The notes beneath the pieces are model-generated. The model was not told the DNA's origin. It did no database searches and saw nothing but the letters and a program-made list of their open reading frames with translations. A DNA stretch of 48,509 nt from Thermaurantimonas aggregans (GTDB lineage Bacteria; Bacteroidota; Bacteroidia; Flavobacteriales; Schleiferiaceae): NCBI RefSeq assembly GCF_003851885.1, contig NZ_BHZE01000021.1, forward strand, positions 1 through 48,509. The letters run 5' to 3'. A program made the position numbers and the translations under genes. Of this stretch, positions 1 through 48,509 are shown piece by piece; the first letter of the stretch is position 1, and each line of letters starts with the position of its first letter.

Positions 1-83
1 TGCCGGGTTGCTGTTTAAAGACTACTCGCCTCACTTAAAATGTCTATGATGGCTCTAATTTACTTCAATTAAGGGTTTTATCA

Positions 84-126
84 AAATAAAAAAGAAGGCG
101 TCCTTTACTTTTTGGACACCTTCTTT
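84..126 (-). terminator. Intrinsic terminator of gcvH
   Basis: Arms 94-103 and 114-123 form a 10-bp stem around a 10-base loop. On the minus strand the only imperfect pair is a permitted G-U wobble, whereas on the plus strand it is a C-A mismatch. A T-rich tract follows on the minus strand (93 down to 82). The element therefore serves minus-strand gcvH, whose stop codon is about 20 bases away. Confidence 0.85.
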
Positions 127-144
127 TCTGCGCTTTTTCAGACT

Positions 145-525
145 TTAGGCTCCGATGAGGTTTTTATATTCTTCGGCAGAAAGCAATCCGCTCCTATCGG
201 TTGGGTCTTTCAGGCGTACTTTTATCATCCAACCGGCACCGTACGGATCGCTGTTTACCAATTCTGGATTGGAATTGATCTGTTCATTCACCTCGATGAT
301 CTCACCTGATACGGGCAAGTAGAGGTCTGAAACGGTTTTTACGGCTTCAACACTGCCAAATACAGATTCGCGTTCGAGCGTCTGACCCTGTGTTTCGATT
401 TCTACGAATACGATATCACCAAGCTCGCTTTGAGCGAAATCAGTGATGCCTACAGTTGCCACGTCACCGTCAAAGCGCACCCATTCATGGTCTTTGGTGT
501 ACAAAAGTTCAGAGGGTATATTCAT
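145..525 (-). CDS. gcvH: Glycine cleavage system H protein
   Basis: The 126-residue product is full length for GcvH, the lipoylated carrier that shuttles the aminomethyl group between the P, T and L proteins of the cytosolic glycine cleavage system. The N-terminal YTKDHEWV segment is family typical. The lipoyl-lysine region [11 protein letters not shown] places the modified lysine at K63. The C-terminal GWMIKV segment also fits. It is transcribed alone: a -7 promoter element lies just upstream and a terminator just downstream. No other glycine cleavage gene is present in the window. Identification is secure. Confidence 0.97.
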
Positions 526-580
526 TTTTGTCGTTGATTATTGCGACAAAATTAAACCGATGTCTTTTTTATCACTTCAA
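526..580 (-). promoter_or_regulatory. gcvH promoter with overlapping inverted repeat
   Basis: On the minus strand TAATTTTG (547-554) matches the Bacteroidota -7 consensus TAnnTTTG exactly. A TTG at 578-580 lies 23 bp upstream as a possible -33 element. An exact 8-bp inverted repeat, TTTTGTCG (526-533) and CGACAAAA (544-551), overlaps the -7 element and ends directly against the ATG. A regulator bound here would block the promoter; as RNA it could fold next to the start codon. The promoter match is seen in sequence; the operator role is inferred. Confidence 0.55.
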
Positions 581-645
581 GTTTATTCATTTCAAAAAGG
601 AATTTTCACCTATTGACATATTGCCCTCAAGTTATTAACAATTGG

Positions 646-683
646 TGTGGATTAATTCTGTGTTAAGTTTTAATAAATCCACA
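646..683. promoter_or_regulatory. DnaA-box-like inverted pair upstream of nrdB
   Basis: Two sites in opposite orientation, 646-654 (TAATCCACA on the minus strand) and 675-683 (AAATCCACA), differ from the DnaA box TTATCCACA at one and two positions. Together they form an 8-bp inverted repeat (646-653 with 676-683). They lie about 210-245 bases before nrdB. DnaA control of nrdAB is established in E. coli; its use here is inference, and such short A/T-rich sites can occur by chance. Confidence 0.3.
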
Positions 684-713
684 ACCTTTCACACATCAGA
701 GCGAATTTTCAAT

Positions 714-727
714 AGGTTGTGCAACCT
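714..727. promoter_or_regulatory. 14-bp palindrome upstream of nrdB
   Basis: AGGTTG (714-719) and CAACCT (722-727) form a perfect dyad with a two-base centre. The 366-base gap between gcvH and nrdB (526-891) holds this, the DnaA-like pair and the gcvH promoter. I found no clear NrdR box. No exact TAnnTTTG element was found for nrdB; the closest is TAACATTTG near 772-780, which has one extra spacer base. Confidence 0.3.
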
Positions 728-891
728 TAGCGATGGTGTATTGTTAAAAATTCAGAGAAAATGTGAAAAACTAACATTTGGTACTACGATTTTTTCTTTT
801 GAGTTTTGAGATCAGCTACCGGAAAACATCTTCACTCTGTTTCAGAAACTTATATAATTAACTGATTGTCAAAATAATAAAAACAAAGGCT

Positions 892-1902
892 ATGGCTACA
901 GAACTTGAAAGGTCTACAGAACCCCTGCTCAGAGAAAACAAAGATCGATTTGTACTTTTCCCCATTCAGCACCACGACATATGGGAGTTTTACAAAAAGG
1001 CAGAAGCCTCTTTCTGGACGGCCGAAGAGATAGATCTGCAGCAAGACCTCTCTGATTGGAACAACAAACTCAACGACGACGAGCGTCACTTCATCAAGCA
1101 CATTCTCGCCTTCTTTGCTGCCAGCGACGGAATCGTAAACGAAAATCTGGCAGAGAACTTTGTAAACGAAGTGCAGTACACCGAAGCCAAATTTTTCTAC
1201 GGCTTCCAGATTATGATGGAAAACATCCATTCAGAAACGTATTCATTACTAATTGACACTTACATAAAAGATCCTGAGGAACGCGATAGACTCTTTCATG
1301 CCATCGAAAACTTTCCAGCTATCAAGGAAAAAGCCGATTGGGCTCTACGCTGGATCAAATCACCTTCGTTTTCTGAACGCCTTATAGCCTTTGCTGCTGT
1401 CGAGGGAATTTTCTTCTCCGGAGCGTTTTGTTCTATCTTCTGGTTGAAAAAGCGCGGTTTGATGCCTGGCCTCACCTTTAGCAATGAGCTCATTTCCAGA
1501 GACGAAGGCCTACACGCCAACTTCGCCGTGCATTTGCACAACCACCACCTGGTTAACAAAGTAAGCCCAGAACGCATTACCCAAATTCTAGATGAAGCAC
1601 TCAGCATCGAACGCAAATTCATAACTGAAAGCTTGCCTGTGCGGTTGATTGGGATGAATGCTGAGCAAATGACTCAGTACCTCGAGTTTGTGACCGACAG
1701 ACTGCTCACTGAATTGGGTTGTCCAAAACTCTACAATGCAACCAATCCCTTTGATTTCATGGAGCTCATCTCTCTCGAAGGCAAGACCAACTTCTTTGAA
1801 CGCCGAGTGTCAGAATACCGAAAGGCACGTGTTAAAGTCAATGAGCCCGAAGCTTCTTCAGTGCTTTCGACCGACGAAATCGCATTTGATGCTGACTTTT
1901 AA
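892..1902 (+). CDS. nrdB: Ribonucleotide reductase class Ia, small (R2) subunit
   Basis: The 336-residue radical-generating subunit holds the di-iron/tyrosyl cofactor and passes the radical to NrdA. By alignment from memory to mouse R2, the metal ligands are D79, E110, H113, E171, E205 and H208, and the radical tyrosine is Y117 in HSETY. The body of the protein is strikingly close to the eukaryotic R2 type (blocks such as [30 protein letters not shown] and [11 protein letters not shown]). That makes it the aerobic class Ia kind rather than NrdF. The C-terminal tail ending in DADF would dock to NrdA. nrdA begins 25 bases downstream, so the two are co-transcribed. The ATG start has no recognisable Shine-Dalgarno, as is normal in this phylum. 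Confidence 0.97.
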
Positions 1903-1927
1903 TTAAATCACTTAAAAAAAATTAAAG

Positions 1928-4477
1928 ATGCATGTAATCAAAAGAGACGGTCGCCGTGAACCAGTGAAGTTTGACAAGGTGACCTCGCGTATCGAAAAAC
2001 TTTGCTATGGACTTAGTCCCTTGGTCAATCCGATATCGGTAGCCTTAAAAGTAATTGAAGGCATCTACGACGGGGTGAAAACCACCGAGCTCGACAACCT
2101 CGCTGCTGAGGTGGCTGCCTCAATGACAACCACCCATCCCGACTATGCCATGCTTGCTTCGCGCATAGCGGTGAGCAATTTGCACAAAAACACCAAAAAA
2201 TCTTTTTCCGAAACCATCAAAGATTTATATCACTACATCAATCCGAAGACCGGAGAGCCAGCTCCTCTCATAGCCGACGATGTGTACGAAATCGTGATGG
2301 AAAACGCTGACTTGCTCGACAGCGCCATCATATACGACCGCGACTTCGGCTACGATTACTTCGGCTTTAAAACCCTGGAGCGCTCCTACTTGCTTCGCAT
2401 CAACGGCCAGGTGGCCGAGCGCCCTCAGCACATGCTCATGCGCGTGGCCATCGGCATCCACAAACGCGACCTCGACGCAGCGCTCGAGACCTACGACCTG
2501 ATGAGCAAGCGCTACTTTACTCATGCTACACCCACACTCTTCAACGCCGGCACACCTAAACCGCAGATGTCGTCGTGCTTCCTTCTAACGATGAAAGATG
2601 ACAGCATCGACGGCATATACGACACACTGAAACAGTGTGCAAAAATTTCTCAATCAGCCGGCGGCATTGGTCTTAGCATTCACAACATTCGCGCTACGGG
2701 CTCTTACATACGCGGCACCAACGGAACAAGCAATGGAATCATCCCCATGCTGCGCGTATTCAATGACACAGCCCGCTACGTGGACCAAGGGGGTGGTAAA
2801 CGGAAAGGCTCCTTTGCCATATACCTAGAGCCTTGGCATGCTGACATTTTCGACTTCCTCGATCTGAAGAAAAACCACGGTAAAGAGGAGCTCAGAGCCC
2901 GCGACCTCTTCTATGCTCTGTGGATTCCTGACCTCTTCATGAAGCGCGTGGAGGCAGATGGCAACTGGACACTCATGTGTCCGAACGAATGCCCTGGCCT
3001 GTACGACACCTATGGCAAAAAATTCGAAGAACTCTACGAACAATATGAACGCGAAGGCCGTGGCCGCAGAACTATCAAAGCCCGCGAACTGTGGCAGAAG
3101 ATCATCGAGTCTCAAATCGAGACCGGCACGCCTTACATGCTCTACAAAGACGCTTGTAACGAAAAGAGCAACCAGAAAAACCTCGGCACCATTCGCTCAA
3201 GTAACCTCTGTACAGAGATCATCGAGTACACCTCGCCCGATGAGGTAGCTGTGTGCAACCTTGCGAGCCTTGCGCTTCCGATGTTTGTAGAAGGCAATCA
3301 GTTCAATCATCAGCTCCTTTACGACGTTACCTATCGAGTTACCATTAACCTCAACAAAGTAATCGACCGCAACTACTACCCCGTGCCTGAGGCCGAGCGC
3401 TCTAACAAGCGTCACCGTCCGATCGGGCTGGGCGTACAAGGCTTGGCTGACACGTTTATCAAACTTCGCTTGCCTTTTACCAGTCCAGAGGCCAAAAAGC
3501 TCAATAAGGACATCTTCGAAACCATCTACTTTGCCGCACTCAACGCTTCGTGCGACATGGCCATCTTCGACGGTCCGTACGAATCCTATCCGGGTTCACC
3601 CATCTCACAGGGATTGTTTCAGTTTAACCTCTGGGGCGTAGATGAAAAAGAACTCAGCGGCCGTTGGAATTGGGCAGAACTGCGCGAGCGCATCTTGAAA
3701 CACGGCGTGCGCAACTCTTTGCTCCTTGCTCCTATGCCCACAGCTTCTACCTCTCAAATCCTCGGAAACAACGAGTGCTTCGAGCCATATACTACAAACA
3801 TCTATACCCGTCGAGTGCTTTCTGGCGAGTTTATAGTGGTTAACAAGCACTTACTACAAGACTTGATGGCCCTCGGACTCTGGAGCGAAGAGATGAAAAA
3901 CGAAATCATCAAAGCCAACGGGTCTATTCAGCACATCGATATTATTCCGCAAGAGATTCGCGACATTTACAAAACTGTTTGGGAGCTCAGCATGCGCGAC
4001 ATCATCGACATGGCGGCCGACAGAGGTATCTTCATCGATCAGAGCCAGTCGCTAAACCTCTTCGTAGAGGCACCTAACATTGCTAAGCTAACTAGCATGC
4101 ACTTTTATGCCTGGAAGAAAGGCCTTAAAACCGGCATGTACTACCTGCGTACCAAGCCTGCTACCGATGCGATCAAGTTCACCGTATCGAAAAATTCTAA
4201 CCTCGAAAAGCCAAAAATCGAAGCCACACCCAATCCTCTTCATAGATTTTCATACACTGAGCGCGAGGCTGAGAAGAGAGCCGCTGAAGAACTTGCGCGT
4301 AGGCGCATCGAAGCGCTTTCGCAGCGTACCACTACTGGCCCTGTAAACAAAGGCGAAGATGTAACTCAGCCCGACCTCTTCAGTAGCCAGCAAGAGCCGG
4401 AATCTACATCTACCGAACAACAGGCCATAGCATGCAGCATCGACAATCCCGACGCATGTGAATTTTGTAGCTCATAG
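1928..4477 (+). CDS. nrdA: Ribonucleotide reductase class Ia, large (R1) subunit
   Basis: This 849-residue catalytic subunit reduces ribonucleoside diphosphates to deoxyribonucleotides. An N-terminal ATP-cone (about 1-90) provides dATP/ATP activity control. Active-site residues are all visible: the redox pair C217 and C443, N426, the thiyl C428 and E430 in NLCTE, and the radical-transfer tyrosines Y738-Y739. The C-terminal CEFC motif (C844, C847) re-reduces the active site. About 70 charged residues, rich in Glu, Arg and Gln, lie between the core and the CxxC tail as a flexible swinging arm, making the protein longer than the roughly 790-residue eukaryotic enzyme. It follows nrdB by 25 bases and is followed by a strong terminator. 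Confidence 0.97.
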
Positions 4478-4494
4478 TCCGATGTTTTTAAAGC

Positions 4495-4533
4495 AAAAAA
4501 AGCCGGGGTTTATCACCGGCTTTTTCTTTTTTA
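4495..4533 (+). terminator. Intrinsic terminator after nrdA
   Basis: AAGCCGG (4500-4506) pairs with CCGGCTT (4516-4522) and is followed by a T-rich run to 4532. It lies 20 bases after the nrdA stop and ends only about 20 bases before the folA start codon. Confidence 0.85.
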
Positions 4534-4551
4534 CCCATTAAAAAGCACTTC

Positions 4552-5073
4552 ATGGCACAAATCATTCTAATCGCTGCAATGGCCGAAAACCGCGTTATAG
4601 GCCGCGATAATAAACTCATATGGCACATTCCATCTGACTTGCGCCACTTCAAACAGCTCACCCTGGGTCAAATCGTTGTGATGGGCAGGCGCACCTTTGA
4701 ATCCATCGGCCGACCTCTGCCTAAGCGCACCAATGTGGTGATTACTCGCAGCCCGCATTTTCAGCCTGAAGGGGTACATGTTTTTCACTCACTTTTTGAG
4801 GCTCTAGAGGCCTTTCGGAAATCTGATCGCATCTACATAGCCGGTGGAGCCGACATTTATCGCCAGGCCTTGCCAATAGCCGACCTAATGGAGCTCACCA
4901 TCGTTCATCGCATGTATGCAGGTGATGCCTACTTTCCCGAGTGGAATCCCTCAGAGTGGGAAACGGTACAAACTACTCACACTACTGATACCGATGGCAC
5001 GCAGCTCGTTTCGTTGTCTTTTGTAACCCTTCGCCGTGTAAAAAAAGATGAGAAATACTCTTATAGGGGTTGA
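4552..5073 (+). CDS. folA: Dihydrofolate reductase
   Basis: This 173-residue enzyme reduces dihydrofolate to tetrahydrofolate with NADPH, supplying the cofactor for thymidylate synthesis. Visible family features are the N-terminal IAAMAENRVIG strand, LIWHIPSDL with the catalytic acid D29, the NADPH-binding VMGRRTFESIG, and IYIAGGADIY. The length is slightly above the roughly 160 residues of E. coli FolA because of a charged tail. Its position just behind the ribonucleotide reductase genes puts two dNTP-supply steps together. The nrdA terminator separates them, so folA needs read-through or a promoter within or overlapping the terminator region. Confidence 0.97.
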   Translation: MAQIILIAAMAENRVIGRDNKLIWHIPSDLRHFKQLTLGQIVVMGRRTFESIGRPLPKRTNVVITRSPHFQPEGVHVFHSLFEALEAFRKSDRIYIAGGADIYRQALPIADLMELTIVHRMYAGDAYFPEWNPSEWETVQTTHTTDTDGTQLVSLSFVTLRRVKKDEKYSYRG

Positions 5074-5180
5074 CTTTTAAAAACCAACATCTTACCCACT
5101 GCTAAACATACCATTAACACCTCAGAAACGTCTGTCAATCGTATTTTCGCGGCCTAATCAATACATCAACCACGGGAAAA

Positions 5181-6542
5181 ATGGCTCAGTACGAACTCAT
5201 CATGCCCAAAATGGGGGAAAGCGTGGCCGAAGCCACCATCATTAAATGGCTCAAAAACGAAGGCGACCGCATCGAACTCGAAGAAGCTGTTCTTGAAATA
5301 GCAACTGATAAGGTGGACAGCGAAGTACCTTCGCCCGTGGAAGGCATTTTGGTAAAAAAACTCTTTAACGAAAACGACGTCGTAAAAGTGGGGCAAGCCA
5401 TTGCCTTAATCGATACAGCTGCTAATGGATCATCAGCCACTGCTACCACAGCTTCGCCGTCAACGGTACCTTCCGAAGCCGCTGCACAGGCAGAAGCATT
5501 GGTAGCTAAAGCTGTAGAAACTGTTCAGCCAGCGGCTGAAATAAAATCGACAGCGGGCCGATTCTACTCACCGCTGGTGCGCTCTATTGCCGCGCAAGAA
5601 GGCATTTCGCAAGCCGAACTTGACTCAATACCCGGAACCGGCTCCGAAGGCCGAGTCACCAAAAACGATATTCTCAATTACCTGAAAAATCGCAAATCAG
5701 CTCCCGCTGCTGCTCCTGCACCGGCATCATCATCCATTCCCGCTGCATCAGCGCCGGCTACTTCTCAAGCAGCAGCGCAGCCACAACCAGTCGCTATACC
5801 CTACATCAAAGCGCCGACTATAGAGCCTATGCCTGGTGACGAAATTATAGAGATGGACCGCATGCGCCGTCTCATAGCCGACCACATGGTCATGAGCAAG
5901 CACGTGTCACCACACGTCACCAGTTTTGTGGAGGCCGATGTCACCAACATCGTGCTGTGGCGCGAGCGCGTGAAAAAAGACTTCGAAAAGCGCACCGGCG
6001 AAAAGCTCACCTATACCCCTATCTTCATCGAAGCCATCGTTCGCGCTATAAAAGACTTCCCGATGATCAATATCTCGGTAGATGGTTATAACATTGTGAA
6101 GCATCGGGACATAAACATCGGTATGGCTACTGCTCTTCCAAGTGGAAACCTCATCGTTCCTGTTATAAAAAATGCTGATCAGTACAACCTTGTAGGTCTT
6201 ACTAAGATGGTAAACGACCTTGCCAACCGAGCTCGTAACAACCAGCTCAAGCCCGACGACATCAAGGGTGGTACTTACACCATCAGCAATGTAGGTACCT
6301 TCGGCAACGTACTTGGTACTCCCGTAATCAACCAGCCTCAAGTGGCCATTATGGCTGTGGGGGCCATTCGCAAGAAGCCCGCAGTACTCGAAACTCCTCA
6401 TGGCGATGTCATCGCTATCCGCCACATGATGTTCCTATCTCATTCATACGATCATCGCGTAGTAGATGGCGCCCTAGGCGGTAGCTTCGTGCGCCGAGTA
6501 GCCGACTACCTCGAGCAATTTGATATCAACCGGGATTTTTAA
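5181..6542 (+). CDS. 2-oxoacid dehydrogenase E2 (dihydrolipoamide acyltransferase)
   Basis: This 453-residue core subunit transfers acyl groups from E1 to CoA via a lipoyl arm. Domains in order are a lipoyl domain (1-80, modified lysine K44 in ATDKVDSE), an Ala/Pro/Ser-rich linker, a peripheral subunit-binding domain (about 127-170, containing GTGSEGRVTKNDI), a second Ala/Pro linker, and the catalytic domain (about 220-453) with H425 and D429 in DHRVVDG. A single lipoyl domain and the catalytic-domain style suit a branched-chain or general 2-oxoacid complex. E1 and E3 genes are not adjacent, so the substrate cannot be fixed. The exonuclease gene follows after 18 bases and is probably co-transcribed. 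Confidence 0.9.
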   Translation: MAQYELIMPKMGESVAEATIIKWLKNEGDRIELEEAVLEIATDKVDSEVPSPVEGILVKKLFNENDVVKVGQAIALIDTAANGSSATATTASPSTVPSEAAAQAEALVAKAVETVQPAAEIKSTAGRFYSPLVRSIAAQEGISQAELDSIPGTGSEGRVTKNDILNYLKNRKSAPAAAPAPASSSIPAASAPATSQAAAQPQPVAIPYIKAPTIEPMPGDEIIEMDRMRRLIADHMVMSKHVSPHVTSFVEADVTNIVLWRERVKKDFEKRTGEKLTYTPIFIEAIVRAIKDFPMINISVDGYNIVKHRDINIGMATALPSGNLIVPVIKNADQYNLVGLTKMVNDLANRARNNQLKPDDIKGGTYTISNVGTFGNVLGTPVINQPQVAIMAVGAIRKKPAVLETPHGDVIAIRHMMFLSHSYDHRVVDGALGGSFVRRVADYLEQFDINRDF

Positions 6543-6560
6543 TCCCCACACGTAAAAAAT

Positions 6561-7331
6561 ATGGAGCTTCATCTCACTCGGCCTTTGGCCTTTTTCGATA
6601 TTGAGACTACCGGCACGCACTTCTCGCGCGATCGCATAGTAGAGATCAGCATTTTAAAAGCCCTGCCTGATCACACCACTCAGGTTCGTACTTGGCTTGT
6701 GAATCCGGGTATACCCATACCCCCGGAAATCACGGCAATTCACGGCATCACTAATGAAATGGTAGCTGATAAGCCCTACTTCAAAGATGTGGCTCGCGAA
6801 ATCAACACCTTCATCGGCAATGCTGATCTGGCGGGCTACAATTCCAACAAATTTGACATTCCGATGCTGGCCGAAGAAATGTTGCGCGCTGGTGTGGATT
6901 TCGACCTGAGCAAACGCCGATTTGTGGACGTACAGAACATCTTTCACAAGATGGAACCCCGCAATCTGGCTGCAGCCTATCGCTTCTACTGCCAGCGTGA
7001 GCTCGAAAATGCCCACTCAGCCGAGGCCGACGTCACTGCCACCTACGAAATCCTCAAAGCACAGCTCGACCGTTACCCCGAGTTGAAAAACGACATCGGA
7101 TTCCTTAGTGAATTTTCAACCCGAAACCAAAATGCTGATTTGGCTGGATTTATTGCTTACAACGCAGAAGGCAAGGAGATTTTCACTTTCGGTAAGTACA
7201 AGGGTCTAACCCTAGAAGAAGTCTTTGAAAAAGACTCCGGCTATTACTCCTGGATGCTTAATGCCGACTTTCCACTCTACACCAAAAAGGTTCTAACTGC
7301 CGTGCGTCTCAGCAAGATGACTACCAAATGA
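6561..7331 (+). CDS. DEDDh-family 3'-5' exonuclease (DnaQ-like)
   Basis: The 256-residue protein has an N-terminal DnaQ/epsilon-type exonuclease domain (about 8-170). The DEDDh residues are D13 and E15 in FFDIETTG, D99 in NKFDIPM, H152 in AHSAEAD and D157. A separate C-terminal segment (about 195-256, FGKYKGLTLEEV and YYSWML) resembles the tail found in exodeoxyribonuclease-X-like proteins. That suggests a stand-alone repair or processing nuclease rather than the polymerase III proofreading subunit. It follows the E2 gene closely, but no functional link between them is apparent. Confidence 0.88.
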   Translation: MELHLTRPLAFFDIETTGTHFSRDRIVEISILKALPDHTTQVRTWLVNPGIPIPPEITAIHGITNEMVADKPYFKDVAREINTFIGNADLAGYNSNKFDIPMLAEEMLRAGVDFDLSKRRFVDVQNIFHKMEPRNLAAAYRFYCQRELENAHSAEADVTATYEILKAQLDRYPELKNDIGFLSEFSTRNQNADLAGFIAYNAEGKEIFTFGKYKGLTLEEVFEKDSGYYSWMLNADFPLYTKKVLTAVRLSKMTTK

Positions 7332-7513
7332 ACAAAATTCACCTGGACATTGAATCTGTTTTTTACTCAATTTTCGCTTGTTTTCAGACTTATATTTCGA
7401 TTGGAATTGTGGTGATTTTTGTATATCAAAATGTATGAATACGCTGGGAGTAGAGGGCACAGATTTAAAGATTGCTCTTATCCATTTCTAATGCATTATA
7501 CCCATTTGAGCCG

Positions 7514-8125
7514 ATGAAAATCGTTTGCGTTGGAAGAAACTATGCCGATCACGCCCGAGAGCTCGGCAATCAAATACCCGAAGAGCCTGTTCTCTTCATT
7601 AAGCCCGACAGCGCCATTTATCCTCATAAAAATTATTACATACCTCACTTCACTCGCGAACTGCACTTCGAATGCGAGTTAGTTGTGCGCATCGATCGGG
7701 TAGGGAAGCACATCGCACCTGAATACGCTCATACCTACTATTCGCAACTCACATTGGGCATTGATTTCACAGCACGCGACCTTCAGAATCAGCTCAAGGC
7801 TAAAGGATTGCCTTGGGAGAAGGCCAAAGGCTTCGACGGAGCAGCCATTATCGGTACATTCGTGCCAAAAGAGCAGTTGCCACCCGTTGAACAGCTCGAA
7901 TTTCAGCTCCTGATCGATGGTCAGGTGCGCCAGCATGGCCACACCAGCCATATGCTGTACTCAGTAGATCATTTGATCAGCTATATCAGTCAGTTCTTCA
8001 CTTTGAAGAAGGGCGACCTTATCTTCACGGGGACTCCAGCTGGTGTAGGGCCTGTGCAACCGGGGATGAATTTACAGGGCATCCTTGCTTCGAAGACCGT
8101 TTTAGACCTACATATTAAGGCTTAA
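7514..8125 (+). CDS. Fumarylacetoacetate hydrolase (FAH) family protein
   Basis: At 203 residues from the ATG at 7514, this matches small bacterial FAH-fold enzymes (YcgM/FAHD1-like acylpyruvate hydrolases or oxaloacetate decarboxylases). The family start MKIVCVGRNYADHA lies at 7514, so an in-frame ATG at 7472 that would add 14 residues is unlikely to be used. Metal-binding acidic residues lie in HFECELVVRID and FTARDLQ. The catalytic lysine region is WEKAKGFDG, and GDLIFTGTPAGVGP is the typical C-terminal motif. The gene stands alone on the plus strand and converges on the DUF71 gene. The exact substrate cannot be read from sequence. Confidence 0.9.
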   Translation: MKIVCVGRNYADHARELGNQIPEEPVLFIKPDSAIYPHKNYYIPHFTRELHFECELVVRIDRVGKHIAPEYAHTYYSQLTLGIDFTARDLQNQLKAKGLPWEKAKGFDGAAIIGTFVPKEQLPPVEQLEFQLLIDGQVRQHGHTSHMLYSVDHLISYISQFFTLKKGDLIFTGTPAGVGPVQPGMNLQGILASKTVLDLHIKA

Positions 8126-8170
8126 AAGGGGTAATCAATCTTTTCTTAAGGGATTATTTCCTCAAGTCCT

Positions 8171-8785
8171 TTAGATCGTAAGCCATTCCACAGGTCTTTT
8201 AAAGAGTGGCCCATTCCACACAAAGGTGTGGTATTCGCCGTTTTCGCCAGCTGGGTCGATGTGTGCCGGCAGTGAGGCAATCAGCTCTTTGCTAAGCTCT
8301 GAGCCAACAAGCGATGTCGGTAAATCAGGATGGCCTACAGCGCAAATCTGTGCCTGGTAGCCTAAGGAGAGAAATTCGTTGACTAGGTCATTCGAATTTC
8401 TGCCCCACAGTGGAAAAACTGCCTCTATGCCTGCCTTGCGGCAAAGCATTTCTTTGTACTCACGCACGTCTTTTAAATGAATGTCACCAAAAACGCATAC
8501 ATCAATTCCGCGAGTTTTCATCAATTTGTATTCGGCTAGTACAAGTTGTTCGTACAGCTCGTTACTCACGGGCCAGTTGAGGTAAAGCTTGCGTGTGTGT
8601 ATGCCCAGCGATAAGCCCTGACGCGTGATAAGAGCCTTAGGCACTTGGTGTATCGGCACTGCCTGTGTAGCGCGATCAATAGTAACAAAGAGAAACTTCA
8701 CATCGTACCATTGAGCAGTAAGCGCATAGTGCAGCACGAGCATGCTGTCTTTGCCTCCACTCCAGCTTACAAAAGCATTTTTCAA
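8171..8785 (-). CDS. DUF71 / diphthine-ammonia-ligase-like ATP pyrophosphatase
   Basis: This 204-residue member of the adenine-nucleotide alpha-hydrolase superfamily has the PP-loop SGGKDS at 9-14. The C-terminal DPAGENGEYHTF motif is diagnostic of the ATP_bind_4 (DUF71) family. Archaeal and eukaryotic members (Dph6) amidate diphthine on elongation factor 2. Bacteria lack diphthamide, so this copy must do something else; a role in cobalamin salvage has been proposed for some bacterial members. It lies 20 bases downstream of the DUF481 gene in an apparent operon. The family is certain and the substrate unknown. Confidence 0.88.
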   Translation of the reverse strand: MKNAFVSWSGGKDSMLVLHYALTAQWYDVKFLFVTIDRATQAVPIHQVPKALITRQGLSLGIHTRKLYLNWPVSNELYEQLVLAEYKLMKTRGIDVCVFGDIHLKDVREYKEMLCRKAGIEAVFPLWGRNSNDLVNEFLSLGYQAQICAVGHPDLPTSLVGSELSKELIASLPAHIDPAGENGEYHTFVWNGPLFKRPVEWLTI

Positions 8786-8805
8786 GATCAGCAGAGATTT
8801 GATTT

Positions 8806-9603
8806 TTAAAAATTATACCGTACGCCGTTCAGAATGTTGTACACGTGGTTTCGTATGCCTTCAGGTGGATTGGTGTCGTACATGTAGTTTAAGTTAATGA
8901 TCAGATCAAACTTACGTGTCAGCTTTGTAAATACATTTGCTTCCCAGCTGATACGGTGGTCATACGCCTTAAACCACATGGGCTGATAATACACGGCCAT
9001 TACGAGCGTCAAGTTATTGTCTGCCTTGTAATTGAGAGCGGCATAGGTGCTCAGTCGAAGGTCGTTGTTGATTTTGCCGGTCCGCTCTATTTCGTACTCG
9101 TGCATCAGTGGAGTAATACCTGTAAAAAACGATAAGATGCGCTTTTGTACGATCTTAAAGCGTAACCCCGTGCCCAGCAGATTTCGGAACCGAACACCCA
9201 GCAGGGCATTGTACTGCTGCTGTACGAACGACTCCCACCGCAAGAAATTACCTGTTTTCAGGCTTCTGGTTGAGTCAAGGGGAATTTCATCCACTTTGTA
9301 CGTATATCGAAAATGGATAAATCCGGAGTTGGCAAAGGTTTGGCCTTCACCACTTACGAATCTCAATTCACTGAGAACCAAAAAATTTCGCTTGTACGTT
9401 TGGCGTTCGATGGTGTTTAATGTGCGAAAGGTGAAATAGCGCTTGCTGTTTTGTTCGGCTATGAGCTGCCACTCGGTGCTGCCAAACCATCCAATTGTAT
9501 CAAACTGCTGCCTACGTCGCTCGATGTTCATTATTTGTGCTTGCAGCGACCAGACAAGAAGCATAAAAGGAAGCGCAAACAATACTTTCTTGCGATTTTT
9601 CAT
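8806..9603 (-). CDS. DUF481-family outer-membrane beta-barrel protein
   Basis: The 265-residue protein starts with a signal peptide (charged MKNRKK, hydrophobic stretch, probable cleavage near QAQ at about 22). The rest is alternating beta-strand sequence rich in aromatics and basic residues (for example RWESFVQQQYNALLG and LMHEYEIE) and ends in the terminal aromatic VRYNF expected of an outer-membrane barrel. The pattern recalls the DUF481 group. No substrate can be assigned. Its start overlaps the EamA gene stop by 4 bases, so the two are translationally coupled. Confidence 0.75.
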   Translation of the reverse strand: MKNRKKVLFALPFMLLVWSLQAQIMNIERRRQQFDTIGWFGSTEWQLIAEQNSKRYFTFRTLNTIERQTYKRNFLVLSELRFVSGEGQTFANSGFIHFRYTYKVDEIPLDSTRSLKTGNFLRWESFVQQQYNALLGVRFRNLLGTGLRFKIVQKRILSFFTGITPLMHEYEIERTGKINNDLRLSTYAALNYKADNNLTLVMAVYYQPMWFKAYDHRISWEANVFTKLTRKFDLIINLNYMYDTNPPEGIRNHVYNILNGVRYNF

Positions 9604-10472
9604 CTTCTTTTATTCACCAAATACACCCCGACTAAAATCGTCGATACCCCGACTATGTGCAGTAGGCTTAGTTGTTCGCCGTCGAAAGCACCCCACATCA
9701 GAGCAACTACAGGAATGAAATATGTAACCGACGAGGAAAAAAGTGGACTAGTCAATTTAATCAGTTGATTAAAGACTATAATGGCCAATGCCGAATTTAC
9801 CATTCCTAAAAATGCGGCTATACCCAGATTGGTGTATCCGAGTGGATGTGTGGTAAGGCGGTCGATAAAGTCCGATGAGAGCAAATAGGCCAAACTCGGC
9901 GGCCCCACGACCGATAGCGATAGTCCGGTTATGGCAATGCTGCGCATGTGCTCGAGTTTTGAAGATATTGTATTGATGCTTAGCGCATAGCATATTGTAG
10001 ATGTAATGGCCAGGCTGCCGTAGATGAGGTTTGGATTGATTTCAAGGTTAAGTTTTGGAAACAACAGCAGTACAGCACCTGAAAATCCGACAATTACTCC
10101 TAAAACTTGAACAGGCTTAAAAATTCTGCCGAAAAACAAGGCTCCGGTAATAAGTGTAAAGAGCGGCACCAGACTGTTAAATATTCCTACCAAACCACTG
10201 TCTAAGTGCTTAACAGCCAATGGAAAAAGGTAGTAAGGGATGCCATTACCCAAAAGACCCACCCAAATCAATGGCCATACATCTGATTTTTTAATTTCCC
10301 GGAAATCTCTGATCGATAGCACGGCAGCAAGTATCCAGGCAAACACAATGCGCAGGGCACCCATCTGATCGTACGTGAAGGTTCGCATCCCCTTTTTCAT
10401 CAGCAAAAAAGAACTGCCCCACACCATAGCCAGTGCGGCAAAAAGCAACCATCTCACCCAATTTTTCTGCAT
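9600..10472 (-). CDS. EamA/DMT-family permease
   Basis: The 290-residue integral inner-membrane protein has about ten hydrophobic segments arranged as two EamA repeats. The family signature is near the N-terminus (WGSSFLLMKKG) and there is a typical LGxxLIxxGVYLV-like last helix. Members export metabolites or amino acids, but the substrate cannot be predicted. The start follows a 64-base gap after the serine hydrolase gene. A -7-like TACTTTCG (one mismatch) at 10508-10515 on the minus strand could give it its own promoter. Downstream it overlaps the DUF481 gene by 4 bases. Confidence 0.9.
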   Translation of the reverse strand: MQKNWVRWLLFAALAMVWGSSFLLMKKGMRTFTYDQMGALRIVFAWILAAVLSIRDFREIKKSDVWPLIWVGLLGNGIPYYLFPLAVKHLDSGLVGIFNSLVPLFTLITGALFFGRIFKPVQVLGVIVGFSGAVLLLFPKLNLEINPNLIYGSLAITSTICYALSINTISSKLEHMRSIAITGLSLSVVGPPSLAYLLSSDFIDRLTTHPLGYTNLGIAAFLGMVNSALAIIVFNQLIKLTSPLFSSSVTYFIPVVALMWGAFDGEQLSLLHIVGVSTILVGVYLVNKRR

Positions 10473-10536
10473 CGCTCAGCTTCCCACTTTACCGGTTTAA
10501 AACCTGGCGAAAGTAGGGTATCCTTTATTGTAGAAA

Positions 10537-11670
10537 TTACAACAAAGACTTAACACCTTTTACGATGTGATGAAACTCATCGTGATGCATGCCGTCAGAC
10601 TGCGGCAAGGTCTTATAGCCGGTGCGAACGATTACTGCATTTGATTTCGGAAGCATGATGATGTATTGGCCGGTATGACCTCTGAAGTATGCTATGGGCT
10701 CGTCGTACTGCTCGTTAGCTAACCAAAAAGACTGACCGTATTTAGACTCAAGAAAGGGCTGGCGTGCCCTCCAAAGGAAGGCTGAGTCAATGAGTTGCTC
10801 TCCATTCCATCGGCCGTTGTTGAGTACCAGCAAGCCAAGGCGTGCGAAGTCGTGTGTCGAAGCATTGATACAGCAATAGGCTATGTTGTCGCCATTTTTC
10901 TTATCGAGGTGCCAGTAGGCTGAGCGTTCCATACCGAGCGGTTTCCAGAGTTTTTCTTCCAGCAGTTCGCTGATGCGCTTACCGGTGGCACGCTCCAGAG
11001 CCAGGGCGAGCAATTGTGTGTTTCCGCTTTGGTAGATAAATTTTTTGCCAGGTTCGCTGTCAAAGGGTTGATTCAGGCAGATGTCATTGGTATGATCGCT
11101 GTAATAAGCCTTGGCCGTTACACCAAAAGGATTTTTGTAATTCTCATCCCATTCAAGGCCTGAGCACATTGCACTGAGGTGGAATAGAGTTACTTGATTG
11201 GCAAACAAACCGTGAATTTCAGGCAAGTACTTTTTGACAGGCGTATTCCACGAAGGTATGATACCGTCTTGAATGGCCATCTGTGTAAGCAGTGTGACTA
11301 CCGATTTGGCCATTGAAAAAGAATTTGTAACGGTATCCGCTTGAAAGCCGTGGTAGTACTTTTCAAAGACGATTTTGCCGTCCTTTATCACCAAGAAGGA
11401 GGCTGTGTGTAATGCCTCAAGCAGGCTATCGAGTCCTTTGGGCAATTGAATGAGTTCGTCGGCATATTTAAGTTCTGAAATCTGCTGTGCTGGGTACACA
11501 GTATCCCGATCGAAGTACAGATAGTCGTGGATGAACGATGATTTATAGCCATTTAAATAAACAATTCGAACTCCTTTAATCATATAGTCGAGCTTAAAAG
11601 CGTACATCAGGCCTACGAGTACGACAGCGATGAGAAAAGTATAGATTATTACGTTTTTTACTCTTGTCAT
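10537..11670 (-). CDS. Serine hydrolase, class C beta-lactamase-like
   Basis: The 377-residue protein begins with a membrane-spanning or signal-anchor helix (about 7-25), so it is likely periplasmic and membrane tethered. The catalytic SxxK is S119-M-A-K122. The tyrosine motif is Y213-Q-S, and H332-T-G replaces the KTG box as in beta-lactamase-related esterases and peptidases. EstB-like esterase or D-aminopeptidase activities are common in this family, so true beta-lactamase activity is not implied. Its ATG shares one base with the stop codon of the broken hybrid-kinase gene (TAATG), which suggests translational coupling to the signalling cluster. Confidence 0.88.
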   Translation of the reverse strand: MTRVKNVIIYTFLIAVVLVGLMYAFKLDYMIKGVRIVYLNGYKSSFIHDYLYFDRDTVYPAQQISELKYADELIQLPKGLDSLLEALHTASFLVIKDGKIVFEKYYHGFQADTVTNSFSMAKSVVTLLTQMAIQDGIIPSWNTPVKKYLPEIHGLFANQVTLFHLSAMCSGLEWDENYKNPFGVTAKAYYSDHTNDICLNQPFDSEPGKKFIYQSGNTQLLALALERATGKRISELLEEKLWKPLGMERSAYWHLDKKNGDNIAYCCINASTHDFARLGLLVLNNGRWNGEQLIDSAFLWRARQPFLESKYGQSFWLANEQYDEPIAYFRGHTGQYIIMLPKSNAVIVRTGYKTLPQSDGMHHDEFHHIVKGVKSLL

Positions 11671-12179
11671 TACAAATTCAGCTTAGTGATCACCTTTTCT
11701 AGTTCTTCCATTTTAAACGGCTTGGTAAGAAAGTCTTGGAAGCCGGCATTGGCATATTCTGGATTGGTGCGTGCAAAAGCATCTGCCGTTAGGGCAATCA
11801 CGGGTATGTTGGCAAAACTTCTTTTGGAATAGCGTATGTGATGTAAAGCTTCAAGTCCATCCATTTCAGGCATTTGAATATCCATGAGGATCAGGTTGAA
11901 ATTTTCCTTGTCAAGCCATTCGAGTACCTCTCTACCGTTGTTGCACACCACATATTCACAGCCCCATTTGTTCAGGATGTGTTTTATGAGGATTTGATTC
12001 ACCGGATTGTCTTCAGCTACTATGATTTTCAGGTTTCTAAAGTTGGCAGTAGTATCTGCTTTTACTTCTTCAGTGAGTTGTGGATTTTGACCAATGCCAT
12101 ACATTAATTCTACAGTGAAAGTTGAGCCTTTGTTAACTTCACTTTCCACGGTGATTTTTCCTCCTTGGAGCTCTACCAA
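11670..12179 (-). CDS. Hybrid histidine kinase, C-terminal part (frameshifted): ATPase end and receiver
   Basis: This reading frame supplies the end of a histidine-kinase ATPase domain (LVELQGGKITVESEVNKGS) and then a complete receiver domain (about 50-169) with phospho-acceptor D100 in LILMDIQMPEMDG and the conserved FLTKPF lysine. It continues directly from the neighbouring frame at 12180-12187, where an A8 run separates the two. Upstream in this frame a TAA abuts the A-run, so the only local start would be a TTG inside the ATPase domain. It is best read as the second half of one protein, joined by one extra A or by slippage. As an independent protein it would be an unusual lone receiver. 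Confidence 0.8.
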   Translation of the reverse strand: MVELQGGKITVESEVNKGSTFTVELMYGIGQNPQLTEEVKADTTANFRNLKIIVAEDNPVNQILIKHILNKWGCEYVVCNNGREVLEWLDKENFNLILMDIQMPEMDGLEALHHIRYSKRSFANIPVIALTADAFARTNPEYANAGFQDFLTKPFKMEELEKVITKLNL

Positions 12180-13654
12180 TTTTTTTTAATGGCTAAGCCG
12201 AGACCTGTACCGCCGAAGTTCTTCTTTTTGTTGCTGTGTGCTTGAGAAAAACTCTCGAAGATGGTATCAATTTTATCGGGAGGAATTCCGATGCCAGTAT
12301 CTGAAACGGCCAATTTCACAATTACGTTGTTTTTCATCTTTTTGGTAAGTGTGGCCGAAACATTTACTTCACCTTGCAAGGTGAATTTTATGGCATTTCC
12401 AATCAGATTTACGAGAATCTGATTCAGTCGATAGGGGTCGCCGTTAAGGAATTCAGGGATTTTCTCATCATAGTGAAAGTAGAGTCCGATGCCTTGTTCC
12501 TGAGCTTTTGGCTTAAAGGTTTTGTACAAGAAGTCAAATTTTTCTTTGAGCGAGAAATTAATTTTTTCAAAAGTGAGCTTGCCGGCTTCGATTTTTGAGA
12601 AGTCGAGAATGTCGTTGATGATGATGAGAAGGTTATCAGCTGCGAATTTTATGGCTTTCAGATTGCTGGTTACTTCCGGTTCGAAGGTGTAGTCTCTGAG
12701 CAGCAGTTCGGTCAAACCGATGATAGCATTCATCGGTGTCCGAATTTCATGGCTCATTGTGCTTAGAAATTCGGCTTTAGCTTTTGCTGCTTCTTCGGCT
12801 GCTTTTTTAGCTTCGAGCAGTTCTTGCTCCTGCTTCTTGCGGGCAGTAATGTCGATGGCTGTGCCGAGTAATTCTTTTACTTTTCCGTCTTTATTTCTCT
12901 TAAAGACGATTTCGCGCGTGAAAAGCCATACATCGTGACCATCTTTGTGTTTAAGCCTGAATTCGTTTTCAGCTATTTCACCATCTTTAAGCTCGTGGCG
13001 CAGTTTTAAATAGTGTTGCCTGATGCGCTGATATTCTTCAAAATCGATGATGCGAGCAAAAATGTTTGGCCCTATTTCTTTTACTTCTTCTTGGGTATAT
13101 CCGAGAATTTCGCGCAGCTGGTCGTTGTGAAAGAGGTTTGAATTGCCTTCGATATCGTTTACATAGATAATGTAGGGCGAGGATTGGGTAACTTTTTGGA
13201 TAAATTGCTCGGTCTCTTCAAGTTGTCGACGAGTGTTTTCCTGTTCGATCTCAAGTTCCAGCAGCCTAATTACGCCAAGAAGGGTTTTTGAGATTTTATC
13301 TGTATTGACCTCGCTCTTTTGGAAATAGTCGAAGGCGCCGGCCTTCATCATTTCTACAGCCAGCTTTTCATCGCCTTGAGAGGTCAATACGATTACAGGT
13401 AATTTTGGTTTTCGGGATTTTATTTCTTTTAGAAGTGTCAGCCCATCGATACCGGGCAGTTGATAATCGATAAATACACAATGAGGATTTATTTCATCTA
13501 AAGATCTGAGAGCCTCTTCAGCGTATTTAAATCGATAAACGTCATCCACATCGACGCCAGAACGGGTTACTGCTCTTTTGAAAGCCATGGCGTCGATGTC
13601 GTCGTCTTCGACCAGCAGAACCTTGATTTTGCCGAGTTTATTACTGGTAGTCAT
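12173..13654 (-). CDS. Hybrid histidine kinase, N-terminal part (frameshifted): receiver, PAS, kinase
   Basis: The 493-residue frame contains a receiver domain (about 10-130, acceptor D63 in FIDYQLPGIDG), a coiled linker, a PAS domain (about 150-270), HisKA with H302 in STMSHEIRTPMN, and a HATPase domain. The HATPase has its N-box (NLIGNAIKF), G1 (DTGIGIP) and G2 (GTGLGLAI). Directly after G2 it runs into AAAAAAAA and stops at TAG. One more A would continue in frame as IKKKLVELQGG, the usual sequence at this point. No membrane segment is present, so it is cytosolic. It starts 5 bases after the upstream response-regulator gene. Confidence 0.85.
   Translation of the reverse strand: MTTSNKLGKIKVLLVEDDDIDAMAFKRAVTRSGVDVDDVYRFKYAEEALRSLDEINPHCVFIDYQLPGIDGLTLLKEIKSRKPKLPVIVLTSQGDEKLAVEMMKAGAFDYFQKSEVNTDKISKTLLGVIRLLELEIEQENTRRQLEETEQFIQKVTQSSPYIIYVNDIEGNSNLFHNDQLREILGYTQEEVKEIGPNIFARIIDFEEYQRIRQHYLKLRHELKDGEIAENEFRLKHKDGHDVWLFTREIVFKRNKDGKVKELLGTAIDITARKKQEQELLEAKKAAEEAAKAKAEFLSTMSHEIRTPMNAIIGLTELLLRDYTFEPEVTSNLKAIKFAADNLLIIINDILDFSKIEAGKLTFEKINFSLKEKFDFLYKTFKPKAQEQGIGLYFHYDEKIPEFLNGDPYRLNQILVNLIGNAIKFTLQGEVNVSATLTKKMKNNVIVKLAVSDTGIGIPPDKIDTIFESFSQAHSNKKKNFGGTGLGLAIKKNW
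12180..12187 (-). other. A8 homopolymer at the frame junction of the hybrid kinase
   Basis: On the coding (minus) strand the codons read ATT AAA AAA AAT TGG TAG. A -1 shift, as on an A AAA AAT heptamer, or an extra A added by polymerase slippage, joins the two halves. The alternatives are a one-base indel in this strain or a sequencing error in the homopolymer. Confidence 0.7.
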
Positions 13655-13659
13655 GCGGT

Positions 13660-14079
13660 TTAGGAGGGATATTCACAGAGCATCCAATAGCTCTTGAGGG
13701 TAGAAACAGCTTCGATAAAACGTTCCATAGAGAGCGGCTTGAGTATGTAGCCTGCTACATTTAAGTTGTAAGCTTCCACCTTATCGCTGTCCTCATTGCT
13801 GGTGGTCATTACAAATACAGAAGTAGAGGCTAACTCCGGATCTTTGCGCAGTTCTTTGAGAAACTCAATACCCCCCATTTTGGGCATATTTAGATCCAGC
13901 AGTACGATCTTAGGGCGCGGAACGTCGAGGTTTTTTGACCGAAGTATTTCCAAAGCTTCAATCCCATTACCAGCCACTAATAGGGGATTTTGGATGTGAT
14001 TTTTTTTAAAAGCGCGCTTTACGTTCATCACATCCACTTCGTCGTCTTCTACTAAAAGTATTGTCATAAGATTATCCAT
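13660..14079 (-). CDS. Single-domain response regulator (Rcp1-like)
   Basis: The 139-residue protein is only a receiver domain: acidic pocket EDD (11-13), phospho-acceptor D62 in IVLLDLNMPKMGG, T/S switch MTTSNED, and lysine in LKPLSM. The sequence style matches cyanobacterial Rcp1-type regulators that partner phytochrome-like kinases. The HWE/phytochrome-like kinase encoded 26 bases upstream is the natural partner. It has no output domain, so it must act through protein contacts or phosphorelay to the hybrid kinase encoded 5 bases downstream. An internal ATG four codons in (MTILLVEDD) is an alternative start. Confidence 0.92.
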   Translation of the reverse strand: MDNLMTILLVEDDEVDVMNVKRAFKKNHIQNPLLVAGNGIEALEILRSKNLDVPRPKIVLLDLNMPKMGGIEFLKELRKDPELASTSVFVMTTSNEDSDKVEAYNLNVAGYILKPLSMERFIEAVSTLKSYWMLCEYPS

Positions 14080-14105
14080 ATGGGTTGAGAAAATTGATTA
14101 CAAAA

Positions 14106-16175
14106 TTACGACTCGCGTTCGGTGATAGGCCAGGTGAAATAAAATGTTGTGCCTTTGCCCAATTCAGATTCTACGCGAATTTTAGACTTTTTCTCATCGG
14201 CAATTTTTTTCACGATAGCCAGACCTACACCGGTGCTTTCCACTTCGTCGCGGCTTTGTAGGGTTTGAAAGATCATAAAGATTTTTTCGTGATACTCAGG
14301 GCTGATGCCTGGGCCATTGTCGCGCACGTATATTTCAATTTTATTGTCTTCTGGCAGTTCACTCCATCCGATTTCGACTATTTTTATGTCTTTGTCGTTG
14401 TATTTGATAGCATTGGAGATGAAGTTTTGCAGCACTTGTTCGAGGGCGATTTTTTCTGTAAAGAGTTCGATGGGGTCGTTTTTGATAATAAACTGGCACG
14501 TGTTGTCGGTTTTTATTGCTTCGCAGAGCTCATTCACAAGATCTTGAAGTACAATTTTTTCCAACTTGTTTTTAGAGCGGCCTACTCTTGAGTATTGTAA
14601 GATGCCGTTGATTAAGTTTTCCATCCGCTTTACTCGATTTTTGAGCATCTCAAATTGCTTTTTGATTTCGGGATTCATGTACCCTTCCAGGTCCTCTTCT
14701 ATCCATGTAGCCAGGTTAGCAATGGCTCTTAGAGGTGCTTTTAGGTCGTGGCTTACGATATAGGCAAACTGATCGTGTTCTTTGTTTACTTTTTCCAGAT
14801 TTGCCATGTACTCCTTGATGCGGTTTTCTGCTTGTACGCGCTCCGATATATCGCGTATGAAAGCGAGTATGTAGCCTTTGTTGTCTGATTTGATGTACGA
14901 TACACTCGCTTCTACTGGAAATGTGCTGCCATCCGGTCGCTTGTGAGCACCTGTGGCCACGAGTTTGCCAACGGCTTTTACTTCGGCTACATGCCTTTCC
15001 CAAGCACCGGGTGGTTCAAATTCTTTTTCTATTTGGCTTATATGAAGCCCAATCAGTTCCTCTTTGGTTCTTTGTAGCCTTTTGCAGGCTTCATTGTTTA
15101 CAAACTCCAAATAGCCATCTTCCGTGCAGATTTGTACAGCTTCGCTCGATTGGTCGAGGAAGAAGACCAATTGATTGATTCGGTCTTGAATCTTTTTACG
15201 CTCGGTGATGTCGTTTTGTATAGCAATGTAACCTGTGTGTTCGCCATTGTTGTCGAAAAGGGGTTCGATGTTGAGCTCTATCCAATACGGCTTTCCTTCT
15301 TTGCTGTAGTTGAGCAATGTAGCATATACAACTTCTTTTTTTTGTATTTTCTCCCTAATATAATTTACGGTAGTCTTATCTGTATCAGGGCCTTGCAGCA
15401 CACTGCCTGGGCGTTTTCCCTTTACTTCACTGAGTGTATATCCTGTTAAATTTTCAAAAGCATGATTTACCCATTGAATTTTTCCCTCTGTATCGCCAAT
15501 GATTATAGAATTTTTAGTTTTTTGGACCACAAGGGCTAATTGTTCGTTTTCTTTTTGGACGTTGTAACGCTCTGTCTCATCGCGCATTATACCGATGAAA
15601 CCCTGGATGATGCCCTGCTCATTGCGTTGGACATGCATTTTTAGATTTACCCAAATCACTTTTCCGTCGCTGCGAGTGAATTGGATAGTGCGGGCCATAT
15701 CGTCGCACTCGCCGTGCATGAGTGGTTCAAAGAGCACGTGGCATTTTTGCCCGAGGAATACGTCGCCGAAGTGTACACCGAGCGATTCTTCGATCCCATA
15801 GCCAGTTATAGTTTCCCATGCTCTGTTGAGGTGTAAGACTTTTCCTTGGTTGTCGAGTTGAACGATTACATCCGTTAGGTTGGCTAATATGTTTGACAGT
15901 TTTTGGCTGATTTGATTTGCTTCTTCAGCCTTTGTTTGTGCTAAGCGCTGTAGTTCTTTATTGGCTTTAAATAGTTCGTTTGAGCTTTGCTCAAGTACGA
16001 GTTCTATTTGTTTGATGTCTTTTTCGTAATCGCTATAAGCACGGTTAATGGCTTCGACGAAGCGAACAAAGCGATCGTCAGTAGGCAATTCATCTCCAAA
16101 GGCTTTTTTCAGCTGCCTTTGTAGTAGCTTATGTACTTCTAAAGTAAGTTGTTTCTTATCCTCCTCCATAATCAC
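14106..16175 (-). CDS. Multi-PAS sensor histidine kinase
   Basis: The 689-residue cytosolic kinase has an N-terminal coiled region (about 40-95). Three PAS/PAC units follow: about 95-205, 212-327 and 335-447. HisKA carries H476 in YIVSHDLKAPLR and the HATPase has NFISNAIKY, DNGPGIS and STGVGLAIVKK. The SHDLKAPLR box is the phytochrome-like type. The second PAS contains LQGPDTD preceded by GKRPGS, which resembles the LOV flavin motif but lacks its cysteine, so classical photoadduct chemistry is not expected. No membrane segments are present. Its ATG overlaps the FIST gene stop by 4 bases, implying that the FIST protein is its sensor partner. Confidence 0.92.
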   Translation of the reverse strand: MIMEEDKKQLTLEVHKLLQRQLKKAFGDELPTDDRFVRFVEAINRAYSDYEKDIKQIELVLEQSSNELFKANKELQRLAQTKAEEANQISQKLSNILANLTDVIVQLDNQGKVLHLNRAWETITGYGIEESLGVHFGDVFLGQKCHVLFEPLMHGECDDMARTIQFTRSDGKVIWVNLKMHVQRNEQGIIQGFIGIMRDETERYNVQKENEQLALVVQKTKNSIIIGDTEGKIQWVNHAFENLTGYTLSEVKGKRPGSVLQGPDTDKTTVNYIREKIQKKEVVYATLLNYSKEGKPYWIELNIEPLFDNNGEHTGYIAIQNDITERKKIQDRINQLVFFLDQSSEAVQICTEDGYLEFVNNEACKRLQRTKEELIGLHISQIEKEFEPPGAWERHVAEVKAVGKLVATGAHKRPDGSTFPVEASVSYIKSDNKGYILAFIRDISERVQAENRIKEYMANLEKVNKEHDQFAYIVSHDLKAPLRAIANLATWIEEDLEGYMNPEIKKQFEMLKNRVKRMENLINGILQYSRVGRSKNKLEKIVLQDLVNELCEAIKTDNTCQFIIKNDPIELFTEKIALEQVLQNFISNAIKYNDKDIKIVEIGWSELPEDNKIEIYVRDNGPGISPEYHEKIFMIFQTLQSRDEVESTGVGLAIVKKIADEKKSKIRVESELGKGTTFYFTWPITERES

Positions 16176-17293
16176 ACTTCACTAAATGTAGTAATGGTCA
16201 TGGTTTGATTGTGTAGTTCGCAGGTTCGCATTTCGCCCGTAGGTGCAAGCTCGCCATAGCTGTAAAATCCAGTTACTACATCGGCATTTAGCTCTTGTTG
16301 TACAGCTTCCAACTCTTCTTCGGCCAGTTGGCGCAATACGAGTTTGCGGCCCACGCAGCTCACCAGAATGGCAGATTCAGGATTTTGTAAGAGCGATAAC
16401 GCATCGTCGGCAGCTTGTAGAGCTCCTCTGATGAGTTTTTCGCTGTTTGAGCGCATAAGTCTTACGGTCGATCCCTCAGGAATATCGCCGGCAAACGTCA
16501 TGCTTTGCTCTTCTTCATTCACGGAGAGTATGGTGCGCACCACTGAGGTGTGATGTTCGCTAATTTCCATGTTGAGCGGAAAGAGCAGCGCAGAGGCTGG
16601 CAGTTCTTTGGCTTTTTCTCCTAGATACGATTTGTACAATTGCAGGGCCGGTTGGCCGTCGATTTCATAGACAACATTGTTTTTGCTTTTGGTCACTTTT
16701 CGATCGATGCCAAACGATTCCCATCCGCCACGACTGCCGTAACCTATCTGTATGTGTTCGCCGTAAAATCCGATGGCTACTACCATGTGTTCTGTCGGTT
16801 CAAGTGTTTGTGGGTGAATGACCAATGTTTTTTGGAAGCGATCCGCATCTCCTGCTAATCCGCCAGATGAGGTAGCTCTGCCATTGCACTTCTCCGCCAT
16901 GCCTTTGATCAGAGAAGTTCCATTGACGTGAAGACCATCAGAAAGCAAAAAGATGTGTTTGATTTCATCGTTGAGTAGTTCTGTGGCAATATGCCTGCCC
17001 ACCTCTTTGCTGTCAAAATGGACTTGCTTTAACGAGCAGTAGGTGTATTTAAGCGGGGTTTTTTCGAAATCGATGTAGTTTATAACTACTTCATCTTCAA
17101 AAATTTGACTCTGAGCGATGGTGCCCGATGTGCTGCAACCCGTAACTATGGCTTGTGGATAAAGGGTTTTTAAAGGTTGTAAATCAATTTTTTCCAAAGA
17201 GTTGCGGCTTCCGAAGATCAAAATCAAATCTGGATTGAATTCTACGGCAGGAATGGGTTGATCGGGGGTTAGAATTTTTTGTAAGGCTTTCAC
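16172..17293 (-). CDS. FIST-domain sensory protein
   Basis: The 373-residue protein has the FIST_N domain (about 20-210, with GCSTSGTI and the segment around SSGGLAGD) and FIST_C (about 215-360). FIST modules are sensory domains thought to bind small ligands, often amino acids, and are typically coupled to histidine kinases or cyclic-di-GMP enzymes. This one is cytosolic and overlaps the downstream PAS kinase gene by 4 bases. The start is GTG. It is the first gene of the minus-strand signalling cluster and is divergent from rsgA, with about 90 bases shared between the two. Confidence 0.9.
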   Translation of the reverse strand: MKALQKILTPDQPIPAVEFNPDLILIFGSRNSLEKIDLQPLKTLYPQAIVTGCSTSGTIAQSQIFEDEVVINYIDFEKTPLKYTYCSLKQVHFDSKEVGRHIATELLNDEIKHIFLLSDGLHVNGTSLIKGMAEKCNGRATSSGGLAGDADRFQKTLVIHPQTLEPTEHMVVAIGFYGEHIQIGYGSRGGWESFGIDRKVTKSKNNVVYEIDGQPALQLYKSYLGEKAKELPASALLFPLNMEISEHHTSVVRTILSVNEEEQSMTFAGDIPEGSTVRLMRSNSEKLIRGALQAADDALSLLQNPESAILVSCVGRKLVLRQLAEEELEAVQQELNADVVTGFYSYGELAPTGEMRTCELHNQTMTITTFSEV

Positions 17294-17337
17294 CTGTAAA
17301 CAAAATTTGGCACTAAGATATGAAGTATGTTACATCC

Positions 17338-17345
17338 TATTTTTG
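17338..17345 (+). promoter_or_regulatory. Candidate -7 promoter element for rsgA
   Basis: TATTTTTG matches TAnnTTTG exactly and lies 38 bases before the TTG start. No TTG or TTTG element is present at the usual spacing upstream, so the call rests on the -7 element alone. Confidence 0.4.
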
Positions 17346-17383
17346 TGTTTGTAAAAACTTTGTTAACGGATAAAACTACTTAA

Positions 17384-18319
17384 TTGAAAGGAAGAATTCT
17401 CAAATCTACCGGTAGCTTCTACAGTGTAGAGATCGATGATCAAGTAGTAACTGCTAAACTCAAAGGAAAACTCAGACTGCTCGACCAAAAAAATACCAAC
17501 CCTGTAGCAGTAGGCGATACGGTAGAGCTCGTGCTCGGCAAAAAAGGGGAGTACCTAATCGAGTATGTATATGAGCGCAAAAATTACCTCATTCGCCGAA
17601 GTGTAAATCTTTCAAAACAGACGCACATCATAGCTTCAAACATCGACCAGGCGCTGCTTATAGTTACACCCGTTTATCCCGAAACAAGTTTCGGATTTAT
17701 CGATCGTTTTTTAGTAACCTGTGAGGCGTATTCCATCCCTGCTCATCTGATTCTCAATAAGTCGGATCTCTTTGTGGGGGAGTTTTCTGAACTTTTGGAA
17801 GGTATCGAATATGTTTACCATACGGTAGGTTATCCTACCCTGCGCACATCAGCTCTCGAAGGCACAGGACTAGATGAATTAAAAACGTTATTAAAAGATA
17901 AAATTTCTCTTCTAAGTGGTCACTCCGGTGTAGGAAAGTCTTCGCTCATAAATGCCATATCGCCCGGTCTCAATCTCAAAACGGGACAGATCAGTGACTA
18001 CCATTTTAAAGGCACTCACACCACCACCTTTGCTGAGATGCATCGATTGAGCTTTGGTGGTTATATCATCGACACACCAGGTATCAAGGGGTTTGGATTG
18101 GTGGATATGACGCCCGAGGAGCTGAGCGATTACTTTCCCGAAATGTTTCGACTTAAGGCAAACTGTCGATTCAACAACTGCTTGCATATCAACGAGCCAG
18201 ATTGCGCTGTGCGCGCAGGGGTAGAGGAGGGTACTGTGCCAGAGACGCGCTATCACAGCTATCTCAGCATGCTGGAAGAAGAAAAAGCCGGTCCGTATCG
18301 CGTAGATGAATATCAGTAA
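17384..18319 (+). CDS. rsgA: Ribosome small-subunit GTPase RsgA
   Basis: This 311-residue circularly permuted GTPase helps late 30S subunit maturation. An OB-fold N-terminus (KGRILKSTGSFYSV) is followed by the permuted G motifs: NKSD at 125-128 (G4), GHSGVGKSS at 179-187 (G1), the switch threonines near 213 (G2) and DTPG at 230-233 (G3). The zinc site is C261, C266, H268 and C274. Length is normal. The start is a TTG; no better in-frame start fits the conserved N-terminus. Its stop overlaps tail-to-tail by 7 bases with the next minus-strand gene. Confidence 0.96.
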   Translation: MKGRILKSTGSFYSVEIDDQVVTAKLKGKLRLLDQKNTNPVAVGDTVELVLGKKGEYLIEYVYERKNYLIRRSVNLSKQTHIIASNIDQALLIVTPVYPETSFGFIDRFLVTCEAYSIPAHLILNKSDLFVGEFSELLEGIEYVYHTVGYPTLRTSALEGTGLDELKTLLKDKISLLSGHSGVGKSSLINAISPGLNLKTGQISDYHFKGTHTTTFAEMHRLSFGGYIIDTPGIKGFGLVDMTPEELSDYFPEMFRLKANCRFNNCLHINEPDCAVRAGVEEGTVPETRYHSYLSMLEEEKAGPYRVDEYQ

Positions 18320-19920
18320 CCAAAGCGCCTTAGTGCATCTTTCAAGGGAACCTTCCAGCTAACGTCTACTTCCCAATTCGCTCTTACTGAAATATCTTCA
18401 GGATACAAGACTTTAACTTCGGCCGGTTGATTCTTTTCCAGCAATGCCTTATCCCACCATTCATTACCATTTCTGTCCCAAAAAATTGATACATTATATG
18501 TGTTGGGTATGAGGTCTCTTATGTGGAATTTTTCTATAGATTGTCTGAATTTAAAACGATGAATCTCTTTGCCCTTTTTATCTGAAAAAATCAAGAATAA
18601 ATTCGTTAAAAAAGTATCAACAGTCACCTCAATACTTATTTCTCCAAAATCTTCCTTATCCTTGATTTCTATTTGAGTTTTGAATGAATCTGTATTAAAG
18701 ATGTTCTCGTTGAAATAAAATGCTTTTGGATGCACTAGTATGTTGTATTTTGTTAAAACTTTTTTTGGAAAGCTAATTTCAAAACGATCTTTTGATTTTT
18801 CCAGTATTCTGAAATCCTTTACTTCTATTGAATCAATTGTGCTAATAAAAATTTTCGAAGTATCTATTTTTTGTATTGGGTAATTTGATTGAATATAAAT
18901 AGAATCGTCTATTGATAGAATCGGTTTTGAGACAAAGTGCAAATTTAATTTTTCATTACTAATGGTCCTTTTTTGAATTGTAATAGTATCGCTGCTGAAA
19001 TTAGTTGAAATAAATAATTTGGTGGAATCTCGTATTTCTTTTTCAAAATAGATAAACAACGTATCGAGTGACTCGCTTTTTTGTGTGTGAATTATTTGAT
19101 TTTTACTTAAGTTATTTAGTGTAACTGTATGAAATGGTACTTGGTATGTGATAAAACAACAGTATGGATTAATTAGTCTGTAAGCGATAGTTTTATATTT
19201 AGGGTTTTGAGGAAATATGTAAAGATTAACCGGGCTGCTATCAGTTGATGACTTAAGGTAGGGATATTTGCCTGCTTCTTCAGATTCAGGTTGAAATATG
19301 TAGTCATTGTTTCTGTCTGTAAAGGCTAAAATATGAAATTTTTTATTAGGTAAATAATGGATGGTAAAGTTTCCATTCGAATCAGTTTTGGTGTAATAAT
19401 CGGGTCTTAAATAGATCAATGAATCAAAGGAAATATTTTTTTCAGAAAAGATACCAACAAGACAATTTTGAGCTGATTTATTGGTCAATCCTTCATAAAC
19501 TGTACCTGTAATGAAGTTTGAGTCTATGTGATTGCCTGTTGAAAAAACATAAAGATATCCTTCTAAAACATTGTTTTCATTCAGGTCAGCAATGCCCTTT
19601 CCAAAACTTATTACATAAGTAGTGTTTTTTTCAAGTATTTCACCCAATAAAATTTCAATGCTTTTTCCCCTGATTTGAACCTTTGGTTTTTTCTCTAGAC
19701 TAGGACTAATATTTATCTCATTTTGAATGTTTGTATTAGCTAGATATTCATCAAAAAAAAGAACTATTTTTTTCTCACTAAAATTTGTAATAAAATTCGC
19801 AGGTAATTCTTTTACTATTTTAGGTGGTATTTTATCGACATCACCTCCTAAAATGGTTCCAATATTGGCACATGAAGTTACAAATATAACTATTGCAAAA
19901 AGTTTTAATATATATTTCAT
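18313..19920 (-). CDS. Lipoprotein with Ig-like (Big_5-type) N-terminal domain
   Basis: From the ATG at 19920 the protein has 535 residues. MKYILKLFAIVIFVTSCAN is a lipoprotein signal peptide with lipobox cysteine C17. An upstream extension to 20049 would add 43 residues before this signal and is unlikely. The region after it (about 30-130, PPKIVKELPANF and KKIVLFFDEY) resembles the Ig-like Big_5 domain of Bacteroidota lipoproteins. The remainder is strand-rich and unassigned, and ends with an NGNEWWDKALL segment. The gene is markedly richer in A and T than its neighbours. It is divergent from the type IX secreted protein gene. Function is unknown; a surface or outer-membrane location is inferred. 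Confidence 0.75.
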   Translation of the reverse strand: MKYILKLFAIVIFVTSCANIGTILGGDVDKIPPKIVKELPANFITNFSEKKIVLFFDEYLANTNIQNEINISPSLEKKPKVQIRGKSIEILLGEILEKNTTYVISFGKGIADLNENNVLEGYLYVFSTGNHIDSNFITGTVYEGLTNKSAQNCLVGIFSEKNISFDSLIYLRPDYYTKTDSNGNFTIHYLPNKKFHILAFTDRNNDYIFQPESEEAGKYPYLKSSTDSSPVNLYIFPQNPKYKTIAYRLINPYCCFITYQVPFHTVTLNNLSKNQIIHTQKSESLDTLFIYFEKEIRDSTKLFISTNFSSDTITIQKRTISNEKLNLHFVSKPILSIDDSIYIQSNYPIQKIDTSKIFISTIDSIEVKDFRILEKSKDRFEISFPKKVLTKYNILVHPKAFYFNENIFNTDSFKTQIEIKDKEDFGEISIEVTVDTFLTNLFLIFSDKKGKEIHRFKFRQSIEKFHIRDLIPNTYNVSIFWDRNGNEWWDKALLEKNQPAEVKVLYPEDISVRANWEVDVSWKVPLKDALRRFGY

Positions 19921-19993
19921 GATGTAAATAGATAAAATCACTAATAATTCGATGTATTTCGCTGAAATTTTTACTCTCATGCAAATTAAAATG

Positions 19994-20001
19994 TAAGTTT
20001 G
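19994..20001 (+). promoter_or_regulatory. Candidate -7 promoter element for the secreted multidomain protein
   Basis: TAAGTTTG matches TAnnTTTG exactly, 18 bases before the ATG at 20020. A weak TTT at 19970-19972 stands where a -33 element would be. Because the TTG at 19999 lies inside this element, a start there is improbable. Confidence 0.5.
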
Positions 20002-20019
20002 AGTAAAAATTTTGTCAGT

Positions 20020-23000
20020 ATGAAAAAAATTACTCCTTGGCAAAAACAATGGCTTTATGTGGTCTTTGCATTTTTTACTGCATTGACTACCGTCAAATCC
20101 CAGTCGTATTGTACGTCGAACCTGTATTCTTCAGGTTGCTCCTTCGGGGATGACATCGATAATTTTTCTTTTGCAAACATCAATCAAACGGCAACAGGCT
20201 GTCCTTCGGGCAATGCCGGATATTCAGCTTATCTTAACGATACCATCAAAGTAAATCAAGGCCTTCAATATACCTTGAACATTTCATCTAACTATTCGGG
20301 ACAATACTTCGCTATTTGGATCGATACTAATAACGATGGAGACTTTGAAGATGCTGGTGAGTTTCTCTGGGCATCTACTACTGGTTCTTCGGGCAGTACA
20401 CCTTCTTTATTTTCAGCACAAATACTAATACCTCTTTCAACTCCTACAGGTACTTTTCGATTTAGAATAAGAGGTAGATGGAATTCACCTATTCCCTCCA
20501 ATGGATCGTGTACCAGTTTTTCATATGGTGAAACACACGACTACACTATTCAGGTAAGTGCAGCCCCTTCTTGTTTGCCACCTTCTAACATTACCGTACA
20601 AACAGTGACGGATACTTCCGTAACGCTTAACTGGAGTGGAAACTCTACATCATATAACGTAGAATATGGAACAGGCTCATTTTCTCCTGGTAGTGGTACT
20701 TTGATCAGCAACGTTACACCACCCTATACCGTCACTGGACTTCAACCAGCCACCACTTATAAATTCAACGTTCAAGCTATTTGTGGTACGAATACCAGTC
20801 CATGGTCATCGGGACCAACGGCTACAACTTTATGTGTACCATTTGCTTTGCCTTATGCCCCTTCATTTGCAACATGGCCTCCAGCTTGTTTTTCAGTAAA
20901 CCAAGGCCAACAGCCATGGGCGCACTTTGCCAGCGATTCCTCTGCACGTGCGAACTTTTGGTCATATTCCAGCGGAACAACTTTTCAGATGACTACTGGT
21001 GCAGTGAATGTTTCTTCAAATGCATGGCTGCGTTACAAGTGGTCGCATCAGTATATGTCTTCCTATCCGGATGACAGACTTATCGTGATGGCAAAAGCTA
21101 CTACTTCTACAACGTGGGATACACTAAAAATTCACCAGGGCCCATCGTTTAATTCTCCCAACGCTGGAACAATATCCCCAGGTACTTATATAGAAGAAAT
21201 CTTGCTGCTTGATTCAGTGAAATTTACCGGAAAGATAGTAGAATTCAAGTTTTTAGGTATTTCTGGGTTTGGTCCAGATGTATTTGTCAAAAATATTATC
21301 GTGGAACAGGTACCTGCATGTCCATTCCCTACAGGTATCACAGTATCAAACATCACAGATACTTCTGCATTGGTAACCTGGACTGCTGTCGGAGGAAATT
21401 CATACAACATATCGTGGGGAGCACCTGGAACCGTACCCGGCACTACAGTGGCTACTTCTACCACGACCTCTTACTTAATCACAGGCTTACAGCCTACTAC
21501 AAATTACCAAGTAGTCATTCAAAATAACTGTTCGAACAACAACAATGGTTTGAGCTCGTGGTCTTCGCCGGTTTCCTTCCGAACCAAGTGTGCACCCTTT
21601 ACCGTAATTTATCAAGAGAATTTCGATAATATGACTACTGGCCAGAGCCCCGAATGTTGGAGTATGGCTTCTAAAGGTGGCTTTGGACCAACTTTTACCG
21701 TTGAACCCGGACAAATTTGGCAAACAACTCAGCCTTTCAGTACACCCAATCATTTGGTGATCAATCAATCTTTTGCTGATACTTTGATTATAATCACACC
21801 AAGGTTTGCCGATCTTGGTCAGGGTGGCAAGCAAATACGCGCCCGATTTGCTGCAAGTACCAACAACAGCAAAATCACTGTTGTGAGAGTACAACAAGAG
21901 GGAAGTTTTGTTGGCTTAACTGTAGTGGATTCCATCACTGGATTAACCAACAGCTATCAAGAAAAAATCATTTACTTCAACGACACCGTAAGCACTACCA
22001 GGTACATAGGCTTCATGATTACCGGGGCAGCTTTTAATACTTTCTTTATTGATAATTTCAACTATGAAGATGTGCCCCCCTGTGTGCCGTCGACCAATCC
22101 AACTGTCACAGCTGTTGGGCCAAATAGTGCTACAATTACTCTTGGTTCTGCGGGTCAGGGTATATCAAGAATTTATGAATATGGTCCAACTGGATTTTTG
22201 CCTGGTGTAGGTTTGAGTCTTGGTACAGGTACCTTTACAGGGCTCAATTTTACAATTACCGGCCTGTCACCGAATACCACGTATGAAGTGTATGTGCGCG
22301 ATAGTTGCCCCAATGCCTTAAGTCCCTGGATCGGACCTTTGGCTTTAACGACACCTTGTGGAGCTGTATCACTGCCTACAACTGAATCCTTCGGCACCTG
22401 GCCGCCTCAATGCTATACTTTTAGCAGTAATGGCAACTTTAACTGGCAGCATGATGCCACTGCTGGTATGGCTGTAGCTCAGTTTTGGAGCTTTAATGCC
22501 GGGAATATAGCAAGAATGAATACCCCCTATGTGGTAATGAATGTGCCGGCGCAGCTAAAATTTAAATGGTCGCACGAGTACAACGCCACATGGCCAGATA
22601 CGCTTGTAGTGTTGGCAAGGAAGCTTTCTGGCGCATCGGATACATTGCTTATGCTCCAAGGTCCTGCATTTCATACACCGGGGGCCACCACTTTTGCTCC
22701 GGCTGCTACCCTGAGTCAAAACATCATTCCACTTCCGGCATCCTACGCAGGCGACACGGCTCGAATAGAGTTTCACGCACGAAGCGGTTGGGGACCCTAT
22801 CTTTTCATCGACGATGTAACAATTGAAGCCCTCCCGGCTTGTCCTGATCCGATGAATATAACGCTTGATTCTAACACCGCCACAACAGCTACCCTCAGCT
22901 GGACACAGCTTGGCTCAAATGCTACAAGCTGGGATATCGAATGGGGACCTGTAGGTTTCACACCGGGGTCGGCTCTGGGTAACATCGTGAATGTTACTAC

Positions 23001-24657
23001 TAATCCAGCTACTGTAACAGGTCTGCCAGCCGGGTCGTGTATAGACATTTATGTGCGAACTAAGTGTTCTGCTGTGCAAGATTCAAGTGCCTTTGTAGGT
23101 CCGGTAAATGTCTGCCTGCCGTATGAGCACGACATTGAGTTGCTCAACATCATCGGTCTCAATGCTCAGCAGTGCGGAATGACTTCGCACCAGATTACTG
23201 CCATTGTGAAAAACAATGGATTTATCACAGCATCAAACATTCCTTTTGTCGTAAACATAACCGGCGATATTACACAAACGATTAATTACACCTACCCCGG
23301 TCCGATGAATTTCAATAAAATAGATACGATTGTAATAGGAACCTTCAACTCCTCAAACGGCGGTAATATTCAGGCTACTATTTATTCCAACCTCTCAGTA
23401 GATCAGAAAAAGGATAATGACACCCTCATACGCACCTCTACACTGATACCTCTGGCCCCAAAGGCTGATAGTGCTTTCGTTTGTCAGGGTGTTGATACCA
23501 TCACTCTCAAAGCGAAAAACATACCCGGTGTGGGCTATAATTGGTTTGCCACAGCCAATGCTACTACACCTATAGGCACTGGCAATACCTTCTTCGTGCC
23601 AAGTGTAAGCACCCAAAATACATATTACCTCGGCTATGCATCGCAAGCTGACTCGCTGCTTACTACAACAGCCGGAGGAAATGCGCAAAATGGTAATATG
23701 TTTAACGTAGTGGTAAAAGTGCCATCAGTGACTATTACAGCTTTCACTGTATCACCTCAAACCACCGGATTGTACACTTTTGAGATTTATTACAAATCAG
23801 GTACCCATGTAGGCTTCGAAAACACTGCCTCAGCATGGACACTTCTGCAAACTTTCTCTAATATCAATGTAACACAGGCTGGTCCGACCGTAAAACTTAC
23901 GATGAACACTCCGATCACCTTATCGCAAGGTACACATGCCTTTTACATCACTACAACTGGTGGAGTGAATGTAAATTACACCAATGGTACAGCAGTTGGC
24001 AACGTATTGGCATCCAATACACAATTTGATGTGCTTGAAGGCGTAGGTAAAGCGTATCCCTTTGGCAGCACTTTCCAGCCGAGAAACTGGAACGGGTATA
24101 TCCATTTTGGAACAACAGGCTGCTCAAACATTCGAACTCCGGTAACAGTTGGCATCGCTTTACCGCCTACAGCTAATTTCACCTACACCACTACCAACTA
24201 TACGGTAAACTTCACCGCCAATGTTACCAACGCCGACTCTGTACATTGGACCTTTGGCACTGCGGGCAGCAGCAGTCAGCTGAATCCTACTTTTACCTTC
24301 CCGCAGAACGGTGTTTACCCTGTCTGCCTAAAAGCCTTTAACAAGTGTGGCTCAGCTACCAAGTGCGATACGCTGAAGTTTAGCATCGGCATCGACGAAT
24401 CTCAATTAGCGGAAGCACTGAAACTGTACCCGAATCCGAACAATGGTGTGTTTGAATTGACCTTCAGCGACAATTTGGATAAGCTACCTGTTCGCATTTA
24501 TGACATTAAAGGTGTGAAAATCTTCGAACAAACCCTCACATCGGCTAACGGTCAGTTTTCACACGTGTTTGACCTCAGCAGACTGCCCAAGGGTGTGTAC
24601 ATGCTAAAAGTCACTACCTCTGCGGGTGATTTGGCGAGAAGGCTTGTGATTCAATAA
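20020..24657 (+). CDS. Type IX secreted multidomain protein (GEVED, Fn3, PKD, sorting domain)
   Basis: The 1545-residue protein begins with a signal peptide (MKKITPWQKQW, hydrophobic stretch, cleavage near KSQS). Domains in order: a GEVED-like domain (about 25-185), then three rounds of a fibronectin type III module followed by a choice-of-anchor-J-like beta-sandwich (recognisable at TWPPACF, QSPECW and TWPPQCY), then a fourth Fn3 (CPDPMNI). A CARDB/Ig-like stretch, an Ig-like piece starting near FVCQGVDT, a PKD domain (WTFGTAGSSSQLNPTFTF) and a C-terminal type A sorting domain (LYPNPNNGVF to RLVIQ) complete it. It is exported by the type IX system and likely ends at the cell surface as an adhesin or scaffold. 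No catalytic domain is recognised. A terminator follows. Confidence 0.9.
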   Translation: MKKITPWQKQWLYVVFAFFTALTTVKSQSYCTSNLYSSGCSFGDDIDNFSFANINQTATGCPSGNAGYSAYLNDTIKVNQGLQYTLNISSNYSGQYFAIWIDTNNDGDFEDAGEFLWASTTGSSGSTPSLFSAQILIPLSTPTGTFRFRIRGRWNSPIPSNGSCTSFSYGETHDYTIQVSAAPSCLPPSNITVQTVTDTSVTLNWSGNSTSYNVEYGTGSFSPGSGTLISNVTPPYTVTGLQPATTYKFNVQAICGTNTSPWSSGPTATTLCVPFALPYAPSFATWPPACFSVNQGQQPWAHFASDSSARANFWSYSSGTTFQMTTGAVNVSSNAWLRYKWSHQYMSSYPDDRLIVMAKATTSTTWDTLKIHQGPSFNSPNAGTISPGTYIEEILLLDSVKFTGKIVEFKFLGISGFGPDVFVKNIIVEQVPACPFPTGITVSNITDTSALVTWTAVGGNSYNISWGAPGTVPGTTVATSTTTSYLITGLQPTTNYQVVIQNNCSNNNNGLSSWSSPVSFRTKCAPFTVIYQENFDNMTTGQSPECWSMASKGGFGPTFTVEPGQIWQTTQPFSTPNHLVINQSFADTLIIITPRFADLGQGGKQIRARFAASTNNSKITVVRVQQEGSFVGLTVVDSITGLTNSYQEKIIYFNDTVSTTRYIGFMITGAAFNTFFIDNFNYEDVPPCVPSTNPTVTAVGPNSATITLGSAGQGISRIYEYGPTGFLPGVGLSLGTGTFTGLNFTITGLSPNTTYEVYVRDSCPNALSPWIGPLALTTPCGAVSLPTTESFGTWPPQCYTFSSNGNFNWQHDATAGMAVAQFWSFNAGNIARMNTPYVVMNVPAQLKFKWSHEYNATWPDTLVVLARKLSGASDTLLMLQGPAFHTPGATTFAPAATLSQNIIPLPASYAGDTARIEFHARSGWGPYLFIDDVTIEALPACPDPMNITLDSNTATTATLSWTQLGSNATSWDIEWGPVGFTPGSALGNIVNVTTNPATVTGLPAGSCIDIYVRTKCSAVQDSSAFVGPVNVCLPYEHDIELLNIIGLNAQQCGMTSHQITAIVKNNGFITASNIPFVVNITGDITQTINYTYPGPMNFNKIDTIVIGTFNSSNGGNIQATIYSNLSVDQKKDNDTLIRTSTLIPLAPKADSAFVCQGVDTITLKAKNIPGVGYNWFATANATTPIGTGNTFFVPSVSTQNTYYLGYASQADSLLTTTAGGNAQNGNMFNVVVKVPSVTITAFTVSPQTTGLYTFEIYYKSGTHVGFENTASAWTLLQTFSNINVTQAGPTVKLTMNTPITLSQGTHAFYITTTGGVNVNYTNGTAVGNVLASNTQFDVLEGVGKAYPFGSTFQPRNWNGYIHFGTTGCSNIRTPVTVGIALPPTANFTYTTTNYTVNFTANVTNADSVHWTFGTAGSSSQLNPTFTFPQNGVYPVCLKAFNKCGSATKCDTLKFSIGIDESQLAEALKLYPNPNNGVFELTFSDNLDKLPVRIYDIKGVKIFEQTLTSANGQFSHVFDLSRLPKGVYMLKVTTSAGDLARRLVIQ

Positions 24658-24678
24658 CATAACAAAAAATAATCAAAT

Positions 24679-24717
24679 AAAAACGCCTCCTTCGACCTGA
24701 AGGGGGCGTTTTTTCTT
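24679..24717 (+). terminator. Intrinsic terminator of the secreted protein gene
   Basis: ACGCCTCCTTC and GAAGGGGGCGT form an 11-bp stem around a 5-base loop, followed by TTTTTT. The single non-Watson-Crick pair is a U-G wobble only on the plus strand, which gives the direction. Confidence 0.88.
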
Positions 24718-24788
24718 TAGCAAAAAATTAAGGTGAAGCTCGCTGTACTTTTACAAACAATTTTGGCTTTTATGCCTTTGTAATCAGT

Positions 24789-25565
24789 ATGAAAACTTTG
24801 ATCCAACATACATTGGCTTTCGTAGGGAAACTTTTAAATGTAGCACTTGCGTCACTGGCATTTACAAATCTTCAAGCCCAGACAGCGGAAGAAATTATAC
24901 GACGAATGGAGGAGCGCATGCGTGGTGAAAGTGCTGAACTCGAAATGCGCATGCAGATCGTGCGACCTCGCTACACGCGCGAAATGCAGATGAAAACCTG
25001 GGCAAAAGGACAAGACTACAGCTTAGTGCTCATCATTGAGCCAGCTCGCGACCGCGGCACAGCGTTCTTAAAGCGCAAAAAAGAAATCTGGAATTATGTG
25101 CCTAATGTCGATCGCACCATTAAGCTCCCTCCTAATATGATGTCGCAAAGCTGGATGGGTAGCGATTTTACCAACGACGATTTGGTGCGCGAAAGCTCGA
25201 TCATTGACGACTTTGAACAACGGCTCGTTGGCTCGGAAAAAATAGACGGTACCGATTGCTGGGTCATCGAGATGTATCCCAAACCTGGCTCATCCATCGT
25301 GTACAGCAAGGTGAAAGTGTGGATTGGTAAAGACGATTATTTGCACCGCCGTAGCGAAAATTACGGAGATAAGGGCGAGTTGGTCTCCGTAATTCAAAAC
25401 AGCAAAATTCGTGAAGTTGGAGGCCGAAAAATCCCGACGCGTATCGAAATGATCCCTCAAGGCAAACCAGGCCACAAGACTGTGATCGAATACGTTAATG
25501 CGGTATTTGACAAGCCCATCAAAGAAGACTTTTTCAGCTTACAAAATTTAAAAAACATCCGCTGA
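24789..25565 (+). CDS. Outer membrane lipoprotein-sorting protein (LolA-like)
   Basis: The 258-residue protein has a signal peptide ending near LQAQ (about 30). A LolA/LppX-type half-barrel follows, with characteristic segments EEIIRRMEERMRG, FLKRKKEIWNYVP, MMSQSWMGSDFTNDDL and YWVIEM-like DCWVIEMYP. Proteins of this type (COG2834-like) are periplasmic lipid or lipoprotein carriers and commonly sit next to MacB/FtsX-type permeases, as here: a permease gene starts 5 bases downstream. Which lipid or protein it carries cannot be told. A -7-like TGCCTTTG (one mismatch) lies about 10 bases before the start. Confidence 0.88.
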   Translation: MKTLIQHTLAFVGKLLNVALASLAFTNLQAQTAEEIIRRMEERMRGESAELEMRMQIVRPRYTREMQMKTWAKGQDYSLVLIIEPARDRGTAFLKRKKEIWNYVPNVDRTIKLPPNMMSQSWMGSDFTNDDLVRESSIIDDFEQRLVGSEKIDGTDCWVIEMYPKPGSSIVYSKVKVWIGKDDYLHRRSENYGDKGELVSVIQNSKIREVGGRKIPTRIEMIPQGKPGHKTVIEYVNAVFDKPIKEDFFSLQNLKNIR

Positions 25566-25570
25566 GGCTA

Positions 25571-26827
25571 ATGCAACCTATCAGCTCTGGATCAACTTTA
25601 CCGATTAAACTCATCGTACAACTTGCTGTAAGAAATCTTTTGCGCTCGCGTAAGCGTTCACTCATTACAGTGTCAAGTGTCTTTTTTGCTGTACTACTTG
25701 CTCTGATAGCTGAGAGCATTAATGAGGGTTCGCACGATGCCTTGATTGAGACCTCCGTGAAATTATCTACCGGCTATGTTCAGTTGATGGATACAGGTTA
25801 TCGCAACACCCCTTCGCTCGACCTGTCCATCCCCTGGAACGAATCGTACTTCGGGCGACTTTCAAATCTGCCATTTAAAGCAGGCTATATTCCAAGGATT
25901 CAAAATTTTGTATTGGCGGCCGGGCCCCGAAAGACTTCAGGTGCACTGATACAAGGCATTGTGCCTGAAGCAGAAAACGATTTTAATGGTCTGTCTTCTA
26001 AAATCATCAAAGGATCACTGTTTGATTCACTGGGAGGAGCTGTACTCGGGCGAGAATTGGCAGAATACCTTCAGGTGCAGGTGGGAGATACTGTTGTTGT
26101 CATAGGTCAGGGGTATCAAGGCACTTTAGCAAGTGGCAAGTATCATGTGGCGGGCATTGTAAAACTTAGCGTAAAAGAGTTAAATAAAATCACATTCTTC
26201 CTCCCACTTGATGAGGCTCAACGACTTTTTGATATGCCGGGGCTTGTGACACAAGTTTTGGTGAATCCAGAAAATCCAGAAAAATCAACAGAATTGGCAA
26301 ATGCTATTCGCTCCGAATTTCTTAGCGAAGGCATTACGGCTCTTACTTGGGAGGAGATGTTGCCCGAGCTGTTACAAGCTTTGGCTTTCGATACAATTTC
26401 AAACCGCGTATTGCTGGCCATACTCTACGTAGTGGTTGGTTTTGGCATTTTTGGTACTGTGCTCACGATGACGCTTGAGCGCACCCGCGAATTTGGCGTG
26501 CTGATCAGTATTGGCATGAAGCGAAAATTGCTGGCACTGACTACCGTAGTAGAGACTCTTTTGCTTGGCTTAACAGGCGTACTTCTTGGTGTGGCAATAG
26601 GATTTCCCATACTCATCTACATGCACTTTCATCCTATTCCACTTGGTGGCGATTTACAGGCAATAGCCGATGATTTTGGCATTGAACCCATGTTATACTT
26701 CTCCATCAAGCCTATCATTTTCCTTGGACAAGGTCTGGTGATTTTACTCATCAGCAGTTTCATAGCCATTTATCCTTATCGATTTGTGATGAAGCTAAAC
26801 TTTTTAAAAGCTGCAAGAGGTGACTGA
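25571..26827 (+). CDS. ABC transporter permease, FtsX/MacB/LolE type (first copy)
   Basis: The 418-residue inner-membrane permease has one N-terminal transmembrane helix (about 27-47), a large periplasmic MacB_PCD-like domain (about 50-260) and three C-terminal helices of the FtsX domain (about 280-410, beginning near VLLAILYVVVGFG). The MTLERTREFGVLISIGMKR coupling motif is typical of the type VII ABC family. With the LolA-like protein and the second permease it forms a lipid or lipoprotein-handling exporter. No ATPase gene lies beside it. Its stop overlaps the next gene start by 8 bases. Confidence 0.92.
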   Translation: MQPISSGSTLPIKLIVQLAVRNLLRSRKRSLITVSSVFFAVLLALIAESINEGSHDALIETSVKLSTGYVQLMDTGYRNTPSLDLSIPWNESYFGRLSNLPFKAGYIPRIQNFVLAAGPRKTSGALIQGIVPEAENDFNGLSSKIIKGSLFDSLGGAVLGRELAEYLQVQVGDTVVVIGQGYQGTLASGKYHVAGIVKLSVKELNKITFFLPLDEAQRLFDMPGLVTQVLVNPENPEKSTELANAIRSEFLSEGITALTWEEMLPELLQALAFDTISNRVLLAILYVVVGFGIFGTVLTMTLERTREFGVLISIGMKRKLLALTTVVETLLLGLTGVLLGVAIGFPILIYMHFHPIPLGGDLQAIADDFGIEPMLYFSIKPIIFLGQGLVILLISSFIAIYPYRFVMKLNFLKAARGD

Positions 26828-28070
26828 CAAAGCCCGAAATATTTTAGCTGATTTGCGGCTTTTGTTTGCCGTAGCCTATCGAAACATCTGGAGAAATAAG
26901 GGTCGCTCACTGACCCTGATGACGGCTGTATCGCTTGGATTGGCGGGTGGGATGATCGCTATCAGTATGGGTCAAGGTATGATTGCCCAGCGCTTTAAAA
27001 TCGTTATTGAAAAGAATTTCAGTCATTTACAGATACACCATCCCAAGTGGTCTGAGCAGTTTGAGGTAAAATACACCATAGCTGATGTTTCGCAGGTAGA
27101 ATCAGCCTTGAAAAAAGAGCCCAGCTACTTAAGGCACTGCCTTCGCACCATTGCTACCGGTATTGTGCAGTCGCCCACCTCTTCAGGAGCTGTACAAATT
27201 CGCGGGATTGATCCCGAAGCTGAAAGGCAAGTGACCGCCTTCGATGAGTTGATGGTGGAAGGGACTTACCTCAGCACCGAAGAGCCTATGCAGGTGCTTA
27301 TTGGACGCCAATTGGCAAATAAGCTAAATGTGGGCTTAGGGTCGAGAATAGTGCTTTCGTTTACCGATCGTGAATACAATGTGATTTCGAGTGCTTTTAA
27401 AGTAACTGGCATCTTTCGAAGTGTGAGTACACAATACGATGAGCGTAATGTATTTGTACTTCGCTCAGACCTTAATCGATTGCTAGGTACTGATGGACAG
27501 GCACACGAAGTTGCAGTGCTCTTTACCGATGAAAATAAGGCGGTAAAAGCCGAAGCAAGATTGGCCGCTGCTTTGCCAACGCTGCTGGTGCAGAGCTGGC
27601 GCCGACTCTCTCCAGAGTTGGTGTATTTGCAAGATGTAGGAAGCCGAGTGTTGTACATTTTTATTATCATCATTATGCTCGGACTAAGCTTTGGTATTCT
27701 CAATACGATGCTCATGATCGTACACGAACGCACGCATGAACTCGGTATGCTTAAAGCCATCGGTCTAAACAAAACCCGGACGTTTATAATGCTGCAGTTG
27801 GAAACTCTGATGATGACGCTGCTCGGTACAGGTGTGGGTTTGCTGATAGGCCGATTGATTTTATGGCCATTAATGGGTGGAATTGATTTAAACTTTCTCT
27901 CTGATGCCTTGGCAGCCTTTGGTATTCCTACGATGGTGTATCCCGTAATAGAACCTGATTTTTATCGAAATGTGATAACGCTCGTCCTTGTTTTCTCTTT
28001 TCTAGCTAGTCTTTATCCCAGTTGGAAGGCACTTCAGATCAACCCTGCAGATGCAGTAAGGGTGCAATAA
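26820..28070 (+). CDS. ABC transporter permease, FtsX/MacB/LolE type (second copy)
   Basis: The 416-residue permease has the same layout as its neighbour: one N-terminal helix, a periplasmic domain and three C-terminal helices, with the coupling motif HERTHELGMLKAIGLNK. The GTG start overlaps the first permease gene by 8 bases, implying translational coupling and a heterodimeric LolC/LolE-like pair. The N-terminal cytoplasmic segment YRNIWRNKGRSL is family typical. The operon stops here and converges on a minus-strand gene, so the ATP-binding partner must be encoded elsewhere. Confidence 0.92.
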   Translation: MTDKARNILADLRLLFAVAYRNIWRNKGRSLTLMTAVSLGLAGGMIAISMGQGMIAQRFKIVIEKNFSHLQIHHPKWSEQFEVKYTIADVSQVESALKKEPSYLRHCLRTIATGIVQSPTSSGAVQIRGIDPEAERQVTAFDELMVEGTYLSTEEPMQVLIGRQLANKLNVGLGSRIVLSFTDREYNVISSAFKVTGIFRSVSTQYDERNVFVLRSDLNRLLGTDGQAHEVAVLFTDENKAVKAEARLAAALPTLLVQSWRRLSPELVYLQDVGSRVLYIFIIIIMLGLSFGILNTMLMIVHERTHELGMLKAIGLNKTRTFIMLQLETLMMTLLGTGVGLLIGRLILWPLMGGIDLNFLSDALAAFGIPTMVYPVIEPDFYRNVITLVLVFSFLASLYPSWKALQINPADAVRVQ

Positions 28071-28118
28071 CCTTGCAGCCATTGCCCCCTTCAGACGATT
28101 GATTAATTTCTTAGGAAA

Positions 28119-28787
28119 CTATAAAAAAACAACTATTCCGAAATTTAGGGTATTCAGTCCAAAGTCGAGCCCAAATGTAGTGGTGGATACTTTGGTGTAA
28201 TTTCCAGGATTAGAACCATCGACTTTTAGAGAAAGCGATGAGTAGCCAAGAAATCCATAGCGAATTTCCAGACCGATGTTTTTGTGCACCATGTAGTTAA
28301 AACCAGGAGTTATGCCTGTTAGCAAAATATTAGAAGAGCTTTTTTGCTCGGTGGTAAGATTGCCTACGTTGAGTTTGTCCACATAATTCCCAAAACCAAC
28401 TCCCAAACTGAAGTCGCCAAAGAAGGCAAATTTTTCGTTGTATGGAATGTAATAGCGAACAAAAGGTGAAATACTAAAGACATTTGAGCGAGTTTCTGAT
28501 GTGGTGTTTGGATCTAACTGCTCTTCACTCGTTGATACGGCAAAGCCAATTCCCAATCCTATCGCTAACTTGTCATTTAAAAAATAACCTCCGGCAGCTG
28601 AGATGCCAAAGTCCGATTGTTTGGGTCCATTTGTTACTGTGGTAATATTATTAGTCTTATCCTCAACTTTGTTAGAGGAATTTCCGAAACTTACATCGCC
28701 GGTTATGAGTTTTGATCCGGCCTTAAATTGCGCATTGGCAGCCAATGAAGCCAGCGATAATAACACTGCAAAAAAATTTGTTTTCAT
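28119..28787 (-). CDS. Small outer-membrane beta-barrel protein
   Basis: The 222-residue protein has a signal peptide (MKTNFFAVLLSLASLAANA, cleavage near AQFKAGS). The rest is alternating strands with GISAAGGYFLNDKLAIGLGIGF, FSISPFVRYYIP and GLEIRYGFLGYSSLS, in the pattern of porin-family eight-stranded barrels. It ends in VVFL. It probably sits in the outer membrane. Ligand or function is unknown. It is a single-gene unit, with a good -7 element at 28808-28815. Confidence 0.82.
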   Translation of the reverse strand: MKTNFFAVLLSLASLAANAQFKAGSKLITGDVSFGNSSNKVEDKTNNITTVTNGPKQSDFGISAAGGYFLNDKLAIGLGIGFAVSTSEEQLDPNTTSETRSNVFSISPFVRYYIPYNEKFAFFGDFSLGVGFGNYVDKLNVGNLTTEQKSSSNILLTGITPGFNYMVHKNIGLEIRYGFLGYSSLSLKVDGSNPGNYTKVSTTTFGLDFGLNTLNFGIVVFL

Positions 28788-28807
28788 GTTTGCGATAATA
28801 AGTGTTT

Positions 28808-28815
28808 CAAAAATA
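28808..28815 (-). promoter_or_regulatory. Candidate -7 promoter element for the barrel gene
   Basis: TATTTTTG on the minus strand matches TAnnTTTG exactly, 20 bases before the ATG, giving a leader of roughly 13 bases. A -33 element at standard spacing is not obvious. Confidence 0.5.
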
Positions 28816-28991
28816 TCTTTTGTTAAAGCAACTTATGTTAAATGTAAATTTTTCCGAATAAGAGAGTCTCTTCACTAAAAGTAAGATTTTCATACCAAAG
28901 ATTTTATAAACACGATGCATGAGATTCTAAAAAAGGCAAATCTCACTCAGTGTTCGCAGAGCTGTTTCCTACATCCCAAGGCAGTTTACTA

Positions 28992-28999
28992 TACCTTTG
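28992..28999 (+). promoter_or_regulatory. Candidate -7 promoter element for yebC
   Basis: TACCTTTG matches TAnnTTTG exactly and lies 32 bases before the yebC ATG. Only a weak TTT at 28965-28967 is available as a -33 element. The rest of the 28788-29031 gap shows nothing else convincing. Confidence 0.45.
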
Positions 29000-29031
29000 C
29001 AGGCTAAAAGTGCACTAATCAGAGAATTTTT

Positions 29032-29748
29032 ATGGGAAGAGCCTTTGAATACCGCAAAGAGCGAAAGTTTAAGCGATGGGCCACTATGGCCAAAAACTTT
29101 ACACGTATCGGAAAAGAAATATCAATAGCTGTAAAAGAAGGAGGTCCGAATCCTGAAACCAATTCGCGACTTAGAGCTGCCATTCAAAATGCAAAGGCAG
29201 TTAACATGCCTAAGGAAAACATCGAGCGCGCCATCAAACGCGCCACCGATAAGGAGATGGCCGATTACAAAGAAGTGGTGTACGAAGGATATGGCCCCGG
29301 TGGAATCGCTATACTTATCGAAACCGCAACCGACAATCCCACGCGAACCGTAGCAAATATTCGCAGCTATTTCAACAAACACAATGGCTCGCTTGGCACC
29401 AGTGGATCAGTCGATTTTATGTTTGACCACAAGTGCCAATTCAAAATTCGCAAACCGGAAAACATGGACATCGAAGAACTCGAGCTACAGCTCATCGATT
29501 ACGGAGCCGAAGAGTTCTTCGAAGACGAAGACGACAATACTTTGATGGTGTACGGGCATTTTTCAGATTACGGCAAGCTGCAGAAAGGCATCGAAGAACT
29601 GGGCCTGGAAGTAATCTCTTCAGGTTTAGAGCGCATCCCCCACGAAACGCGCGAAGTGCCTGACGATGTGCGCGCTCAGGTAGAAAAGTTGCTCGAAAAA
29701 ATCGAAGAAGACGACGACGTACAAAACGTATATCACAACATGGCCTGA
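29032..29748 (+). CDS. yebC: YebC/PmpR family protein
   Basis: The 238-residue protein is of normal length for the three-domain YebC/TACO1 family. Signatures include the N-terminal FKRWATMAKNFTRIGKEI, the SRLRAAIQNAKAVNMPKENI segment and YEGYGPGGIAILIE. Members were long annotated as transcriptional regulators; TACO1 and some bacterial YebC proteins are now linked to relieving translation stalling, for example at proline runs. The start region differs slightly from the usual MGRAFExRKxxK but is complete. It appears monocistronic, with a -7 element before and a hairpin after. Confidence 0.95.
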   Translation: MGRAFEYRKERKFKRWATMAKNFTRIGKEISIAVKEGGPNPETNSRLRAAIQNAKAVNMPKENIERAIKRATDKEMADYKEVVYEGYGPGGIAILIETATDNPTRTVANIRSYFNKHNGSLGTSGSVDFMFDHKCQFKIRKPENMDIEELELQLIDYGAEEFFEDEDDNTLMVYGHFSDYGKLQKGIEELGLEVISSGLERIPHETREVPDDVRAQVEKLLEKIEEDDDVQNVYHNMA

Positions 29749-29750
29749 TA

Positions 29751-29778
29751 AAAGGGGCGGCACAGCCCCTTTATACAC
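29751..29778 (+). terminator. Hairpin after yebC
   Basis: AAAGGGGC (29751-29758) and GCCCCTTT (29765-29772) form a perfect 8-bp stem starting two bases after the stop. Only a weak T-rich tail follows, so termination may be partial. Confidence 0.6.
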
Positions 29779-29820
29779 AATTTACCACCTTCGAAAACCC
29801 AGCCACCCCTCGCAGCGTAC

Positions 29821-29828
29821 TACTTTTG
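29821..29828 (+). promoter_or_regulatory. Candidate -7 promoter element for mlaE
   Basis: TACTTTTG matches TAnnTTTG exactly, 18 bases before the TTG at 29847, which supports that start. No clear -33 element at normal spacing. Confidence 0.45.
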
Positions 29829-29846
29829 TAAAATAAATTAAGAGCT

Positions 29847-30596
29847 TTGAACCTTTACAGGTATTTAGAAGATTTTGGGCGATACGTGCTGATGCTTGGG
29901 CGAGTTTTCCGTAAGCCCGAAAATAAGCGTATGTATTTCGATGCCTTTCTGATAGAGATTGAACAACTCGGCATCAACTCTGTGGGCCTTGTAGCCATCA
30001 TTTCGCTTTTTGTGGGTGCAGTTGTAACCATACAAACGGCATTGAATCTCGAAAACCCGCTTATTCCGCCGTATTATATAGCAATAGCCACTCGCGAGAG
30101 CATTATTCTCGAGTTTTCGCCTACCATGGTCAGCCTTATTCTGGCGGGTAAAGTGGGTAGTAATATTGCTTCAACACTCGGAACAATGCGCGTGAGCGAG
30201 CAAATCGACGCTTTGGAGGTGATGGGCGTGAATTCTGCTTCATACCTCATCCTGCCAAAAGTGCTCGCAGCTATGGTTTTCAATCCGATTTTGATCAGTA
30301 TGTCGATGTTTTTGGGCATTTTAGGTGGCTACGTGTTCGGACAGCTCACCGGCATGGTGGGCCCTGAGGATTTTATTGAGGGTCTTTTGCTGGAATTTAA
30401 AGCCTTTTATGTGACGTATGCGCTGATTAAAACGGTGGTTTTTGCCTTTATCATCACCACAGTATCGGCCTATTTTGGCTACTATGTAAAAGGTGGTGCT
30501 GTAGAAGTAGGTCAGAGCAGTACACGGGCTGTGGTGGCCAGTAGCCTGATCATCATTTTGGCCAACTACATCCTTACCCAAATAATTTTGAGCTGA
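29847..30596 (+). CDS. mlaE: MlaE-family lipid ABC transporter permease
   Basis: The 249-residue inner-membrane permease belongs to the Mla phospholipid trafficking family that keeps the outer membrane asymmetric. Visible features are about five hydrophobic segments, the family motif LAGKVGSNIASTLGTMRVSEQIDALEVMG, here split as LAGKVGSNIASTLG (about 110-123) and MRVSEQIDALEVMG, and the terminal helix. The start is TTG. The stop codon shares one base with the mlaF ATG. No MCE-domain (MlaD) gene follows, unlike many Mla loci. Confidence 0.95.
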   Translation: MNLYRYLEDFGRYVLMLGRVFRKPENKRMYFDAFLIEIEQLGINSVGLVAIISLFVGAVVTIQTALNLENPLIPPYYIAIATRESIILEFSPTMVSLILAGKVGSNIASTLGTMRVSEQIDALEVMGVNSASYLILPKVLAAMVFNPILISMSMFLGILGGYVFGQLTGMVGPEDFIEGLLLEFKAFYVTYALIKTVVFAFIITTVSAYFGYYVKGGAVEVGQSSTRAVVASSLIIILANYILTQIILS

Positions 30597-31369
30597 TGAT
30601 ACGGGTTGAGAATCTTCGGAAAAAGTTTGGCGATACTGAAGTAATCAAAGGCATCTCTGCCGAATTCTATCCCGGTAAAGTCAATCTAATCATCGGCAAA
30701 TCGGGCTCCGGCAAGACGGTGTTTATGAAGTCGCTTTTAGGACTTTTCGACATCGATGGCGGGGAGATTTACTATAGCGGTGAGCCGCTTTCGCAAATGG
30801 ACTTTAAGCGTCGTAAGGCGCTGCGCACCGAGATGGGAATGGTCTTTCAGGGCAGTGCTCTGTTTGATTCGCTTACGGTCGAAGAAAACGTGATTTTCCC
30901 GCTCAAGATGTTTTCCGTGATGAGTCCAAAAGAAATGTTGGATCGAGTAAACTTTTGTCTCAAAAGAGTTAATCTCGAAAATTCCAATAAAAAATATCCA
31001 GCTGAGCTGAGTGGGGGAATGAAAAAGCGCGTGGCCATTGCTCGTGCCATTGCTATGAATCCAAAGTACCTCTTTTGCGACGAACCTAACTCAGGCCTTG
31101 ACCCTCAAACGTCCATCGTAATCGATAACCTCATTCGCGAGATTACTCAAGAATTTGGCATCACCACCGTGATCAACACCCACGATATGAATTCGGTGAT
31201 GGAAATTGGCGACAACATCATATTGATTAAAGAGGGTTACAAAGCCTGGCAAGGCAGTAAATCGGAAATTCTCAGTACGGATAATGAGGATGTAAACGAA
31301 TTTGTTTTTACCTCCCAACTCTTCAAACGCATCAAACAATCACATCAGACGGCCTCTGCTCGTGAATGA
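30596..31369 (+). CDS. mlaF: MlaF-family lipid ABC transporter ATPase
   Basis: The 257-residue ATPase energises the MlaE permease. Motifs are Walker A GKSGSGKT (34-41), Q-loop Q85, signature LSGGMKKR (138-145), Walker B YLFCDEP with E163, and an H-loop in VINTHDMNS. Length and motifs are those of the Mla/Ttg2A group. It overlaps mlaE by one base and the next gene by eight, so all are co-translated. The MlaB-like STAS subunit is not encoded nearby. Confidence 0.95.
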   Translation: MIRVENLRKKFGDTEVIKGISAEFYPGKVNLIIGKSGSGKTVFMKSLLGLFDIDGGEIYYSGEPLSQMDFKRRKALRTEMGMVFQGSALFDSLTVEENVIFPLKMFSVMSPKEMLDRVNFCLKRVNLENSNKKYPAELSGGMKKRVAIARAIAMNPKYLFCDEPNSGLDPQTSIVIDNLIREITQEFGITTVINTHDMNSVMEIGDNIILIKEGYKAWQGSKSEILSTDNEDVNEFVFTSQLFKRIKQSHQTASARE

Positions 31370-32684
31370 TTATTTGCTGATTTTCTCTGAAAAAATTACA
31401 CCCCGACTGCTCTACACGGCCAGGGTAATTTTTGAACATGTAATTCCTTGTAACTACAGAATCACTGAAAAAAAAGAAGAATTTTTAAATCATCAAGGCC
31501 CAAAAATCAACTACAGCTCTTGTCGTGAGTTAGATGGCATTCGGATTTATCCCTCGCGTTTGCTGTTTTCTACTGACATATTTGAGCAGGAGGTGCGATG
31601 CGCTTTAAACCCTTTTTGTGGTGTTCATCTCTTTCACGAGATATGTAGCGATGTGTGCTACGATGTATTTGCATCGGTTTTTTATATGGTGTCGCGCTAC
31701 GAAGAGTATTTGCCCCACCTGAGCGATGCGCACGGCCGATTTTTGCCTTCAGAGTCTATTGCCAGTCGGAATGGTTTTTTGGATAGACCTGTAGTAAACT
31801 ACTGGTGTCTTCAATTAAAAGATAAAATACTGGAACGCTATCCAGGTTTTGCATTTAAATCTACCACATTCTCTTACACGGCTACCGTAGATGTGGATAA
31901 TACGTATGCCTACAAAGGCAAAGGCTTAATGCGCATATTGGGAGGCTTTTTAAACGACCTGCGCGCTCTGAATTTCTCTAAAGTGAAGGAGCGCTTTAGC
32001 ACCGTTTTTTTGGGCGCTAAAGATCCGTATGACACCATTGATTACCAGCTGAGGCTCTTTGAGAAATACGGTTTTGAGGTCATTTATTTTTACCTATACT
32101 CAAAATATGGGCCCTACGATCGAAATCTGCCGATATACAGCCCGAGCCATCAGGAGCATATCAAGTATGTAGCCGACTTTGCTCAAGTAGGAGCACACCC
32201 CTCGTATCGAGCAAGTCAGGATTTTTCTGAAATGGAGCGCGAAATTACGGCCTTAGAGGCTACTATACGTCGGCAAATCACCAAAAGCCGCATGCACTAC
32301 CTGCGCTTCACCTTGCCGACTACATTTCGACAGTTGATTGAATTGGGTATTACTGACGACTACTCGATGGGCTATGCTCAGCAGCCCGGCTTTAGGGCAG
32401 GTATTTGTACCCCTTATCCTTTTTATGACCTCGAAGTAGAAATGCAGACTGACCTCATGATCCATCCCTTTCCATTGATGGAAACTACATTTATCGATTA
32501 CTTAAAGCTTACACCGGAGCAAGCTGCACAAAGTATTTTTCCTATCATCGATCAAGTAAAAAAGGTAAACGGGCACCTGATAACTGTATGGCATAACAGG
32601 ACCTTTAGCGAACACCAACCCGATTGGAAAGGCTGGAACCAACTGCACATCGAAATGTTAGATTACATCAAAAGGCTTTTATGA
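31362..32684 (+). CDS. Polysaccharide-deacetylase-like protein (DUF7033-type N-terminus)
   Basis: From a GTG at 31362 the protein has 440 residues and begins VNDYLLIFSEKITPRLLYT, the usual start of this family. An upstream ATG at 31302 would lie deep inside mlaF and is unlikely. The N-terminal third resembles the domain fused to Bacteroidota deacetylases. The NodB-like fold shows the metal/catalytic motif TVDVDN (175-180) and VGAHPS with H279. There is no signal peptide or membrane segment, so it acts in the cytoplasm or at the inner face. It overlaps mlaF by 8 bases and the next gene by 4. The role is probably envelope glycan modification; the substrate is unknown. Confidence 0.8.
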   Translation: MNDYLLIFSEKITPRLLYTARVIFEHVIPCNYRITEKKEEFLNHQGPKINYSSCRELDGIRIYPSRLLFSTDIFEQEVRCALNPFCGVHLFHEICSDVCYDVFASVFYMVSRYEEYLPHLSDAHGRFLPSESIASRNGFLDRPVVNYWCLQLKDKILERYPGFAFKSTTFSYTATVDVDNTYAYKGKGLMRILGGFLNDLRALNFSKVKERFSTVFLGAKDPYDTIDYQLRLFEKYGFEVIYFYLYSKYGPYDRNLPIYSPSHQEHIKYVADFAQVGAHPSYRASQDFSEMEREITALEATIRRQITKSRMHYLRFTLPTTFRQLIELGITDDYSMGYAQQPGFRAGICTPYPFYDLEVEMQTDLMIHPFPLMETTFIDYLKLTPEQAAQSIFPIIDQVKKVNGHLITVWHNRTFSEHQPDWKGWNQLHIEMLDYIKRLL

Positions 32685-33574
32685 TTCGCCTGGTAAAAAA
32701 TGCAGATATCGACGTAAAACAGTGGGACACCACCATCCATCTCGATCCGCAAGCCCTCATATATGGCCTAAGCTGGTATCTTGACATTGTAGCCTATGGC
32801 TGGGATGCCCTAGTGTATGACGACTACAAGGCCGTGATGCCCCTTACCCCACAGCTTTACAAAAGGGTACTGCCTTCTGTCATTAGGCCCTATGGCACTC
32901 AACAGCTTGGGGTATTTTCACGTGAAAGGGTTTCTGCCGAACTTTTAAAAGCGTTTTTAAAGAAGATTCCAGCTAAATATGTTTACAAGGACCTGTGTTT
33001 AAATGCACAGAATCCGATTGAAAACATTCGCTCCGGTAAGTTGATACCGCGAACCAATCTTTTAATTACCCTTATTGGGTCGAATGCTGAAAAAATCAGA
33101 GCGCGCTATTCGAAGAACACGAAACGAAATCTGGCTAAAGCTGAAAAGTATCCGCATCAGTTTTTTTACAACGATGCTCCCGATGTGCTGCTTCGCATAT
33201 TTCAAAACAACAAGGGCAAGGAATTGCCCCACCTTCAAGAGCGCCACTATGCCACGCTGAGGCAAATCATGTATGTAGCCATTCACCGCAAAACCGGCTA
33301 TCTGATTACTCTTTACGACGAGTACAACACTGCCATTGCCGGGCTGTTCTTTCTCGAATACAGAGGTAGGGTGATACTCTTATTCAGTGCAACAACTGAT
33401 TACGGGAAAGAAACACATGCACTCACCCTTCTTATTGACCACGTGCTTACGCAAAAGGCCGGCTTAGCAGATGTTTTTGACTTTGAAGGATCTGATATTC
33501 CTGGTCTTCGGAGGTTTTACGAAGGTTTTGGAGCCCAGGAAGAAATCTATTACAACTGGAAAAAGTGGTTTTAA
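32681..33574 (+). CDS. GNAT/FemAB-like acyltransferase
   Basis: The ATG at 32681 overlaps the preceding stop by 4 bases (ATGA) and gives 297 residues. An ATG at 32624 would lie inside the deacetylase gene. The sequence has two halves resembling the duplicated GNAT fold of FemAB-type aminoacyl or acyl transferases: the first around WYLDIVAYGWDALVYDD, the second around SKNTKRNLAKAEK, FQNNKGKEL and GSDIPGLRRFYEGFGA. The last motif is typical of the acyl-CoA or aminoacyl-tRNA-dependent acetyltransferase_6 group. It probably acylates a cell-wall or surface-polymer precursor. It ends 16 bases from the TonB receptor gene (convergent). Confidence 0.7.
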   Translation: MIRLVKNADIDVKQWDTTIHLDPQALIYGLSWYLDIVAYGWDALVYDDYKAVMPLTPQLYKRVLPSVIRPYGTQQLGVFSRERVSAELLKAFLKKIPAKYVYKDLCLNAQNPIENIRSGKLIPRTNLLITLIGSNAEKIRARYSKNTKRNLAKAEKYPHQFFYNDAPDVLLRIFQNNKGKELPHLQERHYATLRQIMYVAIHRKTGYLITLYDEYNTAIAGLFFLEYRGRVILLFSATTDYGKETHALTLLIDHVLTQKAGLADVFDFEGSDIPGLRRFYEGFGAQEEIYYNWKKWF

Positions 33575-33590
33575 AAGTCGATTCAGAAAT

Positions 33591-36089
33591 TCAGATACGC
33601 ACAACCACTTTTACGTTTATCAATCTGTTAGTCAAATAATTTGGCACGCCAAACTGTCTGCCTGTGGTCAGATCGGGATTGGCTGCATTTATGTCTTTGA
33701 TCCATAGATAACTGATGGTATTTCTGATGCCAAACAAGTTAAAAACCTCAACACCTGCCCAAGCTGATTTTAGCACATTAAAGGCGCGGTATTTAGAAGG
33801 CTTTCCTTCTTCTTTTAGCACTTTGTAAAAAGCAATATCCACGCGTCGATATGGTGGGATGCGGTAAGTAGTGGCCGTGCGCTCAAATTGCGGTGGATTA
33901 AACGGAATGCCTGTACCGAAGCTCAATGTAAGTCCAACGCGCCAGGTGGGGTCTTTGGGCAAATAGTCTTGAAAATAAATGCTTGCATTGAATAGTTGGT
34001 CAGTAGGTCGAGGTAGGTAGCCGAGCTGGGGATTGTCTTTTAGCCGCTCGCGCACGGTCATCAGGGAGGCGCTAAACCAAGATTCAATGCCCTTGACAAA
34101 CTGACCATTTATGCGAAAGTCAAGCCCCGTTGCAAATCCGTCGGCATCGTTGCGCGCTGAATAGCGCAAGCGTACGTTTTCGAGTTCGTAAGTTACGAGA
34201 TTGCGCAGGAACTTGAAGTAATACTCCGTAACGATGCGGAAGGGGCGGTCCCATAGAGTAACTACCTGGTCGAGCCCGGCTACTAGGTGATAGCTCTCCT
34301 GTGCCCGCAAGCGGGTGTTCACATTACCTGTGATGTCGCGCATCTCGCGATAAAAAGCCGGTTGGTGATATGCCCCAAGCGATAAGCGAAATATACGGTT
34401 TTTGGGACCAGAAGGTTTGTATTTGACTGTAAATCTTGGAATAATGAGAAGTTGATCGTTTAGGTCCCAGTAATTGAATCGAATACCGGCTGTATAATAT
34501 AGGTCTCCATTGAGCAGCTTCAGGTTAGAGGAGTATTCGCCATATCCCATAAATCGTTGAGAAAACACTGAAGCTCTGGTGTCAAAGCTTTCGTATAAGA
34601 AAAGGCCTTTGGGTTCCACGGTATCGACAAACACGTTTCCAAGCGTGTCGGCTCTGAAGATGTATCGCCTAAAGTGCGGCAGATTGTAGCCTGCAGAGTC
34701 TATGGTTTCCCATTCTTTGTAACGGTCGATGATGTCTTCAGCTTGCCAGCGAAGGCCCCAGCCCCATGTTCCGCGATTTCCGACGTAGGTAGAGGTATAT
34801 TGAGCATTTACTACAATGGCGTCGAGCAGATTTCGAGCATAGTTTTGGAATCCGCCCACACCCCTAATGAAGCGTATGTCGCCGAATTGGTCGGAGCCGA
34901 GATTGTTGTCGAGCTCTGCAAGGCGATAGGCACCTACAATGTCGAAATACTCTTGTTCAGTGGTCTGAAACGCTGAAACAGCCCAGCGCATGGTTAGTTT
35001 TTTATTGGGCCTGTAGTCGGCTGATAAGGCCGAGAAGCGCGTAATAAAGTCGTAATTTTCCATACCGTCGAAAAAGACGGTGAGCCGCAGTGACTGCTGT
35101 ACAGTGCCAAAGTTGGTGGTTCTAATGGAGGGAATTACTTTGTAAATATTTCGAGAGTAGTTGCCGAGGAAACTCAGCTCTAATCGGTCGGTGAGTGAGT
35201 AGGTGAGGTACACTTGCGCATCAGTAAATCTTGGCCGAAAATCAGCATCTGTGTCGAGCGAACCGAGTAGTAGTTCGTTAGTTCGATAGCGAATGCTGCT
35301 CAGAGCTGTAAATCGATTTTTGAGGCCGATGGCATCAATAGTGAGGCTGCCACCCATCAGGCTGGCTTCGGAGCGAAGGCCGAATTTCTCGGGCTTGCGG
35401 TAGGTGATGTCGAGCACTGAGGCCATGCGGTCGCCGTAGCGCGCGTCGAATCCGCCGGCCGAGAACTCAATATTGCCCACCATGTCGGGATTGATGAAGC
35501 TGAGGCCTTCTTGCTGGCCATTGCGCACCAGAAAGGGGCGATAGATCTCAATGCCGTTGACGTACACGAGGTTTTCGTCGAAATTACCTCCGCGTACATT
35601 GTACTGTGAGCTCATTTCATTGCGCGAGGTGACGCCGGGCAGCAGCCGGATAAGCCCCTCTACACCGGTAACTGGTCCGGCGAGCATGTCGAGTGCCTTA
35701 ACGTCGATCACCGTTGTGTTGGTAATGCGGCTTTTTTCTTCGACTACTTGCACTTCATCCAGGTCTTCAGCCAGCAGTTTTAGCGTTGTTTTAAAATTGT
35801 ACTCTTTGTTTGACTGCAGGTCTACTTTCAGGCTGTCTTTTCTATACCCGAATAGATAAAAATAAATCCAAGAATTTTTCATGGCAGGAACTTCGAGGCG
35901 ATATTTTCCGTCGGCTGAAGTGTAGGTGATGAATCCGCGGCAGTAGACTTCTACCAGCTCAAGGGGTCGGCCTTCTTGGTTGGTGACCGTACCTGAAATG
36001 ATCGCTGTCTGGGCGAAAAGCCGGACTATGCCTCCCAACAGCAAAACAAGAGTCAACAAGCTCGATCGCCAGGACAAAATGGATCTCAA
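33591..36089 (-). CDS. TonB-dependent receptor with carboxypeptidase-like regulatory domain
   Basis: The 832-residue outer-membrane transporter has a signal peptide (cleavage near LFAQ, about 27). A carboxypeptidase-like regulatory domain follows (about 28-110, IISGTVTNQEGRPLELVEV), then a plug (about 120-220, with RLLPGVTSRNEMSSQYNVRGG) and a barrel to the C-terminus (VKVVVRI). It is not a SusC protein: no SusD gene is adjacent and the length is shorter than SusC. The substrate is unknown. The upstream gene (36099-36749) encodes a related stand-alone regulatory domain and ends 9 bases away, suggesting a two-gene operon. Confidence 0.93.
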   Translation of the reverse strand: MRSILSWRSSLLTLVLLLGGIVRLFAQTAIISGTVTNQEGRPLELVEVYCRGFITYTSADGKYRLEVPAMKNSWIYFYLFGYRKDSLKVDLQSNKEYNFKTTLKLLAEDLDEVQVVEEKSRITNTTVIDVKALDMLAGPVTGVEGLIRLLPGVTSRNEMSSQYNVRGGNFDENLVYVNGIEIYRPFLVRNGQQEGLSFINPDMVGNIEFSAGGFDARYGDRMASVLDITYRKPEKFGLRSEASLMGGSLTIDAIGLKNRFTALSSIRYRTNELLLGSLDTDADFRPRFTDAQVYLTYSLTDRLELSFLGNYSRNIYKVIPSIRTTNFGTVQQSLRLTVFFDGMENYDFITRFSALSADYRPNKKLTMRWAVSAFQTTEQEYFDIVGAYRLAELDNNLGSDQFGDIRFIRGVGGFQNYARNLLDAIVVNAQYTSTYVGNRGTWGWGLRWQAEDIIDRYKEWETIDSAGYNLPHFRRYIFRADTLGNVFVDTVEPKGLFLYESFDTRASVFSQRFMGYGEYSSNLKLLNGDLYYTAGIRFNYWDLNDQLLIIPRFTVKYKPSGPKNRIFRLSLGAYHQPAFYREMRDITGNVNTRLRAQESYHLVAGLDQVVTLWDRPFRIVTEYYFKFLRNLVTYELENVRLRYSARNDADGFATGLDFRINGQFVKGIESWFSASLMTVRERLKDNPQLGYLPRPTDQLFNASIYFQDYLPKDPTWRVGLTLSFGTGIPFNPPQFERTATTYRIPPYRRVDIAFYKVLKEEGKPSKYRAFNVLKSAWAGVEVFNLFGIRNTISYLWIKDINAANPDLTTGRQFGVPNYLTNRLINVKVVVRI

Positions 36090-36098
36090 ATCAGATAA

Positions 36099-36749
36099 TT
36101 ACTTTTTCTTTTTCAGAGACTCAAAAAGTTCGAGCCATGCAAAAGGATTGGACAATTGTAAAAGCATAGCCTGACCGCCATTGGCTAATCCGTTGTAGCG
36201 ATTGTAGTTGTAAATAGATTGTTCTTGTTGGCGCATCACATGTCTGGCAGCTTCAGAGGCATCGAAGCCCATGGCGCGAGCGCGGTCTTTGAGCGATTCG
36301 AGGGCCAGGTTGCGCTGTGCTATATCGAGTTCAGTGGTTTGAGGTCGCATGGCCAGGAGCTCGGTATAGAGTCTGTCGCGCGATGGCCAGGGATAGAGGG
36401 TGACTTCTTGTAGCATGGTGGTGTCGCGCACGAGGGTAATGGTCATCAGATAGCCTTTTTCGTCTTTCAGTTCAGGCGATACGTAGAACTTTTCGCGTTT
36501 AAAACCTATGCAGCTGAAAAGAATTGTGTCGCCGGGCATGGCGGCTATAGAAAAAAAACCGTCGCTGCTGCTTATTGTGCCCTGGCCGCGGGACCGTATC
36601 AGTACGTGTGTATTTGGGATAAATTGGGGAATGTCGTCGTCGGTGACTATGACTCCTGAAATTTGAATAGCCTTAGTGCCCTTTTGTGCAAATCCCACAA
36701 GGGCGCTAAGACATAGAGCGGCTGCAAGGAGTAATCTGAACACGTTCAA
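36099..36749 (-). CDS. Carboxypeptidase-like regulatory-domain protein
   Basis: The 216-residue protein has a signal peptide (MNVFRLLLAAALCLSALVGF, cleavage near AQKG). A carboxypeptidase-regulatory-like beta-sandwich follows (about 27-115, ISGVIVTDDDIPQFIPNTHV and GDTILFSCIGFKREKF). The C-terminal half is charged and helical and ends in a lysine cluster KKKK. Such proteins are periplasmic or outer-membrane partners of TonB receptors; the receptor gene is 9 bases downstream. The start is a TTG, with an in-frame GTG two codons later. A -7 element TATTTTTG lies at 36781-36788. Confidence 0.8.
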   Translation of the reverse strand: MNVFRLLLAAALCLSALVGFAQKGTKAIQISGVIVTDDDIPQFIPNTHVLIRSRGQGTISSSDGFFSIAAMPGDTILFSCIGFKREKFYVSPELKDEKGYLMTITLVRDTTMLQEVTLYPWPSRDRLYTELLAMRPQTTELDIAQRNLALESLKDRARAMGFDASEAARHVMRQQEQSIYNYNRYNGLANGGQAMLLQLSNPFAWLELFESLKKKK

Positions 36750-36780
36750 GTTGGTGCTTGTCTATTGATTGGACGTCAAA

Positions 36781-36788
36781 CAAAAATA
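36781..36788 (-). promoter_or_regulatory. Candidate -7 promoter element for the TonB receptor operon
   Basis: TATTTTTG on the minus strand matches TAnnTTTG exactly, 31 bases before the TTG start at 36749. No evident -33 element at standard spacing. Confidence 0.4.
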
Positions 36789-36849
36789 GTGTTTATAAAG
36801 CCTCGTCACATCAGGTAAAAAACGGATACGGAAAGGCTTTAACGATGTT

Positions 36850-37863
36850 TTATATCCACTTAATGAGTGCAGAAGCCCAAGTGAATCCGCTGCCAAAGGC
36901 TGCCAGGCAGATGAGGTTGCCTGGTTTGATTTTGCCCTCTTGCCAGGCTTCGCTCATGGCTAAGGGAATGGAGGCAGCGGTAGTATTTCCGTAGCGCTGA
37001 ATGTTGTTGTAGACCTTTTCTTCGGCCAGACCCATCTTCTGCTGGATGTACTGACTGATGCGCAGGTTTGCCTGATGTGGAATCAGCAGGTCTATGTCTT
37101 TGGGTTTATAACCATTGGCATCTAACGCTTCTTGGATGACTTCCGAAAAACGGACTACCGCGTGCTTAAAGACGAAGTTGCCGTTCATGTAGGGATAGTA
37201 AGAGGTGTCCTCCGGATTGTTTTCTTTGATGAATTCGGGTACCCACTTGCTGGTGTTTGGGGCTATTAGGGCGAGCTCTTTAGCGTATTTGCCTTCTGAA
37301 TGGAGGTGGGTGGAGAGGATACCGCCTTCTTCGCCCTTTTCTGCACGCGATACGACAACTGCACCCGCACCATCGCCAAAAATAACGCTGACGTTGCGGC
37401 CTCTGTCGGTAAAGTCTAAGCCCCCGCTGTGAAGCTCGGAACCGATGACCAGTATATTTTTGTACATGCCGGTCTTGATGAATTGGTCGGCAACGCTTAG
37501 GGCATACACAAAGCCGCTGCACTGGTTGCGCACGTCGAGGGCACCAATTTCGCGAATGCCTAATTGCTCTTGTACCAGCACTCCCGGGCCCGGGAAGTAG
37601 TAATCGGGGCTGAGGGTAGCAAATATGATGAAGTCTATGTCGTCTTTGGTGATGCCTGCGCGTTCTATGGCCATAAGGGCAGCTTTAGTGCCCATTGTTG
37701 ACGGAGTGTTGCCATCGCCTTTTTTTACAAATCGGCGCTCCTTGATGCCGGTGCGCTCTACAATCCACTCGTCGCTGGTGGTCATCAGCTTTGCCAGGTC
37801 GTGATTTGTGACTACATGGTCAGGTACATAATGGCCAATGCCTGTAATTTTCGAACGGTACAT
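36850..37863 (-). CDS. fabH: Beta-ketoacyl-ACP synthase III
   Basis: The 337-residue condensing enzyme starts fatty-acid synthesis by joining an acyl-CoA to malonyl-ACP. The catalytic triad is C115 (VRNQCSGFVYAL), H263 (IPHQANLRI) and N293 (RYGNTTAASIP). The ATG at 37863 begins MYRSKITGIGHYVP, the canonical N-terminus. A TTG three codons upstream is possible but less likely. It is a single minus-strand gene; the 5' side has no perfect -7 element (nearest TACCTTGC). A structured repeat lies in the upstream intergenic region. Bacteroidota often carry more than one FabH, so this could be the one for branched or specialised primers. Confidence 0.96.
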   Translation of the reverse strand: MYRSKITGIGHYVPDHVVTNHDLAKLMTTSDEWIVERTGIKERRFVKKGDGNTPSTMGTKAALMAIERAGITKDDIDFIIFATLSPDYYFPGPGVLVQEQLGIREIGALDVRNQCSGFVYALSVADQFIKTGMYKNILVIGSELHSGGLDFTDRGRNVSVIFGDGAGAVVVSRAEKGEEGGILSTHLHSEGKYAKELALIAPNTSKWVPEFIKENNPEDTSYYPYMNGNFVFKHAVVRFSEVIQEALDANGYKPKDIDLLIPHQANLRISQYIQQKMGLAEEKVYNNIQRYGNTTAASIPLAMSEAWQEGKIKPGNLICLAAFGSGFTWASALIKWI

Positions 37864-38132
37864 TTCTCTCAATTAGCTGGCGCAAGGTAAAAAATTTGTT
37901 ATGAATTGATTAACGAAAAAATTGAGCTAAAGATGGCAAAAAATCAAATGATGGAATTAGCAACTTTTGAATAAATTTATTAAGATATCCGTGCAAGGGA
38001 ATGATGAATGGGGTGAGGTGTGGAAAAAGAGGCTTTCTGGTGTCAGATGGCCCGTGAATTCACTTTGTAAAATTTAAAGAAGCGAGCTAAAGTTTAAATG
38101 TGGCTTGATGCCATGGATTCGGGTTATGGGCT
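37864..38132. other. Intergenic stretch upstream of fabH
   Basis: This is the first half of the 525-base gap between fabH and rodA. I see no reading frame with coding character, no RNA gene and no strong hairpin. The fabH promoter should lie within about the first 60 bases but cannot be placed. The remainder of the gap is the structured repeat (38133-38368). Confidence 0.5.
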
Positions 38133-38148
38133 GCGGCCGTAAGGCCGC
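38133..38148 (+). repeat. GNRA-capped hairpin at the 5' edge of repeat copy A
   Basis: GCGGCC (38133-38138), GTAA loop, GGCCGC (38143-38148). The GUAA tetraloop is of GNRA type when transcribed on the plus strand. Copy B has no clear equivalent at this position. Confidence 0.6.
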
Positions 38149-38152
38149 AACT

Positions 38153-38368
38153 GCGTGAGGGATAGAAGCGGATATGAGCCGCAGCAGGTGGGCATACGGC
38201 ACACTTGGCGAGGCTGGCTGGCCCGTAGGGCAGACAACGCAGCCAAGGTGTGGTAAGCTATTGCTTACTTACTGGTGTACAGGATGTGCCGTGCCCACGT
38301 GCAAGGCGAATATGAGCGGATAGCCCGACCCAGACGAAGGTGCCGAAGGCACCTTGTCTGGGGCACGC
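38153..38368 (+). repeat. Structured-RNA-like repeat, copy A
   Basis: Helices read 5' to 3': P1 GCGTG (38153-38157) with CACGC (38364-38368). P2 GCGG/CCGC (38168-38171, 38179-38182). P3 GTGGGC-AT-ACGGCACA (38188-38203) with TGTGCCGT-GCCCAC (38285-38298), leaving a two-base bulge. P4 CTTGG/CCAAG (38204-38208, 38243-38247). P5 GCCC/GGGC. P6 is a 15-bp hairpin 38329-38362 with one bulged G and a GAA loop. Compared with copy B there is a 36-base insertion (38248-38284) containing a TAAGC/GCTTA hairpin. It sits between rodA and fabH, both on the other strand. No coding role is evident. Confidence 0.8.
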
Positions 38369-38388
38369 CCAAAAAAAAATCGAGAGTG

Positions 38389-39645
38389 TTACAAAATTTC
38401 GGTTCGGTAGGTATCAAGGCGAAGGAGGATGAAAATCATCATAGAGAAGGCCAGCATCGATGATCCACCGGAACTGATGAAGGGCAAGGGAATACCTATT
38501 ACGGGGAATAGGCCAATGGTCATTGCAATATTTACGGCAAAGTGGAAAAAGAGAATGCTGGCTACCGAATAGGCAAAGATGCGTGCATAGGCGAGTTTTT
38601 GGCGTTCGGCGAGGACGAGTATGCGGTAAATAAAGAGTAGAAAAATGGTGATGAAGGTGAAAGAGCCTACAAAGCCCCACTCTTCGCCTATGGTACAGAA
38701 GATAAAATCGGTTTGCTGCTCGGGCACAAAGTCGTACTTAGTCTGTGTGCCTTGGAGGAATCCTTTACCCCAGAAACCGCCAGAGCCGATGGCTATCATG
38801 CTTTGGTGGGTATTGTAGCCGATGCCTTTTGGGTCGTGGGCTTTGCCGAGCATGATGTTGATGCGGTTGCGATGTCTGTCTTCCAACAGATTGTAAAAGG
38901 CAAAGTCAACGGATTGGACGAAGAGAACTACTATGGCAGTGACTCCGAGTGTGGTAATCCATACAGCTCGGCTTCTTCGCCAGAGTATGGCGACAAATAG
39001 ACCAAAGCCTCCCAAGACGAGCGATAGAATAAGTGGGTCAATTACTAAAGCCAAGATAAAAAATACGGCTAGGGCTAAAGCGATGAGGACAAAGTAAATG
39101 GATAATCCCTCGCGGTAAAAGACCAGCAAGAAAGAGCTGAATACTACGGTACTACCTAAGTCGGGTTGAGGCAGAATGAGCAGTGCAGGTATAGCAACGA
39201 TAAGCGTGGCGAGTAGTACTTTTTTCTTGAAATTCTTTTTGGTGGCTGAACCCAAGACGGTAGCTACCATCATGGCAGTTGAGAGCTTAGCGAATTCGCC
39301 GGGCTGAAGGCTAAAGGCACCAATCTGAAACCACGAACGGGCGCCGGAAATTTTAGCCCCAAAAAACAACACCGCTACAAGTAGAATCAGAGTGAGTAGG
39401 TAGAACGGAAAAGACAAGGGCTCGATGAGTCGGCCTTCGATGCTGAGTATTAAAAGTCCGATAATGGTAGAGGCTACTATGAAGAGCAATTGTTTGTTGT
39501 AATTGAGCGAGAGATTGGTAAGGGAAAACGTCTCGGGATTGTACACGGCAGCCAGTACGCTGATAAAGCCAATAAAGACCAGTAGGTAATATAACGAAAG
39601 TACAGAAAGGTCGATGCCCTCGAAAATCGATTCCCTCTTTCTCAT
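38389..39645 (-). CDS. rodA: Rod-shape peptidoglycan glycosyltransferase RodA
   Basis: This 418-residue SEDS-family polymerase of the elongasome has about ten transmembrane helices. Family motifs include GARSWFQIGAFSLQPGEFAK (around 105-125), PDLGSTVV, and GFVGS near the HQSMIAIGSGGFWGKGF region. The C-terminal PFISSGGSSML is the SEDS signature. It takes lipid II and works with the transpeptidase MrdA, whose gene overlaps it by 4 bases upstream. It is the last gene of the purH-mre-mrdA-rodA run. Its stop lies 20 bases from repeat copy A. Confidence 0.96.
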   Translation of the reverse strand: MRKRESIFEGIDLSVLSLYYLLVFIGFISVLAAVYNPETFSLTNLSLNYNKQLLFIVASTIIGLLILSIEGRLIEPLSFPFYLLTLILLVAVLFFGAKISGARSWFQIGAFSLQPGEFAKLSTAMMVATVLGSATKKNFKKKVLLATLIVAIPALLILPQPDLGSTVVFSSFLLVFYREGLSIYFVLIALALAVFFILALVIDPLILSLVLGGFGLFVAILWRRSRAVWITTLGVTAIVVLFVQSVDFAFYNLLEDRHRNRINIMLGKAHDPKGIGYNTHQSMIAIGSGGFWGKGFLQGTQTKYDFVPEQQTDFIFCTIGEEWGFVGSFTFITIFLLFIYRILVLAERQKLAYARIFAYSVASILFFHFAVNIAMTIGLFPVIGIPLPFISSGGSSMLAFSMMIFILLRLDTYRTEIL

Positions 39646-41498
39646 TGGTGTTGATAGGTTAAGAGCTTTTGGCCGAAGATTTTGATGAGCTGACGATCGT
39701 ATTCGTCTTTGAGCGAGCCTTCCATCATGCGCTTTTCTAAGTCTTTGCGCTCGACTTTGCCGGTGAGGTATTTTTCGATGATGAGAGAGGCAATGGGTGC
39801 AGCCCAGCGAGAGCCCCAGTAGCCATTTTCGACAAAGATGGCGATAGCGATTTTGGGGTCGTCTTTCGGGCCGAAAGCCATGAAGATGGAGTGGTCTTGG
39901 CCGTGAGGGTTTTGGGCGGTTCCGGTTTTGCCGCAGAGTTCGATGCCTGGGATTCGTGAAGCTCGAGCAGTCCCTTGCTCAAAAACTTGAAACATACCTT
40001 CGATCACCGGCGGAAAGTGAATGCTATCGACGGTGGTTTTCTTGGGTTTGGTGTAATGGGGGTTTGTAATGGGTTTTCCGTCAATTTTTTTGATGAGGTG
40101 AGGGGTATAATAATAGCCGCGATTAGCGATAGCGGCAGCTGCATTGGCCAATTGCACCGGTGTTACAAGCATTTCGCCTTGACCGATGCCGAGAGAGATG
40201 GTGTTGAGGGTTTTCCATTTATTGGTGCGGAAGCTGCGGTTAAAATAAGCGGAATCGGGCACTAAGCCTTTGCGGCCAGTGGGCAGATCGTTGTCGAAGT
40301 ACATTCCTAAACCGAAGCTCTTCATGTGTCGGCTCCACACTTCGACTCCGGTGGGGGCATTGGGGTATTTGTCGATGATGCGCTTGTAGGTGTTACAGAA
40401 ATAGTTGTTGCACGATTTGTAAATGCCAGCAAGCAATGGAAGTGGATAGTTTGTGCCACACTTACAGCGCACAAAAAGGCTTCCAGCTCTAAAGCCTCCA
40501 CCGCATGTAAAGGTGGTAGAGGGTTGGATAACGCCTTCTTGTAAGGCAACTAAAGCTTGGAGGATTTTAAAAGGTGATCCTGGTGGGTACTCTGCCAGTA
40601 GAGCGCGGTCATACAGCGGCTTGTTGATGGAGTCGTTGTAGAGCTTTCTATAGTTGATGTTTCGGTCGCGGCCCACGAGCAGATTGGGGTCGTATGAGGG
40701 GCTGGTGACGAGCATGAGAATTTCGCCGGTGGAAGGTTCGATGGCTACGATGCTGCCGCGTTTGTTTTTCATAAGGGCTTCGCCATACATCTGTAGCTCT
40801 ATGTCGATGGTAGCTACCAGATCGCTGCCAGGTATGGCAAGAGAGTCGAAGATACCGCCTTTGTAGGGGCCTTTCTCGCGGCCACGCACGTCTACCAGTA
40901 TGCGACGTACACCGTGTTTTCCTTTCAGGTATTTTTCGTACGACTTTTCGATGCCAGCCACGCCAATGAAATCACCCCGGCTGTATTCCGGATTGCGCTC
41001 GATGATCTCTTCATTCACTTCGCCTATGTAACCCAGCACATTAGCTGCTGCGGGGTACGGGTAGGTTCGTAATGTGCGCTTTTGAAAAAAGAAACCAGGA
41101 AATAAAAAGAGTTTTTCCTGTAAGTATGCATAATCTTTGGCCTGGATGTAGCGGATAAACTCCGATGGTTTAAATCGGCTATAGCTGCGAGCAGCTTCGA
41201 GTTGTTTTACGAAAAAGTCTTTTGAAATGGCAAAGAGGCGACAAAATTCGGCTGTATCCATCGCCTGTACCTGCATGGGGATAACCATCAGGTCATAAGC
41301 TACCTGATTGGCGACTATCACTTTACCGTTGCGGTCGAGAATTTCACCGCGTGGGGCGTAAATTTTCAATGTGCGGATAACATTGTTTTCGGCAGAGAGT
41401 TTCCATCGGTCGTCGATTACTTGAATGTAGAAAAGTCTGGCTGTGAAGACAAGCCAGGTTCCGACCAAAAAGACGATAAACAAGGTGATCCGCTTCAT
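39642..41498 (-). CDS. mrdA: Penicillin-binding protein 2 (elongasome transpeptidase)
   Basis: The 618-residue class B PBP crosslinks peptidoglycan with RodA. An N-terminal membrane anchor (about 4-22) is followed by the dimerisation/pedestal domain (APRGEILDRNG) and the transpeptidase domain. Active-site motifs are S308-P-F-K311, S362-C-N364 and K524-T-G. Overlaps of 4 bases on both sides (mreD and rodA) show tight translational coupling. Length and motifs are normal for PBP2. Confidence 0.96.
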   Translation of the reverse strand: MKRITLFIVFLVGTWLVFTARLFYIQVIDDRWKLSAENNVIRTLKIYAPRGEILDRNGKVIVANQVAYDLMVIPMQVQAMDTAEFCRLFAISKDFFVKQLEAARSYSRFKPSEFIRYIQAKDYAYLQEKLFLFPGFFFQKRTLRTYPYPAAANVLGYIGEVNEEIIERNPEYSRGDFIGVAGIEKSYEKYLKGKHGVRRILVDVRGREKGPYKGGIFDSLAIPGSDLVATIDIELQMYGEALMKNKRGSIVAIEPSTGEILMLVTSPSYDPNLLVGRDRNINYRKLYNDSINKPLYDRALLAEYPPGSPFKILQALVALQEGVIQPSTTFTCGGGFRAGSLFVRCKCGTNYPLPLLAGIYKSCNNYFCNTYKRIIDKYPNAPTGVEVWSRHMKSFGLGMYFDNDLPTGRKGLVPDSAYFNRSFRTNKWKTLNTISLGIGQGEMLVTPVQLANAAAAIANRGYYYTPHLIKKIDGKPITNPHYTKPKKTTVDSIHFPPVIEGMFQVFEQGTARASRIPGIELCGKTGTAQNPHGQDHSIFMAFGPKDDPKIAIAIFVENGYWGSRWAAPIASLIIEKYLTGKVERKDLEKRMMEGSLKDEYDRQLIKIFGQKLLTYQHQ

Positions 41499-42016
41499 CT
41501 GCCGTTTTTAGAGCCTGTTCCTTTGGTCAAAACGTATTCGACGGGTACAATTAGTGCGAGACTCGCTGTTGTAGATGCAATGGTTTTCCTCAGCAAGGTC
41601 ATTAGATTTCCAAATCCCAATGAATCAACCACATATATCCAAATAAAAAACAGTAAATACGAGAGCAGGAGATAGAGTAAAAATCGGTTGAATTTCACCG
41701 TTTCGATGCGGATGCTCTTAGCTTCTTGCAGGGCTGCATATCCAAGTACTCTTTGAACGGGCACAAAGGATAGAAGGGAAAGTGAGGAGGCGTAAAGCCC
41801 ACCGGTAGAATTCCATACATCGATGGCAAAGCCTGCTAAAAAAGCGATGAGCAGATGAGCGTATTTGTTGAAAACAGGTTTCGACATTACTACAAATGCA
41901 GGTAGCAGTTGAGGATTGATATAGCCTGAAAGCTTCACTTGATCGAGCACCCCGATTTGAAGCACGATGGCAAATACGATCGCTACAATCCACTGGGCGA
42001 CATCACTTGTTTTCAT
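41495..42016 (-). CDS. mreD: Rod-shape-determining protein MreD
   Basis: The 173-residue hydrophobic protein has about five transmembrane helices. Sequence conservation in this family is low; the assignment rests on size, topology and position between mreC (14-base overlap upstream) and mrdA (4-base overlap downstream). The segment SGGLYASSLSLLSFVPVQR, with its DVWN-S/T-G context, is recognisable in Bacteroidota MreD. It acts in the inner membrane as part of the elongasome. Confidence 0.88.
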   Translation of the reverse strand: MKTSDVAQWIVAIVFAIVLQIGVLDQVKLSGYINPQLLPAFVVMSKPVFNKYAHLLIAFLAGFAIDVWNSTGGLYASSLSLLSFVPVQRVLGYAALQEAKSIRIETVKFNRFLLYLLLSYLLFFIWIYVVDSLGFGNLMTLLRKTIASTTASLALIVPVEYVLTKGTGSKNGR

Positions 42017-42836
42017 TGATGAGCAATTTCAGGTTTTCGATTGCCTTCTTCTCAAGGAAGTCGATCACATATACTTGATTGATGCTGCTGAAGTCAGTAA
42101 AGAGCTCAACCTGAGCTTCAATGAAGTCGCCAGGGTCGCGCAGTCGGTAGCTCTTTACGATGCCTACGGGTATGCCTTCGGGAAAGATAAGGCTACGTAC
42201 GTCGGTAACTACAGTGTCGCCGTTTCGTATGTGGGTTTGTTTCGGCAGGTCTATCAGCTGGGCATATCGGTAATTTTTGCCATTCCAGGTAAGTGAACCA
42301 AAGTTGTAGCTATTGATGGGCCGACAACTGATGGAAAACTTGCTGTGTAACACGGTAAGAGCAGTAGAGTAGTGGGTATCGACGTCTTTTGTAATGCCAG
42401 CTACGCCAAAAGGAGTTATGATGGCCATACCAGGCTTGATGCCATGCACCGAGCCGCGGTTAATGATCATATAGTTATTTTGGAGGTTGTAGGTGCTGTA
42501 GAGCACATTGGCCTCTTGATAGATGTACACCTGTTTGCGAACAGTGTCGTTTACAAAGCCCTTGTTGTTTGTTTCGGGTAAAAGCTCAGTATTTAAAGCA
42601 TTTCTCAACGTGGCGTTTTCGCGCTGAAGAATTTGGTTTTGACTTTTTAAACTGAAGTATTCTCTGATGTCAAAAACCATTTTATGTAGGTTTCCTACAG
42701 CATAGTTGCTGGCAGTAAACCACAAATAGCTTTGAAAGTAATTGTGCCTTATGACTCGTGAGAGGGCTATGGACTGAAGTAAAAGGAAGAGTAGGAGATA
42801 AGCGTTTTTTTCAAAAAAAATCCAAACTTTGTTCAT
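42003..42836 (-). CDS. mreC: Rod-shape-determining protein MreC
   Basis: The 277-residue bitopic protein has a short cytoplasmic start, one transmembrane helix (about 9-28), a coiled coil (about 55-85, KSQNQILQRENATLRN) and a beta-rich periplasmic domain with family segments VHGIKPGMAIITPFGVAG and LPKQTHIRNGDTVVT. It links MreB to PBP2/RodA. Overlap with mreD is 14 bases. The gap to mreB is 54 bases and contains the 13-bp hairpin at 42875-42908. Confidence 0.95.
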   Translation of the reverse strand: MNKVWIFFEKNAYLLLFLLLQSIALSRVIRHNYFQSYLWFTASNYAVGNLHKMVFDIREYFSLKSQNQILQRENATLRNALNTELLPETNNKGFVNDTVRKQVYIYQEANVLYSTYNLQNNYMIINRGSVHGIKPGMAIITPFGVAGITKDVDTHYSTALTVLHSKFSISCRPINSYNFGSLTWNGKNYRYAQLIDLPKQTHIRNGDTVVTDVRSLIFPEGIPVGIVKSYRLRDPGDFIEAQVELFTDFSSINQVYVIDFLEKKAIENLKLLINENK

Positions 42837-42874
42837 GCCTGATGCCGGAGTTGGTAGCTGGAGGATGAGTTTAG

Positions 42875-42908
42875 AACTTTCTCAGCCCCTTTAACGGCTG
42901 AGAAAGTT
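42875..42908 (-). promoter_or_regulatory. 13-bp perfect hairpin over the mreB stop codon
   Basis: AACTTTCTCAGCC (42875-42887) and GGCTGAGAAAGTT (42896-42908) pair without mismatch around an 8-base loop that contains the mreB stop codon (42891-42893). On the minus-strand transcript it lies within the operon. No T-tract follows, so it is unlikely to terminate transcription fully and may instead be a processing or stability element. Confidence 0.75.
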
Positions 42909-43916
42909 GTATTTGTCCAGATTTTTAAGTGCCATTCCGGTGCCTCTCACTACAGCTCTGAGGGGGTCTTCAGCCACGTACACCGGCAAGTCGGTCTTCA
43001 TGGAGATGCGTTTGTCTAGTCCTCTAAGCATGCTGCCCCCACCAGCCATATAGATGCCACTGTTGTAGATATCGGCAGCCAATTCAGGGGGTGTGTTAGA
43101 GAGCGTTTCCATGATGGCATCTTCAATGCGGATGATGGATTTATCAAGCGCACGAGCTATTTCTTTGTAGTTTACGACTACCTGTTTTGGCTTACCGGTC
43201 AGCAAGTCGCGACCCTGAACGGCCATATCGTCAGGTGGATTGTCGAGTTCATCGAGGGCAGCACCTACCTGTATTTTAATTTCTTCAGCAGTGCGTTCGC
43301 CTACAAAGAGGTTGTGCTTAGTGCGCATGTAGTAGGCGATGTCGTTTGTAAAGATGTCGCCTGCTACTTTGATGGACTTGTCGCAGACGATACCTCCAAG
43401 GGCTACTACAGCGATTTCGGTGGTACCTCCACCAATGTCGATGATCATGTTACCCTTTGGCTCTTGTACATCTACCCCTATGCCTATGGCTGCAGCCATG
43501 GGCTCTTGAATAAGATACACCTCTTTAGCTCCGGCATGTTCAGCACTGTCGCGCACAGCTCGTTTCTCCACCTCAGTAATGCCCGAGGGAATGCATATAA
43601 CCATTCGAAGCGAAGGTGTAAAGAATCTGTTGTTCAGGCCTGGGATGCTTTTGATCATTTCTCTGATCATGTGTTCCGAGGCTTCGAAGTCGGCAATTAC
43701 ACCATCCTTCAGCGGGCGAATGGTTTTGATGTTTTCATGCGTTTTGCCGTGCATCATGCGGGCCTGATGGCCTACTGCAATGATTTTATTTGTATTTCTA
43801 TCGATGGCTACGATCGAAGGGGCATCGACGACCACCTTGTCTTTGTGAATGATAAGTGTATTGGCCGTGCCGAGGTCGATAGCTATTTCTTCGGTCAGAA
43901 AATCAAAGAGTCCCAT
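42891..43916 (-). CDS. mreB: Rod-shape-determining actin-like protein MreB
   Basis: The 341-residue cytoskeletal ATPase has the actin-fold phosphate loops AIDLGTANTLI (12-22) and IDIGGGTTEIAV, and the adenosine motif GIYMAGGGSMLRG. Length and sequence are typical. It forms membrane-associated filaments that guide the MreCD-PBP2-RodA complex encoded downstream. It follows purH by 25 bases, so the operon probably starts at the purH promoter. The last codons and stop lie in a strong hairpin. Confidence 0.97.
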   Translation of the reverse strand: MGLFDFLTEEIAIDLGTANTLIIHKDKVVVDAPSIVAIDRNTNKIIAVGHQARMMHGKTHENIKTIRPLKDGVIADFEASEHMIREMIKSIPGLNNRFFTPSLRMVICIPSGITEVEKRAVRDSAEHAGAKEVYLIQEPMAAAIGIGVDVQEPKGNMIIDIGGGTTEIAVVALGGIVCDKSIKVAGDIFTNDIAYYMRTKHNLFVGERTAEEIKIQVGAALDELDNPPDDMAVQGRDLLTGKPKQVVVNYKEIARALDKSIIRIEDAIMETLSNTPPELAADIYNSGIYMAGGGSMLRGLDKRISMKTDLPVYVAEDPLRAVVRGTGMALKNLDKYNFLSR

Positions 43917-43941
43917 GTATCAAAAGTCTTTAAGATTGTTA

Positions 43942-45447
43942 TCAATGTTTAAAGTGGCGATAGCCGGTAAAGACCATAGCCATGTTGTGCTCGTTGCAAT
44001 AGTCGATGCTCAGCTGATCTTTGATAGACCCTCCAGGCTGAATGACGGCTGAGATACCTACCTTGTGAGCGATTTCCACACAGTCCGGAAATGGAAAGAA
44101 AGCATCGCTGGCCATAGAGGCACCTTCGAGGTTGAGGCCAAAGGATTGGGCCTTTTGGATGGCTTGCTTCAGAGCATCAACCCTTGAGGTTTGGCCTGTA
44201 CCGGCAGCCAGCAGCATGCCGTCTTTAGCCAGCACAATGGTATTGCTGCGCGTGTGTTTGCTGATTTTGGAAGCAAACAACATATCGGCAATTTCCTTAT
44301 CTGTTGGTTTTCTGTTTGTTACGTACTTCAGGTCATCTATCGAATCGGTATGATGGTCTCTGTCTTGTAAGAGATAACCATTCAGAGCTGATCTTTTCAG
44401 GATCTTACCCGGGCTGTAGGGTTTGTATTTCAGAATTATCCGGTTTTTTTTGGCGAGGAGTATTTTTAAAGCTTCTTCATCAAAATCTGGTGCGAGCAAC
44501 ACTTCAAAGAAAATGCCCGAAATTGCTTCAGCAGTACGTGTATCAATCGGGCAGTTAAGCGATATGATGCCTCCGAAGGCAGAGACCGGATCTGCTTTGA
44601 GTGCATCTGTCCAGGCTTCGTAAGCCGTAGGTCTCGAGGCTAGTCCACAGGCATTGTTGTGCTTTACAATGACGCAAGTAGTGTCGTCAAATTCGCTTAG
44701 ATAGGAGAGAGCAGCGTCGATGTCGAGCAAGTTATTGTAGCTCAGCTCTTTGCCACCAAGCTGGGTAAAGATTTCATCGAGATTGCCCTCAAACCAGCCG
44801 CGCTGATGGGGGTTTTCGCCGTAGCGCAGGGGGCGCTTTTCAGCGGTGGAGAGTGGCCAACCATTGAACCAATGCATGATGGCCGTATCGTAATGACTGG
44901 TAATTCGGAAAGCTTCAGCAGCAAGGCTTTTTCGATAGGTGAGATCAGTGGTGCCTTCTGATGCGATGTAATGGTTTAAAAAGTCGGAGTATTGAAATCT
45001 GGAAGAAACTATAGCCACATCGGTAAAGTTTTTTGCAGCTGCCCTGATTAGGCTTATGCCTCCGATATCGATTTTTTCAATGATTTCTTGCTCAGTGCCG
45101 CCCTTCTTTACCGTCTCTTCGAATGGATATAGGTCAACCACCACCAAATCGAAGGGTACGATGCCGTGTTCTGAAATCTGAAGTAGATCGTTGGGGTTAG
45201 AATCGCGCCGGAGGATACCCCCAAAAATGGTAGGGTGTAGTGTCTTAACCCTACCTCCGAGAATTTCGGGAAATTCGGTGAGCTCTTCAACGGAAATTAC
45301 GGGAACACCTAAACTTTCAATAAACCTAAATGTGCCGCCTGTGGAATAAATTTCCACTTCGTACTCGTGTAATTTTTTTACTAACTGATCTAAACCTTCT
45401 TTGTAATATACTGATATTAAGGCAGTTTTTATTTTCTTAACGGACAC
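43942..45447 (-). CDS. purH: Bifunctional AICAR transformylase / IMP cyclohydrolase
   Basis: It carries out the last two steps of purine nucleotide synthesis. From the GTG at 45447 it has 501 residues. The N-terminal cyclohydrolase (MGS-like) domain (about 1-190) includes IYSTGGTFRFIES and GGRVKTLHPTIFGGIL. The C-terminal transformylase carries the catalytic VKHNNACG. The start choice matters: an in-frame TTG at 45474 lies inside the -7 promoter element (45472-45479) and would precede the transcript. The GTG gives MSVKKIKTALISV, which matches the family N-terminus. It leads the mre operon. Confidence 0.95.
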   Translation of the reverse strand: MSVKKIKTALISVYYKEGLDQLVKKLHEYEVEIYSTGGTFRFIESLGVPVISVEELTEFPEILGGRVKTLHPTIFGGILRRDSNPNDLLQISEHGIVPFDLVVVDLYPFEETVKKGGTEQEIIEKIDIGGISLIRAAAKNFTDVAIVSSRFQYSDFLNHYIASEGTTDLTYRKSLAAEAFRITSHYDTAIMHWFNGWPLSTAEKRPLRYGENPHQRGWFEGNLDEIFTQLGGKELSYNNLLDIDAALSYLSEFDDTTCVIVKHNNACGLASRPTAYEAWTDALKADPVSAFGGIISLNCPIDTRTAEAISGIFFEVLLAPDFDEEALKILLAKKNRIILKYKPYSPGKILKRSALNGYLLQDRDHHTDSIDDLKYVTNRKPTDKEIADMLFASKISKHTRSNTIVLAKDGMLLAAGTGQTSRVDALKQAIQKAQSFGLNLEGASMASDAFFPFPDCVEIAHKVGISAVIQPGGSIKDQLSIDYCNEHNMAMVFTGYRHFKH

Positions 45448-45471
45448 TCCGGCTTTTTTTAAAAATTCATG

Positions 45472-45479
45472 CAAAGTTA
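45472..45479 (-). promoter_or_regulatory. Promoter -7 element of the purH-mre-rodA operon
   Basis: TAACTTTG on the minus strand matches TAnnTTTG exactly, with a TTA 19 bp upstream in the -33 position. It lies 24 bases before the GTG start of purH. Confidence 0.6.
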
Positions 45480-45530
45480 CATTGTTTCAGGCATTACCTA
45501 ATGAGGCATAGGGCTAATCCGACGAAGTAA

Positions 45531-46661
45531 TCACGATGTTTTTTCATAAAAAAATATCAAAAAAAATCCCAAGAGTACGGGAATAGAGAGATAGGTAAAA
45601 AACACCTTGGGACCAGAGATAAAAAGTGCAGCCGATACTGTCAAAGTCACTGTAATCAAGCGACTTATCATGCCTACAGCTCCAGTAGCGAGGCCGACAC
45701 TTACATAGCGTTCAGCTACTAACTCGAGAATAATCGGATAGGCAGGAAACATTGCTGAGCCGCCGAAGATCAATATGCTTTTGATAAGCCATACGGGCTG
45801 ATGCGTAGACAGCAGGTACATACCCCCTGATACTGCCAGAGTGGCAAAGTGCAAATAGCGCGTATGCCAGCCTCGTTTCGACACAATGCCAACTACGGGA
45901 CTTACACTCAAAATTCCGGCTAAAATAGCCATTCCCATTGCGCTGCCTGCGGTATTTGAGGCTTCAGTATGTCGGAGGGCGGGTTCGAGCCATGTGGATA
46001 AATTGTCAAACGTTCCCACGCCCAGCCCTAAGATACTACCAAGTAGCAAGACAGGTTTGCTGGTCATTAACGTCTTTATCTCTGAGAATTTGACCTTCGA
46101 CTGTAAGGAGCGATAATCAATTGATTTATTAAATACGGCAATAAGAACCAATCCGAAGAGTCCGGTGATGGCCGATGGCCAAAGCAGACCGTGCATTCCA
46201 AAACGCTCGTAGAGATAAACACCTGTAAGTAGCGAGAAGGCCATACCAGAATACATGGCAATGCTTAAGGCAGAAAGGGCCCGACTTCGATGGGATGGAA
46301 ACAAGGTGTGAGCCACCGGCACAAAGCCATTGAGCACGAAAGGCTGGGCCACTGCAGCTAAAGTCTGACAGAAATAAAGTATCACTAAATTTTGGCTAAT
46401 AAATCGACCTATGGCACTTGCAGCTGTAAGTAGGGCTGCAATCAGCATATACTTTTTCAAGTTTGAATCGACCCTTCTTCCGGCAGGAAGTGATAAAATC
46501 AGAAAGAAAATGGGATATAAAACCGCCAACATTCCAATGTAGGTTGGTGTAGTTCCAACCTCTGAGGCAATGCGGCTGGCTACAGGAGCAAAGGTGATCC
46601 AAATGGCTTGAGAAGCGAAAGTTACCAGCAGAAACCCAGTAAAATAAAGCTTTTTTGGCAT
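45531..46661 (-). CDS. Major facilitator superfamily transporter
   Basis: The 376-residue permease has about twelve hydrophobic segments. The loop after helix 2 has LPAGRRVDSNLKKY, the MFS motif-A position (degenerate GxLaDrxGrkxxl). It resembles small sugar-phosphate or metabolite/drug exporters. The substrate is unknown. It starts 7 bases after the stop of the PLP-dependent enzyme gene, so the two are almost certainly co-transcribed and it may move that enzyme's substrate or product. Confidence 0.92.
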   Translation of the reverse strand: MPKKLYFTGFLLVTFASQAIWITFAPVASRIASEVGTTPTYIGMLAVLYPIFFLILSLPAGRRVDSNLKKYMLIAALLTAASAIGRFISQNLVILYFCQTLAAVAQPFVLNGFVPVAHTLFPSHRSRALSALSIAMYSGMAFSLLTGVYLYERFGMHGLLWPSAITGLFGLVLIAVFNKSIDYRSLQSKVKFSEIKTLMTSKPVLLLGSILGLGVGTFDNLSTWLEPALRHTEASNTAGSAMGMAILAGILSVSPVVGIVSKRGWHTRYLHFATLAVSGGMYLLSTHQPVWLIKSILIFGGSAMFPAYPIILELVAERYVSVGLATGAVGMISRLITVTLTVSAALFISGPKVFFTYLSIPVLLGFFLIFFYEKTS

Positions 46662-46668
46662 TAGAATT

Positions 46669-48042
46669 TTAAGATTTAAACCAGTCAGATACTTTTTGTT
46701 TAATGACTTCGGTAGCCATGTGATCAGGTACGTAATCGATGACTAAAGGAATCAGCATGGCATCGAGATCACCTGTGATAAGCTTTTGAATAAACAACTG
46801 TGGATTTTTTTGTATTTCTGAAATGTAAATACCTGAATCTTCCTCTAGGGCTTGTGTGGCATCGCACGTAAATTCATCTATTACGCGATTGTGTACAGGG
46901 TTGATGGTGAGGTGAATGGAAGCAGGTATAACGTCGTTGCCATATTTTTTGAGTACGTGAAGGACCCAGCCCTTCTTTTTCATGTTGAGGGCAAAGTTGG
47001 CTATGTCGGCATTAGGGTTAAAAGCTGTTAGTACTATCGGCACTGAGGGTATGGCAATCTGAAAACCGAGTTTTTCAAAGGTTTTTTTAAAAAGTTGAAA
47101 TGTTTCTGAAATTTGATTCGCATAGAGCTTGTACCCTTCTTCTCCAATGAATTCAAGAACGGCATAAGTGGCAGCCAAATGGCCAACTGATCGGGTAGAG
47201 AGCGCAGCTCTGTTAACTAAAACATATCCAGGCGAATGTGCATCGACATACATACAGCCTGCTGCATACTCAGCAGTGCGAAAGAGTACCATAGAAGCAC
47301 CTTTAGGAGCGTAGCCAAACTTGTGAAAATCTACAGAAATGGATTGGACTCCGGGAATTTGAAAATCGAATGCAGGAACCGGATGATCGTTCATGCGCAA
47401 GAAAGGCAGCACCATGCCTCCCATACAGGCATCTACGTGTACAGGTATGCCTTTGCTGGCTGCTACAGCGGATATTTCAGATATAGGGTCGACTGTGCCA
47501 TAGGTCCAGTTAGGAGCTGATAGGGCGATCAGGGCAGTATTTTCGGTGATAGCTTGCAGGAGTTGGAGCACATGCACCTTACCTTCGTTATCGACGGGAA
47601 TTTTTCGGATGTGCATGCCCAGATAGAACGCGGCTTTGCTCATCGAGGGGTGTATGGTGTGGGGCGCGAGAATCTCAGGGGTACCTGCTTTACCTTGTTT
47701 TTTGAAATGCTCTCGGGCACTGAGAGCAGCAATCATTATACTCTCAGTGCCACCGGCTGTAAAGACGCCCATTGCTGACTCGGGAGCATTGAGCCATTTT
47801 TTTAATCTGTGAGATATTTCTTTTTCGAAAAAGACTGCACTGCGAAATACTGTAAAATCTAAAGCGTTTTTATCGGCAAACATTCGATAGGCGTCGAGGG
47901 CGAGCTCTTTTATTTGGCTGTCGCCCGCGTCGTAGGCGTAGGCAAACAGTCGGCCGGTATCGGTGTCGGTATCAGATTTATTTATTGATTGAAGGGTTTG
48001 TAAAATGCGATAGATTTTATCTGAAGTGTCATCAGGGGCCAT
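46669..48042 (-). CDS. PLP-dependent group II decarboxylase / sphingosine-1-phosphate-lyase-like
   Basis: The 457-residue fold-type I PLP enzyme shows TAGGTESIMIA (phosphate binding, about 96-106), HVDACMGG with D204 against the pyridine nitrogen, and SVDFHKFGYAPKG with the Schiff-base lysine K241. The HKFGYAPKG form is closest to sphingosine-1-phosphate lyases and bacterial relatives rather than to glutamate decarboxylase. It lacks the N-terminal membrane helix of eukaryotic lyases. Bacteroidota make sphingolipids, so a role in long-chain-base phosphate breakdown is plausible, but an amino-acid decarboxylase cannot be excluded. An MFS gene follows after 7 bases. Confidence 0.85.
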   Translation of the reverse strand: MAPDDTSDKIYRILQTLQSINKSDTDTDTGRLFAYAYDAGDSQIKELALDAYRMFADKNALDFTVFRSAVFFEKEISHRLKKWLNAPESAMGVFTAGGTESIMIAALSAREHFKKQGKAGTPEILAPHTIHPSMSKAAFYLGMHIRKIPVDNEGKVHVLQLLQAITENTALIALSAPNWTYGTVDPISEISAVAASKGIPVHVDACMGGMVLPFLRMNDHPVPAFDFQIPGVQSISVDFHKFGYAPKGASMVLFRTAEYAAGCMYVDAHSPGYVLVNRAALSTRSVGHLAATYAVLEFIGEEGYKLYANQISETFQLFKKTFEKLGFQIAIPSVPIVLTAFNPNADIANFALNMKKKGWVLHVLKKYGNDVIPASIHLTINPVHNRVIDEFTCDATQALEEDSGIYISEIQKNPQLFIQKLITGDLDAMLIPLVIDYVPDHMATEVIKQKVSDWFKS

Positions 48043-48183
48043 AGCGGATTTCGTTTGTAAATGAAGTACAAGTTTAGTGGAAAATTTGTGGTTTTAAATA
48101 TTTGTGATTTTGGGTGGTACATCCATATGCTGAGCATAAGGTGAAGGTAGGCTAAAGTGATGCTGTAGCCGGCACCTGAAGCC

Positions 48184-48365
48184 GCGTGAGGGATAGAAGC
48201 GGATATGAGCCGCAGCGGGTGGGCATACGGCACACTGGGAGCGGCTGGCTGGTCTGTAAAGACAGACAACGCAACCCAGATGTGCCGTGCCCACGTGCAA
48301 GGCGAATATGAGCGGATAGCCCGACCCAGACGAAGGTGCCGCAGGCACTGTCGGCTGGGGCACGC
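48184..48365 (+). repeat. Structured-RNA-like repeat, copy B
   Basis: The helices match copy A: P1 GCGTG/CACGC (48184-48188, 48361-48365). P3 GTGGGC-AT-ACGGCACA (48219-48234) with TGTGCCGT-GCCCAC (48281-48294). P4 CTGGG/CCCAG (48235-48239, 48275-48279). P5 GTCT-GTAA-AGAC (48252-48263). A 3' hairpin has CCCAG/CTGGG and GTGCC/GGCAC. P4 and P5 differ in sequence from copy A yet stay paired. It lies 5' of the PLP-enzyme gene on the opposite strand and is followed by a same-strand terminator. The rest of the 467-base end region (48043-48183 and 48422-48509) shows no gene. Confidence 0.8.
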
Positions 48366-48390
48366 CCAAATAAGTAAAGAAAATAAAAAG

Positions 48391-48421
48391 AAGCTGTCCT
48401 AAAAGAGGGCAGCTTTTTTTT
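48391..48421 (+). terminator. Intrinsic terminator downstream of repeat copy B
   Basis: AAGCTGTCCT (48391-48400) and AGGGCAGCTT (48406-48415) form a 10-bp stem with a 5-base loop, followed by a run of eight T. The one imperfect pair is U-G on the plus strand but A-C on the minus strand, favouring plus-strand termination. An A-rich left flank means weak bidirectional use remains possible. Confidence 0.8.
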
Positions 48422-48509
48422 ATCAGTTTTTAAATGGTATTTAATGTTACAAAAAATGAATTAGACTTAAAGCAGGTTTTTGGTAGTGATATTTCAAAAA
48501 ATTGATTTT

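Follow-up and report, generated by a model that had tools for sequence, protein, structure and literature searches.

The window, i.e., the whole 48,509-nt stretch of Thermaurantimonas aggregans DNA that was analyzed, carries two separate repeat elements on its + strand, namely, element A at 38153–38370 (218 nt) and element B at 48184–48367 (184 nt). Both were located where the first-pass annotation had placed them, with the ends lying slightly further out and including the CCC that closes each element. Both elements are of type I, which comprises branched copies of 171–261 nt. In element A, the closing helix P1 is formed by GCGTG (38153–38157) and CACGC (38364–38368), the latter being followed by CC and an A-tract; in element B, GCGTG lies at 48184–48188 and CACGC at 48361–48365, followed by CC and AAAT. 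Helix P2 consists of a 5′ arm, GGGATAGAAGCGGATATGAGCC (38159–38180), and a 3′ arm, GGCGAATATGAGCGGATAGCCC (38305–38326), in element A, and of 48190–48211 and 48301–48322 in element B, and these arms hold a Flavo-1-like core in both elements. The apical domain of element A (38181–38304, 124 nt) is built of P3–P5 and an additional hairpin insert and replaces the short loop of Flavo-1, and that of element B (48212–48300, 89 nt) is built of P3–P5. A GA junction and the terminal hairpin P6, which differs from copy to copy, occupy 38327–38363 in element A and 48323–48360 in element B. Element A is adjoined by a run of nine A (38371–38379), which reads as a T-tract along the neighboring rodA-like gene with its stop codon at 38389; this is the favored kind of junction among the copies. 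At 48390–48509, the window holds the end of a highly repeated sequence that begins with a terminator-like hairpin and has 27 near-identical matches in the same genome, mostly at contig ends; it probably represents an insertion sequence that expanded recently and interrupts the assembly.

Elements A and B have long blocks in common, one of 75 nt (92% identity) and one of 70 nt (99% identity). The compensatory differences that the first-pass annotation had described between the two elements were confirmed, P4 being CTTGG/CCAAG in A and CTGGG/CCCAG in B, and P5 being GCCC/GGGC in A and GTCT/AGAC in B; the AT bulge and the closing GCGTG/CACGC pair were found as described. The words ATATGAGC and AGCGGATA, which had been read as a hint of internal pseudo-symmetry, are present, but they represent opposite arms of a single helix, P2, of which the internal loops are G/A-rich.

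When folded with short flanks, elements A and B showed z-scores of −6.65 and −5.83, respectively, and none of 200 shuffles was as stable in either case; the opposite strand of B also gave a good fold (z −4.59). The order of the scaffold is P1 (5 bp), a single A, P2, a short link, hairpin P6, the 3′ strand of P1, CC, and then usually an A-rich stretch. Covariation was determined from a fold alignment (A1) of 24 of 33 cores from three genomes, with nine cores carrying long inserts excluded: the genome of the window (G000; 2.67 Mb in 57 contigs), a congener (G001; 70% complete), and a member of another genus of the same family (G014). In this alignment, 97.8% of 642 cells were paired, and both sides had changed in 16 of the 27 pairs (68 cells, which are not independent events because the rows are related). 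None of 500 shuffles equaled the observed covariation on any of five measures, and pairing fell to 29–46% in controls with slid partners. Likewise, for a 14-row alignment of relatives, none of 500 shuffles was as high on any of the five measures. Among the loci that carry the frame, P1 occurs as GCGTG/CACGC, GCGTT/AACGC, GCGCA/TGCGC, GCGCC/GGCGC, GCATT/AATGC, CCATG/CATGG, and GCAAA/TTTGC, with both strands changing in step. The covariation is thus real across the 24 copies, the two window elements taken alone being thin evidence of it. One strand can form a three-way junction composed of a covarying P1, a Flavo-1-type P2 arm, and a freely varying P6, and this fold is under selection. The first-pass annotation had moved from compensatory change to selection on an RNA. 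Selection on the fold stands, but an RNA gene does not follow from it: compensatory changes would equally arise if the element folded as single-stranded DNA.

Calculated with RNA energies, the + strand was the more stable of the two strands in 37 of 39 elements, and the mean difference was −8.65 kcal/mol (composition shuffles: −3.78 and 75%). With DNA energies, for which no control set was run, it was more stable in 39 of 39. The non-Watson–Crick pairs on the + strand comprised 17 G·U vs 7 A·C. These values point to the + strand as the one predicted to fold, as RNA or as single-stranded DNA equally.

A covariance-model search for further copies, as the first-pass annotation had proposed, yielded many, both in G000 and in its relatives. 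R1, a model of the long form built from the 24 cores of the three genomes, identified 22 copies of its type in G000, 4 in G001, and 25 in G014, and its matches were found in at least 5 of 296 genomes of the order, all within the family of the window (Schleiferiaceae), with up to 11 candidates scored in each genome. A DNA search of G000 gave 44 pieces; the 5′ word with up to three mismatches was found at 25 sites (control 0), and the 3′ end word GGRCACGCCCAA at 49 sites (control 0). The wider family in G000 may accordingly comprise up to 49 copies, judged by this end word. Thirty of these 49 matches were retrieved, and 29 could be assigned to a class; L337 is a lone word without the frame. Other subfamilies in G000 kept P1, P6, and the end word and differed in the P2 arm, which is a ladder of GAAG loops in type II (L315, L317, and L336) and another arm in the GGTGCC type (L312, L322, and L331). 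Since copies of the same genome keep P1 and P6 with different arms, the P2 arms look exchangeable. P6 is expanded in L002 and L003 of G000 and in L314 and L318; L002 holds a tandem of a unit of approximately 41 bp, and the ends of L314 and L318 run into hairpin expansions. Two copies with no recognizable 3′ end (L045 and L048) were excluded from the junction, context, and fold counts, and L057 was excluded from the context counts.

The first-pass annotation had offered Flavo-1 (RF01705) as a candidate family. In the whole window, no Rfam family gave a match at its gathering cut-off (42 bits for Flavo-1), element A gave no Flavo-1 match even at E up to 5, and no other Rfam family showed anything relevant above threshold at A or B. 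Flavo-1 matches were found in 16 of 60 genomes of the order, 14 of them over the cut-off, and there was none in G000 or G014; a per-genome Flavo-1 count of 65 means at least 65. The order of helices and internal loops in the P2 core equaled that of Flavo-1, both by eye and by model alignment. In a search of 296 genomes of the phylum, the window word AGCGGATAGCCCG was matched 101 times in 65 of them, with 13 of the matches in G000, compared with 14 matches for the reversed control. Among 29 other loci of the order or class from this search, the upstream frame was present in 22 and was accompanied by a perfect P1 partner in 19; with a narrower pattern, the values were 20 and 17. The Rfam Flavo-1 model scored 10 of 20 framed loci above the gathering score and 7 below it, these 20 having been picked from 30 fetched loci by the presence of the frame.

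A second model, R2, was built from the rows of the 14-row alignment, which are 14 of 17 candidate loci and lie outside the family of the window. In the window, only elements A and B were credible matches of R2 (E 9.4e-12 and 3.9e-12, respectively, scores that are raised because the R2 seeds were found by a 13-nt window word), and the next match had an E of 2.8. R2 also matched six of six classical Flavo-1 loci, which were not chosen by the word, at E 4.7e-8 to 2.7e-5 (two over part of the model), together with some copies having quite different middles. R2 missed 7 of 38 given sources (L030, L045, L048, L062, L070, L082, and L322; two are G014 copies), and R1 matched none of the six Flavo-1 loci. 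A, B, and Flavo-1 thus form one superfamily on the strength of R2 and of intermediate forms. The earlier guess therefore held as to kinship, as one model unites them, but not as to membership in the Rfam family, since A and B lie below its threshold.

Among 20 word sites fetched from other classes, two were elements, both in one genome (G553) and both Flavo-1 over the Rfam cut-off. In the other 18, the frame together with a P1 partner was missing, and several of them were mutual near-repeats resembling coding sequence, which may account for the word excess in other classes. A spread throughout the phylum was rejected because these 18 look like chance or coding matches. The frame occurs in the class of the window and in one genome beyond it.

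The 2010 description of Flavo-1 lists it among probable RNAs, in Bacteroidetes, and as probably not cis-regulatory (PMC2864571). In a 2021 transcriptome study of F. psychrophilum, several 5′ transcribed regions coincide with Flavo-1 matches, the matches lie indistinctly in sense or antisense with many outside transcribed regions, and no clue to function is given (PMC9723704). A 2022 review treats Flavo-1 under the heading of the most abundant small RNAs (PMC9029176). No description of the long form was found by sequence words or topic in the literature covered, which leaves out most subscription journals.

The copies are dispersed and were amplified lineage by lineage. In a tree of 11 of the 22 G000 copies, 14 of the 25 G014 copies, and three G001 copies, the G000 copies formed one clade (100/99) and the G014 copies another (100/100), while the three G001 copies did not form one clade; gene conversion could partly explain the clustering by genome. 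Two G000 copies differed at 2 of 222 sites, and their 200-nt flanks aligned at scores of only 16 and 23 (values without a shuffled control). The site of element A is empty in the congener, where the rodA-like and FabH alignments are 67 bp apart on CALFUW010000040.1 (taken as contig 40 of G001), compared with a gap of 516 bp in the window. This is the only empty site with both sides available, and as the gap in the window exceeds the element, the junction is not readable exactly. At eight G000 sites with an orthologous neighbor in 60 G001 contigs, a word scan showed no element; such a scan would miss diverged types, and at some of the eight sites the neighbor lies 545–715 nt from the element. 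Lack of further copies and lack of covariation, two outcomes that the first-pass annotation had set against its own proposal, did not occur, while the dispersal pattern comes close to the third, a mobile-DNA repeat.

A preference was evident at the junctions, where, in the reading direction of the adjoining gene, the element starts directly after a T-tract. In G000 (n = 25), the tract ended in ATTT in 11 cases and in TTTT in 10, and the T fraction was 0.78 in the last 8 nt vs 0.25 upstream; in G014 (n = 10), the values were 0.60 and 0.21. In relatives outside the lineage, the A-rich flank was retained (0.61 vs 0.33 in 21 rows, in which one locus occurs twice and three loci are of one family). 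Several copies owe their A-tract to a host terminator, of which it is the T-tract. Terminator-like hairpins preceded 15 of 25 G000 copies, compared with 5.2 in shuffles, whereas G014 showed 1 of 10, compared with 0.9 expected. Consequently, insertion strictly after terminators was rejected, as the excess is confined to G000, and the T-tract alone was kept.

Neighboring open reading frames were called heuristically and not taken from annotation. For 35 of the 44 copies of G000, G001, and G014 together, the right-hand gene lay on the opposite strand and was directed at the element, at a distance of 9–162 nt (median 37 nt); in a second, overlapping set with other subtypes, an opposite-strand gene end stood beside the element in 22 of 29. 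As a rule for the superfamily, this orientation bias was rejected because it was seen in only 5 of 21 rows outside the lineage (again with one locus twice and three of the same family). Neighboring proteins were scanned for 30 of 48, and 26 had Pfam families, which were varied; EPSP synthase and carboxyl transferase each occurred twice, and no transposase, integrase, or reverse transcriptase was present among the 30. Three promoter words were not enriched on either side of 38 copies. No duplication was evident by eye in 39 junctions with both ends, and terminal pairing amounted to only approximately 5 bp.

Genes for two kinds of mobilizing enzymes were searched for. The Y1 transposase family (PF01797) had no match in G000 or G001, and the reverse transcriptase family RVT_1 (PF00078) had none in G000, G014, or the incomplete G001; a reverse transcriptase was accordingly rejected as a mobilizer present in these genomes. 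G014 has one Y1 gene, flanked by CAACGATTAAAATCGTTG hairpins; at its locus (L189, 1240–2110), it adjoins a partial element, which lies where a putative PhoH-like gene ends. In genome G068, a Y1-family (RAYT-like) gene lies between inverted copies of another repeat, CCCGATAGCGCGGATTTGCAATCCGTGCCAT (L194). A RAYT/Y1 protein as the present mobilizer was rejected, as G000 has none and the Y1 genes of G014 and G068 sit among other repeats. Elsewhere, Y1 genes of G004 (L190) and G002 (L193) are surrounded by sub-threshold Acido-Lenti-1 matches, and from these positions Acido-Lenti-1 may be the REP of such Y1 transposases. In 15 genomes searched for Y1, the four with at least 29 Flavo-1 matches (G026, G068, G076, and G077) were all Y1-positive; among genomes free of Flavo-1, G015, G027, and G069 had no Y1 match and G008 had three. 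Since G000 gave no match to Y1 or to reverse transcriptase, another kind of mobilizer, or one since lost, is needed.

Taken together, we consider A and B, with a probability of roughly 0.6, to be copies of a folded mobile repeat that belongs to the Flavo-1 superfamily, is dispersed through the genome, and is non-autonomous. Mobility is the inferred part of this reading: the behavior reads as that of mobile DNA because of the genome-specific clades, the empty site, the near-identical copies elsewhere, the varied neighbors, and the T-rich junction. The folded strand, either single-stranded DNA or an RNA copy, would be recognized by a mobilizing protein supplied in trans and would then be inserted beside T-rich tracts. 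Covariation would be kept since only foldable copies keep spreading, and not since each copy regulates its neighbor. The route through single-stranded DNA is preferred over that through RNA because the search for reverse transcriptase genes gave none in G000, in G014, or in the incomplete G001, G000 and G014 being the genomes richest in long-form copies among those searched; this preference is a guess. More tentatively, Flavo-1 itself might be no RNA gene family at all and instead the compact form of a group of structure-selected mobile elements having a three-way-junction scaffold and exchangeable arms, with at least three arm types in G000. A protein other than a reverse transcriptase or a Y1 transposase of known Pfam type would move these elements in trans, and they would be inserted at T-tracts beside genes.

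The orientation bias within the lineage is also compatible with a function at the 3′ ends of mRNAs, where dispersed copies would protect the transcript end or insulate it from read-through and the fold would be kept for that reason. The 35 of 44 copies behind an opposite-strand stop codon, the 22 of 29 in the overlapping set, and the terminator-like hairpins of G000 agree with such a role. It nevertheless seems doubtful, as G014 shows no terminator excess, the orientation bias does not extend to relatives outside the lineage, the best-folding strand is opposite to the mRNA of that gene in 37 of 39 elements, and no element was seen at the eight partly checked orthologous sites. A multicopy family of trans-acting or regulatory RNA genes, as read by the first-pass annotation, would account for the strong covariation, the conserved loop words, and the excess of G·U over A·C on the + strand. 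However, tens of copies amplified genome by genome are hard to reconcile with such genes, and the transcription of Flavo-1 follows no consistent strand in the transcriptome study, although several 5′ regions coincide with it (PMC9723704). We regard this reading as quite improbable, and the varied neighbors, the lack of promoter words, the genome-specific amplification, and the empty orthologous site fit a mobile repeat instead.

Two further explanations agree with mobility and differ in the enzyme. Transposition by Y1 (HUH) enzymes uses single-stranded folds and leaves no obvious target duplication, so the folding of the elements and the absence of an evident duplication would suit a REP-like repeat moved by a Y1 transposase that has since been lost from G000. 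The joint occurrence of Y1 with abundant Flavo-1 in four genomes, and the absence of both from three, speaks for it; yet G000, which has near-identical copies, has no Y1 gene, nor has G001, G008 carries Y1 with no Flavo-1, and the inspected Y1 genes sit among other repeats, which leaves this origin improbable. A retroelement, the RNA of which is copied into T-rich sites by a reverse transcriptase, would explain the T-tract junction with its fixed end and the A-rich sequence that follows the folded strand at its 3′ end, and group IIC introns are known to insert after terminators. It is very improbable, however, as RVT_1 has no match in the three genomes and the A-tract of several copies is simply the T-tract of the host terminator.

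If Flavo-1 is an arm of a mobile three-way-junction repeat, many copies annotated as small RNAs would be mobile repeats. The extended model with P1, P6, and exchangeable arms recovers members that escape Rfam, and what moves the copies becomes a testable question.

Among known systems, REP elements are intergenic, folding sequences that occur in tens of copies and in genome-specific families, and the A/B type resembles the REP/RAYT system in all of these properties. It differs in being much longer and branched, not a single palindrome of the 20–40 bp given for REP elements (PMC3733652), and in the absence of any Y1 match from G000 and its congener. Similarly, it departs from repeats mobilized by a reverse transcriptase, such as group II introns, as PF00078 had no match in G000, G001, or G014. 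With MITEs, of which an IS982-derived MITE of Cardinium is an example (PMC9769881), the A/B type shares its short length, non-autonomous nature, mostly intergenic position, and many copies; it differs in that its ends pair over only approximately 5 bp and in its internal covarying structure, and no parental insertion sequence of the MITE kind was found in a search that covered Y1 and reverse transcriptase. As a multicopy, intergenic element of Bacteroidota, it resembles Flavo-1 in that relatives carry many copies per genome and in the P2 arm, which by eye comprises 3 bp, a 1×1 mismatch, 2 bp, a 3×3 loop, 2 bp, a loop, and a helix. Unlike Flavo-1, A and B score below the Rfam threshold and carry P1, the hairpin P6, and an apical domain of 89–124 nt, all absent from the 76-position Rfam model. 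The long form with a large P3–P5 apical domain on P2, present in the lineage of the window, is new.
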